Shown one piece after another: positions 1-47,901 of a stretch of 47,901 nucleotides of DNA (position 1 is its first letter; each line of letters opens with the position of its first letter). The notes under the pieces are model-generated. The model was given only the letters and a program-made list of their open reading frames with translations, was not told the origin of the DNA and made no database searches. Source of the DNA: Alphaproteobacteria bacterium (GTDB lineage Bacteria; Pseudomonadota; Alphaproteobacteria; Ferrovibrionales; Ferrovibrionaceae); the NCBI GenBank assembly GCA_947473805.1, contig CANJGB010000027.1, forward strand, positions 1-47,901. Reading direction: 5' to 3'. The position numbers were made by a program, and so were the translations under genes.

Positions 1-142
1 GCAACCGCAGGCTTGCCCGCGACTTCGAACGCCATGCCCGCAAGGTGGCCGCCTTCGTCCGCCTCGCCATGATCCGCATCATGCTCAGGCGCCTCGCAAA
101 GCCAACTCACTCAACGGGAATCTAAACTTTCCGGAACGGCTC
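1..142 (+). mobile_element. Right end of an IS5-family insertion sequence (partial)
   Basis: The first 142 bases carry the end of a transposase reading frame, then a short non-coding tail ending with the complement of GAGCCGTTCCGGAAAG, which looks like a terminal inverted repeat. It is followed directly by TAA (143-145), compatible with the TNA target duplication used by the IS427-type subgroup of IS5. Immediately beyond it a sensor-kinase frame begins without its natural start. The left end lies outside the window, so the inverted repeat and the duplication cannot be confirmed here. Confidence 0.6.
3..125 (+). CDS. IS5-family transposase, C-terminal fragment
   Basis: The frame opens at the window edge and ends with TAA at 123-125, giving about 40 residues. 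They begin NRRLARDFERHARKVAAF and continue with a hydrophobic FVRLAMIRIMLRRLA stretch, the usual C-terminus of IS5-family DDE transposases, where it forms the last helices after the catalytic glutamate. The catalytic residues lie upstream of the window. Since only the tail is visible, completeness and activity of the transposase cannot be judged. Confidence 0.65.
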   Translation, partial: NRRLARDFERHARKVAAFVRLAMIRIMLRRLAKPTHSTGI

Positions 143-225
143 TAAGCGAATACACCGCCCGGACTTTTGGCGAAGTTTCGCTGGTCCTCACCAGCATCCA
201 GGAATATTTCGCTGCCGAACCGGAC

Positions 226-3096
226 ATGGTGCCGGGCGACCCGCGCATCGCTGCCTATCTCGACCGGCGGGTGCAAATCCTGCCACAGGTCGCCGTGGTG
301 CGGATCATGGATACGTCCGGCGTGCTGACGCACAGTTCGGATGCCGCCGACCACGCCGGCACAGACCTGTCGGACCAGGAATATTTCACCGCGACCCGCA
401 GCATGGCCGACGGGCGGCTGGTTTTGGGCGTGCCGGCAACACTGATCCCCAGCAAGTTGCGCTATTTCCCGGTGAGCCGGCGCCTCACCGATGCTGCGGG
501 CAAGTTCTCCGGCGTCGCCGTGGCGCTGATCGAGCAGGCTTATTTCGACGATTTCTACCGGTCCATCGGCTTGGGCGGGCGAATCTCGATCGACCGCGGG
601 GACGGAACAGTCCTTGCCAGCGATACCGCCCCCGGAATCGGGGCAGAACAGCCAGCCGACCTCCAGGTCGAACAACGGCTCGATCCGCCCGGCGTGGTCA
701 TCGCCGCCAGCCTCTCTCGCGCGCGCATCCTGCAGCACTGGTTTGGCCATATCGCACAGACCTTGGTTGCCGGGCTGCTGGCGGTCCTCGCCACTGGGCT
801 GATGGGTCTGTTGCTCTATGCCCAGATGCGTCGTCTGGAGGTGAGCGAGCGGCGCTTCCGCGACTTTGCCAACGCCGCATCGGACTGGTTCTGGGAAACC
901 GACCCGGAACACCGTTTTACCTCACTCTCCGGCGCGTTGCCGGTGCGCTACGGCGTGACCGTAGGCAGTGCCCTCGGTGCCCGCCGCGATCGTGCGCTGG
1001 AAAAGCTGTCCATCGACCCAAAAAACCTGGCGCGCCACCTCGACGACCTTGCCCATCGCCGCCCGTTTCGCGACTTCATCTATCGCGCGATCGACCTTGA
1101 GGGGCGCGCTGGTCACATCAAAGTGAGCGGCACTCCGGTTTTCGACCGGCAGGGAAATTTCGCGGGTTATCGCGGCACGGCGTCGGACATCAGCAAGCAG
1201 GTCATGGCCCAGCAGGCTCTCGCGGAGGCCGAGGCGGACTACCGCGGCGTGTTTGAAAACCTGCCTATTGGCTTCTACCGCTCACTGCCCGACGGGCGGC
1301 AGCTGCGCGCTAATCCGGCCCTCGTGCGCCTGAACGGTTACGAATCCGAAGCAGCCCAGATCGCAGCCGTCCACGATATTGCGAAGGAGTGGTACGTCAA
1401 CCCAGAGCGTCGCAACGATTTTATATCCGCGCTTGTACAAAATGGCCGCGTCGCGGATTTTGAATCCGAAATCTACCGGCACAAGACGCGCGAGCGAATC
1501 TGGGTGACCGAAAGCGCGACCATGGTGAGAGATTCCGAGGGCAGGCCGCTTTACTATGAGGGTACGGTGCAGGACATCACCCAGCGGAAGCAGGCCGAGG
1601 AGGCATTGCGCCGCAGCCAGACACGCCTGACCGAAGCGCAAACACTGGCGCATATCGGCAACTGGCAGCACGATCACAGAGCCGACCGGCTTGAGTGGTC
1701 TGACGAAATTTTTCGCATTTTTGAAGTTGAACCCCCAGCATTCTCGGGCACATTCGAATCGTTCCTTGCCTTCGTCCACCCCGAGGACAGGGGCAATCTG
1801 ACGCCGCTGGCGGGTCGCACGGCATTCACGGACTCATACCGCCTGCTTATGCCAGACGGGCGCATCAAGCATGTGCAGTCACGCGCGACCACGACAGTCG
1901 ATGTCGACGGTCACCCCCTTGTTTCGATTGGCACGCTTCAGGACATTACCAGCCTCAAGCTGGCCGAGCTGGAACTGGCGCGCAGCAGCAAGCAATTGCA
2001 GTTGACGTTCGAAAGCATGGACCAGGGTGTTTTCCTCGTGGACGCGGATTTCCGCGTCGCGGCCTGGAACTCTCGTGTAGTCGGATTGCTTGATCTTGAA
2101 CCCGGGCAGATTCATGTCGGGCAGCCCTACGAGGCATTCGTGCGTGGCATGATCGCCCGCGGTGAATACGGCGATGGCGATCCACAAGCACATCTTGATC
2201 GCTTGTTGAAGTTTCCGAGGCTCGGTCGGGGCATCGTGCACGAGCGAGTTCGCCCGAATGGCGTCGTGTTGGAGATTCGTCTGCAGCCACTTGGAGGCGG
2301 TGGCCTGATCCTCACCTATACCGACATAACCGACCGTCGACAGGTCGAGGTTGCGTTAATGAACGCAAAGGAGCAGGCCGAGGCGGCTAACCGCGCCAAG
2401 TCCACGTTCCTGGCCAACATGAGTCACGAACTGCGCACGCCGTTGAACGCAATCCTCGGCTTTGCCGAGATCATTCGCGATCGCATCTTCGGGCGCGATG
2501 CCATTGACCGCTATTCTGACTATGCACGCGACATCCATAACAGCGGTCGCCACCTACTGGACGTGATCGGCGACATTCTGGACATGTCGAAGATCGAGGC
2601 CGGGCGCTTCGAACTTGATGAGGAAACCTTCAGCGCTTCTTCCGTCATACGTGATTGCATAGCAATGGTGGCGGGGCGAGCTGCCGCCGGTGGTATCGAA
2701 CTGGTCGAGCAATATGGCGGGGCGTTGCCGGAGGTGGTGGCTGATCGCCGGGCTTTCAAGCAGGTCGTTCTTAACCTGCTGTCCAATGCCGTCAAGTTCA
2801 CCGAAAGCGGCGGCAGGGTGGCGATATATGGTGAGCGTGACGTCGCCGGGGCGTTGCTCATCCGCATTGCCGACACCGGGATAGGCATTCCTGTCGACGC
2901 GCTTGAGCGCATCTTCGAGCCGTTCCAACAGGCGGATCTCAGCCTCGGCCGGCGCTACGAGGGGACCGGTCTCGGCCTGTCAATCAGCCGCAGCCTGATG
3001 CACTTGCACGGTGGCTCGCTGGAATTGGTCAGCGAGTTGGGGGGCGGGACGGTGGCCACCATCCGCATGCCGACCACCCGCGTGCTGGTTGCCTGA
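226..3096 (+). CDS. Multi-PAS sensor histidine kinase, N-terminally truncated by an IS element
   Basis: The 956-residue frame from the first ATG encodes a membrane-bound sensor kinase. Visible are the rear part of a periplasmic Cache-like sensor domain (about 1-165), one transmembrane helix (about 174-200), several PAS domains (about 210-700), a HisKA domain with the phospho-acceptor H734 in MSHELRTPLNAILGF, and a HATPase_c domain with N box (NLLSNAVKF), G1 (DTGIGIP) and G2 (GTGLGLS). There is no receiver domain. Plausible sensor sequence continues in the same frame upstream to about 145 (SEYTARTFGEVSLVLTSI), where it meets the IS end, so the first membrane helix and start codon are missing. 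The ATG at 226 is only the first ATG available. The protein is probably not inserted normally in the membrane, and the partner regulator is unknown. Confidence 0.8.
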   Translation: MVPGDPRIAAYLDRRVQILPQVAVVRIMDTSGVLTHSSDAADHAGTDLSDQEYFTATRSMADGRLVLGVPATLIPSKLRYFPVSRRLTDAAGKFSGVAVALIEQAYFDDFYRSIGLGGRISIDRGDGTVLASDTAPGIGAEQPADLQVEQRLDPPGVVIAASLSRARILQHWFGHIAQTLVAGLLAVLATGLMGLLLYAQMRRLEVSERRFRDFANAASDWFWETDPEHRFTSLSGALPVRYGVTVGSALGARRDRALEKLSIDPKNLARHLDDLAHRRPFRDFIYRAIDLEGRAGHIKVSGTPVFDRQGNFAGYRGTASDISKQVMAQQALAEAEADYRGVFENLPIGFYRSLPDGRQLRANPALVRLNGYESEAAQIAAVHDIAKEWYVNPERRNDFISALVQNGRVADFESEIYRHKTRERIWVTESATMVRDSEGRPLYYEGTVQDITQRKQAEEALRRSQTRLTEAQTLAHIGNWQHDHRADRLEWSDEIFRIFEVEPPAFSGTFESFLAFVHPEDRGNLTPLAGRTAFTDSYRLLMPDGRIKHVQSRATTTVDVDGHPLVSIGTLQDITSLKLAELELARSSKQLQLTFESMDQGVFLVDADFRVAAWNSRVVGLLDLEPGQIHVGQPYEAFVRGMIARGEYGDGDPQAHLDRLLKFPRLGRGIVHERVRPNGVVLEIRLQPLGGGGLILTYTDITDRRQVEVALMNAKEQAEAANRAKSTFLANMSHELRTPLNAILGFAEIIRDRIFGRDAIDRYSDYARDIHNSGRHLLDVIGDILDMSKIEAGRFELDEETFSASSVIRDCIAMVAGRAAAGGIELVEQYGGALPEVVADRRAFKQVVLNLLSNAVKFTESGGRVAIYGERDVAGALLIRIADTGIGIPVDALERIFEPFQQADLSLGRRYEGTGLGLSISRSLMHLHGGSLELVSELGGGTVATIRMPTTRVLVA

Positions 3097-3223
3097 GGGC
3101 TGGCATTTACGCCACGCTTAGCGCTTTTTTTGACAGATGACGGGAACGGCGGCCACTTTTTGCCCCAATTTTCGTTATGTTCCCGACCGGTCCGCGACTG
3201 GGCGGACCACGGGTCGGAAAAAG

Positions 3224-5686
3224 ATGAAAATCCTAAGGCTACTCCTCGTTTTTGCGGTGATTGGGCTGGTATTGGCTGTAGCCGCCGGCAGCGCCGTCAT
3301 TTACGGCCTGTGGCATTTTGGTCGGGGCCTGCCTGACTACCAGCAATTGGCCGACTACAATCCGCCTGTGACCACCCGTGTCCACGCTGGCGACGGTCGC
3401 CTTATCGGTGAGTTCGCCCGCGAGCGCCGCCTGTTCGTGCCGATCGACGTCATCCCTAAATCAGTAATCCAGGCCTTCCTAGCGGCGGAGGACAAGAATT
3501 TCTACACCCATGGCGGTGTCGACCCGATGAGCGTGCTGCGCGCCGCGGTTCAGAACCTGGCCAATGCCGGGCAGAACCGGCGCCCGGTCGGCGCGTCGAC
3601 TATCACGCAACAGGTCGCAAAGAACTTCCTGCTGACGAACGAAGTTTCCATCGCGCGCAAGGCGAGGGAAGCCATCCTGTCGTTCCGGATCGAGCGGGCG
3701 TTCAGCAAGGACCGCATCCTCGAACTTTATCTGAACGAAATCTATCTCGGTGCCGGCGCGTATGGCGTGGCCTCCGCAGCGCTAACCTATTTCGACAAGT
3801 CGCTCGACCAGCTCTCGCCGGCTGAAGTGGCGTTCCTGGCCGCCCTGCCGAAGGCGCCGAACAACTACAACCCCGTCCGCTTTCCCGAACGCGCCAAGGC
3901 GCGTCGCGACTGGGTGTTGGATCGAATGGCGGACGAAAACTTTATCTCGCAGGCCGACCTGCACGCGGCGCAGAACCAGCCGCTCAGTACCCGGCTGCGC
4001 GGCGATGTGGAAGTGGTGCGCGCGGACTGGTTCACCGAGGAGCTGCGCCGTACATTGCTCGGCCGCTACGGCGAGAAGGGTCTGTACGAGAGCGGGTTGA
4101 GCATCCGCTCGACGCTCGACACCGGAATGCAGCGGATCGGCGAGCGTGGCCTTCAGGCCGGGCTTGTTGCCTATGATCGTCGCCATGGCTGGCGCGGCCC
4201 AATTGCGAAAATAGACCCTGGCGGCGAGTGGAAGCAGCAATTGGCCGCCGTGCCGACGATTGGCCTGATGGAAAATTGGCGTCTCGCCGTTGTGCGCGAA
4301 GCCGATGCCCAATCCGTCGGCATCGGGTTTGCCGATGGCAGTACCGGCCGCATTCCGTTCGAGGAACTGCGTTGGGCGCGCCGGACCATCAAGGCCGAGC
4401 AGACGCTTGGCCCGCCGGTCAAGACCGCATCAGAAGTGGTCGCGCCTGGCGACGTCGTTGCCGTCGAGCCGGTGAAAGACGCACCCAAGGGTGTTCATGC
4501 CTTGCGCCAAATCCCCGAGGTTGGCGGTGGCTTGGTCGCCATGGACCCGCATACCGGCCGTGTGCTGGCGTTAGTCGGCGGTTGGGACTTCAAGCTGAGC
4601 CAGTTCAATCGCGCCACCCAGGCACAGCGTCAGCCTGGGTCATCGTTCAAGCCTTTCGTATACGCTGCCGCGTTGGACAACGGGTTCACACCGGCCAGCC
4701 TCGTCCTCGATGCGCCATTCGTACTCGATCCGGGTGCGGGTCAACCGAAGTGGAAACCAGACAACTACACACATGAATTCTATGGCCCGTCCACCTTGCG
4801 GCTTGGCATCGAGAAGTCGCGAAACCTGATGACGGTGCGGTTGGCCCAGGCCGTTGGCATGGACGTGGTGAGCGACTATGCCCATCGGTTCGGTGTGGTC
4901 GACAACATGCCGCAATTGCTGCCGATGGCGCTGGGTGCTGGCGAGACCACCCTGCTGAAGTTGACGACCGCCTATGCGGAACTGGTCAATGGCGGCAAGA
5001 AGGTTGTGCCGACACTGGTCGACCGTGTGCAGGACCGGAACGGGAAGACGGTCTATCGTCACGATACGCGGCCATGCCCCGCCTGCAGCGTGGAGTCATG
5101 GGCAAATCAGGCCGAGCCTGAGGTTCCCGATACGCGCGAGCGGGTAATCGACGCCGCCACCGCCTACCAGACTGTTTCCATGCTTCAGGGGGTTGTCGAG
5201 CGTGGCACTGGCGTTCGCATCCGCGAGGTGGGGAAGCCGCTGGCCGGCAAGACCGGGACCAGCAACGATAGTTTCGACACGTGGTTTGTCGGCTTTTCGC
5301 CTGACCTGGCGGTGGGTGTGTTTGTGGGTTTTGACACGCCGCGGACCTTGGGTGGCAAAGAGACAGGCTCTTCGGTAGCCGTGCCTATTTTCCGCGACTT
5401 CATGATGGCCGCTCTCAAAGACAAGCCGTCGATCCCCTTTCGCGTTCCCACTGGCATCCGCCTGGTTCGTATCCAGGCCGAGACCGGCCTGCCGGCGCGC
5501 GCCGGCGACCGAAACGTGATCCTTGAGGCATTCAAGCCGGGTACCGAGCCAACGGGCGAGCGCGTGGTGCTCGACGGCTCTGGTCCAGAGGGCACCTCGA
5601 CCGGTGGCGTCAGCTATACCGGCAGCGGCGGCGCACCGGTCGATGCCGGTGCGGCACCGTCATCGGGAACGGGTGGGCTGTACTGA
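3224..5686 (+). CDS. mrcA: Penicillin-binding protein 1A, bifunctional peptidoglycan synthase
   Basis: This class A PBP of 820 residues polymerises lipid II and cross-links the glycan strands in the periplasm. I chose the ATG at 3224 because it opens directly on a signal-anchor helix (MKILRLLLVFAVIGLVLAV); an earlier in-frame start would add a non-hydrophobic leader. The glycosyltransferase (GT51) domain shows EDKNFYTHGGVD and GASTITQQVAKNFLL. The transpeptidase domain has the SxxK serine (SSFK), the SxN motif (SRN) and KTGTSND. Length is close to E. coli PBP1A (about 850). It stands alone on the plus strand after the truncated kinase. Two closely spaced cysteines (PCPACS) in the transpeptidase insert are uncommon. 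The symbol could equally be ponA. Confidence 0.93.
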   Translation: MKILRLLLVFAVIGLVLAVAAGSAVIYGLWHFGRGLPDYQQLADYNPPVTTRVHAGDGRLIGEFARERRLFVPIDVIPKSVIQAFLAAEDKNFYTHGGVDPMSVLRAAVQNLANAGQNRRPVGASTITQQVAKNFLLTNEVSIARKAREAILSFRIERAFSKDRILELYLNEIYLGAGAYGVASAALTYFDKSLDQLSPAEVAFLAALPKAPNNYNPVRFPERAKARRDWVLDRMADENFISQADLHAAQNQPLSTRLRGDVEVVRADWFTEELRRTLLGRYGEKGLYESGLSIRSTLDTGMQRIGERGLQAGLVAYDRRHGWRGPIAKIDPGGEWKQQLAAVPTIGLMENWRLAVVREADAQSVGIGFADGSTGRIPFEELRWARRTIKAEQTLGPPVKTASEVVAPGDVVAVEPVKDAPKGVHALRQIPEVGGGLVAMDPHTGRVLALVGGWDFKLSQFNRATQAQRQPGSSFKPFVYAAALDNGFTPASLVLDAPFVLDPGAGQPKWKPDNYTHEFYGPSTLRLGIEKSRNLMTVRLAQAVGMDVVSDYAHRFGVVDNMPQLLPMALGAGETTLLKLTTAYAELVNGGKKVVPTLVDRVQDRNGKTVYRHDTRPCPACSVESWANQAEPEVPDTRERVIDAATAYQTVSMLQGVVERGTGVRIREVGKPLAGKTGTSNDSFDTWFVGFSPDLAVGVFVGFDTPRTLGGKETGSSVAVPIFRDFMMAALKDKPSIPFRVPTGIRLVRIQAETGLPARAGDRNVILEAFKPGTEPTGERVVLDGSGPEGTSTGGVSYTGSGGAPVDAGAAPSSGTGGLY

Positions 5687-5782
5687 CACGGTTGTCCACA
5701 GGCCAGACAGAGGCGACGTAACGGTAGACAATCGCCCCGGACCCGCGTGACCATGCGCCACAATCAAAAAAGTGGGGCGGCA

Positions 5783-6655
5783 ATGTCCATCAATGTCGGA
5801 TTCATCGGTGCGGGGGCCATCGGGCGGCCCATGGCCGAGCGCTTGATTGAAACTTCGTGCGCGCTGACAATCTGCGACGTCAACCCGGCCGTGTTGGCCG
5901 CACTGGCGGCATTGGGCGCGGATACGACGGCGGAGCCACGCGATTGCGCCACGGCAGAAATCATCGTCGTTATGGTCGCGACTGATGCCCAGGCGCACGA
6001 GGTCGTCCTCGGCCCTCGCGGGCTCATTCACGGTATTGACCCGAAGCGTCCGCCGCTTGTCGTACTCGCCAGCACCTTGCTGCCTGCGACGGTAGAGGCA
6101 ATCGCGGACCAGGCGGGCAAAAGCCGTGTGGCCGTGATTGACGCCCCGGTCAGTGGCGGCGTGGTCCGTGCTCGCGAAGGCAAGCTCACGATCATGGCCG
6201 GCGGTGCTCCGGCCGACCTCGAACGCGCCGCGCCAGTTCTGAACCGGCTGGCGACAGAGGTGCATCATTGTGGTGTGTTGGGTGCGGGCGCTGCCACAAA
6301 GATCGTGAACAACATCATGGGCGTTGCATCGACGTTCCTTATGACGGAGGCGATGCAGATCGCCGGCGCGGCGGGCCTCGACCGGCGCCGTATGGCCTCG
6401 ATCATGGAATCCAGTTCCGGCCGCAATTTCGGCACCCAGGATTGGCAGGCGTTTCGCACGCTCCTGGGGCGCTATGGGCACGATGTGCAGGCGGCCAAGG
6501 CCAACGTGGATGTCTGTCGAAAGGACCTGCACCATGCCTTGGCCATGGCGGCTGCGGCAGGCATTGCGGCGCCTTTCGTCCAGGCTATGTCAGCCGCCGC
6601 CGACAGTTCGACCTATGCGGATATTGCGGACCGCTGGAAGTCCCTCGGCACGTAA
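5783..6655 (+). CDS. NAD(P)-dependent 3-hydroxyisobutyrate dehydrogenase-family oxidoreductase
   Basis: This 290-residue beta-hydroxyacid dehydrogenase opens with the Rossmann motif GFIGAGAIGRPMAERL. It carries the substrate-binding signature APVSGGVVRAREGKL and a catalytic lysine in AATKIVNNIM, before the all-helical C-terminal domain. Family members oxidise 3-hydroxyisobutyrate, tartronate semialdehyde or similar beta-hydroxyacids, and sequence alone does not fix the substrate. The start at 5783 is preferred over the upstream ATG because it lies just before the Rossmann strand and has GGGGCGG ahead of it. No valine-degradation genes are adjacent. Confidence 0.85.
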   Translation: MSINVGFIGAGAIGRPMAERLIETSCALTICDVNPAVLAALAALGADTTAEPRDCATAEIIVVMVATDAQAHEVVLGPRGLIHGIDPKRPPLVVLASTLLPATVEAIADQAGKSRVAVIDAPVSGGVVRAREGKLTIMAGGAPADLERAAPVLNRLATEVHHCGVLGAGAATKIVNNIMGVASTFLMTEAMQIAGAAGLDRRRMASIMESSSGRNFGTQDWQAFRTLLGRYGHDVQAAKANVDVCRKDLHHALAMAAAAGIAAPFVQAMSAAADSSTYADIADRWKSLGT

Positions 6656-6784
6656 AGCCCGATTCAGTTGTGCGAACCAAGCCGTTGTCCTCTTCGCTGC
6701 GGAACCTTGCAGTAGTCGCCACGTTCAGCCACCAGTCAAAATTTCAGGCGGCGCATCCAAATCGGGGGTGCCCGCAGGTGGTAA

Positions 6785-7789
6785 ATGGTGAACAGGAATT
6801 TCGAATCGGAGGGGCATCGACAGCCGGCGAACGAAGTTCAGGACGAATTTCGGGGAAGCGGCATTTCGCCCTTTCGCATCGGCACGGCAGGTGTAGGCGG
6901 GCGTGATGACATTTTTTTCGCTGCCGTTGCGCTGACGCGCATGCCCATGACGGTTGTCGATCCGTCGAAACCCGACAATCCCATTATTTTCGCGAACCGG
7001 TCTTTCCTGGAGATGACGGGTTATCAGGAGGCGGAGGTGCTCAATCGCAACTGCCGCTTCCTGCAGGGCCCTGATACGGATTGTGAGACCATCAACGCGG
7101 TACGAAATGCACTGTCCCGGCATGAGGAAATTAGTGTCGAGGTGCTGAACTACAAAAAGGACGGTTCCAGCTTCTGGAACCAGCTGTTCATCAGCCCCAT
7201 TCTCGATTCCCAGGGAAGGCTGCTCTACTACTTCGGTTCGCAACTGGACGTCAGCCGGCGGCGCGACGCCGAGGCTGGCTTGCGCCGCTCGCAACGCATG
7301 GAAGCCATCGGCCAACTGACCGGCGGTCTGGCGCACGATTTCAACAACCTGCTGCAAGTCATCGCCGGTAATCTCGAAATGCTGGCGCCGCGGGTCGAGA
7401 CGGATGAGCGGGGCATGCGCATTCTGCGTCTCGCCAATGCTGCTGTCTCGCGAGGCGAGGCGCTGACTCGTCAGCTTCTGGCCTTCGCCCGCAAGCAGCC
7501 GCTTGAAGGGCGGCCGGTCAACCTGAACAGGCTGGTCGCGACCCTCAGTGAACTGGTCGAGCATACGCTGGGCAATCAAATACGCGTATCCACACGCTTT
7601 GACCCGTCTCTTTCGAACTGCCGCGTGGACCCGGTGCAGTTGGAACTGGCGCTTCTCAACCTGCTGCTGAACGCTCGCGATGCGATGACGAGCGACAACG
7701 GCGAAGTGGTCATTTCGACGACAAATGAAACGATCGATACTGGTACTGCGGCAACTGTGGGGGCGAGCCCGGCGGGTATGTCTGCCTGA
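6785..7789 (+). CDS. LOV-domain (blue-light) histidine kinase, N-terminal fragment of a broken hybrid kinase
   Basis: The 334 residues contain a LOV-type PAS domain (about 45-160) with NRNCRFLQG, where C90 matches the flavin-adduct cysteine of the GxNCRFLQ signature; the first G is N here. A HisKA domain follows, with H184 in [10 protein letters not shown], then the beginning of the ATPase domain (LLNARDAM). The frame runs out at 7789 just after a five-G run (7759-7763). Re-reading one G moves to the frame coding [15 protein letters not shown], the missing ATPase part. As written the kinase lacks its G1 and G2 boxes and could not bind ATP. A sequencing error in the G run is a real alternative. 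Confidence 0.75.
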
Positions 7790-7974
7790 CCGTGATGGAC
7801 AATGGCTCAGGCATGCCGGCAGAAGTCCTTGACCGCGTCGTGGAGCCGTTCTTCACGACCAAGGAGCCCGGTCGCGGTACCGGCTTGGGCCTCTCGCAGG
7901 TGTACGGTTTCGTTCGTCAGTCAAAGGGGCATTTTCACATCGACAGCGTGCCAGGGCGCGGCACGGAGGTCTGA
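7762..7974 (+). pseudogene. Displaced ATPase segment of the LOV hybrid kinase
   Basis: This segment is one base out of frame with the LOV kinase. It encodes the remainder of the HATPase_c domain: the G1 box DNGSGM, the F-box FFTTKEPG and the G2 box [12 protein letters not shown], ending GRGTEV before TGA (7972-7974). Related hybrid kinases continue GTEVRL.FP at this point, so the TGA most simply replaces a CGA arginine codon. Reading on in the same frame leads into the receiver at 7978. No independent start or ribosome binding site of quality is present. Confidence 0.7.
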
Positions 7975-7977
7975 CTG

Positions 7978-8427
7978 ATGTTCCCCGCCATCGACCAGCC
8001 GGACGACCGTCCCGAGACCAAATCAAATCCCGATATCTCCGGCTGGGCGGAAACCGTACTCGTGGTGGATGACAATCCCGAGGTTCTCGAGCTCGCGGCG
8101 TCCATGCTGACCGATCTGGGATACAGCGTTTTGACGGCTGGAGATGGCCATTCAGCGCTGGAGATTATCGAGACCAATCCACATGTCGATGTACTGTTCA
8201 CCGACGTCATAATGCCAGGTGGCATGAATGGTGTTTCGTTGGCGCTGGAGGCACGCCGCAGGCTGCCCCGGCTTCGCGTGCTGCTGACGTCCGGCTTCAA
8301 TGAGCTGTCGAACTGGAATTCAGACCATCGCGACAACGAATTCGAATTGCTTACAAAGCCCTATCGTCGAAACGAATTGGCGCGTCGCTTGCGCGGTGTT
8401 CTCGGTCGCGGCATGGGCGAGGGGTAA
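7978..8427 (+). CDS. Response-regulator receiver domain, probably detached from the LOV hybrid kinase
   Basis: These 149 residues form a single CheY-like receiver. Visible are the acidic pair in VLVVDDNPE, a phospho-acceptor aspartate in VLFTDVIMPGGMNG, a threonine in LLTSGF and the conserved lysine in LLTKPYR. There is no output domain. The first residues (LMFPAIDQPDD) match the linker that joins the ATPase and receiver domains in hybrid kinases, and the frame is continuous with the ATPase fragment apart from the TGA at 7972. However, GGAGGT at 7965-7970 sits 7 bases before this ATG, so the receiver could be translated by re-initiation as a free protein. Confidence 0.75.
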   Translation: MFPAIDQPDDRPETKSNPDISGWAETVLVVDDNPEVLELAASMLTDLGYSVLTAGDGHSALEIIETNPHVDVLFTDVIMPGGMNGVSLALEARRRLPRLRVLLTSGFNELSNWNSDHRDNEFELLTKPYRRNELARRLRGVLGRGMGEG

Positions 8428-8487
8428 GACAGTGTCGCAAGGAATAGTCTGCGCATAGGTGCGGAAAAGTCGAGCGGCACGCAGCAG

Positions 8488-9408
8488 TTAGACCAGTTTC
8501 AGCCGCCAGATTTCGGCACACAGGCCGGGGGCATAGCTTTCGTCAGGTTCGCTGCCGGCCAGTTTAAAACCGGCTTTTGCGTAGATGGTCCGCGCCGCAT
8601 GCAGGCTGTCATATGTTTCCAGCATGATCGTGCGGTAGCCGCTTTGGCGCGCACTGGCGATACACTCGGTGACCAGATGCCGGCCCAGGCCCAGGCCGCG
8701 CGCTCTCGGTTCCACCAGCAACAGTCGCAACTGGGCCTCCGACGCCGTGCGCCGGGCCAGGGCGACTGAACCGACCGGCGCACCGTCCTGATCGGCGACC
8801 CAACAGCGGTCGCACGCCGGATCGAAGTGCTTTGCGAAATTGGCGACGATCTCCGCCACCTTGCCCTCGAATTGAGGATTCCAGCCCAAAGCCGCATACA
8901 GCACCGCATGGCGGTGGACGATCCAGCCCAGGTCGCCCGGGCGATGTGGGCGAAGGTCGTACGAAGGGGATGCGTCGCGGCATGCCAACAATTCCTGCAC
9001 GGCGCTCATGGCGGCGATAAGACGCTCACGCTCACCGGGGGACAGTTCTGCCAGCATGGCTTCGACCTGTGCATGGGAGCGCCCATCGACGGCGGCAAAC
9101 GCGCGTCGGCCGGCAGTTGTGAGGTCAAGCAGCCGGCTGCGACTGTCGACAGGAGAGGGACGGGCGACCACAAAACCGTTCCGCCCCAGTTTCGACAGGA
9201 TGCGACTGAGATAGCCTGGGTCGAGACCAAGAACCGCGCCGATTTCGCTCGCTGTCGTCCGCTTGTGCCGGGCTAATTCGAACATGACCCGCGCCTCGGC
9301 CAGCGAAAACGGGCTGCCGAGCAGGCTTTCTTCGAGCACGCCGATCTGCCGCGTATAGAACCGGTTGAAAGCCCGAACGACATCGACGTCGGAGTTCATC
9401 GGCGCCAT
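8488..9408 (-). CDS. MarR-family regulator fused to a GNAT acetyltransferase
   Basis: The 306-residue protein combines an N-terminal MarR winged-helix domain (about 1-140; FSLAEARVMFELARHKRTTA, then LGLDPGYLSRILSKLGRNGFV) with a C-terminal GNAT domain (about 150-306; the acetyl-CoA loop appears as EPRARGLGLGRHLV). Such fusions are widespread, but ligand and acetyl acceptor are generally unknown. The ATG at 9408 is preferred over a TTG at 9435 because the TTG lies inside the palindrome TTGACA-N-TGTCAA, the likely operator. It is divergent from prfB. Confidence 0.85.
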   Translation of the reverse strand: MAPMNSDVDVVRAFNRFYTRQIGVLEESLLGSPFSLAEARVMFELARHKRTTASEIGAVLGLDPGYLSRILSKLGRNGFVVARPSPVDSRSRLLDLTTAGRRAFAAVDGRSHAQVEAMLAELSPGERERLIAAMSAVQELLACRDASPSYDLRPHRPGDLGWIVHRHAVLYAALGWNPQFEGKVAEIVANFAKHFDPACDRCWVADQDGAPVGSVALARRTASEAQLRLLLVEPRARGLGLGRHLVTECIASARQSGYRTIMLETYDSLHAARTIYAKAGFKLAGSEPDESYAPGLCAEIWRLKLV

Positions 9409-9422
9409 CGTGCTCAGTATAT

Positions 9423-9435
9423 TTGACAATGTCAA
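9423..9435. promoter_or_regulatory. Palindromic candidate operator for the MarR-GNAT regulator
   Basis: TTGACA and TGTCAA form a perfect 6-bp inverted repeat around a single base, 15-27 bases upstream of the regulator's start. Compact palindromes in their own promoter are typical MarR binding sites, and TTGACA also resembles a -35 box. Binding is inferred. Confidence 0.45.
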
Positions 9436-9530
9436 GTAGTTGCCCGCTGGTCGTCGGTGCCTCGGGCCTTTACTCGCCCCGTCTGAATGCCTATTTTCCC
9501 GGCCCGTTTCGCGTTTTCCGGAGCCGCTTC

Positions 9531-10643
<1,113 letters not shown>

Positions 10644-10644
<1 letters not shown>

Positions 10645-10660
10645 CTGGCTCTTAGCCAGC
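10644..10660. terminator. Hairpin between convergent prfB and hybrid kinase
   Basis: GCTGGCT (10644-10650) and AGCCAGC (10654-10660) form a perfect 7-bp stem with a 3-base loop over the kinase stop codon, between two convergent genes. There is no T run on either side, so efficient intrinsic termination is uncertain. Confidence 0.4.
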
Positions 10661-12775
10661 CGCGTCCTTCCAGATTTTGCGAAGGGCGGCGACGATGGAG
10701 TCGCCGGTCGTTGGCTTGTGCAACCAGGTCCGGCCCGACACTTTCAAGCGGTTGAGAATCTCCGGGTTAGTCGAACCCGTCACCATCACCGCCGGCAGGT
10801 CTCGCCCGATCCGTCGCTCGGCTTCGGCCAGCATGTCGAGTCCATCGACAGGCAGACCGAGGTCAAGATCAATGACAATGCCGTCCGGCTTCTCGAACGT
10901 GTATGGGTCGACGGCATTCAAGTCGTCCGGCGCCATGACCGTGAAACCACGGTCGGTCAGGTCCTGCGTCAGTGCTCGCCGGATCGTCGGGTCGTCGTCC
11001 AGCACCAGGATCGAACCGCTGGTCACCAGCTCGCCTTCCAGGTCGTCTTCTGCGAACTCCAGTTCAGGGTCCGGCTTGGCGCGCGGGACCGTGATGAAGA
11101 AGGTCGAACCATGCCCTGGCGTCGAACGGATGCCGACCTCCACGCCAAGGGCGTCGGCGATACGACGAACGATGGCCAAGCCCAGCCCCAGCCCCTGCTT
11201 CACCTGGTTGTCGTTGGAGGTGCCACGCTCGAACTCGCCGAAAATGCGCTCTCGGTCGCCGGCGGCAATGCCGATGCCGGTATCAACCACCTCTATATCC
11301 ACCAGCGACCCCCGGTGGCGGCATCCGACAAGGATACTGCCCTTGTCGGTATAGCGGACGGCGTTGGTTAACAGGTTGCGGATAATGTTCGCGAGCAGGA
11401 CCGGGTCGGTTTCGAGAAACACCGACGTGGAAACACGGCGAACCTTAAGGCCCTTGGCACCGGCCTCGGCCTCGGCCTCACGCACGGTACGTTCAAGCAC
11501 AGGGTCGAGCGCGAAGCGCACCAGCTTGGGGTCCAGCCCCTTGGCGTCGATACGGGCCAGGTCGAGCAAGGCTCCAAACATCGATGACATCGACGTAACG
11601 GCTTCCTGGATGCTCGCCACTAGCATCACCTGCTCTTCACCGCGTACCCGGCGCGACAGTGCGTTGGCGAATAGTCCCAGGGCGTGCAGCGGTTGCCGCA
11701 AATCGTGACTGGCTGCGGCGAGGAACCGCGACTTTTCGCGATTGGCCGATTCCGCGATCATGCGCCGGCGGTCCTGTGTGGCGGCCTGGGCGACCGCCGC
11801 CGTGCGCAATGCCAAGGATCGCGCCAGCAGCCAGAAGCCGGCGCAGACTGCCCCTGCAAGCAGGACGCTGCCGATGATAAGGGCGATGCCTGCGGTGCGG
11901 GCACCCCTGACGATGGCGGCCGTGGGCTGTGCCAGCACGCTAACCAAAGGTGTTTCGCCCACCCGTCGGGCATCAACCAGCAACTGGTTGCCATCCGCTC
12001 CACCGGTTCGCGCCGCTGCATAGCCGGTTGCAAGAGCCGCGTCGATTGTAGGCGTTGAACCAAATGTGCGGCCTATCACGAGGTCGTTGTGCGGTTCGGC
12101 CGCCAGCAAGGTATGGCGATGGAATACGCGTCCAATGCCTTGGTCGGCATCGCGCAGGCCAGTAACAAAAATGCGGGACATGGCCGTAGAGGGGACGCTC
12201 AGGATGACAATTCCGGCAGGGTGGCCGCCGACGACTACTGTTCGGGCGAAGGGGATAACCCACGCACCGTTAGCGTTGGATTTACTGACCGCCCCGATCA
12301 CGGTGCGCTCCGATGGCGTCCGCATCAGCGTCTGGAATAGCTCGGTATCCCCGACGTAGATGGGCTGCGGCACCTCTGCCGGAAAATTGACCGTGGTAAT
12401 GGCGATGTAGCCCTCGGCATTTGCCCAGGTCAGGCCATGGGCCAAAGGAAGGCTGGCAATGTAGTCGCGGAAATCATCCGCCAGGCCGGCGACGCTGTTT
12501 GGACTTGAATCGGTGAGGGCCACGACGCTGTTCGTCGCCTGTCGGAGGACGACATCGATGGCCTCGGTTGAGCGGGCGATCTGTTCGGTGATAATGGCAT
12601 TGAGGATGTCGAGCCGCCGCTCGCTGTCGACCAGGCGCTGTTCACGGCCGTTGATCAGTAGAATAGCTGCGGCAACCAGAACGGCAGCGGGAATGACTAT
12701 GCCCAGAAGCCGGAGCGCCCTGACCAAGCCGGTCACCCCACCCGCTGGCGGAGTTCGAATCTCCTTGTTATTCAT
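10652..12775 (-). CDS. Membrane-bound hybrid sensor histidine kinase with C-terminal receiver
   Basis: The 707 residues show transmembrane helix 1 (about 19-43), a periplasmic dCache-like sensor, transmembrane helix 2 (AGIALIIGSVLLAGAVCAGF, near 295-315) and HisKA with phospho-acceptor H357 in AASHDLRQPLHALGLF. HATPase_c (NAVRYTDKG, DTGIGIA, GLGLGLAIVRRI) and a receiver with D638 in IDLDLGLPVDG complete it. This layout matches hybrid kinases that use SHDLRQPL as H box and often pair with LuxR-type regulators. The gene is divergent from exactly such a regulator (12878), separated by about 100 bases, so the two are probably partners. The signal is unknown. Confidence 0.88.
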   Translation of the reverse strand: MNNKEIRTPPAGGVTGLVRALRLLGIVIPAAVLVAAAILLINGREQRLVDSERRLDILNAIITEQIARSTEAIDVVLRQATNSVVALTDSSPNSVAGLADDFRDYIASLPLAHGLTWANAEGYIAITTVNFPAEVPQPIYVGDTELFQTLMRTPSERTVIGAVSKSNANGAWVIPFARTVVVGGHPAGIVILSVPSTAMSRIFVTGLRDADQGIGRVFHRHTLLAAEPHNDLVIGRTFGSTPTIDAALATGYAAARTGGADGNQLLVDARRVGETPLVSVLAQPTAAIVRGARTAGIALIIGSVLLAGAVCAGFWLLARSLALRTAAVAQAATQDRRRMIAESANREKSRFLAAASHDLRQPLHALGLFANALSRRVRGEEQVMLVASIQEAVTSMSSMFGALLDLARIDAKGLDPKLVRFALDPVLERTVREAEAEAGAKGLKVRRVSTSVFLETDPVLLANIIRNLLTNAVRYTDKGSILVGCRHRGSLVDIEVVDTGIGIAAGDRERIFGEFERGTSNDNQVKQGLGLGLAIVRRIADALGVEVGIRSTPGHGSTFFITVPRAKPDPELEFAEDDLEGELVTSGSILVLDDDPTIRRALTQDLTDRGFTVMAPDDLNAVDPYTFEKPDGIVIDLDLGLPVDGLDMLAEAERRIGRDLPAVMVTGSTNPEILNRLKVSGRTWLHKPTTGDSIVAALRKIWKDAAG

Positions 12776-12877
12776 GCTGAAATCTTACTCCTCGTTAGCC
12801 GAGGTGCCAGAGATGCTGGCAAAATAGGATTGCAAATTTTAGTTCACGGAGCAAACCACCGAGCGTAGAATTTGACC

Positions 12878-13543
12878 ATGGTAAAGAAGCAGGCACCTGA
12901 AGCTCAAGATCTTGTTGTACTGGTAGCTGACGACCACGCGCTGTTTAGGCAGGGCTTTGCGTTTCTGCTACGCGACGACCTGCAGGTTGGCAATGTTCAT
13001 CAGGCGGGCGATCTCGAAGCGGCCCTCGATCTGGCGGCGTCGCTTGACCGCCTCGATCTCATAGCGCTCGACATCAATATGCTAGGGATGTCCGGCCTGG
13101 AAGGATTTGCTGCGGCGCGGGACGCATTTCCGAACAGCCGGCTTGTTGCTGTGTCCGCATCGGAACGTCCGGAGGACGTCGCAGGCGTGTTCGCGGCCGG
13201 GGCCGACGGTTTTATTCCAAAGCAGCTGACTCCCGAAGCCACAGTCGCCGCGTTGCAGACCGTTTTAGGTGGCGAACGTTATGTCCCGGTGGGTTTCTCG
13301 CCTGTTGCCGCCGTGCCTCGCCCCGCCGCCGGTACGGGGCTTTCAGGCACCCTGACCCCGCGCCAGACCGAGGTCCTAGGGCATCTGATGCAGGGCCTGT
13401 CGGCGAAGGAAATTTCTCGGGCGCTCAACCTCGGTGAGGGCACGGTGCGCATCCATCTCGCCGGGGCCTATCGCACGCTTGGTGTTCGCAATCGTGTCGA
13501 GGCAGTCCTCAAGGCGAAAACCTTGCCGGGATTTGGCGGCTAG
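12878..13543 (+). CDS. LuxR/NarL-family response regulator
   Basis: The 221 residues hold a receiver domain (VADDHALFRQG; phospho-acceptor near D65 in ALDINMLGMSG; conserved lysine in GFIPKQ) and a C-terminal LuxR helix-turn-helix (LTPRQTEVLGHLMQGLSAKEISRALNLGEGTVRIHL). It is a DNA-binding output partner, most likely for the divergent hybrid kinase. The ATG at 12878 is used; an in-frame TTG two codons earlier is possible. The stop codon is directly followed by the reverse-strand stop of the next gene. Confidence 0.87.
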   Translation: MVKKQAPEAQDLVVLVADDHALFRQGFAFLLRDDLQVGNVHQAGDLEAALDLAASLDRLDLIALDINMLGMSGLEGFAAARDAFPNSRLVAVSASERPEDVAGVFAAGADGFIPKQLTPEATVAALQTVLGGERYVPVGFSPVAAVPRPAAGTGLSGTLTPRQTEVLGHLMQGLSAKEISRALNLGEGTVRIHLAGAYRTLGVRNRVEAVLKAKTLPGFGG

Positions 13544-13948
13544 TCAGCGAGGCGACGCCGGCTGGGTTAGCAGGTCCATCAAACCACGCAGGCGTTCCGG
13601 CTCGATGGGCTTGGCTAGTCCGTAGACCCGATAGGCAGCCAACTTGGAGGCGATGTCATCACGGTACCCGAGCAGTACGAGTGGCGGCCGCGCTGCCTCG
13701 AGCACGTGCAACAGGGCCAGCAGGTCGTTGAAATGCTCGTCGGTCCCTGCAATGCCATCATCGACCATGATGATTGCCGGCGCGCCAGACCGTCCTAACG
13801 CCACGCTCGGCGTCCGCATCCACCGCGGCGCAAATCCCCAATCACCCAGCAGCAGCGTCAGCGCGTGCCCGGTCGTGGAATGGTTATCGAGCAACCATAC
13901 TTCCGGCGGACCCGCTGGAAAATTGCGTGCCAGTGAGCGGGAATTCAT
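13544..13948 (-). CDS. Single receiver-like domain protein
   Basis: This 134-residue protein has the alternating hydrophobic pattern of a CheY fold. EVWLLDNHS stands where the acidic pair belongs, MVDDG where the phospho-acceptor lies, VLLGY, and LAKPIEPERL supplies the lysine-proline. The first acidic pair is degraded to a single D, so metal binding and phosphorylation may be impaired. It is convergent with the LuxR regulator with no base between the stops. It could be a phosphate sink or adaptor for the neighbouring kinase, which is inference. Ordinary database calls might be 'hypothetical protein'. Confidence 0.6.
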   Translation of the reverse strand: MNSRSLARNFPAGPPEVWLLDNHSTTGHALTLLLGDWGFAPRWMRTPSVALGRSGAPAIIMVDDGIAGTDEHFNDLLALLHVLEAARPPLVLLGYRDDIASKLAAYRVYGLAKPIEPERLRGLMDLLTQPASPR

Positions 13949-14184
13949 ATGGTTAGTTTAGGGATAGGCCGCCACCCCCGGAATTAGGCGTAATCGACTA
14001 GCCGACCGGTGCGGCAGTCTCCTGAGCGGCTGGCCCGATTTAAATTCTTGCTTTGATTCAGATGTTTAGGTGGGTTTTGTGAAGTTCTGCGCCGAATGGC
14101 CGAGGGACATCTAATCGGAAAGGCCTAATTTCCGGTGGCGGCGTTAGCGGTCATGGTGCGGCGTCCAAGAGGGGATACCGCGTC
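13949..14184. other. Intergenic region with no recognisable element
   Basis: These 236 bases contain an AT-rich patch (about 14035-14085) between the receiver-like gene and the 162-aa orphan, whose starts diverge. I could not fit a convincing -35/-10 pair, repeat or small RNA here. GAGGGG upstream of 14185 may serve as the orphan's ribosome binding site. Confidence 0.4.
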
Positions 14185-14673
14185 ATGCTTAAGACACTTC
14201 AGCGTCCTCTGCAAACCGCCGTCCCGATGAGCCCTCCATACACAATCATCGACGACGTCTCTTACCGGTCGATCAAGGCTATGCGGACGCAAGGGGTGGG
14301 GCATCTCTCGGCATGGATTGCCGGCGTGCTCGGCTGGCCCGCCGAGAGGATCGATCAAGCGCGACTCGCCGGTACTCTCGGCGACGCGTGCGCGGTCTGG
14401 CCCAATGCCGAGGCAACCAACACGGCCATTGCCCCGGTGGTTGCAGTGGCCGGTTTCATTGATGACGCCATGGCGGCGCAGGACTACCCGGTTAACAGGG
14501 TCGTTGGCGAACTTGTTGCCCGTCGTGGCGACGGGCTGGACGCCGATCCTGTGAATGCCGCGATATTCTTGTTGGGTAATGGCCTCACGCCCCGCGACTG
14601 GGCAAATTCCGATCCGGAGCTGAATTGTGCCGTCGCCTTTTCTGGCGGGGCAAACATCGAATACCTCGATTGA
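14185..14673 (+). CDS. Hypothetical protein, 162 aa
   Basis: I do not recognise this protein. The start at 14185 has GAGGGG about 10 bases ahead. The sequence is acidic, soluble-looking and without a signal peptide or obvious membrane helix. A central alanine/valine-rich segment (AIAPVVAVAGFIDDAMAAQDYPVNRVVGELV) is probably helical. No cysteine cluster or catalytic signature is visible. It is convergent with the ATP12 gene, and a perfect 13-bp tandem duplication begins at its stop codon. Base composition is like that of its neighbours. Confidence 0.6.
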   Translation: MLKTLQRPLQTAVPMSPPYTIIDDVSYRSIKAMRTQGVGHLSAWIAGVLGWPAERIDQARLAGTLGDACAVWPNAEATNTAIAPVVAVAGFIDDAMAAQDYPVNRVVGELVARRGDGLDADPVNAAIFLLGNGLTPRDWANSDPELNCAVAFSGGANIEYLD

Positions 14674-14696
14674 TTCTACCTGTTGATTCTACCTGT
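14671..14696. repeat. Perfect 13-bp tandem duplication across convergent stops
   Basis: TGATTCTACCTGT occurs twice in direct succession (14671-14683 and 14684-14696). The first copy supplies the stop of the 162-aa orphan and the second contains the ATP12 stop. This looks like a small slippage duplication. Confidence 0.85.
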
Positions 14697-15393
14697 CGCC
14701 CAGCAGGCTGACGAAACGCAGGGTGGCGCCGATGTCGGCGCGGAGCGCGGCGCGGCGCTGGTCAGCTTCACTATCCACGCCCCACTTTTCGGCCTGATAC
14801 AACTCGTCAAGCTGGCCTAGCAGGAACGTCGTCTCCGCGTCGATCTCGCCGGACAGGGCCGCGAGCCCGATGACCAGCGAACCCGATCCGGTCGTCAGGG
14901 CGTGAAGCGCCGCGAGACGGAAATCGTCATTCGCCGCCAGTACGGATGCCAGGCGCGACAGCGCGGTGTCGCTCTGCGCGATAGCGATGATTCCTTGCGT
15001 TACCTCAAGCGCGATGTCGTACCGGCGCGCCAGCCAGGCCAGCAACGGGTCCCAGCTTTTGCGCTCAAGTTCGACCAAGGCGGCGGGGTGCTCGGCGCGG
15101 TAGCAAACGAGGTCGGTGCGGGCAAATGCCAACAGGTCGTTGATGACAGCCTCTCGCAAGCCGTTCACCCGGTCCAGTGTGGTGGCGGCAAGGGTGGTCA
15201 ACGGCATGGTCGCAGGACGGATGTCCTTCTCCTGCGCCTCCCATTCCTCGGCGATGGCCTGGGCCAGGGCACGGGTCGGCACTGCATGGTCGTGGCGCGC
15301 CGGGGTCTTGAGCGGCTTGCCATCCAGCGCGATGCCATAGCGGCCATCCGGCCGCGCGATGACTCCGGCTGTTTTATAAAAACGGCGCATCAT
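14689..15393 (-). CDS. ATP12-family F1-ATPase assembly chaperone
   Basis: The 234 residues match the ATP12 family, which binds the alpha subunit during assembly of the F1 sector of ATP synthase and is characteristic of mitochondria and alphaproteobacteria. Visible family features are RRFYKTAGV near the N-terminus, ALDGKPLKTPAR, the EEWEAQ segment, MPLTTLAATTLDRV, and CYRAEHPAALVELE followed by W and DPLLAW. Its start overlaps the HAD gene's stop by 4 bases, so the two are translationally coupled. A second ATG one codon downstream is equally possible. Confidence 0.9.
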   Translation of the reverse strand: MMRRFYKTAGVIARPDGRYGIALDGKPLKTPARHDHAVPTRALAQAIAEEWEAQEKDIRPATMPLTTLAATTLDRVNGLREAVINDLLAFARTDLVCYRAEHPAALVELERKSWDPLLAWLARRYDIALEVTQGIIAIAQSDTALSRLASVLAANDDFRLAALHALTTGSGSLVIGLAALSGEIDAETTFLLGQLDELYQAEKWGVDSEADQRRAALRADIGATLRFVSLLGDR

Positions 15394-16058
15394 CGGGCCA
15401 GGACCAGGTCGGCGAGTTCGGAAAAGTCGCGCGCCACCGAAACCGCGCCGGCCTGTTCCAGTTCCGCTATCTCGTGATAGCCCCAGCCGACGCCGATGGA
15501 CGCGACCCCGGCGTTGCGGCCCATGTGAATGTCGAACACCGTATCCCCGATCATCACCGTGTCTGCCGGATCGACGCCCACCTCGGCCATGGCCTGCAGG
15601 ACCATGGCGGGGTTCGGCTTGCCGGGGGACCGGTCCGCTGTCTGCAGCGTCACGAAGCGCCCCGCCAGTCCATGCATATCCAGCACGGCGTCGAGGCCGC
15701 GGCGTGACTTGCCGGTGGCAACGCCCAGGATGAATCCCGCGTCGTTCAACCGGTCCAGCGCTTCGATGACGCCTGGATACAGGGGCTCTTCGTGCTCGCC
15801 GCGCTGGCGAAATCCGAAAAAGGCCTTCTTGTAGGATTCGGCCGTGGCCTCCTGCTCGGCCAGCACCATGTCGGGAAGCAACCGGCCCACGGCCTCGACG
15901 AGGGACAGGCCGACGACCGAGCGGACGCCGGCGGGATCTGGCGCGGTGTGTCCGCGCTCGGCAAACGCGGCGGCCATGGAGGCGAATATCCGGTGCTGAC
16001 TATCCACCAGGGTGCCGTCGCAGTCGAACAGGGCGAGGCGGAGGCGGGGGGCGATCAT
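15390..16058 (-). CDS. HAD-IA family phosphatase (phosphoglycolate phosphatase-like)
   Basis: The 222-residue HAD hydrolase has motif I FDCDGTLVDS with the nucleophile aspartate, motif II threonine in GVATGKSRRG, a lysine in SPGKPNPAM and motif IV GDTVFD. A helical cap is inserted after motif I (subclass IA). Relatives include phosphoglycolate phosphatase and beta-phosphoglucomutase, and the substrate cannot be fixed. In many alphaproteobacteria this gene precedes ATP12 and follows an rluC-type gene; here queF and a small membrane protein lie between. Confidence 0.87.
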   Translation of the reverse strand: MIAPRLRLALFDCDGTLVDSQHRIFASMAAAFAERGHTAPDPAGVRSVVGLSLVEAVGRLLPDMVLAEQEATAESYKKAFFGFRQRGEHEEPLYPGVIEALDRLNDAGFILGVATGKSRRGLDAVLDMHGLAGRFVTLQTADRSPGKPNPAMVLQAMAEVGVDPADTVMIGDTVFDIHMGRNAGVASIGVGWGYHEIAELEQAGAVSVARDFSELADLVLAR

Positions 16059-16102
16059 CGCGGGGTTTTACCACGGCGCGGCAAACTTGCTAGTCTGTGT
16101 CC

Positions 16103-16570
16103 ATGACCGTCGAAACCACCGCGACCACCCTGGCCCAGCTCGGCCACGAAACCGCCATTCCCGCCAACCCCGATGCGGCGCTGCTCGAGGCGGTGCCCAA
16201 TCCGCATCCCGACGTGGATTACGTCGCCCGCTTCGCGGCGCCGGAATTTACCAGCCTGTGCCCGGTGACGGGGCAGCCGGATTTCGCCCATCTGGTGATC
16301 GACTACATTCCTGACGAACTGCTGGTCGAGAGCAAGTCACTCAAGCTGTTCCTCGCCTCGTTCCGCAACCACGGCGCCTTTCATGAGGATTGCACCGTGG
16401 CAATCGCCAAGCGGCTGGTCGACCTGCTGAAGCCACGCTGGCTGCGCATCGGCGGCTACTGGTATCCGCGCGGCGGGATTCCGATCGACGTCTTTTTCCA
16501 GACCGGGCCGGCGCCGGCGGATGTATGGATTCCTGAACAGGGCGTGGCGCCCTATCGCGGCCGCGGCTAA
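16103..16570 (+). CDS. queF: NADPH-dependent preQ0 reductase (7-cyano-7-deazaguanine reductase)
   Basis: QueF reduces preQ0 to preQ1 in queuosine synthesis for tRNA wobble position 34. The 155-residue length fits the short, unimodular QueF type. Visible are the thioimide-forming C53 in [10 protein letters not shown] with D60, the NADPH-binding motif ESKSLK and the substrate-binding FRNHGAFHE. The ATG at 16103 is chosen; a GTG two codons earlier is possible. It is divergent from the HAD gene, and its last 4 bases overlap those of the convergent small membrane protein. No other queuosine genes are near and no preQ1 riboswitch was recognised in the 44-base leader. Confidence 0.93.
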
Positions 16571-16815
16571 TCCTTGTCGACGGGCGGCGCGGGATTTTCC
16601 CGCTGCTGCATGATCTCGGTCAGCGCATTGGTGTCGCCGGTGATCGCCAGCCCGGCATAGGCCAGGGCCAGGCCGACGACGATCATGCCGACGGCGATGC
16701 GCCGGCTGAACTTCCGCTTGAGCGGCGGCGCCAGGGCCTGGGACACGCCGTACATTCCCAAGACGATACCGATCATGATGATGATATCGCCAATACCACC
16801 GATATTGTTGCTCAC
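16567..16815 (-). CDS. Small membrane protein, 82 aa
   Basis: The 82 residues contain two hydrophobic helices (about 8-29 and 40-58) joined by a basic loop (PLKRKFSRR), with a polar C-terminal tail. I do not recognise a named family. Its start overlaps the pseudouridine synthase stop by 4 bases, so it is the last cistron of that unit. Its own end overlaps the convergent queF by 4 bases. Confidence 0.65.
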
Positions 16816-17792
16816 GCGTCTTCCCCGAATGGATCTTTACGGTCGGAGGGGTCGAAACCAAAAAGTTTCCAGGTCTCGAGCATGTGGGACGGCAGCGGCG
16901 CGGTGACGTCGATGGCCCCATGCTTTGGATGCGGCAGGATCAGCCGCCGCGCATGCAGGTGCAGCTTCTTGCCCAGCATGCCCGGCAGATAGGCGCCTTC
17001 GCCCCCGTATTTGCGGTCGCCCATGATCGGCGTGCCGATCATGGCCAGATGCACGCGCAGCTGATGGGTGCGGCCGGTGAGGGGCATCAGCCCGACCCAC
17101 GCCGCACGCTTTCCGGCGGATTCAATCGTGGCGTAGCGGGTAACGGCGCGCTTGCCGTCGTCCTCGTCATGGGCGACGCGTTCGCCACCCTCGGCGGCGA
17201 TCTTCAGCAGCGGCTTGTCGACGGTCCCGTTACGCGGCTCGGGCGCACCGACCGTCAGCGCCCAGTAGAACTTCTTCGCGTTGCGATGACGGAACGATTC
17301 GGCCAGGGCCGCGGCGGATGCCGACGTACGCGCCAGTACCAGAACGCCCGACGTATCCTTGTCGAGGCGGTGCACCAGGCGCGGGCGCTCCTTCTGCCCC
17401 ATCATCAACTCGTCCAGCACGCCGTCGATATGGCGCGTCTGGCCACTGCCGCCCTGGACCGCCACGCCGTGCGGCTTGTCGAGGGCGATGATCCAGTCGT
17501 CCATGAACAGGATGCGTTTCTTCAACTCGGTGACCAGCACCTTCTCCGCTTGGCCCGGCGTGCGGGGCGCGGGCTCCGCCGGTTCGTCCGGCAGGGGAGG
17601 GACGCGGATCTGCTGCCCGGCCGCCAGCCGGTCATTGGCCTTGGCGCGGGCCCCATCGACCCGCACCTGCCCGGTGCGCAGCAGCTTTTCCAGCCGCCCG
17701 TGGCCCAGCTGGGGAAAGTGGCGCTTGAACCACCGGTCCAGCCGGATGTCGGCATCGTCTTCCGACACCGGAATTGTCTGCACGCTGCTCAT
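16812..17792 (-). CDS. RluC/RluD-family 23S rRNA pseudouridine synthase
   Basis: The 326-residue enzyme has an N-terminal S4 RNA-binding domain (RLDRWFKRHFPQLGHGRLEKLLRTGQVRVDGARA, about 16-60) and an RluA-type catalytic domain with the nucleophilic aspartate in HRLDKDTSGVLVLA. Conserved LTGRTHQLRVHLA and GDRKYGG follow. It most resembles RluC, which modifies 23S rRNA. I chose the start at 17792 because the frame upstream overlaps the MFS gene on the same strand and is out of register with it. The 4-base ATGA overlap with the MFS stop indicates coupling. Confidence 0.88.
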   Translation of the reverse strand: MSSVQTIPVSEDDADIRLDRWFKRHFPQLGHGRLEKLLRTGQVRVDGARAKANDRLAAGQQIRVPPLPDEPAEPAPRTPGQAEKVLVTELKKRILFMDDWIIALDKPHGVAVQGGSGQTRHIDGVLDELMMGQKERPRLVHRLDKDTSGVLVLARTSASAAALAESFRHRNAKKFYWALTVGAPEPRNGTVDKPLLKIAAEGGERVAHDEDDGKRAVTRYATIESAGKRAAWVGLMPLTGRTHQLRVHLAMIGTPIMGDRKYGGEGAYLPGMLGKKLHLHARRLILPHPKHGAIDVTAPLPSHMLETWKLFGFDPSDRKDPFGEDA

Positions 17793-18985
17793 GTCACTAT
17801 GGTCCGACGTTTCATGCCGAACACATAGCATGCCACGGCCAGGGATGCGGCCCCCGCCATGCCGGCCGCCATGGGCAGGGGGCTCTCGTGGGTGACGCTG
17901 GCCATGGCCAGGCTGCCCAGGGTCGCCCAGGCCATCTGCATGAAGCCGATCATGGCCGAGCCCGCCCCGGCAATTCCCGCAGGGATCGAGAACATGGCCT
18001 GGTTGGCGGCATTGGGCAGGCTGATCCCGGTCCCCAGCCCGGCGATGAACAGGGGGATGGTAAGGGTTGCGAGATTGCCGACGCCCGCGAGGGTAAAGCC
18101 GACCATGGCCAGGAAACTGGCCGCGCTGACCAGCATGCCGGCCAGGCCGATGGCCTCGCCATCGAACCGGTTGCCCAGGCGGGTCGCGACCCAAGAACCG
18201 ATCATCGAGGCGATGCCCCAGAACATCGGGATGAAGCCGAACAAAGCGACCGGCATGTGCAGCACGCGCAGATAGACCGCGGGCGACCCGGTCAGGAACA
18301 TGTAGAACGCGCCAGCAATCAGCCCCGATGATATGGCGAAAGCCATGAAGCGACCCGAGCGGAGCACGAGCAGGTAGCCACGGAAGGGACCGCGGGCCAA
18401 CGGGTCGGCGCGGAAGGTTTCGCCGACCGTCAGGTACGACAGGACCAGCGAGACGAGGCTGATCGCCGCGATGAGCGCGAAATTGGCGCGCCAGCCCAGC
18501 AGCAGTTCGACCTGGCTGCCCAGTAATGGCGCGAAGGCCGGACCCGCCGACAAGGCCATGCTGAGCAGCGCCATGGCCTTCACCGCATTGGCGCCGGTGC
18601 GGGAATCACGAATGACCGCGCGAACCACCACCAGGCCGGCGCAGGCGCCGATGGCCTGTGCGATCCGCGCGGGCATCAGCCACTGGATCGATGGCGCGAC
18701 GGCGCACAGCACACTGCACAGGGTGTACAGCGCCAGCCCGGCCAGCAGCACGCGGCGGCGCCCATACCGGTCGGCGACGGCACCCAGGACCAATTGCGAG
18801 GCGGCAAAGGCCATGGTGTAGACAGTGATGGTCAGCTGGATCACGCCCAGGCTGACGTGAAGATCGCTTGCGATGGCAGGCAGCGAAGCGAGATACAGCG
18901 TGGTGCCGATCTGGCTCGCCGGCGCGACGATCATCAGAACGTAGAGCGGCGGAATCCCTCTGCCGCCCGGCGGAAGAAGGGCCAC
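17789..18985 (-). CDS. Bcr/CflA-family multidrug MFS transporter
   Basis: The 398 residues fold into about 12 transmembrane helices. After TM2 is the MFS motif GAVADRYGRRRVLL, and after TM4-5 the drug:H+ antiporter-type sequence RIAQAIGACAGLVVVRAVIRD, typical of Bcr/CflA (bicyclomycin/chloramphenicol-type) exporters. It acts in the inner membrane and would use the proton gradient. Substrate is unknown. It follows crcB by 7 bases and overlaps the rluC-type gene by 4. Confidence 0.85.
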   Translation of the reverse strand: MALLPPGGRGIPPLYVLMIVAPASQIGTTLYLASLPAIASDLHVSLGVIQLTITVYTMAFAASQLVLGAVADRYGRRRVLLAGLALYTLCSVLCAVAPSIQWLMPARIAQAIGACAGLVVVRAVIRDSRTGANAVKAMALLSMALSAGPAFAPLLGSQVELLLGWRANFALIAAISLVSLVLSYLTVGETFRADPLARGPFRGYLLVLRSGRFMAFAISSGLIAGAFYMFLTGSPAVYLRVLHMPVALFGFIPMFWGIASMIGSWVATRLGNRFDGEAIGLAGMLVSAASFLAMVGFTLAGVGNLATLTIPLFIAGLGTGISLPNAANQAMFSIPAGIAGAGSAMIGFMQMAWATLGSLAMASVTHESPLPMAAGMAGAASLAVACYVFGMKRRTIVT

Positions 18986-18992
18986 GTCTGGC

Positions 18993-19373
18993 CTAGCCGA
19001 ACAGGTGTCGTATCAGCAGGAGGCCCAAGAATAGGGCCGCGAGCGACAGCGCGACCGAGCCCACGATATAGGCAAAGGCCGTCACCAGTTCGTTCCGTTG
19101 CAACAACATCACCGCGTCGAGCGAGAACGACGAGAAGGTGGTAAAGCCGCCAAGGATGCCGACGGCGATGAAGGCGCGCAGGTCGTTCGACATGTTCCAG
19201 CGCAGCGCCGCCCCTTCGACGATCACACCCATGGCGAACGAACCCAGCACGTTGATCGCCATGATGCCCCACGGAAACCCGGTGCCGACCAGCCGCGCGA
19301 TCCAGCCGGCCAGCAGGTAGCGCGCGACCGAGCCGGTTGCTCCGCCCACTGCCACGGCCAGGAGTGCCTGCAT
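18993..19373 (-). CDS. crcB: Fluoride exporter CrcB/FluC
   Basis: This 126-residue, four-helix channel subunit has the family motifs GGATGSVARYLL, NVLGSFAMG and GGFTTFSSFSLD. CrcB dimers export fluoride through the inner membrane. The start at 19373 begins MQALLAVAVGG; the longer frame would run into bcp. Only 4 bases separate it from the bcp stop, so there is no room for a fluoride riboswitch directly upstream, and expression depends on the glnE-bcp unit. Confidence 0.93.
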   Translation of the reverse strand: MQALLAVAVGGATGSVARYLLAGWIARLVGTGFPWGIMAINVLGSFAMGVIVEGAALRWNMSNDLRAFIAVGILGGFTTFSSFSLDAVMLLQRNELVTAFAYIVGSVALSLAALFLGLLLIRHLFG

Positions 19374-19377
19374 GGCG

Positions 19378-19848
19378 TCAGAGTGCCTTGACGGCGTCGA
19401 GCACAGCATCGGCGTGGCCGGCGACCTTCACCTTGTGCCAGACCTCGGCAATCTTGCCCTTGGCATCGATCAGGAACGTCGCGCGCTCGATGCCCATGTA
19501 CTTGCGGCCGTACAGGCTCTTCTCGACCCACACGCCGTAGGCCGCGCAGGCCTTGCCCTCGGGGTCGGAGCCCAACGTCACGCCCAGCTTGTGCTTCTTC
19601 TTGAATTTGTCGTGGCTCTCGACGCTGTCCTTCGAACAGCCGATCACGACAGCGCCGGCCTTTGCGAACGACTTTGCCAAGCCGGTAAAGTCGATGGCCT
19701 CCCTTGTACAGCCCGAAGTATCGTCCTTCGGATAGAAGTACAGCACGACCGGCTTGCCCTTCAGGTCCTTGAGCGCCAGCTTGCCGCCACCATCGGTGGG
19801 CAGGGTGAAGGCTGGTGCTGTATCGCCTTTTTCCGGAGACGTGCTCAT
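19378..19848 (-). CDS. bcp: Thiol peroxidase of the Bcp/PrxQ type
   Basis: The 156 residues form a peroxiredoxin that reduces hydroperoxides with thioredoxin. The peroxidatic cysteine is in DTSGCTREAIDF. E. coli Bcp has a resolving cysteine five residues later; here that place is not cysteine, so resolution must use another cysteine (VIGCSKDS or KACAAYG) or an external thiol, as in other PrxQ variants. The start overlaps the glnE stop by 4 bases. Confidence 0.92.
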   Translation of the reverse strand: MSTSPEKGDTAPAFTLPTDGGGKLALKDLKGKPVVLYFYPKDDTSGCTREAIDFTGLAKSFAKAGAVVIGCSKDSVESHDKFKKKHKLGVTLGSDPEGKACAAYGVWVEKSLYGRKYMGIERATFLIDAKGKIAEVWHKVKVAGHADAVLDAVKAL

Positions 19849-22799
19849 GTCTTTTTCTCCTCGGAAGATGACTCGCGCTGGCCGGATTCATAGTCCCTTG
19901 CCGGCTGCTCGACCAGTTGCTCGTAGTCGCGCCTGACCCGTGCCTGGATATCGGCCAGCGCGGCTTCAAGCGCGGCAAAGGTCGGTGCGTCGCCCGCTGC
20001 AGCCAGCAGAGCCTGCAGACCGCCGGCAAATGTCTCGGCGGAACCCGTTGGGCCGACGCAGAGACGCTGCAGCATCTGCAGGGAGCGGATGAAACGGGTC
20101 GCTTCCGCCAGTTCGACGCCAGCCGGCAACAGGCCATTCCTGGCCAGCAGGCGGAAGGCCTGCACCGTGTTGCCGGTCAGAACCTGCGGCGAAGCCGGGG
20201 CGTGACGCAGCACCAGGCACTGGGCGATGAATTCGGCATCCAGCAGGCCGCCAGCGGCATATTTCAGGTCCCACTTGTCGCGGCTGCCATGGGCGGTCAC
20301 CGTCTTCGCATGCATCTCTGCAACGTCGCGGTACAGCCGCGCCGGATCGCGTGGGGCAGTCAGCACCTCGCGCCGGATGTCGTCTATGCGCTGCCGCAGG
20401 TCCAGCGGTCCGGCGACCGGGCGCGCGCGCGTCAGCGCCATATGCTCCCACGTCCACGCTTCCGTCCGCTGGTACTTGGCGAAGCTCTCCAGCCGCACGG
20501 CGACGGGTCCGGCATTGCCCGAGGGACGCAGGCGCATGTCGACTTCGTACAGTCGTCCCTCTGGTGTCAGCGCGGTGAGTGCATTGATGACCCGCTGGCT
20601 GAGCCGGGCGAACCAGGTCGCGGCGGGCAGCTTCTGCGCACCGTCCGATGTCTCGGCCTCGGCGGGATGGTCGTAGATGAAAATCAGGTCCAGGTCCGAC
20701 CCGAACGTCATTTCCCGTGCACCCAGTTTCCCGAAGCCGACCACGGCCATGTCGCCGCCGGGCACCCGGCCATGACTGCGGGCCAGATCGTCAACGCTGG
20801 CATGCAGCATGTTTGCCAGGACCGCATCGGCGAGGTCAGAGAGCGCACCCGCGGCGCCATCCACATCGATCTTGCGGCGCATCATCTGCACACCGACCTG
20901 GAACTCGCGTTCCGCTGCAAAGCGGCGTGCGGTATCAAGCGCATCCTGAAAATCCTTGCCCTGCATGATTGCAATGGCGAGTTCAGTCTCCAGAACATCG
21001 GCGGCAGGCAGCGGGTCTGAAAATTGCCCAACCACCACTGCATCGAGCAGGTGCGGATAGCGGGCCAGTGTCGCGGCCAGGCGCGGCGCCGTGCCCATGA
21101 TCTCGGCAACGAGAGTCAGCAGGTCTGGCTTCGCGTTGAACAGCGAGAACAGCTGGATGCCGGCGGGCAGGCGACCCAGGAATTCGTCGAAATGAAGGAA
21201 GGCCTGGTCGGGGTTTGACGTTGCGGCCAGCGCCTCCAGCAGGTGCGGTTTCAGCGCTGTCAGCAGTTCACGCGCGCGCGCAGACTTCATCGCGCGATAG
21301 CGGCCGTGGTGCCAGCGACGGATGGTGGACGACACCATCGCCGTGTCGCGAAAGCCCATGCTGGCTAGCGTCTTCAATGTCTCGGGATCTTCGTCCGTGC
21401 CGGTGAAGACCAGGCTGCCGTGCGATCCCAGCGACGGCTCGGCCTCAAACAGGGCCGCGTAGTGTCGCTGTACTCGCTCGAGCACCGCGAGCAACGCATC
21501 GCTGAACGACTGGATTTCGGCGAAGCCCATGAAGACGGCGATGTGCCGCAGGGCGTCGGGTTCTGCGGGCACGCGATGGGTTTGCTGGTCATCGACCATT
21601 TGCAACCGGTGTTCCAGCGTGCGCAGAAATCCATACGCGTCGATTAATTCCTGTGCGACCGCTTCGGTCAGCCGCCCGGAATCGCGCAGCGCCCGGATCG
21701 CGCCGCAGGTCGTCTTCTCGCGCAGGCGGCGGTCGCGGCCGCCGGCAATCAACTGCTGGGTCTGGGCGAAGAACTCGATCTCGCGGATGCCCCCGCGGCC
21801 CAGCTTGATGTCGTGGCCAGCAACCGTGACGGTGCCGTGGCCCTTGTGCGCGTGAATTTGGCGTTTGATCGAATGGATGTCTTCGATTGCCGCGAAGTCG
21901 AGATTCTTGCGCCAGACAAACGGGCCAATGCGATCGAGGAAGTCGGCGCCAGCGGCGATGTCACCAGCCACGGTGCGGGCCTTGATCATTGCCGCGCGTT
22001 CCCAGTTCTGGCCCAGGCTTTCGTAATAGTATTCGGCCGCGCCCATCGACAGCGCCACGGCTGTTGCGCCGGGATCGGGCCGCAGCCGCAGGTCGGTGCG
22101 GAACACGTAGCCGTCGGCCGTGCGGTCCTGCATCAGCGCAACCAGCTCGCGGGTCACGCGGACAAAGCATTCCTGCGGTGATTTGGAGCCGCGATAGCGG
22201 ACTTTGGTTTCGTCGAACAGGACGATGATGTCGATGTCGCTGGAATAGTTCAGCTCCCGGGCACCGAGCTTGCCCATGCCGATGATGGCGAGGCTGCTCT
22301 CGAACCCGGGGCGCGCCGGATCGACCAGCTCGATCTCGCCACGCGCTGCCGCGGCGGCCAGCAAATTGGCCACGCCGAGGTCCAGTGCCCGTTCGGCGAA
22401 GGTCGAAAGCGCGCCGGTGACCTGGTCAAGCGACCACAGGCCGCCAATATCGGCCACTGCCGCCAGCAACGCGACCCGGCGTTTGGTGTGGCGCAGGTGC
22501 CGGCCCAGGTCGGGCATGTCGTGGGTGAGCGCTGCAAGCACGCGGTCGAACACCACGTCCGGCGAAGGCGCGGCCAGCAGCTCCAGCAGGAAGGCAGGTT
22601 CCGCCAGGACCGCGCCGCCGAGAAACGGGCTGTTGCCAAACAGGGCCATGAGCAGGGCCTGGCCCTGGGGATCGTCGGCCAGGGCCTGGCCTGCCGGGCC
22701 GGCCGTCGCGCGGAAACCTTCCAGATCGACCGCGGCCCGGTTGGGGTCGGCGGCCGGCGGCAGATCATGCATCGCGGATAACAGGGGGAGGGATGTCAT
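19845..22799 (-). CDS. glnE: Glutamine synthetase adenylyltransferase/adenylyl-removing enzyme
   Basis: This 984-residue bifunctional enzyme adds AMP to, and removes it from, glutamine synthetase in response to PII and glutamine. Two nucleotidyltransferase domains are visible. The N-terminal, de-adenylylating one has ELNYSSDIDIIVLFD; the C-terminal, adenylylating one has GSDLDLIFIYDHP. The linker carries helical regulatory segments. Length agrees with the family (about 950-1000). The target is encoded at the right edge of this window (glnA). The ATG used shares bases with the ATG of the divergent yhdP-like gene; M10 (22772) is an alternative. Confidence 0.95.
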   Translation of the reverse strand: MTSLPLLSAMHDLPPAADPNRAAVDLEGFRATAGPAGQALADDPQGQALLMALFGNSPFLGGAVLAEPAFLLELLAAPSPDVVFDRVLAALTHDMPDLGRHLRHTKRRVALLAAVADIGGLWSLDQVTGALSTFAERALDLGVANLLAAAAARGEIELVDPARPGFESSLAIIGMGKLGARELNYSSDIDIIVLFDETKVRYRGSKSPQECFVRVTRELVALMQDRTADGYVFRTDLRLRPDPGATAVALSMGAAEYYYESLGQNWERAAMIKARTVAGDIAAGADFLDRIGPFVWRKNLDFAAIEDIHSIKRQIHAHKGHGTVTVAGHDIKLGRGGIREIEFFAQTQQLIAGGRDRRLREKTTCGAIRALRDSGRLTEAVAQELIDAYGFLRTLEHRLQMVDDQQTHRVPAEPDALRHIAVFMGFAEIQSFSDALLAVLERVQRHYAALFEAEPSLGSHGSLVFTGTDEDPETLKTLASMGFRDTAMVSSTIRRWHHGRYRAMKSARARELLTALKPHLLEALAATSNPDQAFLHFDEFLGRLPAGIQLFSLFNAKPDLLTLVAEIMGTAPRLAATLARYPHLLDAVVVGQFSDPLPAADVLETELAIAIMQGKDFQDALDTARRFAAEREFQVGVQMMRRKIDVDGAAGALSDLADAVLANMLHASVDDLARSHGRVPGGDMAVVGFGKLGAREMTFGSDLDLIFIYDHPAEAETSDGAQKLPAATWFARLSQRVINALTALTPEGRLYEVDMRLRPSGNAGPVAVRLESFAKYQRTEAWTWEHMALTRARPVAGPLDLRQRIDDIRREVLTAPRDPARLYRDVAEMHAKTVTAHGSRDKWDLKYAAGGLLDAEFIAQCLVLRHAPASPQVLTGNTVQAFRLLARNGLLPAGVELAEATRFIRSLQMLQRLCVGPTGSAETFAGGLQALLAAAGDAPTFAALEAALADIQARVRRDYEQLVEQPARDYESGQRESSSEEKKT

Positions 22800-25700
22800 G
22801 CTAGACTGGATTCACTTCTCGCCGGGCCGGGGGCCGGCACTGTTCAGGCGGCGCATTCCGGTGACTTTTCCCTTCAGCCGTTTTCTCTTGCGAACCGTTG
22901 CCGCGATTGTCACGGCGACGCTTCTGGTGGTTGGCGGTGCCATCTGGCGGTTGTCGCACGGGCCGGTTTCGGTTGGCTTTCTTGCGCCCTATTTGCAGGA
23001 CGCCCTAAGCTACGGCGAAAGCGGTCTGCAGGCCAGCGTCGAGGATGCCATCCTGACCTGGTCCCGTAGCGAGCGGACGCTGGAAATTCGCGCCCTGGAT
23101 GTCGCCTTGCGCGACGCCACTGGCGTCGAGGTGGCGCGGGTCCCCGACATGGCCCTGACCCTCAGCGTTCCGGCATTGCTCGAGGGCCGCGTCGCCCCCA
23201 CTGCCATCGACCTGGCCGGCGTCGAAGCGCGGGTGACGCGGGACGAGAGCGGCCGCTTCGACCTCGGTTTCGGCGCACCGCCGGAAGTGGCGCCCGGCCC
23301 TGAAGGCAGCGGCTCGACGACGACGTTCCTCTCGTTGCTAACCCGAAGCAGCGCGCCCGGCGGAAACCTGGCCTATCTCCGGCGGGTGAGTATCGTCGCC
23401 GCCGACGTGACGCTGTTCGACGAGCCGTCGGGCATCCTGTGGCGCGCGCCGCGTTCGGATCTAATCCTGTGGCGCGATGCCAATGGTCTGCGCGCGGATG
23501 TCACGCTGAACGTCGAGACCGGACAGCGCACGGCGCGGGTCGTCGCCAACGCTCGCATTGATCGCGAGACATTGCGGGCCGATGTGGCCGCCCGTTTCGA
23601 ACAACTGGATCCGGGTGATATCGCGCACAAGGTCGACGGGCTAAAGGTTTTGACCGGCGTCAGCCTGCCTCTGTCCGGCACGTTGACGTTTGTGGTCGGT
23701 GCCGACCGCAAGCTATCGGCAATGTCGTTCGATGCGATGGCGATGGATGGCCGCGTTGGCGTGCCCGACCTTTTTCCCGATCCCATTCCGGTCGGCCGCA
23801 TCAGCACGCGTGGGCGGATCGACGACACGTTCAAGACCATCGAGATTGACGAACTGGCCATCGACAGCGCCGGTGCGGCGATCAAGGCAAAGGGGGTTGT
23901 GTCACTGGCCGGTGGCTTCGGCGTCACGGCCGATGGCGAGTTGCGCAACCTGGCCGTGGATCGTCTCGGCGTGTACTGGCCGCGCAGCGCGGCGCGCAAT
24001 GCCCGCGAATGGATATTGCGCAACGTGCGCGGCGGCACGGTGCCGACGGCGAAGTTCCAGGTGAAACTGGCGCCGGCGGATCTTGCCAGCGGGCGCGTGC
24101 CGGCCGATGCCCTGGTGCTGGACTTCGGTCTCGCCGGTTCGACGGTAGACTACCTGAACCCGATGCCGAAGCTGACCGAGGTGACCGCGACTGCCCACCT
24201 GACATCGCGCCAGCTCGACATTGCCGTGTCGCACGGCAAGGCCGGCCCGCTGGATCTGAGCGAGGGCACGATCACTATCACCGGTCTCAGCGAGCGCGAT
24301 CAGGTGGCTGAAATCCGTTTCACGACGCGGGGCATGAATGCCGATGTGCTGGCGCTGATCGACAACCCGCCACTGGCCCTGGTGTCCAAACTGGGCATCA
24401 AGCCATCGTCCGTCGGGGGCACCACGACGGTGCGCACGCGTCTGCGCGTTCCGCTCGAGAACAAACTGACCTTCGACGATATCGGCGTATCGGCGGAGGC
24501 CGACCTGGTGGGCGTCACCATCCCGGCCGTTTACGAGAACATCAACCTCAGCAATGGCAACCTGTCATTGCAGGCGGATACCAAGCGTCTGGAAGTCAAG
24601 GGGACCGCTGCGCTCAACGATGTTCCCGTCAACCTGCGTTGGGCCGAACAGTTCGCGCTTCAGGGGCCGTTCTCGAGCCGGTATGAGGTCAACGGCACCA
24701 TCGACGATGCGGGCCGCAAGGCGCTGGGCTTCGACACCGGTACGTTGGTCACCGGTCCGGTTGTCACGGATATGGCCATCGACGCCAACGCCAAGGGTCA
24801 GGCGCGCATCCGCCTTGGTCTCGACCTCGCCAAGGCGAAGCTTGACGTGCCAGACATCCACTGGTCGAAGGAGGCCGGCATTGCCGGTCGCGCCGAAGCG
24901 AGCATCACCACCGATCCGGGCCAGCCGCTGATCGCCGACATCGTCGCCAAGGCTGGCGACCTGGAGGCGGCGGGCAAGGTTGCGCTGCGCCAGGGCAGTT
25001 TCGTCAGTGCCGATGTGAAGCGTCTGGACTTCGCCGGCAATCGCGTCGCGGGGCGAATCGAGCGGCGCGCCGATGGCGTGTACGTCGCCGACCTTTCGGG
25101 CGCCCAAGCCGACCTTAAGCCGTTCCTCGACGACGCCTTCAAGGCGGCGCCGGTCGATCCCAATCCAACCGGCCCCAACATCATCGCCCTGTTGCGGTTC
25201 GACCGCGCCACGCTCGACGAGAACTCGCCGCTGGACCAGCTCGACGCACGACTGGAATTGCGCGCCGGCAAGTTACGCGATCTCGAGGCGAAGGCCGCAT
25301 TGCCGCACAATGGTACGTTGAGCGCGCGCATCAAGCCGGAGGCAAAAGTTCGCCGCGTGTCGCTGCAAGCCTCGGATGCATCCTTTGTCATGCGCTATCT
25401 CGGCATTGCCGAGACCCGGGGCGGCACGCTGGCGCTGGAGGGCGAATTCCAGGACGACCAGCACGGCGCGCCGATCAAGGCTCGCGCGAAAATCGACAAC
25501 ATCACCATAGTCGATGCGCCGATCCTTGCGCGTCTTCTCGCAGTGGGGTCATTCCAGGGCCTGGCCGCACTGCTGACCGGGCAGGGCATCAGCTTCACCC
25601 GCGTCGACCTGCCGTTTACGATGGTTGGCAGCAAGCTGAACTTCGAGGATGCGCGCGCTTACGGCTCGGCCCTGGGCCTGACCATGGAAGGCACCATCGA

Positions 25701-26001
25701 TACCTCGAACGATGCGCTCTCGATCAGCGGCACGCTGGTGCCGGCCTACGCGATCAATTCGCTGCTCGGCAACATCCCGCTGCTGGGTCCGCTGATCGTC
25801 GGCCGTCAGGGCGAGGGGATATTCGGCGTCACCTACCGGATTGACGGTTTGATCAGCAGTCCCGGCGTGTTCGTCAATCCGCTGTCGGCGCTGGCGCCGG
25901 GCTTCCTGCGGCGGCTGTTCGAACTGCAGGCCTCGGCCAATCCGCAGCCTGATCCGCCGGCCGTCGTGACGACGCCGCTGCCGCCGCCCAACCAGCAGTA
26001 A
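22798..26001 (+). CDS. YhdP-family AsmA-like protein (DUF3971)
   Basis: The 1067-residue protein has one N-terminal membrane anchor (about 29-50, RTVAAIVTATLLVVGGAIWRL) and a very long periplasmic beta-rich body of AsmA/TAM-like repeats, ending in an AsmA-type C-terminus and a proline-rich tail. YhdP-like proteins bridge the periplasm and are implicated in phospholipid transport to the outer membrane. A GTG at 22861, closer to the anchor, is an alternative start and would remove the overlap with glnE. The open frame reaches back to 22270, but that part is antisense to glnE. Confidence 0.8.
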   Translation: MLDWIHFSPGRGPALFRRRIPVTFPFSRFLLRTVAAIVTATLLVVGGAIWRLSHGPVSVGFLAPYLQDALSYGESGLQASVEDAILTWSRSERTLEIRALDVALRDATGVEVARVPDMALTLSVPALLEGRVAPTAIDLAGVEARVTRDESGRFDLGFGAPPEVAPGPEGSGSTTTFLSLLTRSSAPGGNLAYLRRVSIVAADVTLFDEPSGILWRAPRSDLILWRDANGLRADVTLNVETGQRTARVVANARIDRETLRADVAARFEQLDPGDIAHKVDGLKVLTGVSLPLSGTLTFVVGADRKLSAMSFDAMAMDGRVGVPDLFPDPIPVGRISTRGRIDDTFKTIEIDELAIDSAGAAIKAKGVVSLAGGFGVTADGELRNLAVDRLGVYWPRSAARNAREWILRNVRGGTVPTAKFQVKLAPADLASGRVPADALVLDFGLAGSTVDYLNPMPKLTEVTATAHLTSRQLDIAVSHGKAGPLDLSEGTITITGLSERDQVAEIRFTTRGMNADVLALIDNPPLALVSKLGIKPSSVGGTTTVRTRLRVPLENKLTFDDIGVSAEADLVGVTIPAVYENINLSNGNLSLQADTKRLEVKGTAALNDVPVNLRWAEQFALQGPFSSRYEVNGTIDDAGRKALGFDTGTLVTGPVVTDMAIDANAKGQARIRLGLDLAKAKLDVPDIHWSKEAGIAGRAEASITTDPGQPLIADIVAKAGDLEAAGKVALRQGSFVSADVKRLDFAGNRVAGRIERRADGVYVADLSGAQADLKPFLDDAFKAAPVDPNPTGPNIIALLRFDRATLDENSPLDQLDARLELRAGKLRDLEAKAALPHNGTLSARIKPEAKVRRVSLQASDASFVMRYLGIAETRGGTLALEGEFQDDQHGAPIKARAKIDNITIVDAPILARLLAVGSFQGLAALLTGQGISFTRVDLPFTMVGSKLNFEDARAYGSALGLTMEGTIDTSNDALSISGTLVPAYAINSLLGNIPLLGPLIVGRQGEGIFGVTYRIDGLISSPGVFVNPLSALAPGFLRRLFELQASANPQPDPPAVVTTPLPPPNQQ

Positions 26002-26004
26002 GAG

Positions 26005-27255
26005 CTATTCGGGCCGCACCAGCACGTGGCGCTTCTTGCCCGCGCTGAGCTTGATCGTGCCATTCAGCACATGCGCGCTGGTGATGGCGTCGGTCTCGCC
26101 CGCCACCGCGCCGTCGTTGATACGCGCGCCACCGCCCTTGATCAGCCGGCGCGCCTCGCCGTTCGAGGCGGCCAGGCCCGCGCGCGCGAACAATGCGAAG
26201 GCGGGAATACCCGCCGCCAGTTCCGCCGCCGGCACCGCGATGCTCGGCAGGTCTTCGGCCACGGCGCCGGTCTCGAACGTCTTGCGCGCCGTCTCCGCCG
26301 CCGCATGCGCGGCGGTGGCGCCATGGGCCAGCTTTGTCGCCTCGGTCGCGAGTATCTTCTTGGCGTCGTTCAGTTCGGCGCCCTGGAGATTTTCCAGCCG
26401 GGCAACTTCATCCAGCGGCAGTTCGGTGAACAGACGCAGGAACTTGCCGACATCGGCATCCTCGGTATTGCGCCAGTACTGCCAGAAATCGTAGGCGCTC
26501 ATCATGTCGGCGTTGAGCCACACTGCGCCCGAAGCGGTCTTGCCCATCTTCGCACCCGACGAGGTGGTCAGCAGCGGGCAGGTCAGCCCGTAGGCGGGCT
26601 TCTCATCGATGCGGCGGATCAGTTCGACGCCGTTGACGATATTTCCCCACTGGTCCGAGCCGCCCATCTGCAGCAGGCAGTTGTGGCGGCGGCCCAGTTC
26701 GAGAAAATCGTAGGCCTGCAGGATCATGTAGTTGAATTCGAGAAAGGTCAGCGGCTGCTCGCGTTCCAGCCGCGTCTTCACGCTGTCGAAGGTCAGCATG
26801 CGGTTGATCGAAAAGTGGCGGCCGACATCGCGCAGGAAGGGGATGTATTCCAGCGTATCGAGCCAGTCGGCATTGTTGACCATGATGGCGTCGGCCGGAC
26901 CGTCGCCGAAGGTCAGGTAGTTGGCGAACACCTTCTTGATGCCGGCCATGTTGGCATTGATGTCGGCGTCGGTCAGCAGCTTGCGGCTCTCGTCTTTGCC
27001 GGACGGATCGCCGACGCGGGTGGTGCCGCCGCCCATCAGGACGATGGGCTTGTGGCCGGCCTGCTGCAGGTGGCGCAGCATCATGATCGAAATCAGGCTG
27101 CCGACGTGCAGGCTGGGCGCCGTGCAGTCATACCCGACATAGGCGGTCACCTTGCCCGACGATGCGGCATTGTCCAATGCCGCCGCATCGGTACACTGGT
27201 GGACGTAGCCGCGCTGATTCAGGCGGCGCAGAAAGTCGGAACGATGTTCGCTCAT
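26005..27255 (-). CDS. tyrS: Tyrosyl-tRNA synthetase
   Basis: This class I aminoacyl-tRNA synthetase of 416 residues charges tRNA-Tyr. The HIGH-like motif appears in APSLHVGSL, the KMSKS-like motif as GAKMGKTAS, and the tyrosine-binding region as [32 protein letters not shown]-terminal S4 domain ([25 protein letters not shown]) completes it. The ATG at 27255 is preferred to an upstream TTG. It is convergent with the yhdP-like gene (3 bases between) and divergent from anmK, with 50 bases between starts. Confidence 0.96.
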
Positions 27256-27305
27256 CGGCAGTACCAAAGTGGAATGTGCGCCGGTTTAGCATGCCGGGGG
27301 CGGCG

Positions 27306-28394
27306 ATGAACAGCGAACCCGCCAAGACGCCGGTCTGGGCCCTGGGCCTGATGAGCGGCACCTCGATGGATGGCATCGATGCCGCCCTGGTCCGCACCGA
27401 TGGCGAGCGGGTGCTGGAGCACGGCCCTGCCGCGACCTTTGCCTACGACGCGCCCGCGCGGCAGGCGATCCGCGCCGTGCTGGGCGGCAAGGGCGACGTG
27501 GAGGGGGCGGCGCAGCTGCTGACCGACCGCCATGTCCTGGCCGTACGCGAACTGCTGAAACAGGCCAAGCTGAAGCCCAATGCCGTCTCGCTGCTGGGGT
27601 TCCACGGCCACACCATCTTGCACCGGCCCGAGGCGCGGAAGACCTGGCAGATCGGCGATGCCGGCCGGCTGGCGCGCGAGACCGGCATCGACACCGTGGC
27701 CGATTTCCGCAGCGCCGACGTGGCGGCAGGCGGGCAGGGCGCGCCTTTCGTGCCGGCCTATCATGCCGCGCTGGCCGCGGGGCTGGAGCCGCCGCTGGCC
27801 ATCCTCAACATCGGCGGCGTCGCGAATGTCACCTATATCGGCAAGGACGGCACGCTGATCGCCTGCGACACCGGGCCGGGAAATGCGCTGATCGACGACT
27901 TGATGCTGCGCCACACCGGCACGCCGGTGGACGAGGGCGGCGCCGTCGCGGCCACCGGCACCATCGACACCAAGGCTCTGGCGCGCCTGACCGATCATCC
28001 GTGGTTCGACATGGAGCCGCCGAAGTCGCTGGACCGCGATGACTTCTCGCTGAAGCCGGTAGAGCATTTAAGCCTTGCCGACGGGGCGGCGACGCTGACC
28101 GCCTTCACGGCTGCGGCGACAGCCCGCATCCTGGGGCATTTGCCGGCCATGCCGCAGCGGTGGCTGGTGACCGGGGGCGGGCGGCACAACCGCACCCTGA
28201 TGGCGATCCTGGCCGGCGTGCTGGGCGTGCCGGTGGAGTCCGTCGATACCCTCGGCTGGCGCGGTGACAGTCTCGAGGCGGAGGCTTTTGCCTTCCTGGC
28301 GGTCCGCTCGCGGCAAGGTCTGCCGCTGTCGTGGCCGGGCACCACGGGCGTGCCGCAGCCGATGCCGGGTGGCCGCTTCTTTCCGGCGCGGTGA
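27306..28394 (+). CDS. anmK: Anhydro-N-acetylmuramic acid kinase
   Basis: AnmK cleaves and phosphorylates 1,6-anhydro-MurNAc in cell-wall recycling, giving MurNAc-6-phosphate. The 362 residues show the ATP-binding GLMSGTSMDGIDAAL, the GFHGHTILHRP segment, NIGGVANVTYIG and DTGPGNALIDDLM, and a C-terminal GGGRHN. I chose the ATG at 27306, preceded by a G-rich potential ribosome binding site; an ATG at 27291 is possible. tyrS and anmK are common divergent neighbours in alphaproteobacteria. Confidence 0.93.
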   Translation: MNSEPAKTPVWALGLMSGTSMDGIDAALVRTDGERVLEHGPAATFAYDAPARQAIRAVLGGKGDVEGAAQLLTDRHVLAVRELLKQAKLKPNAVSLLGFHGHTILHRPEARKTWQIGDAGRLARETGIDTVADFRSADVAAGGQGAPFVPAYHAALAAGLEPPLAILNIGGVANVTYIGKDGTLIACDTGPGNALIDDLMLRHTGTPVDEGGAVAATGTIDTKALARLTDHPWFDMEPPKSLDRDDFSLKPVEHLSLADGAATLTAFTAAATARILGHLPAMPQRWLVTGGGRHNRTLMAILAGVLGVPVESVDTLGWRGDSLEAEAFAFLAVRSRQGLPLSWPGTTGVPQPMPGGRFFPAR

Positions 28395-28400
28395 ACCAGC

Positions 28401-28490
28401 GTCCGGCTTATTTAGGCTTATTCAGCTCTGTTTCGGCTTATCCGGGCTTATTCAGGCTTGTTTAGGCTTATTTGAGCTTATTCAGGCCGA
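28401..28490. repeat. 10-bp tandem repeat array in the anmK 3' region
   Basis: Nine successive 10-base units fit the consensus TTYAGGCTTA with one to a few changes each, in strict 10-base phase from 28401 to 28490. It begins 6 bases after the anmK stop and is much richer in A+T than the surroundings. The unit length is close to one DNA helical turn and is not a multiple of three, so it is unlikely to be coding. Function is unknown. Confidence 0.85.
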
Positions 28491-28570
28491 GTTTATGGGT
28501 GTTGGGCCGGCGAATTTCGCGGAAAACCGCCATTTCGGGCGGTGTTTCGGGTCTTACGATTTCAAAGAGC

Positions 28571-28604
28571 GATCTGCTGAAGCAGATCACCGTAATATGG
28601 TGAT
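28571..28604. repeat. Two interlocking inverted repeats
   Basis: GATCTGCT-GA-AGCAGATC (28571-28588) is a perfect 8-bp inverted repeat. Its last three bases are also the start of ATCACC-N7-GGTGAT (28586-28604), a perfect 6-bp inverted repeat. The two hairpins are mutually exclusive as RNA, or they could be adjoining protein sites as DNA. They lie between the 10-bp array and the promoter of the 103-aa gene. Confidence 0.75.
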
Positions 28605-28657
28605 ATTCCTAGTATAGTCAATATAGCCTAACACGAACCGCCTTATCCTCGTCGGAA

Positions 28658-28687
28658 TTGACAGTACCATCATTCGTGTTCTATGTT
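28658..28687 (+). promoter_or_regulatory. Sigma-70-type promoter of the 103-aa gene
   Basis: TTGACA (28658-28663), an 18-base spacer and TATGTT (28682-28687) give a near-consensus promoter. The likely transcript start is near 28694, about 25 bases before the ATG at 28720. The -10 box lies inside the LexA-type box. Confidence 0.65.
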
Positions 28688-28692
28688 TGTTC
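28678..28692 (+). promoter_or_regulatory. LexA-type SOS box (GTTC-N7-GTTC)
   Basis: GTTC (28678-28681), seven bases and GTTC (28689-28692) match exactly the direct-repeat LexA operator known from alphaproteobacteria. The seven-base gap contains the -10 box of the promoter, so bound LexA would block transcription. DNA-damage induction of the following gene is therefore predicted. An exact match to eight fixed bases can also occur by chance, but here the position over the -10 box supports it. Confidence 0.65.
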
Positions 28693-28719
28693 TCATCGAG
28701 AATTCGAGGAGTTCAGGCC

Positions 28720-29031
28720 ATGGCCCGCCCGGTTTCGCTCACCTTGCTGCGTCAGCGTTATCCCCACGCCATCCGCCGCGTGGAGCCCAGGGACGGCTTC
28801 AACGACCTGGCCGATATTGCCGCGTGGCTGAAGGAAACCGGCTACCCGACCCAAAGCCTGGTCGAAGAAGGCGCGGTGCGGGTGGTGGAATGGCGGTTCG
28901 AGACCGAGACCGCGGCGTGGCGCTTCATGAACACGTTTGGCGGCACACCAGATACCGATGTTGAGCCGCTTCCCCGCCTGGCATTTGCGGCAATGCCGCA
29001 CGCGCTGGCGGAAGACGCGATCCCGTTCTGA
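28720..29031 (+). CDS. Uncharacterised 103-aa protein, predicted SOS-regulated
   Basis: I do not recognise this protein. The ATG at 28720 has GAGGAG at 28706-28711 and starts MARPVSLTLLRQRYPHAIRR. The protein is soluble-looking, has no signal or membrane helix, no cysteine, and a central RVVEWRFETETAAWRFMNTFGG stretch rich in aromatic residues. It lies alone behind a strong promoter with a LexA-type box, and a 13-bp hairpin follows its stop. The known small SOS inhibitors of Caulobacter (SidA, DidA) are short membrane proteins, which this is not. A role in the DNA-damage response is inferred only from the operator. Confidence 0.7.
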   Translation: MARPVSLTLLRQRYPHAIRRVEPRDGFNDLADIAAWLKETGYPTQSLVEEGAVRVVEWRFETETAAWRFMNTFGGTPDTDVEPLPRLAFAAMPHALAEDAIPF

Positions 29032-29046
29032 CCATATCCCTCACAT

Positions 29047-29076
29047 GACATGGCCCGCTGTGAAGCGGGCCATGTC
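29047..29076. terminator. Strong hairpin between convergent genes
   Basis: GACATGGCCCGCT (29047-29059) and AGCGGGCCATGTC (29064-29076) form a perfect 13-bp stem with a GTGA loop, located between the ends of the 103-aa gene and the convergent hydrolase. It lacks a clear T run, but its place and stability suit a bidirectional terminator. Confidence 0.65.
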
Positions 29077-29097
29077 GGCTTGGAATGAGTAGGGGGC

Positions 29098-29751
29098 CTA
29101 GGCCGCCTTGACGTCGGTCATCGCCTTCTTGAGGTACTTGTCGACGATGTCGCTCAGGTCCTCGAGCTGGTTCTCGAAGAAGTGGCCGGCGCCGTTGATC
29201 TTCTTGTAGTCGACCTTGATGTCGCGCTGGTTGCCGAGGCGGTGGGCCAGCTTGGCCACTTCCGGTTCGGGGACCATGTCGTCGGCGCTGCCGTGGACGA
29301 TCAGGCCGGACGACGGGCAGGGCGCCAGGAAATTGAAGTCGAACAGGCTGGCCGGCGGCGACACAGCGACGAAGCCGGACAGTTCGGGCCGGCGCATCAA
29401 CAACTGCATGGCGATCCAGGCGCCGAACGAGAAGCCGGCGATCCAGCACTGCTGCGCATTGGGATGCAGGCTCTGAATCCAGTCCAGCGCCGATGCTGCA
29501 TCGGACAATTCGCCCTGGCCGTTGTCATAGGTGCCCTGGCTGCGCCCGACGCCGCGGAAATTGAACCGCAGCACCGCGAAGCCGCGGCGCACGAAGGTCT
29601 GATACAGCGAGAACACCACCTTGTTGTTCATGGTGCCGCCGTAGAGCGGATGCGGGTGCAGGATCAGCGCGATCGGCGCGCCTGATGCCGGGTTGTGCTG
29701 ATAACGGCCCTCGAGCCGGCCATCGGGACCGTTGAAAATGACTTCGGGCAT
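29098..29751 (-). CDS. Alpha/beta hydrolase (COG2945-like)
   Basis: The 217-residue alpha/beta hydrolase shows HPHPLYGGTMNNKVV (oxyanion region), FNFRGVGRSQG, the nucleophile elbow GFSFGA, an aspartate in HGSADDMVPEP and the catalytic histidine in INGAGHFFENQ. Homologues are annotated as dienelactone-hydrolase-like or COG2945 hydrolases, with no firm substrate. The start at 29751 (MPEVIFNGPDGRLEG) is chosen over an upstream start that would only add a non-conserved leader. It diverges from cysE. Confidence 0.82.
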   Translation of the reverse strand: MPEVIFNGPDGRLEGRYQHNPASGAPIALILHPHPLYGGTMNNKVVFSLYQTFVRRGFAVLRFNFRGVGRSQGTYDNGQGELSDAASALDWIQSLHPNAQQCWIAGFSFGAWIAMQLLMRRPELSGFVAVSPPASLFDFNFLAPCPSSGLIVHGSADDMVPEPEVAKLAHRLGNQRDIKVDYKKINGAGHFFENQLEDLSDIVDKYLKKAMTDVKAA

Positions 29752-29820
29752 GGGGTTGGTAATCGCTCCTGCCGGTTTCAACGGCGCCAAGACGGCGTGG
29801 GTAAAAACACGGCCCAATTC

Positions 29821-29848
29821 TTGACTAATTTAGAAGGACATCTATTTT
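29821..29848 (+). promoter_or_regulatory. Possible promoter of cysE-iscR-iscS
   Basis: TTGACT (29821-29826) and TATTTT (29843-29848) with a 16-base spacer lie in an AT-rich patch about 105 bases before the cysE start. An imperfect dyad, TTAGAA...TCTA, overlaps the spacer and could bind an iron-responsive regulator, but no consensus is matched well enough to name one. The long leader has no other clear feature. Confidence 0.4.
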
Positions 29849-29953
29849 CACACCTAGATGCCGCGAAACCCCCTTGCTCGGGTGCGCCCGGCATCATAAC
29901 GCAATCGGCCGGGCGAATTTCAAGGAAAACCCGCCAAAGTCAGGAAACCGCGC

Positions 29954-30670
29954 ATGTTCAAGGCTTTGGCTGAGGATATCGACGCCATTATCGCCCGCGA
30001 TCCGGCGGTCCGGTCGCGCCTGGAGGTCATCCTCGCCTATCCCAGTTTCCATGCCGTGCTGTTCCATCGGGTGTCCAACTGGCTCTGGCGGGCGCGGTTC
30101 TATCTTTTGGCCCGCCTGACCTCGAACCTGGGACGGTTCCTGACCGACATCGAAATCCATCCCGCGGCGACCATCGGCCGGCGCTTTTTCATCGACCATG
30201 GCCAGGGCGTGGTGATCGGCCAGACGGCCGAGATCGGCGACGACGTGACCATGTACCAGGGCGTTACGCTGGGCGGCGTGTCGCCCTCGGTCGACAGCGC
30301 GGCGCAGATTGGCGTGAAGCGTCATCCGACCTTGAACAGCGGCGTCATCATCGGCGCCGGTGCGGCGATTCTGGGCCCGATCACGGTGGGTGCTGGCGCG
30401 CGCGTGGGTTCGAACGCGGTGGTGGTCCATGACGTGCAGCCCGGCACCACGGTGGCCGGCATCCCGGCCAAGATCGTCGGCCGGCAGAAGCCCCGTGCGG
30501 CCGATTGCGACGACGAATTCGTGGCCTATGGCGTCGGCGACAACGCCAATGCCGATCCGGTGCTGAAGCTGGTCGAGGGCCTGCAGCAGCAGGTCGAGGC
30601 GTTGCAGGCGCGGGTCAACGAGCTGGAGCGCGAGGCGCAGCCGCCGGTGCGCGCGCAGGCCGGTAACTGA
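29954..30670 (+). CDS. cysE: Serine O-acetyltransferase
   Basis: CysE makes O-acetylserine from serine and acetyl-CoA, the first step of cysteine synthesis in the cytoplasm. The 238 residues have the N-terminal helical part, then a left-handed beta-helix of hexapeptide repeats. The catalytic region is seen in [19 protein letters not shown], followed by [11 protein letters not shown] and [21 protein letters not shown]-terminal coiled coil (about 200-228) follows. It leads an operon with iscR (1 base between) and iscS, so cysteine supply and sulfur mobilisation are made together. Confidence 0.93.
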
Positions 30671-30671
30671 C

Positions 30672-31109
30672 ATGAGGTTGACCACCAAAGGCCGCTACGC
30701 GGTCATGGCGATGGCCGATATCGCGGCGAATTGTTGCGGCCGCCCGGTCACCCTTGCCGACATCGCGGATCGCCAGTCGATCTCGCTCTCCTACCTCGAA
30801 CAATTGTTCTGCAAGCTGCGCCGGCAGGGCCTGGTGCAAAGCGCCCGCGGCCCCGGTGGCGGTTATCGCCTGGCGCGCTCGCCGGAAGAAACCCGTATCA
30901 CCGACATTATCCAGGCGGTCGATGAACCCGTGCTGGGCTGCCGCGATGCAGGCGAGCCCGGCGGCGACGTCACCGACGTGCTGTGGACCGCGCTGGCGCG
31001 CGAGATCGAGCGCTTCCTCGATTCCGTTTCGCTCGCCGACCTGTCGAACGGGCGGCTGGCACGTGAACTGCTGGCCGCGGAACCGCGCCGCGTCGCCGTG
31101 GGCGAATGA
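30672..31109 (+). CDS. iscR: Rrf2/IscR-family transcriptional regulator lacking most Fe-S ligands
   Basis: The 145 residues match IscR over the winged helix (MRLTTKGRYAVMAMADIA, SLSYLEQLFCKLRRQGLV, GPGGGYRLAR). In E. coli IscR the [2Fe-2S] cluster is held by C92, C98, C104 and H107. In the corresponding loop here only C90 remains (LGCRDAGEPGGDVTDVLW); the second and third cysteines and the histidine are absent and the loop is shortened. It therefore either does not bind a cluster or does so differently, and would act like apo-IscR. The gene lies 1 base after cysE and overlaps iscS by 4 bases. The symbol is by context; 'Rrf2 family' is the safer name. Confidence 0.82.
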   Translation: MRLTTKGRYAVMAMADIAANCCGRPVTLADIADRQSISLSYLEQLFCKLRRQGLVQSARGPGGGYRLARSPEETRITDIIQAVDEPVLGCRDAGEPGGDVTDVLWTALAREIERFLDSVSLADLSNGRLARELLAAEPRRVAVGE

Positions 31110-32239
31110 GCACGGCCGCACCGGCCTATCTGGACTACAACGCCACGGCGCCGATCCGCCCGGGCGCCCTAGAGGCCCTGACCGCCTCGCTCGTGTCCGG
31201 CGGCAATCCATCCTCGGTCCATGCCACGGGCCGCGCCGCGCGCCGCCGCATCGAGGCGGCACGGTCGGCCGTGGCCGCTTTGGTCAATGGCCTCGCGTCA
31301 GATGTGATTTTTACCTCGGGCGGCACCGAGGCGAACAACCTCGCCATCCTGGGCAGCAAGCCGCGATGTGTCGTTGCATCGGCAGTGGAGCATGATGCGG
31401 TGCTGGCGCCGGCCCATTCCAGCGGCGCCGAGGTTCGCCTGATCCGTGTCGACCGCGACGGGCGGCTGGATCTTGAACATCTGGAACAGCTGCTCGCCAC
31501 AGCGCCGCGCGAGGGCACGCTGGTATCGGTGATGCTGGCGAACAACGAGACAGGCGTCATCCATCCGGTGGCGGAGGTTGCGGCGCGCGCGCGTGCGCGC
31601 GGCGCCATCATCCATTGCGACGCCGTGCAGGCGGCCGGCAAGATCGCCATCGACATCGGTGCGCTGAATGTCGACCTGCTGACGCTGTCGGCGCACAAGC
31701 TCGGCGGGCCGCAGGGCGCGGGCGCGCTGGTCGCGCGGGTCGATGTCGATCCGGTTCAGCGCGGCGGCGGCCAGGAGCGCGGCCTGCGCGCGGGCACCGA
31801 GAATGTCGCGGCCATTGTCGCGTTCGGGGCGGCCGCGGAAGCTGCGCTGGCGGAATTATCGACGTTCGCGCAACTGGCGGGCCTGCGCGACGACCTGGAA
31901 CGGCGGATTGCCGCGCTGGCGCCCGACGTGGTTTTTCATGGCGGCGCCTGCGCGCGCCTGCCCAATACGTCATGCATCGGGACGGTAGGCCTGCCGGCGG
32001 AAACGCAGGTCATGGCGCTGGATCTGGCCGGCGTCGCGGTCTCGGCGGGCGCGGCCTGCTCGTCGGGCAAACTCAGGCCCAGCCACGTGCTGACCGCCAT
32101 GGGCCACGCCGAAGACGCCGCGCGCGCCGCGATCCGTGTCAGCCTGGGCTGGGGGACCACGCCAGCGGATATCGACCGTTGCGTTGAGGCATGGAGCGCG
32201 CTGTATCGCCGCACGCGGACGGCGAAGAGCGCGGCCTGA
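31106..32239 (+). CDS. iscS: Cysteine desulfurase (IscS/NifS-like)
   Basis: This 377-residue PLP enzyme takes sulfur from cysteine as a persulfide for Fe-S clusters and thiolated tRNAs. Visible are the N-terminal YLDYNATAPIRP, TSGGTEANNLAI, the PLP lysine in LSAHKLGGPQGAGAL, the RAGTENVAA segment and the active cysteine in SAGAACSSGKLRPSHVL. The SSGK context of the active cysteine fits class I (IscS/NifS). It overlaps iscR by ATGA. No scaffold gene follows; the next gene is a ferredoxin 70 bases on. Confidence 0.9.
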   Translation: MSTAAPAYLDYNATAPIRPGALEALTASLVSGGNPSSVHATGRAARRRIEAARSAVAALVNGLASDVIFTSGGTEANNLAILGSKPRCVVASAVEHDAVLAPAHSSGAEVRLIRVDRDGRLDLEHLEQLLATAPREGTLVSVMLANNETGVIHPVAEVAARARARGAIIHCDAVQAAGKIAIDIGALNVDLLTLSAHKLGGPQGAGALVARVDVDPVQRGGGQERGLRAGTENVAAIVAFGAAAEAALAELSTFAQLAGLRDDLERRIAALAPDVVFHGGACARLPNTSCIGTVGLPAETQVMALDLAGVAVSAGAACSSGKLRPSHVLTAMGHAEDAARAAIRVSLGWGTTPADIDRCVEAWSALYRRTRTAKSAA

Positions 32240-32309
32240 GACTCTTCCTGTTGCAGGCTGATGACAGCGCCGCTATACCCGGCCCGTTCCAGCCCCCGCG
32301 GAGCCCCTT

Positions 32310-32639
32310 ATGCCCAAATTGACCTTCGTTTCGCCTGATGGCTCGCGCAAGGAAGTGGATGCGCCCCTGGGCCTGTCGGTCATGGAGATTGCGCACCGCA
32401 ACGGTGTGGATATCGAGGGCGCCTGCGAAGGTTCGCTGGCCTGCTCGACCTGCCATGTGATCGTGGCGCCGGACTGGTATGCCAAGCTGAAGCCTGCGGA
32501 AGAGGCGGAGGAAGACATGCTGGACCTGGCCTTCGGCCTGACGAAGACGTCGCGTCTGGGCTGTCAGATCATCATGACCGAGGCTCTGAACGGCCTCGTC
32601 GTGTCGCTACCGACATCGACCCGCAACATGATGCTCTAG
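32310..32639 (+). CDS. fdx: ISC-type [2Fe-2S] ferredoxin
   Basis: The 109 residues are an adrenodoxin-type ferredoxin. The four cluster ligands are C39, C45, C48 ([14 protein letters not shown]) and C85 (SRLGCQII), in the spacing of ISC-type Fdx proteins. It probably supplies electrons for Fe-S cluster assembly. A GGAG ribosome binding site precedes the ATG. It may be co-transcribed with iscS across a 70-base gap. Confidence 0.92.
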
Positions 32640-32711
32640 GCTCCAGGCCTGACTCTTCCCGTTGAAACCGCGCGGGTGCGCCGGATAGACTTCGCCATTG
32701 TCGCGCGGAGC

Positions 32712-33092
32712 ATGAACTTGCCGGTCAGCCAGGGATTTCGCAGCCACGTCGCCGAACTGTTGCAGCCGATCGGCGCCATCGGCGTGCGCAGCATGTTCGG
32801 CGGGGCAGGCGTCTATAGTGGCGACACGATGTTCGCGCTGATCGCCGACGACACGCTGTATTTCAAGGTGGACGAGGAAAACCGCGCGGCCTTCACCGCC
32901 GCCGGCTCGGGCCCATTTGTGTACGAACCGGCCAAGGGCCGCAAGGTGGCGATGAGCTATTGGCTGGTGCCGCCGGCCCTGATGGACGAGCCGGACCAGC
33001 TGGTGGCCTGGGCGCGCGATGCGCTGGCCGCGGCAAGGCGCGGGCGGCGGTCGCTGCCGCCACCGGTCAAGCCAAGGCGGCGGATCCGATGA
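32712..33092 (+). CDS. TfoX/Sxy N-terminal-domain protein
   Basis: The 126 residues correspond to the N-terminal domain of TfoX/Sxy, recognised by VRSMFGGAGVYSGDTMFALIADDTLYFKVDEEN and YWLVPPALMDEPDQLVAWARDAL. The basic proline-rich tail is not conserved. In gammaproteobacteria TfoX activates competence genes with CRP; stand-alone N-terminal-domain proteins of alphaproteobacteria have no known role. The ATG at 32712 is used rather than an upstream GTG. It overlaps the next gene by ATGA. Confidence 0.82.
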   Translation: MNLPVSQGFRSHVAELLQPIGAIGVRSMFGGAGVYSGDTMFALIADDTLYFKVDEENRAAFTAAGSGPFVYEPAKGRKVAMSYWLVPPALMDEPDQLVAWARDALAAARRGRRSLPPPVKPRRRIR

Positions 33093-33595
33093 GCCGCCCG
33101 GTCTCCGACCCGTTCACCGTGCGCCGCGCAGGCGTGGCCGATGCCGAGGCGATTGCCCGTGTCCACGTGGCCAGCTGGGACGCGGCCTATGCCGACCTGA
33201 TCCCCGAACCGTCGCGACGCCAGTTCGACGTGCCCCGCCGGGCGATCCAGTGGCAACGACTGCTGGACGGCGGCGCGCGGGTCTGGGTCGCGATGGAGGA
33301 CGAAGTCGTCGTCGGCTTCGTCGAGGTGCGCGGGCCGGAAATCCCGGTGCTGTATCTGCATCCTGGCTGGTGGCGGTTGAGCCTGGGCCGCACATTGCTG
33401 GTAACGGCGCTGCGGGCGATCCGCACGGCGGGACACGAGCGGGCGTGGCTTTGGGTGCTGCAGGACAATGAGCCCGCCAAGGCGTTCTATACGCGGCTGG
33501 GCGGCGAACCCGGCACGGTGCGGCCGGTGCAGGTTGGCGACGTGGTGCTGACCGAGATGCGCTATTCGTGGCCGCTGCGCGTCAGGACGACCTGA
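33089..33595 (+). CDS. GNAT-family N-acetyltransferase
   Basis: The 168 residues have the GNAT fold: TVRRAGVADAEAIARVHVASWDAAYADLIPE at the N-terminus, typical of the RimI-like branch with a YxGLIP-type motif. GFVEVRG and LYLHPGWWRLSLGRTLL (modified acetyl-CoA loop) follow, then LWVLQDNEPAKAFYTRLGGEP. The loop R/Q-x-x-G-x-G/A is poorly kept (WWRLSLGRT), so cofactor binding may be altered. The acceptor substrate is unknown. It is translationally coupled to the TfoX-like gene. Confidence 0.8.
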   Translation: MSRPVSDPFTVRRAGVADAEAIARVHVASWDAAYADLIPEPSRRQFDVPRRAIQWQRLLDGGARVWVAMEDEVVVGFVEVRGPEIPVLYLHPGWWRLSLGRTLLVTALRAIRTAGHERAWLWVLQDNEPAKAFYTRLGGEPGTVRPVQVGDVVLTEMRYSWPLRVRTT

Positions 33596-33610
33596 CAGGG
33601 CTTTGGGCCG

Positions 33611-33699
33611 CCTCATGCTTCGACAAGCTCAGCATGAGGCCAATGGAAAATTCGTGATGTTCACGTCGTCCTCATCCTGAGCTTGTCGAAGGGTGAGGC
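33611..33699. repeat. Paired palindromic dispersed repeat, copy 1
   Basis: Two related ~29-base imperfect palindromes in inverted orientation (33611-33640 and 33670-33698) are built around TTCGACAAGCTCAG-ATGAGG, with about 30 bases between. They lie between the convergent GNAT and diguanylate cyclase genes. Further pairs occur at 38176 and 46316. Such elements resemble REP/BIME sequences and may fold into a transcription-blocking structure. Confidence 0.85.
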
Positions 33700-33708
33700 G
33701 CGGCCGTT

Positions 33709-34764
33709 CTAGTGCGCGACGGACATTTCGGTTTCGAGGGCATCCTGGGCGACGACGCGGTTGCGGCCGTCGCGCTTCGCCATGTACAGCGCCTCGTCGG
33801 CGCGGCCGATCAGTTGCGACAGCGGCTCGCCATAGTCGAACCGCGCCACGCCGATCGAGGCGGTGATGCGGCCCATGTCCTGGCCGGTGCTTTTCTTCAC
33901 CAGCTGCTTGTCGGTCAGCGCGTAACGGATCTGGTTGGCAAGGGCGACGGCCTGTTTCAGCGTGGTATTCGGCAGGATGACGGCGAATTCCTCGCCGCCG
34001 TAGCGGGCGCTGACATCGGTTTCGCGCGCCTGGTCCTTCAGCGTGCGCGCGACGAGCTTCAACACCTGGTCGCCGACCTGGTGACCCCAGCTGTCGTTGA
34101 ATTTCTTGAAGTGGTCAATATCGACCATCAGCAGGCACAGCTCGCTGCCGCTTTCCATGGCTTCCGCGGCGCAGGCGGTGAGCGAGTTGTCGAACACCTT
34201 GCGATTGGCAATGCCGGTGAGGGGATCGAGCGAGGCCTCGCGGCGGATCTCGTCCAGATGCGTCCGCAACTGGCCCATCTCGCTGGAGGTCGAGGTCAGC
34301 TGGCGTTCCAGCTCGGCGTTGCGCAACTCCATCGCCTTGGTCTCGGCGACAATGCCGGCGATGATCGACTGAAACTGGCCGTCGCGGCCGGCGGCGGTGA
34401 CCTGGCCGGAGAAGCCGCTCAACGCCTCGCCGAACTGGGCGGTGCCGCTGCCGGCGACATCGATGGAGTGCAAGGCCTTGGTAATGGCTTCTTCGACGCG
34501 GGCGGAAATCTGGCGAACCTTGTCGCTTTCGTGGTGGCCGGAATAGAACTGTTCGTAGATTTCGTCGCAGACCTTGGCGCTGAACTCGCGCCGGTTCGAG
34601 ATCATGACGTCGAGCGCGGCCCTAAGCGTCGGGTTGCGGCCGGCGGCATAGTCGTACCAGACGCGAAAATTCGGGGGCGTCGCAGGGATGCCATGACGCT
34701 GCATATGACCAAGCGTCTGGATGGCATATTCCTGGGCCTGCTCACAGCCATCGAGATAGTCCAT
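33709..34764 (-). CDS. GGDEF-domain diguanylate cyclase
   Basis: The 351-residue protein makes cyclic di-GMP from GTP. The C-terminal GGDEF domain (about 165-340) has the active site in ARYGGEEFAVILPN. RETD five residues before GGEEF is an intact RxxD inhibitory site, so product inhibition is expected. Residues 1-110 form a conserved helical domain of unknown role (GIPATPPNFRVWYDYAAGRNP), followed by a coiled coil (about 125-165). There is no transmembrane helix, so it is cytoplasmic. It stands after the liv operon on the same strand, 70 bases beyond it, and may be separately transcribed. Confidence 0.9.
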   Translation of the reverse strand: MDYLDGCEQAQEYAIQTLGHMQRHGIPATPPNFRVWYDYAAGRNPTLRAALDVMISNRREFSAKVCDEIYEQFYSGHHESDKVRQISARVEEAITKALHSIDVAGSGTAQFGEALSGFSGQVTAAGRDGQFQSIIAGIVAETKAMELRNAELERQLTSTSSEMGQLRTHLDEIRREASLDPLTGIANRKVFDNSLTACAAEAMESGSELCLLMVDIDHFKKFNDSWGHQVGDQVLKLVARTLKDQARETDVSARYGGEEFAVILPNTTLKQAVALANQIRYALTDKQLVKKSTGQDMGRITASIGVARFDYGEPLSQLIGRADEALYMAKRDGRNRVVAQDALETEMSVAH

Positions 34765-34834
34765 CGTCCGAAACCCCTTTTGTCGCGGGGCTAATCAAAG
34801 CGTTCTTCTGTTAAGAATACGTAAAGTAGAGGCA

Positions 34835-35538
<704 letters not shown>

Positions 35539-35542
<4 letters not shown>

Positions 35543-36288
35543 GCCTCCGCGCCGAGATAAAGCCGTTGTACCTCGGCATCAGCGCGGATCGCTGCGGGCG
35601 GGCCGCTGGCGATGACACGGCCGCGATCCAGCACGGTGATGCGGCGCGCCAGGGCGAAGACCGCCTGCATGTCGTGTTCGACCAGCAGCAGGCCGATGTC
35701 GCGCGCGACCTCGGCCAGCAGGGCGATCAGACTGTCGGATTCGCCGAGGCCGAGCCCGGCCATGGGTTCGTCGCACAGCAGCAGGCGCGGGCGGGTGGCC
35801 AGCGCCATGGCGATTTCCAGCTGCCGCTGGCCGCCGTGGCTCAAGGTGCCGGCTGGCCGGTGCCCGGCATCGGCGAGGCCGACGCGGTCGAGGACGGCGC
35901 GTGCCTCTGCTGTTACGCGGCAGTCGTCGGTGGCGCGGCGCCAGAAGCGGAAGGCGTGGCCGTCCCGCGCGATGAGGGCCAGGGCAACATTCTCAACCGC
36001 ACTGAAGGCCGGCAGCAGGTTGACGGTCTGGAAGGTGCGGGCGAGGCCCAGATGCGCACGGCGATGCACGGGCAGGCGGGAGATGTCGCGGCCGAGAAAG
36101 CGGATCGTGCCGGCATCGGGCGCAACGTCGCCGCCGAGCTGCGCGATGAAGGTCGACTTGCCGGCCCCGTTGGCGCCGATCACCGCGTGCAATTCGCCGG
36201 CATGGACATCGAGGTCGATGGCGTCGTTCGCGACGATGCCGCCGAAATGCTTCGTCAGGCCGCGAACCTGCAGCAGGGGATCAGCCAT
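35539..36288 (-). CDS. livG: Branched-chain amino-acid-type ABC transporter ATPase LivG
   Basis: The 249 residues have Walker A GANGAGKST, a LivG-typical LGLARTFQTVNLLPAFSAVENV, the signature LSHGGQRQLEIAMAL and Walker B LLLCDEPMAGLG. The LivG-type C-terminus (DRGRVIASGPPAAIRADAEVQRLYLG) is present. It overlaps the livM end by 8 bases and the livF start by 4. Confidence 0.9.
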
Positions 36289-37222
36289 TGCGCCGCCCGC
36301 CGAGCAGGCCGTCGAGGCCGCGATTGCCGGCCAGTACCACGATCACCAGCAGCGGCCCGAACAGCAAGCGCCAATGCTCCATCAGGTTGGACAGTTCCTG
36401 TTCCAGCACGACGAAGGCGACGGCGCCCAGCACCGGCCCCATCAGCGTGCCGACGCCACCCAGCACGACCATCACGATCAGGTCGCCGGAGCGGGTCCAG
36501 TCCATCATCGACGGGCTGACGAAGTCGGCGAAGTTCGCGAGCAGCGCGCCGGCCAGTCCGCACAGCGCGCCGGCCAGCGTGAATGCGGCCAGGCGGTGGC
36601 GAAAAACCGGCACGCCGAGTGCGCGCAGCCGCGTCTCGTTCGCCGCGATGCCGCGCAACACGAAACCGAAGCGCGCGTTGACGAGACGGTTCGTCAGGAT
36701 GAGCGCGACGAGCAGCACGGCGAGGCACAGGTAATAGAACGTCACGCTGTCGCCGAGGCGCAGCCACGGCACGAAGCGGCTGTCGCTGAAGATGGTCAGG
36801 CCGTCGTCGCCGCCGTAGCGGTACGCGCCGACCGCGGCGAAATAGGCGATCTGCGCGACGGCGAGCGAGATCATGATGAAATAGACGCCCCGGCTGCGCA
36901 ACGCGACGAGGCCGGTCAGGAAGGCGAACAGGGCCGAGGCGCCAATCGCCAGGCCGAACTGCAACCAGCCATTGTCGATGCCATGTTCTGCCAGAACGCC
37001 CACGGAATAGCCGCCAATGCCGAGATAGGCGGCGTGGCCAAAACTGATCATGCCGCCATAGCCCATGATGAGGTTCAGGCTGATGGCGGCGAGCGCGAGG
37101 ATCACGGCACGGTTGGCGAGCGTCACGTAGAACCGGTTGCCGGTAAGGTCGGCCGCGAGCGGCACCAGCGCCAGCGCCAGAAGCAGGGCGGCGTAGATGA
37201 CGAGACGGGGCGTGGGGCGCAT
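36281..37222 (-). CDS. livM: Branched-chain amino-acid-type ABC transporter permease LivM
   Basis: The 313 residues contain about 8-9 transmembrane helices. The family's NLIMGYGGMISFGHAAYLGIGGY is near residue 50-72, and the EAA-like coupling loop (ALRGIAANETRLRALGVPVFRHRL) lies in the second half. It forms the inner-membrane channel with LivH and follows livH by 4 bases. Confidence 0.9.
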   Translation of the reverse strand: MRPTPRLVIYAALLLALALVPLAADLTGNRFYVTLANRAVILALAAISLNLIMGYGGMISFGHAAYLGIGGYSVGVLAEHGIDNGWLQFGLAIGASALFAFLTGLVALRSRGVYFIMISLAVAQIAYFAAVGAYRYGGDDGLTIFSDSRFVPWLRLGDSVTFYYLCLAVLLVALILTNRLVNARFGFVLRGIAANETRLRALGVPVFRHRLAAFTLAGALCGLAGALLANFADFVSPSMMDWTRSGDLIVMVVLGGVGTLMGPVLGAVAFVVLEQELSNLMEHWRLLFGPLLVIVVLAGNRGLDGLLGGRRNG

Positions 37223-37226
37223 CGGC

Positions 37227-38144
37227 TCAGCGCGCGCGGACGGGAAACAGGCCCTGCGGCCGTACCGCGAGCGTGATGACCATGAGAAGGTAGATGATCA
37301 TCGAGCCGGCTGCGGCGCCCGCCGTCTGTGCCGCCGAGGCCGGGAGAACCACCTTGAGCAGGTCGGGCAGGAAAGCGCGGGCAAGGGTGTCGAGCAGCCC
37401 GATCGAAAGTGCCGCCACGAACGCGCCGCGCACCGAGCCGATGCCGCCCAGCACGGTGACGACCAGGGCGATGACGAGGATACGCTCGCCCATGCCGCTC
37501 TGCACGGTCAGGATCGGCGCATTGAGGATGCCGGCCAGGCCCGCGAGCATGGCGCCGACGCCGAACACCAGCGAGAACAGGCTCGCCACGTCGATGCCGA
37601 GCGCGCCGGTTATCTCGCGGTCCGACGCGCCCGCGCGGATACGCATGCCTATGCGGGTGCGGCTGATCGTGAACCACAGGCCCAGCGCCACGACGAGGCC
37701 GGCGGCGATGACCAGCAGCCGGTAGGCGGAGTAGGGCACGCCCGGCAGGATTTCCACGCTGGTACGCAGCCAGCCGGGCAGCGCGATGGTCCGACCGGCC
37801 TTGCCCCAGATCACCAGTACGAGATCGTTGAAGAACAGCAGCAGCCCGAAGGTCGCCAGCAGCTGGTCGAGATGCGAGCGGGCGTAAAGCCGGCGCAGGC
37901 AAATGACCTCGACCGCGATGCCGAGCAGCAGCACCGCGGGCAAGGCCAGCAGTGCACCGAGAACGAAACTGCCGGTCCAGTCGATCAGCGTGACCGCGAA
38001 ATAGGCGCCCATCATGTACAGCGAACCGTGCGCCAGGTTGACTAGGTTCATGATGCCGAACACGAGGGTCAGCCCGGCGGCGAGCAGGAACAGCATGAGG
38101 CCCAGCTGCGCGCCGTTCAGAATCTGTTCGAGGGCGAGGATCAT
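37227..38144 (-). CDS. livH: Branched-chain amino-acid-type ABC transporter permease LivH
   Basis: The 305-residue permease has the LivH opening LEQILNGAQLGLMLFLLAAGLTLVFGIMNLVNLAHGSLYMMGAY and about eight transmembrane helices. SDREITGALGIDVASLFSLVFGVGAMLAGLAG is the coupling segment. The gene follows the substrate-binding protein by about 127 bases that hold a paired palindromic repeat, which may reduce expression of the membrane genes relative to the binding protein. Confidence 0.9.
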   Translation of the reverse strand: MILALEQILNGAQLGLMLFLLAAGLTLVFGIMNLVNLAHGSLYMMGAYFAVTLIDWTGSFVLGALLALPAVLLLGIAVEVICLRRLYARSHLDQLLATFGLLLFFNDLVLVIWGKAGRTIALPGWLRTSVEILPGVPYSAYRLLVIAAGLVVALGLWFTISRTRIGMRIRAGASDREITGALGIDVASLFSLVFGVGAMLAGLAGILNAPILTVQSGMGERILVIALVVTVLGGIGSVRGAFVAALSIGLLDTLARAFLPDLLKVVLPASAAQTAGAAAGSMIIYLLMVITLAVRPQGLFPVRAR

Positions 38145-38175
38145 GTCGTTACAAAGGGCACCGGGCCCCGGTCTG

Positions 38176-38253
38176 CCTCACCCTTCGACGGGCTCAGGAT
38201 GAGGAAGACCTCGGCAATATCATTCCTCATGCCGAGCTTGTCGAAGCGTGAGG
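38176..38253. repeat. Paired palindromic dispersed repeat, copy 2
   Basis: Two inverted ~29-base units (38176-38204 and 38225-38253), with the core TTCGACGGGCTCAGGATGAG on the left, lie inside the transporter operon between the binding-protein stop and livH. They could form an mRNA stem of more than 20 pairs with an internal loop, a classic position for a differential-expression hairpin. Confidence 0.85.
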
Positions 38254-38271
38254 ACAGCACAGTTCCGGGTG

Positions 38272-39441
38272 CTACCACTTCATCGGGCACTTGTCGTGGT
38301 GCGGGTCCTGGTGGGCAGTGTAGACGGTTTCGAGCGTGCGGACGGTGAAGTTGCCGGCGGCGTCCTTCACGGTTTCCTGCAGGTAGAAGTTCTGGATCGG
38401 GAACTGGTTGTTGTTGAACTTGAAGTCGCCGCGCACCGACTTGAAGTCGGCCTTGCGCAGCGCGGCACGCAGGGCGTCCTTGTTCGCGGTATTCCCGCCG
38501 GTCTGTTTCAGCGCACCATCGAGCAGCGCAACCGCGTCGTAGCTCTGCGCCGCATAATAGGACGGATAGCGGTTGTGGCGCTGGCGGAAGTCGGCGACGA
38601 ACTTTTTGTTCGCCTCGTTCGGCAGGTCCCACACCCATGACTGCGTGCCGAGCACACCGAGCGCCAGGTCCTTTTGCAGCGGCAGGGTAATGGCATCGAC
38701 GGTGAACGAATTGTAGAGCGGGATCTGGCCCATCAGGCCGGCCTGCGAATATTGCGTCAGGAACTGTGCGCCGTGAGCACCTGGGTAGAAAATCCATACC
38801 GCGTCGGGTTTGGTGCTGCGGATCTTGGCCAGTTCGGCGGAGAAGTCGAGCTGGTCGGGCCAGCGGGTATAGTCCTCGCCCGCGACCTCGCCCTTGAAGG
38901 TCAGCTTCAGGCCGGCGGCCATGTCGCGCCCCGCGGCGTAGTTGCCCGTGACGAGTTGCACCTTCTTCACGCCCCGGCGGTTCAACACCTCGCCCATGGC
39001 CATCGGTGTCTGGTCGTTGTTCCACGAGGTGGAGAAGAAGTTCGGGTTGCACTGCGCGCCGGCGAGCTGTGACGGGCCGGCATTGGCGCTGATCAGGAAG
39101 GTGCCGTTCTCGAGGATCGGCTTGGCCATGGCCAGCAACACGTTCGACCAGATCACGCCGGCGATGACATCGACCTTGTCGGCGCCGATCAGCTTCTGGC
39201 CCTTCTGCTGGCCGATGTCGGGCTTCTGCTCGTCATCCTCGTAGATCACCGTGATCGGGCGGCCGCCCAGTTTGCGGCCGGCATGGTCCAGCGCCAGTTC
39301 CACCGCGTCGCGCATGTCCTGGCCAATGGCGGCATTCGGACCGGTCAGCGTGGTCACGAAGCCCAGCTTGAGGGGCGTCTGCGCCATAGCGGTGGACGCG
39401 AGGAGAGTGCCCAGCAGCACCGCGCCGACGGCGATTTTCAT
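38272..39441 (-). CDS. Periplasmic substrate-binding protein of the Liv-type transporter
   Basis: The 389-residue protein has a signal peptide with cleavage after AMA (MKIAVGAVLLGTLLASTAMA, then QTPLK). A type I periplasmic binding fold follows (LKLGFVTTLTGPNAAIGQDMRDAVELALDHAGRKLGG). It ends in KCPMKW, a common C-terminal signature in this family. The start at 39441 has GGGAGA in front. Ligands of the family include branched-chain amino acids, amides, and aromatic or short-chain acids, so the actual substrate is open. It heads the liv operon. Confidence 0.9.
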   Translation of the reverse strand: MKIAVGAVLLGTLLASTAMAQTPLKLGFVTTLTGPNAAIGQDMRDAVELALDHAGRKLGGRPITVIYEDDEQKPDIGQQKGQKLIGADKVDVIAGVIWSNVLLAMAKPILENGTFLISANAGPSQLAGAQCNPNFFSTSWNNDQTPMAMGEVLNRRGVKKVQLVTGNYAAGRDMAAGLKLTFKGEVAGEDYTRWPDQLDFSAELAKIRSTKPDAVWIFYPGAHGAQFLTQYSQAGLMGQIPLYNSFTVDAITLPLQKDLALGVLGTQSWVWDLPNEANKKFVADFRQRHNRYPSYYAAQSYDAVALLDGALKQTGGNTANKDALRAALRKADFKSVRGDFKFNNNQFPIQNFYLQETVKDAAGNFTVRTLETVYTAHQDPHHDKCPMKW

Positions 39442-39505
39442 TGTGTATCTCCCTGTTCGACTACGTTCGATGTTCGTTTGATTGCGCGCAAGACTAGAGC
39501 AGCTG

Positions 39506-39928
39506 TCAGTCAAAATCGATGCGCCCGCCGCGCTTGTCCTTGATGCCGGCGCGGCGCTTCTTGGCGTCGAGCCGGTTGAGCTTCTGGCCGCGCGGCGTGC
39601 GGGTGGCAATGCGGCGGATGACGGGCGTGGCGGCCTGGCGAATCAGCTCGACCAGGCGCTCGATGGCGTCGCGCCGGTTGGCCTCCTGGGTCCGGTGACG
39701 GCGCGCCTCGAGCAGGATGGTGCCGGTCTGATCCATGCGCCGGCCGGCAAGGGTGCGCAGCCGGGCTTTCACGGCATCGCTCAGGTGTGGCGAGCCCATG
39801 GCGTCGAATCGCATCTGCACGGCGCTGGCGACCTTGTTGACGTTCTGGCCGCCGGGACCGGCGCTGCGAATGAACCGGAAGGTCAGGTCCGATTCGGGAA
39901 TCGCGATGCGGGGCGTGATCTCGATCAT
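39506..39928 (-). CDS. arfB: Peptidyl-tRNA hydrolase ArfB (ribosome rescue)
   Basis: ArfB frees ribosomes stalled on mRNAs without a stop codon. The 140 residues (same length as E. coli ArfB/YaeJ) have the catalytic GGQ in IRSAGPGGQNVNKVASAV (about 20-37). The highly basic C-terminal tail (RGQKLNRLDAKKRRAG) enters the empty mRNA channel. With prfB this is the second GGQ-type factor in the window. It stands alone, upstream of the liv unit on the same strand. Confidence 0.92.
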   Translation of the reverse strand: MIEITPRIAIPESDLTFRFIRSAGPGGQNVNKVASAVQMRFDAMGSPHLSDAVKARLRTLAGRRMDQTGTILLEARRHRTQEANRRDAIERLVELIRQAATPVIRRIATRTPRGQKLNRLDAKKRRAGIKDKRGGRIDFD

Positions 39929-40039
39929 GTCCTAGCGATAGCCGAAGGCGGCGGCGGGCGAAAGCATTGCGTCGTTTCTCCGGACGGCGATTTCTGCTAT
40001 GGCTGGGGGCGAGAGGACGGACGCATACGAGGGCTTGTT

Positions 40040-40564
40040 ATGAAGACGACGCGGCGCACCCTTTTCCTGCTCGGCCTCCTGGCACTGGGCGCCTGCAACG
40101 CTATGGGTTCGGGCAGTTCCGACACCGGCGCGCCGGCGGCACCTGTCGGCCAGATTTCGGGCATCGCCCTGCCGTCCGGCCACACGGTTGACCAGTCGAA
40201 CAGTCTCGTCCTGGGTGAAGGCGACCGCTGGACCGGCCGCTACACCTACACGCAGAATTCCAAGCCTGCCGACATGCTGGATTATTACCGGCGCGAAATG
40301 CCGTCATACGGCTGGACCGAGATTTCGGTCGTCCGCGCGGAGACCAGCGTGCTGACCTTCCAGTCGCCCTCGACGCAGCGGCTGGCCACCGTCCAGATCA
40401 CCCCGCGCACCCTGTTCGGGTCGCGTGTCAGCATCACGGTCGCGCCCGTGACCGGGAGCGGCGGCGCGATGCCGGCGCCGTCGGGACTGGCCCCGCGCAG
40501 CGACGTGCAGCCAGCGCCGCCCGCCGCGCCGCGCGGCAGCGTCAGCATCGAACCGCTGAAGTAA
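40040..40564 (+). CDS. Hypothetical lipoprotein, 174 aa
   Basis: The protein opens with a lipoprotein signal peptide and lipobox LALGAC (cysteine near residue 20). A small conserved-looking domain (YTQNSKPADMLDYYRREMPSYGWTEIS) follows, then a long Pro/Ala-rich C-terminal region. The middle part resembles domains of unassigned periplasmic proteins that read 'YY...M...GW'. GAGGG lies 9 bases before the ATG. It is divergent from arfB. Exact role is unknown. Confidence 0.72.
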   Translation: MKTTRRTLFLLGLLALGACNAMGSGSSDTGAPAAPVGQISGIALPSGHTVDQSNSLVLGEGDRWTGRYTYTQNSKPADMLDYYRREMPSYGWTEISVVRAETSVLTFQSPSTQRLATVQITPRTLFGSRVSITVAPVTGSGGAMPAPSGLAPRSDVQPAPPAAPRGSVSIEPLK

Positions 40565-40580
40565 CGCAGCCCTCAAAATG

Positions 40581-40603
40581 AAAAGGCCCGCCAGAGGCGG
40601 GCC
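40581..40603 (-). terminator. Intrinsic terminator of the DEAD-box helicase gene
   Basis: Read on the minus strand, GGCCCGCC and GGCGGGCC form an 8-bp stem with a 3-base loop, followed by TTTTCATTTT. It lies 25 bases after the helicase stop and also 20 bases after the convergent lipoprotein stop. Confidence 0.8.
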
Positions 40604-40627
40604 GTGATCAGTCCTGGTCGGTCGTTG

Positions 40628-42181
40628 CTAGGAGCGGCGCTGCGCCGGGCGCATCATGAAAGCCGGCATGTGGTCGCCCATGCCGACGACCGCACGGTCG
40701 GGACCGTCATCGCGGTCACGATTGCGCTCACGCTCGCGCTCGCGCGGCGGGCGGGGATTGCGCGGCTTGTCCTCACGCGGCGCATCCTCGACGGCGCGCA
40801 GGGCGGGACGTTCGCGGTGACGCGGCGCGCGGGGCTTGTCCTCGACCGGCACTGCGACGGGCGCGGCGACGGGGGCCTCGGCGGCAATTTCTGCGGTAGC
40901 GACGGGCTCGCTGCTCTCCGTGGCAACCGGCGCTGGGGCTGCAGCACTTTCACGGCGGCGCGGGGCACGCTTGCGCGGGGCGCGTTCGCGGCGGGCCGGC
41001 GCTTCGGCGGAGGTCTCGCCAGCAGGCGCTTCGGCACCGGCTTCAACGGCCGGCGCCGCTTCGCCGTCCAGATTGACCATGGGGATCGGCTTGCCGATCA
41101 GGCGCACGATGGCGTTGACGAATTTGTCGTCGTCGGACGTGGCCAGGGTATAGGCGTGGCCCTTCATGCCCGCGCGACCGGTACGGCCGATGCGGTGGAC
41201 GTAATCCTCGGCATGGATCGGCACGTCGTAATTGAACACGTGGCTCAGACCCTTGACGTCAAGGCCGCGGGCGGCGACGTCGGACGCGACCAGGATGGTG
41301 ATGCCACCGGTCTTGAACCGCTCCAGCGTCTCCATGCGGATGGCCTGGGCCAGGTCGCCGTGCAGCGGCGCGGCGTTGACGCCCTGCTGCGACAGCGCCT
41401 TGGCCAGCATGTCCACATCGCGCTTGCGATTGCAGAAGATGATGGCGTTGGAGACGCTCTCGTGGGCGATCAGCTTCAGGATCGCGTCGGGCTTGCGGCG
41501 CGACGACGACACCATGATCATCGCCTGCTCGACATTGTCATTGGTCGACGACTGGCGGGCGACGGCGATTTCCTTCGGATTGGTCAGGAAGCTGTCGGCC
41601 AGGCGGCGGATTTCCGGCGGCATGGTGGCAGAGAAGAACAGGGTCTGGCGCAGCGGCGGCAGCAGCTTCACGATCCGCTCGACGTCGGGCATGAAGCCCA
41701 TGTCCATCATGCGGTCGGCCTCGTCGATGACGAGGATCTGGACGCCGCCCAGCATGACTCCGCCGCGCTCGAAATGGTCGAGCAGGCGGCCAGGGGTGGC
41801 GATCAGCACGTCGACGCCGCGGTCGAGCTTCTTCTCCTGGTCGGAGAACGAGACGCCGCCGATCAGCAGCGCCATCGAGAGCTTGGAATACTTGCCGTAC
41901 TTGTCGAAGCTGTGGGCGACCTGGTCGGCCAGTTCGCGGGTCGGTTCCAGGATCAGCGCGCGGGGCATGCGGGCGCGGGCGCGACCGCCCGACAGCATGT
42001 CGATCATCGGCAGGGTGAACCCGGCCGTCTTGCCGGTACCGGTCTGCGCGGCGCCGACAAGGTCGCGGCCCTGCAGCACGACAGGGATCGCCTGCGCCTG
42101 GATCGGCGTAGGCGTTTCATAGCCGGCTTCGGCGACGGCCTTCAGGACTTCGTCGCTCAGTCCAAGTTCGGAAAAGGTCAT
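40628..42181 (-). CDS. DEAD-box RNA helicase (RhlE-like)
   Basis: This 517-residue ATP-dependent RNA helicase has the Q motif (ELGLSDEVLKAVAEAGYETPTPIQ), motif I AQTGTGKT, PTRELADQ, DEADRMMDMG, SAT, ARGLDVKG and HRIGRTGRAG. The helicase core ends near residue 375. The remaining about 140 residues are an Ala/Glu/Arg-rich low-complexity tail with RERERERNRDRDDG, probably RNA-binding. The ATG at 42181 begins MTFSELGLSD. A strong promoter and a leader of about 55 bases lie upstream. RhlE-type helicases act in ribosome assembly, RNA decay and cold adaptation. Confidence 0.92.
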   Translation of the reverse strand: MTFSELGLSDEVLKAVAEAGYETPTPIQAQAIPVVLQGRDLVGAAQTGTGKTAGFTLPMIDMLSGGRARARMPRALILEPTRELADQVAHSFDKYGKYSKLSMALLIGGVSFSDQEKKLDRGVDVLIATPGRLLDHFERGGVMLGGVQILVIDEADRMMDMGFMPDVERIVKLLPPLRQTLFFSATMPPEIRRLADSFLTNPKEIAVARQSSTNDNVEQAMIMVSSSRRKPDAILKLIAHESVSNAIIFCNRKRDVDMLAKALSQQGVNAAPLHGDLAQAIRMETLERFKTGGITILVASDVAARGLDVKGLSHVFNYDVPIHAEDYVHRIGRTGRAGMKGHAYTLATSDDDKFVNAIVRLIGKPIPMVNLDGEAAPAVEAGAEAPAGETSAEAPARRERAPRKRAPRRRESAAAPAPVATESSEPVATAEIAAEAPVAAPVAVPVEDKPRAPRHRERPALRAVEDAPREDKPRNPRPPRERERERNRDRDDGPDRAVVGMGDHMPAFMMRPAQRRS

Positions 42182-42241
42182 TAATTCTGCGCTTTTGTGG
42201 CACGTCGCCCGCACAGGCGGACGGAATCCAATGCTGCCGGG

Positions 42242-42269
42242 AACATAAAGATGGATCGTCGTTTGTCAA
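42242..42269 (-). promoter_or_regulatory. Promoter of the DEAD-box helicase
   Basis: On the minus strand TTGACA (42269-42264), 16 bases and TATGTT (42247-42242) form a near-consensus promoter. The predicted leader has a GC-rich hairpin just before the helicase start. Confidence 0.6.
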
Positions 42270-42273
42270 CCCA

Positions 42274-43008
42274 ATGTTGCGATGCAAAACTGACTATGTG
42301 ACCGAATCAACCGCTACCGATCTGCTTCTCATCCCCGGACTGCTGCTGTCCGCCGACCTCTGGGCGGGGCAGGTGGCGGGCCTGGCGGACCTATGCAACC
42401 CGCAGGTCACGATGGCCCAGACGGAGCATGACAGTATCCCGGCCATGGCCGCGGCGATCCTGGCCAGGGCGCCGCCGCACTTCGCCCTGGCTGGCATGTC
42501 CATGGGTGGCTATGTGGCGCTGGAGATCGTGGCGCAGGCGCCGACGCGGGTGACCCGGCTGGCCCTGGTCGATACCAGCGCGCGGGCCGATACGCCCGAG
42601 GGGCGCACCCAGCGGCTGGCGCTGATCCGGCAGTCGCAGTTCGGCACTTTTACCGGCCTGTCGCGCCTCACCTTTGGCCAATGGGTGCATCCCGAGCGCG
42701 CCCGCGACGCCGAACTGTTCGGACGGGTAAAGGCGATGACCATGACACTGGGCCGCGACGTGTTCGTCCGCCAGCAGACTGCCGCGGTGAACCGGACCGA
42801 TTACCGCCCGGGCCTGCACAAGATCGCCTGCCCGACGGTCGTGCTGTGCGGCCGCGAGGACCGGGTGACGCCATTGCCCCACGCCGAGGAAATGGCTGAG
42901 GCGATCACCGGCGCGCGGCTGGAGGTGATCGAGCATTGCGGCCACCTGTCGCCGCTGGAACAGCCGGAGGCTGTCACCTCGGTGTTGCGGGATTGGCTGC
43001 AGGCCTAG
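42274..43008 (+). CDS. Alpha/beta hydrolase
   Basis: The 244-residue alpha/beta hydrolase has an oxyanion segment LLLIPGLLLSADLW, the nucleophile elbow GMSMGGYVALE, the acidic residue in CGREDRVTP and the catalytic histidine in EHCGHLSPLEQP. It resembles esterase/lyase-type members without a defined substrate. The ATG at 42274 lacks a clear ribosome binding site; a GTG at 42298 is an alternative. It diverges from the helicase and its end overlaps the convergent lipoprotein by 4 bases. Confidence 0.82.
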   Translation: MLRCKTDYVTESTATDLLLIPGLLLSADLWAGQVAGLADLCNPQVTMAQTEHDSIPAMAAAILARAPPHFALAGMSMGGYVALEIVAQAPTRVTRLALVDTSARADTPEGRTQRLALIRQSQFGTFTGLSRLTFGQWVHPERARDAELFGRVKAMTMTLGRDVFVRQQTAAVNRTDYRPGLHKIACPTVVLCGREDRVTPLPHAEEMAEAITGARLEVIEHCGHLSPLEQPEAVTSVLRDWLQA

Positions 43009-43568
43009 CAGCTGGGGTCGTTGCAGAAGCCGCCAACGCTGGGGTCGCGGATCGGGATCAGCTGCGCCAGCATGACGTACATGAACTGCTGGAAGCCCCT
43101 GTCGTCGGGGCTGGCGGCGACCGGGCCGACGCCGCGTACCGAGGTCATGGCTTCGTTGAAGATGCAGTAGGTGGCGGCAACGGGCATGCGCTGGCCGGGT
43201 GCCGCGACGTGCGCCGGCTGGGGTGCCGCGCCGGCACAGACGGCATCGCCGGAATCACCGGGGAAGGCGGGGCCGAAGTTCAGCACTACGCGATAGTCCC
43301 TGGGCGTGGCTGGCGACGGCGTCACGGTCATCCGCCTGGCGACCCAATCGGGCACCGGCACTGCTTTCGCCACCGCCTCGGGCGTCACGCCCGTGCCGAA
43401 TGGCGCGCCGCGGATTTCGGCGAGCAGCTCGCCATTGCTGCCGGCCCATTCTGCAATGCCGCTGCGATACTTGGTCAGGTTCGGGGGATAGACGACGGAG
43501 TCACCGAAGCCGGCGCAGGCGGCAACGGAAACGGTCACAAGGCCCAGCAGTGCGGCACGGCGCATCAC
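43005..43568 (-). CDS. Hypothetical lipoprotein, 187 aa
   Basis: A signal peptide with lipobox VAAC (cysteine at residue 18) begins the protein. The mature part is proline/alanine-rich with a central PRDYRVVLNFGPAF and four more cysteines, including a C-terminal CNDPSC. I do not recognise the family. The 16-base spacing after parE suggests co-transcription. Confidence 0.68.
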   Translation of the reverse strand: MMRRAALLGLVTVSVAACAGFGDSVVYPPNLTKYRSGIAEWAGSNGELLAEIRGAPFGTGVTPEAVAKAVPVPDWVARRMTVTPSPATPRDYRVVLNFGPAFPGDSGDAVCAGAAPQPAHVAAPGQRMPVAATYCIFNEAMTSVRGVGPVAASPDDRGFQQFMYVMLAQLIPIRDPSVGGFCNDPSC

Positions 43569-43583
43569 GGCCTCCTTCGGCAG

Positions 43584-45548
43584 CTACACGTCCAGTTCGG
43601 TAACGAAGCTCGCGTTTTCCTGAATGAACTGGAAGCGCAATTCTGGCTTGCGACCCATGAGGCTTTCAACGCGGTTTTCGGTCGCGGCCAGGTCCTCAGG
43701 CGGGATCATCACCTTGAGCAAGGTCCGGGCCTTCCGGTTCATCGTGGTTTCCTTAAGCTGGGCCGCAGGCATTTCCCCCAAGCCTTTGAATCTGCTTATA
43801 TCTACCTTGGCGTTCGCGCGGAATTCGGACTTCAGCAACTCGTCCTTGTGGGCGTCGTCGCGGGCGTAAATCGTCTTGCCGCCCTGGGTCAGCCGGTACA
43901 GCGGTGGCTGCGCCAGATACAGGTGGCCCTTTTCGATCAGGCGCGGCATCTGCCGGTAGAAGAACGTCATCAGCAGCGAGGCGATGTGGGCGCCGTCCAC
44001 GTCGGCGTCGGTCATGATGATGACCTTCTCGTAGCGCAGGTCCTCGTCCTTGTATTTGACGCCGGAGCCGCAGCCGAGGGCGAGGATCAGGTCGGACAGT
44101 TCCTGGTTGGCCATCAGCTTGTCGAGGCCGGCGCTGGCGACGTTCAGGATCTTGCCGCGCAGCGGCAGGATGGCCTGGGTCTCGCGGTCGCGGCCCTGCT
44201 TGGCCGAACCGCCGGCGCTGTCGCCCTCGACGATGAAAATTTCGGTCCCCTCGGCGGCGTCGCGCGAACAATCGGCCAGCTTGCCGGGCAGGCGCAGCTT
44301 GCGGGTGGCGGTCTTGCGGCCGACCTCCTTCTCCTGCTTGCGGCGCAGGCGGTCCTCGGCGCGCTCGATGATGCGCGCCAGCAGGCGGTTGGCCATGTCG
44401 GGCGCGCCGGACAGCCAGTGGTCGAAATGGTCCTTGATGACGGTTTCGACCAGGCGGGTCGCCTCGGGCGTCGCCAGCTTTTCCTTGGTCTGGCCCTGGA
44501 ATTGCGGGTCGCGGATGAAGATCGAGAGCAGGGCGGCGGTGCCACCGACCACGTCCTCGGCAGTGACCTGTGCGGCCCGGCGGTTGCCCACCAGTTCGCC
44601 GTAGTCGCGCATCGCCCGCGACAGGGCGGCGCGCATGCCGGCCTCGTGGCTGCCGCCTTCGGGCGTCGGCACCGTGTTGCAGTACGACGAGAAGAAGCCT
44701 TCGCCGTCGTCTGGCCAGTGCGCGGCCCATTCGGCGCGGCCGCGGCCATCGGGGAAGTCGGCACGGCCGGCGAACGGCGTCGGCGTCACCGTCTCGCGCC
44801 CCTCAAGCGAGGCGTTCAGGAAGTCGGTCAGGCCGCCGGGGAAGTGCAGCACGGCCTCGGCGGGGGCGTCGCTGCCGGCGACGGCCTTTTCCTGGCATTT
44901 CCAGCGGATCTCGACGCCCGGATAGAGATAGGCCTTCGAGCGCGCCATCTTGTACAGGCGCGGCGCCGAGAAGGCGGCCCCCTTGCCGAAGATCTGCGCG
45001 TCGGGATGGAAGCGGATGGTGGTGCCGCGGCGGTTCGGTGCCGGGCCAACCTTCTTCAATTTCGTGACCGGCGCGCCGCGCTCGTAATCCTGCCGCCACA
45101 GCTCACGTTCGCGCGCGACCTCGACGATCAGCTTGTCGGACAGCGCATTGACGACCGAGACGCCGACGCCGTGCAGGCCGCCGGCGGTCTCGTAGACCTT
45201 GTCGGAGAACTTGCCGCCGGAGTGCAGCGTGGTGAGGATCACCTCCAGCGCCGACTTGTCCTTGTACTTCGGGTGCTTGTCGATCGGGATGCCGCGGCCG
45301 TTGTCGGCCACTGACAGGCTGCCATCTTCGTGCAGCTCGACCTCGATGCGGTCGGCATGGCCGGCTACGGCCTCGTCCATACTGTTGTCCAGCACCTCGG
45401 CGAACAGGTGGTGCAGCGCGCGCTCGTCGGTGCCGCCGATATACATGCCGGGCCGGCGGCGCACCGGTTCCAATCCCTCCAGGACCTCGATGTCCTTGGC
45501 GGAATAGGATTTGGCGGCGGCCGGCTTGGCGCGGAACAGGTCTGACAT
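43584..45548 (-). CDS. parE: DNA topoisomerase IV subunit B
   Basis: ParE is the ATPase subunit of topoisomerase IV, which separates daughter chromosomes. The 654 residues have the GHKL ATPase ([37 protein letters not shown]), a transducer domain and the TOPRIM domain ([39 protein letters not shown]). The C-terminal segment RFKGLGEMP completes it. The length and the [11 protein letters not shown] sequence favour ParE over the longer GyrB. The ATG at 45548 (MSDLFRAKP) is used. parC is not in the window. Confidence 0.93.
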
Positions 45549-45681
45549 TGGTACTCGCGGGTGCGGAGAGGCGCGCTGAATATAGGGCCAAGTACCGCAA
45601 AGCAACAACAAGATGTAGCTAAATCACAGGAAAGAGGCGCAAGCCATTGATTTTCTTCGCACGACACCGCAAGTTCCAGCC

Positions 45682-46071
45682 ATGAACATCACACTGCACC
45701 CCGGCCGGGGCGACCCGGTGATTCGCACCATGCCCCGTCCATCCGACGTCAACGCCAGCGGCGACATCTTCGGCGGCTGGGTCCTGTCGCAGATGGATAT
45801 TGCCGGCGGCATCGTCGCCTCGGCCCGGGCCAGCGGCCGGGTGGCGACGGTGGCGATCAATGCCATGCGCTTCAACGAGGCGATCCATGTCGGCGACATC
45901 GTCTCGATCTATGGCGCGGTGGTGAAGGTGGGCCGCACGTCGATGACGGTGAGGCTGGAAACGCTGGTGCACCGCCGGAACGACCAGCGCGAAATCCTGG
46001 TGACCGAGGGCGTGTTCACCTTCGTCGCGATCGACGGGAACGGGCGCCCGCGCCCGGTGGAGGGCGGCTGA
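45682..46071 (+). CDS. Acyl-CoA thioesterase (YciA-like hotdog protein)
   Basis: The 129-residue hotdog-fold enzyme hydrolyses acyl-CoAs. PRPSDVNASGDIFGGWVLSQMDIAGGI contains the catalytic aspartate of the YciA family. NAMRFNEAIHVGDIVSIYG and the VTEGVFTFVAID strand are conserved. It is divergent from parE and overlaps the start of the small membrane protein (TGATG). Confidence 0.88.
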   Translation: MNITLHPGRGDPVIRTMPRPSDVNASGDIFGGWVLSQMDIAGGIVASARASGRVATVAINAMRFNEAIHVGDIVSIYGAVVKVGRTSMTVRLETLVHRRNDQREILVTEGVFTFVAIDGNGRPRPVEGG

Positions 46072-46307
46072 TGTATTTGCGCCTGTTCATCGCCATTGCC
46101 AGTGTCCTGGCCGCCGCGATTCTCGTCGGCGTGTTCGCGGTCAGCCTGTTGCTGGCGGTCCTGGTCCTGCTGCCGGTCGCGGTGGTCGCCATCTGGCTGG
46201 CGCGCCGTCTGGGCGGCCCGCCGCCGCATCGCGCCGACATGACCATCATCGAAGGCGATTACCGCGTCGAGGAACCCGGCAAGCTGCCGCCGGAGCGGAA
46301 GGACTGA
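46071..46307 (+). CDS. Small membrane protein, 78 aa
   Basis: The 78 residues contain one long or two tightly packed hydrophobic helices (about 4-44), a basic turn (WLARRLGG) and a polar tail ending EEPGKLPPERKD. I know no named family. The ATG overlaps the thioesterase stop, so the two are translationally coupled. Confidence 0.65.
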   Translation: MYLRLFIAIASVLAAAILVGVFAVSLLLAVLVLLPVAVVAIWLARRLGGPPPHRADMTIIEGDYRVEEPGKLPPERKD

Positions 46308-46315
46308 GGCGTCCG

Positions 46316-46385
46316 CCTCACCCTTCGACAAGCTCAGGATGAGGCTACTGAAGCATTCCTCATGCTGAGCCGTCGAAGCGTGAGG
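46316..46385. repeat. Paired palindromic dispersed repeat, copy 3
   Basis: Inverted units at 46316-46344 (core TTCGACAAGCTCAGGATGAG) and 46358-46385 lie between convergent genes. The right unit is one base shorter than its counterparts (GAGCCGTCGAAG in place of GAGCTTGTCGAAG). It belongs to the family at 33611 and 38176. Confidence 0.85.
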
Positions 46386-46388
46386 GCA

Positions 46389-47189
46389 TCACCGCCCCTT
46401 GAACACCGGCTTGCGCTTCTCGAAGAACGCCTTCACGGCCTCCTCGTGGTCCTCGGTCATCGACGACATCAGCTCCAGGCCGATATGGCCCTCGGTGAGG
46501 GATTCGAACTGGCGGCGCAGCACCATGTTGATCGCCACCTTGGTCAGGCTGATGGCCATGGTCGCGCCGGTGGCCAGGCGCTCGGCCATGCCGTAGGCGG
46601 CGGCGTCGAGTTCCTCCAGTGTCGCAACCGACTTGTTGATCAGGCCGATCTCGGCGGCGCGCTTGCCGGTCAGCGGATCGCCAATCAGCAGCGCCTCGCG
46701 CGCGCGGGCATAGCCGATCAGCTGCGGCCACATCAACGCACCGCCGTCGCTGGCGGTGTAGCCGAAATTGACGTGCGGATCGCCGATCTTCGCGGTCTCG
46801 ATGGCGTAGGTCAGGTCGCAGAACAAAGCCAGCGACGAACCCAGGCCGATGGCGTGGCCGTTGATGCGCGCGATGATCGGCTTCTCCAGCCGCAGCATGG
46901 CGTAGATGATGCGCGTCGCCTCGCGCAGGCCGAACACCGAGGCCATGGGATCGCCCACATGGGCCTCCATCGCCTTCACGTCGCCGCCGGCGCAGAACAT
47001 GCGCGTGCCGGCGCCGGTCAGGACGACGACCTTGGTCTCCGGATCGCGGTTGATGGTCTCGAACACAAACTGCAGTTCGCTGTGCATGCCCTGGGTCGTG
47101 GCGTTGGCCGGCGGATTGTCCAGCAGCACGACCAGGACGCCATGCTCGCGGCGCTCGAACTTGAGGTGCTTGTAGTCTTCGATTTTCAT
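46389..47189 (-). CDS. Enoyl-CoA hydratase/isomerase-family protein
   Basis: The 266-residue crotonase-fold protein has the oxyanion-hole segments MFCAGGDVKAM and INGHAIGLGSSLALFCDL. Of the two classical hydratase glutamates, the second is retained (ARAREALLIGD). The position of the first reads H (IGDPHVNFG), while an aspartate is present in TASDGGALMW, as in a large 'DGG' subfamily. It may therefore be a hydratase with a changed base, or an isomerase or hydrolase. It stands alone upstream of a paired repeat. Confidence 0.82.
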   Translation of the reverse strand: MKIEDYKHLKFERREHGVLVVLLDNPPANATTQGMHSELQFVFETINRDPETKVVVLTGAGTRMFCAGGDVKAMEAHVGDPMASVFGLREATRIIYAMLRLEKPIIARINGHAIGLGSSLALFCDLTYAIETAKIGDPHVNFGYTASDGGALMWPQLIGYARAREALLIGDPLTGKRAAEIGLINKSVATLEELDAAAYGMAERLATGATMAISLTKVAINMVLRRQFESLTEGHIGLELMSSMTEDHEEAVKAFFEKRKPVFKGR

Positions 47190-47273
47190 CGCGTCCTCCC
47201 ACGGTCGCGCCGCCGAATGCTCTAGCGAAGTTATATAGGAGTCGGGGGGGCGCTCAAGCGGGAAAGGGCGCGC

Positions 47274-47306
47274 AAAAGAAAACGGCCCGGGATTGCTCCC
47301 GGGCCG
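47274..47306 (-). terminator. Intrinsic terminator of glnA
   Basis: On the minus strand CGGCCCGGGA and TCCCGGGCCG form a perfect 10-bp stem with a 4-base loop, followed by TTTTCTTTT. It lies 25 bases after the glnA stop. Confidence 0.88.
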
Positions 47307-47330
47307 CTTCGGTTCGTAGGGAACCGAGGA

Positions 47331-47901
47331 TCAGACGCTGTAGTACATCTGGAACTCGATCGGGTGCGGGGTGTGCTCGAGGGCGTACACCTCTTCCATC
47401 TTGAGTTCGATCCAGGCGTCGATGAAGTCGCTCGGGAACACGTCGCCCTTCATCAGGAACGCGCGATCCTTGTCGAGTGCCTCGAGCGCCTCGCGGAGCG
47501 AGCCGCACACCTGCGGAACCTTCTTCAGTTCCTCGGGCGGCAGGTCGTACAGGTTCTTGTCCATCGGGTCGCCCGGATGGATCTTGTTCTGGATGCCATC
47601 GAGGCCGGCCATGAGCATGGCCGAGAAGGCGAGGTAGGGGTTCGCGCCCGGATCGGGGAAGCGGACCTCGACGCGCTTGGCCTTCGGACCGTTGCCGAAC
47701 GGAATGCGGCACGACGCCGACCGGTTGCGCGCCGAGTAGGCGAGCAGCACGGGGGCCTCGAAGCCCGGGATCAGGCGCTTGTAGCTGTTGGTGCTGGGGT
47801 TGGTGAAGGCATTCAGCGCCTTGGCATGCTTGATCACGCCGCCGATGAAGTAGAGGCACATCTCCGACAGGTCGGCATAGCCGTTGCCGGCGAACAGCGG
47901 C
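47331..47901 (-). CDS. glnA: Glutamine synthetase type I, C-terminal part
   Basis: The reading frame continues past the right window edge; 189 codons are visible. The sequence starts [21 protein letters not shown] and includes [25 protein letters not shown], the glutamate-binding [10 protein letters not shown] and [29 protein letters not shown] contains the tyrosine that GlnE adenylylates in GSI-beta enzymes (Tyr397 in E. coli), so activity control by adenylylation is expected, consistent with glnE at 19845. GlnA makes glutamine from glutamate and ammonia. Its promoter, and the usual glnB neighbour, lie outside. Confidence 0.96.

Follow-up and report, generated by a model that had tools for sequence, protein, structure and literature searches.

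A small alphaproteobacterial gene with a LexA operator in its promoter, and a domain family associated with SRAP proteins

The Locus

The window, by which we mean the whole stretch of DNA analyzed (47,901 nucleotides), carries a gene for a protein of 103 residues in a segment flanked by anmK and a convergent hydrolase gene. The features of this segment are as follows.

28395..29097, no strand: 703-bp segment separating anmK from the convergent hydrolase gene, with the 103-aa gene inside (comparison with five relatives)
28658..28663, + strand: -35 element, TTGACA (sequence; the paralogue locus L005 has the same element, likewise 14 bp before the box)
28678..28692, + strand: LexA operator GTTC-TATGTTT-GTTC, GTTCTATGTTTGTTC (box form common to the SOS genes of this genome and of relatives)
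28682..28687, + strand: -10 element, TATGTT, within the operator (sequence)
28693..28719, + strand: 5' leader, TCATCGAG-NN-TTCGAGGAG (near-identical in the paralogue locus)
28706-28711, + strand: SD element GAGGAG, in the 5' leader (sequence)
28720..29031, + strand: SOS-boxed gene, ATG at 28720, stop ending at 29031; product of 103 aa, pI 5.1, soluble, a stand-alone member of a SRAP-associated family (sequence, family profile)
28744..28947, + strand: family domain, residues 9-76 approximately (hhalign of the family versus three paralogues, columns 9-76)

The preliminary description of this DNA had placed before the gene a near-consensus promoter with its -10 element enclosed by GTTC-N7-GTTC, and the sequence confirms this, the promoter being TTGACA-N18-TATGTT with a -35/-10 spacer of 18 bp, and the operator standing 27 bp from the gene, with a good ribosome-binding site ahead of it. 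The G+C content of the three codon positions of the open reading frame (0.69/0.50/0.79) is what coding sequence would show in this genome, anmK having 0.72/0.53/0.89. A hairpin in the leader was considered and dropped, its folding being no better than that of shuffles (z 1.1 and 0.05). The whole segment is absent in five relatives (L028, L029, L031, L033, and L040), in which the gap between anmK and the hydrolase gene measures from 1 to about 30 bp, and the 103-aa gene thus appears, on this comparison, to be a lineage-specific gain within a 703-bp insertion. Directly 3' of anmK (28405-28487) lies an imperfect array of six GGCTTATT-type units, each about 11 bp long, and an array similar to it is found elsewhere in the genome (L016, 1523-1575).

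The protein, whose N-terminus is MARPVS, is charged throughout (GRAVY -0.25) and has no transmembrane segment. In the four libraries Pfam, NCBIfam, PDB, and PHROGs there was no family that it matched significantly (best PHROGs score, E 0.034), and single-sequence searches with it gave no matches in the family genomes, plasmids, phages, or viral and genome contigs. Three weak matches were rejected, one looking like an NADH-dehydrogenase subunit (L020), one like a pterin dehydratase (L022), and one being the antisense of a mutY-like gene (L046). Modeled alone by AlphaFold, the sequence gave a structure of too low confidence for use (pLDDT 44). Three further statements of the preliminary description hold with these results: that the product belongs to no recognized family, that it is not a membrane protein, and that its gene is not beside imuA, imuB, or dnaE2.

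The Operator and the LexA Regulon of this Genome

The pattern GTTCN7GTTC is the published LexA consensus of Caulobacter (PMC12700426). In its bare form it occurs three times exactly in the window versus 1.3 expected, and the two matches other than the operator, which are inside coding sequence (at 3722, in a PBP-like gene, and at 38115, in a permease-like gene), are considered chance. Genome-wide it occurs about 100 times, near the chance expectation, which would favor reading the box as fortuitous, the gene being outside of LexA control or the reading frame untranslated. We consider this extremely unlikely: the AT-rich form of the box, GTTCN4TTTGTTC, is rare and promoter-located, with nine occurrences in the 3.3-Mb genome versus one for the reversed pattern, the box is common to paralogues and distant relatives of the gene, and the protein sequence is conserved. 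The bare pattern is weak evidence alone; the AT-rich form is the real signal.

Besides the window box, seven of the nine AT-rich boxes lie shortly upstream of gene starts, the targets being imuA, a radical-SAM gene of the PA0069 type, a gene for a FitA-like antitoxin with a comM-like gene behind it, a mutM-like gene, genes for peptidoglycan-binding proteins of 477 and 263 aa, and a pair of paralogues described below. The radical-SAM, FitA-like, and peptidoglycan-binding identities have Pfam and NCBIfam support, while imuA, comM, and mutM were named by eye. The ninth box (L004) is near mraZ, without a clear target. The lexA gene itself (L011; matches to PF01726 and PF00717) has GTTCTACGTTGGTTC upstream, and the box also stands ahead of imuA-like and radical-SAM genes in further genomes of the order. 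The claim of an alphaproteobacterial LexA operator is supported by the other SOS genes of the genome, which share the box. For the 103-aa gene, then, we have an operator overlapping the promoter, a boxed lexA in the same genome, and a box kept at homologues. A search for recA (PF00154) in the draft genome, which is 95% complete, gave no match that passed the cut-off, probably due to an assembly gap.

Both of the peptidoglycan-binding proteins are encoded directly behind their LexA boxes, the one of 477 aa in L002 (532-1965, minus strand, box 2021-2035) and the one of 263 aa in L078 (123-914, minus strand, box 937-951), and they resemble bacteriocin- or lysin-like proteins induced by the SOS response.

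Paralogues and a Wider Family

A second locus in this genome (C21:5349, L005) has the same promoter layout as the window gene, TTGACA-N14-GTTCTAGTTTTGTTC, and its leader is identical to the window leader at 22 of 27 bases; a 23-bp leader pattern has only two copies among 18 genomes of the order, both in this genome. The promoter at the second locus drives an open reading frame of 80 aa, with another of 70 aa close behind. These are tandem paralogues (BLASTP E 6e-6; z 9.6), and the 80-aa protein is also related to the window protein (E 0.026; p 0.004).

A profile of the three paralogous sequences retrieved one distant relative, in a genome of another alphaproteobacterial family (G699; E 2.2e-4). 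The LexA box GTTCGCATAATGTTC precedes its gene, with 6 bp between box and ATG, and the reading frame continues downstream into a SRAP domain (PF02586, E 1.3e-21). Because neither the box nor SRAP was in the query, both are independent of the selection. With the G699 sequence as a query, members were found on plasmids of Sphingobium and Paracoccus, and a six-sequence profile located 46 places in 38 of the 391 genomes of the order of G699, which, judging from the plasmid match, is probably Sphingomonadales. The members share a domain of the pattern (F/Y)PxxVxxxxPxxGFxxxLxxIxxWLxx...VxxRFxxExxAxxFxxxF.

The placement of the window protein in this family comes from a profile built without this genome. 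Among 1889 open reading frames (the window plus this genome's loci), that profile ranks the 80-aa paralogue first and the window protein second, clear of the rest. Alignment by hhalign of the family with the three paralogues gives a probability of 96.7 (E 4.2e-10), and with the window protein alone a modest 56 (E 1.1e-4). Twenty family members gave no match in the libraries searched, Pfam and NCBIfam included; the family is unnamed and is defined here, and it is absent from all four libraries searched.

The preliminary description had made the box at orthologues a test of its reading, and the distant relatives speak in its favor: of 30 family loci, 19 have an exact LexA box no more than 75 bp upstream, versus about 0.1 expected over 30 at the chance rate of 0.0033 per locus, which was estimated from the remaining sequence of these loci. 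Many distant members (L087-L102) have a TAAT-like -10 element inside the box and about 6 bp between the end of the box and the ATG, and their mRNA may be leaderless. As noted by eye, some stand-alone members are near endolysin-like or ArdC-type antirestriction-like genes (L105, L114, L124, L126, L127, and L134).

Association with SRAP

SRAP proteins (PF02586; YedK of Escherichia coli, YoqW of Bacillus subtilis, human HMCES) are among the closest known systems, relatives of the window protein being encoded in frame with SRAP or adjacent to it, under a LexA box. At 19 of the 46 places the two domains share one reading frame, the family domain first and SRAP second, a count of partly close relatives and not of independent events, and in one locus (L113) SRAP is a separate adjacent gene, upstream. 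About half of the family stands alone, so SRAP is a frequent trait that is not needed for membership, and the link may not hold for the stand-alone members. The window protein itself has no PF02586 or other Pfam match, no N-terminal Cys2, and no N-terminal Cys-Asn motif; it corresponds instead to the upstream partner domain, named in no library searched. No SRAP gene was found in the window, beside the paralogues, or in the stretches of this genome that were read; among relatives in its taxonomic family, G017 encodes a SRAP-like protein (E 2.7e-11).

The chemistry of SRAP needs Cys2 as a free N-terminus. The codon just ahead of the SRAP cysteine, examined in 15 joined frames, is GTG in 14 and ATG in one, and never another valine codon, while GTG makes up only 42% of the valine codons in those joined reading frames. 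At codon -4 of the junction, purine-rich, SD-like triplets (GAG, GAC, GAT) recur. In these sequences, some of which are close relatives of one another, the pattern is suggestive of a further translation start within the frame, at the SRAP cysteine. One joined frame (L093, 775-1779, minus strand) is broken by a stop within the small domain. In YedK, Met1 is removed by an aminopeptidase, and the active-site residues are not required for the removal (PMC9436759); an earlier paper had proposed autoproteolysis (PMC3765255).

SRAP is already known as SOS-associated (PMC3765255). Support from outside may also be drawn from Sphingopyxis granuli, in which two SRAP loci are up 8-10 fold in anoxia, along with lexA, recA, and imuAB-dnaE2 (PMC6472365). 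A parallel, in organization only, is the ImuB-C domain, likewise a small SOS domain found alone or fused to a DNA-damage protein, whose partner is ImuB and not SRAP (PMC3765255).

Two other roles must be weighed against these data. One is that of an SOS-induced inhibitor of cell division, arresting septation during DNA repair as SulA, SidA, and DidA do, by a soluble mechanism. Such inhibitors are small, strongly SOS-boxed, and lineage-variable, as this gene is, and SidA and DidA of Caulobacter are also small alphaproteobacterial proteins induced by DNA damage (PMC4211646). However, these are division-blocking membrane peptides, DidA being SOS-independent, whereas the window protein is soluble and no single-pass membrane peptide, and its relatives are linked to SRAP and not to division genes, making this role very unlikely.

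The other is that of SOS-controlled cargo of mobile elements, aiding plasmids or prophages during the entry of single-stranded DNA or during the SOS response of the host, and hitch-hiking with SRAP without any joint action. PsiB and ArdC of plasmid leading regions are small plasmid proteins tied to the entry of single-stranded DNA and the SOS response. Members of the family are indeed found on two plasmids, one of them adjoining ssb on a conjugative plasmid, a point of likeness to PsiB and ArdC; one member (L084) adjoins an IstB-like gene, several stand-alone members have the phage- or antirestriction-like neighbors listed above, and the window gene itself is within a lineage-specific insertion. 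On the other hand, the family has no sequence match in Pfam or NCBIfam, most of its members come from genome assemblies and not from plasmid records, and they are LexA-boxed. The same-frame fusions, together with the case of SRAP as a separate gene, are hard to explain by hitch-hiking alone, and we consider a role as mere cargo unlikely.

Conclusions

Overall, the paralogues, the wider family, and the repeated link to SRAP strengthen the first proposal and make it more specific. The best explanation, to which we assign a probability of about 0.6, is that the 103-aa gene is a stand-alone, LexA-controlled copy of the SRAP-partner domain, serving in the SOS tolerance of abasic or single-stranded DNA damage. 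The parts of this explanation differ in strength: LexA regulation and family membership are strongly supported, as far as sequence can tell, the functional link to SRAP is by association, and the biochemical step is one that we infer. Its promoter makes it very probable that the gene is induced by DNA damage. From the box and the known mechanism of LexA, the repressor bound at 28678-28692 would cover the -10 element and block RNA polymerase, and its RecA-triggered cleavage would release the promoter. The product would be a free-standing copy of a domain, some 90 residues long, that, in Sphingomonadales-like genomes, appears upstream of SRAP, in one frame and under one LexA box. The domain would assist SRAP on single-stranded DNA with abasic sites during the SOS response, by guiding, capping, or releasing it, and in this genome it would act in trans.

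A more elaborate scheme, possible but doubtful at present, is that one SOS transcript gives rise to two forms of SRAP, a long one, with the domain ahead of Cys2, covering it and blocking cross-linking, and a free one, made from the internal GTG with Cys2 exposed. The domain would then be a safety cap or a delivery module, and the stand-alone copies would supply its function in trans.

Abasic sites in single-stranded DNA are shielded by SRAP proteins, such as YedK and human HMCES, whose delivery, control, and release are, to our knowledge, only partly known. A presumably damage-induced domain that repeatedly stands before SRAP, with an apparent second start at the catalytic cysteine, would make the control of SRAP testable in bacteria, and the gene described here points to an undescribed helper in the pathway of abasic-site repair.
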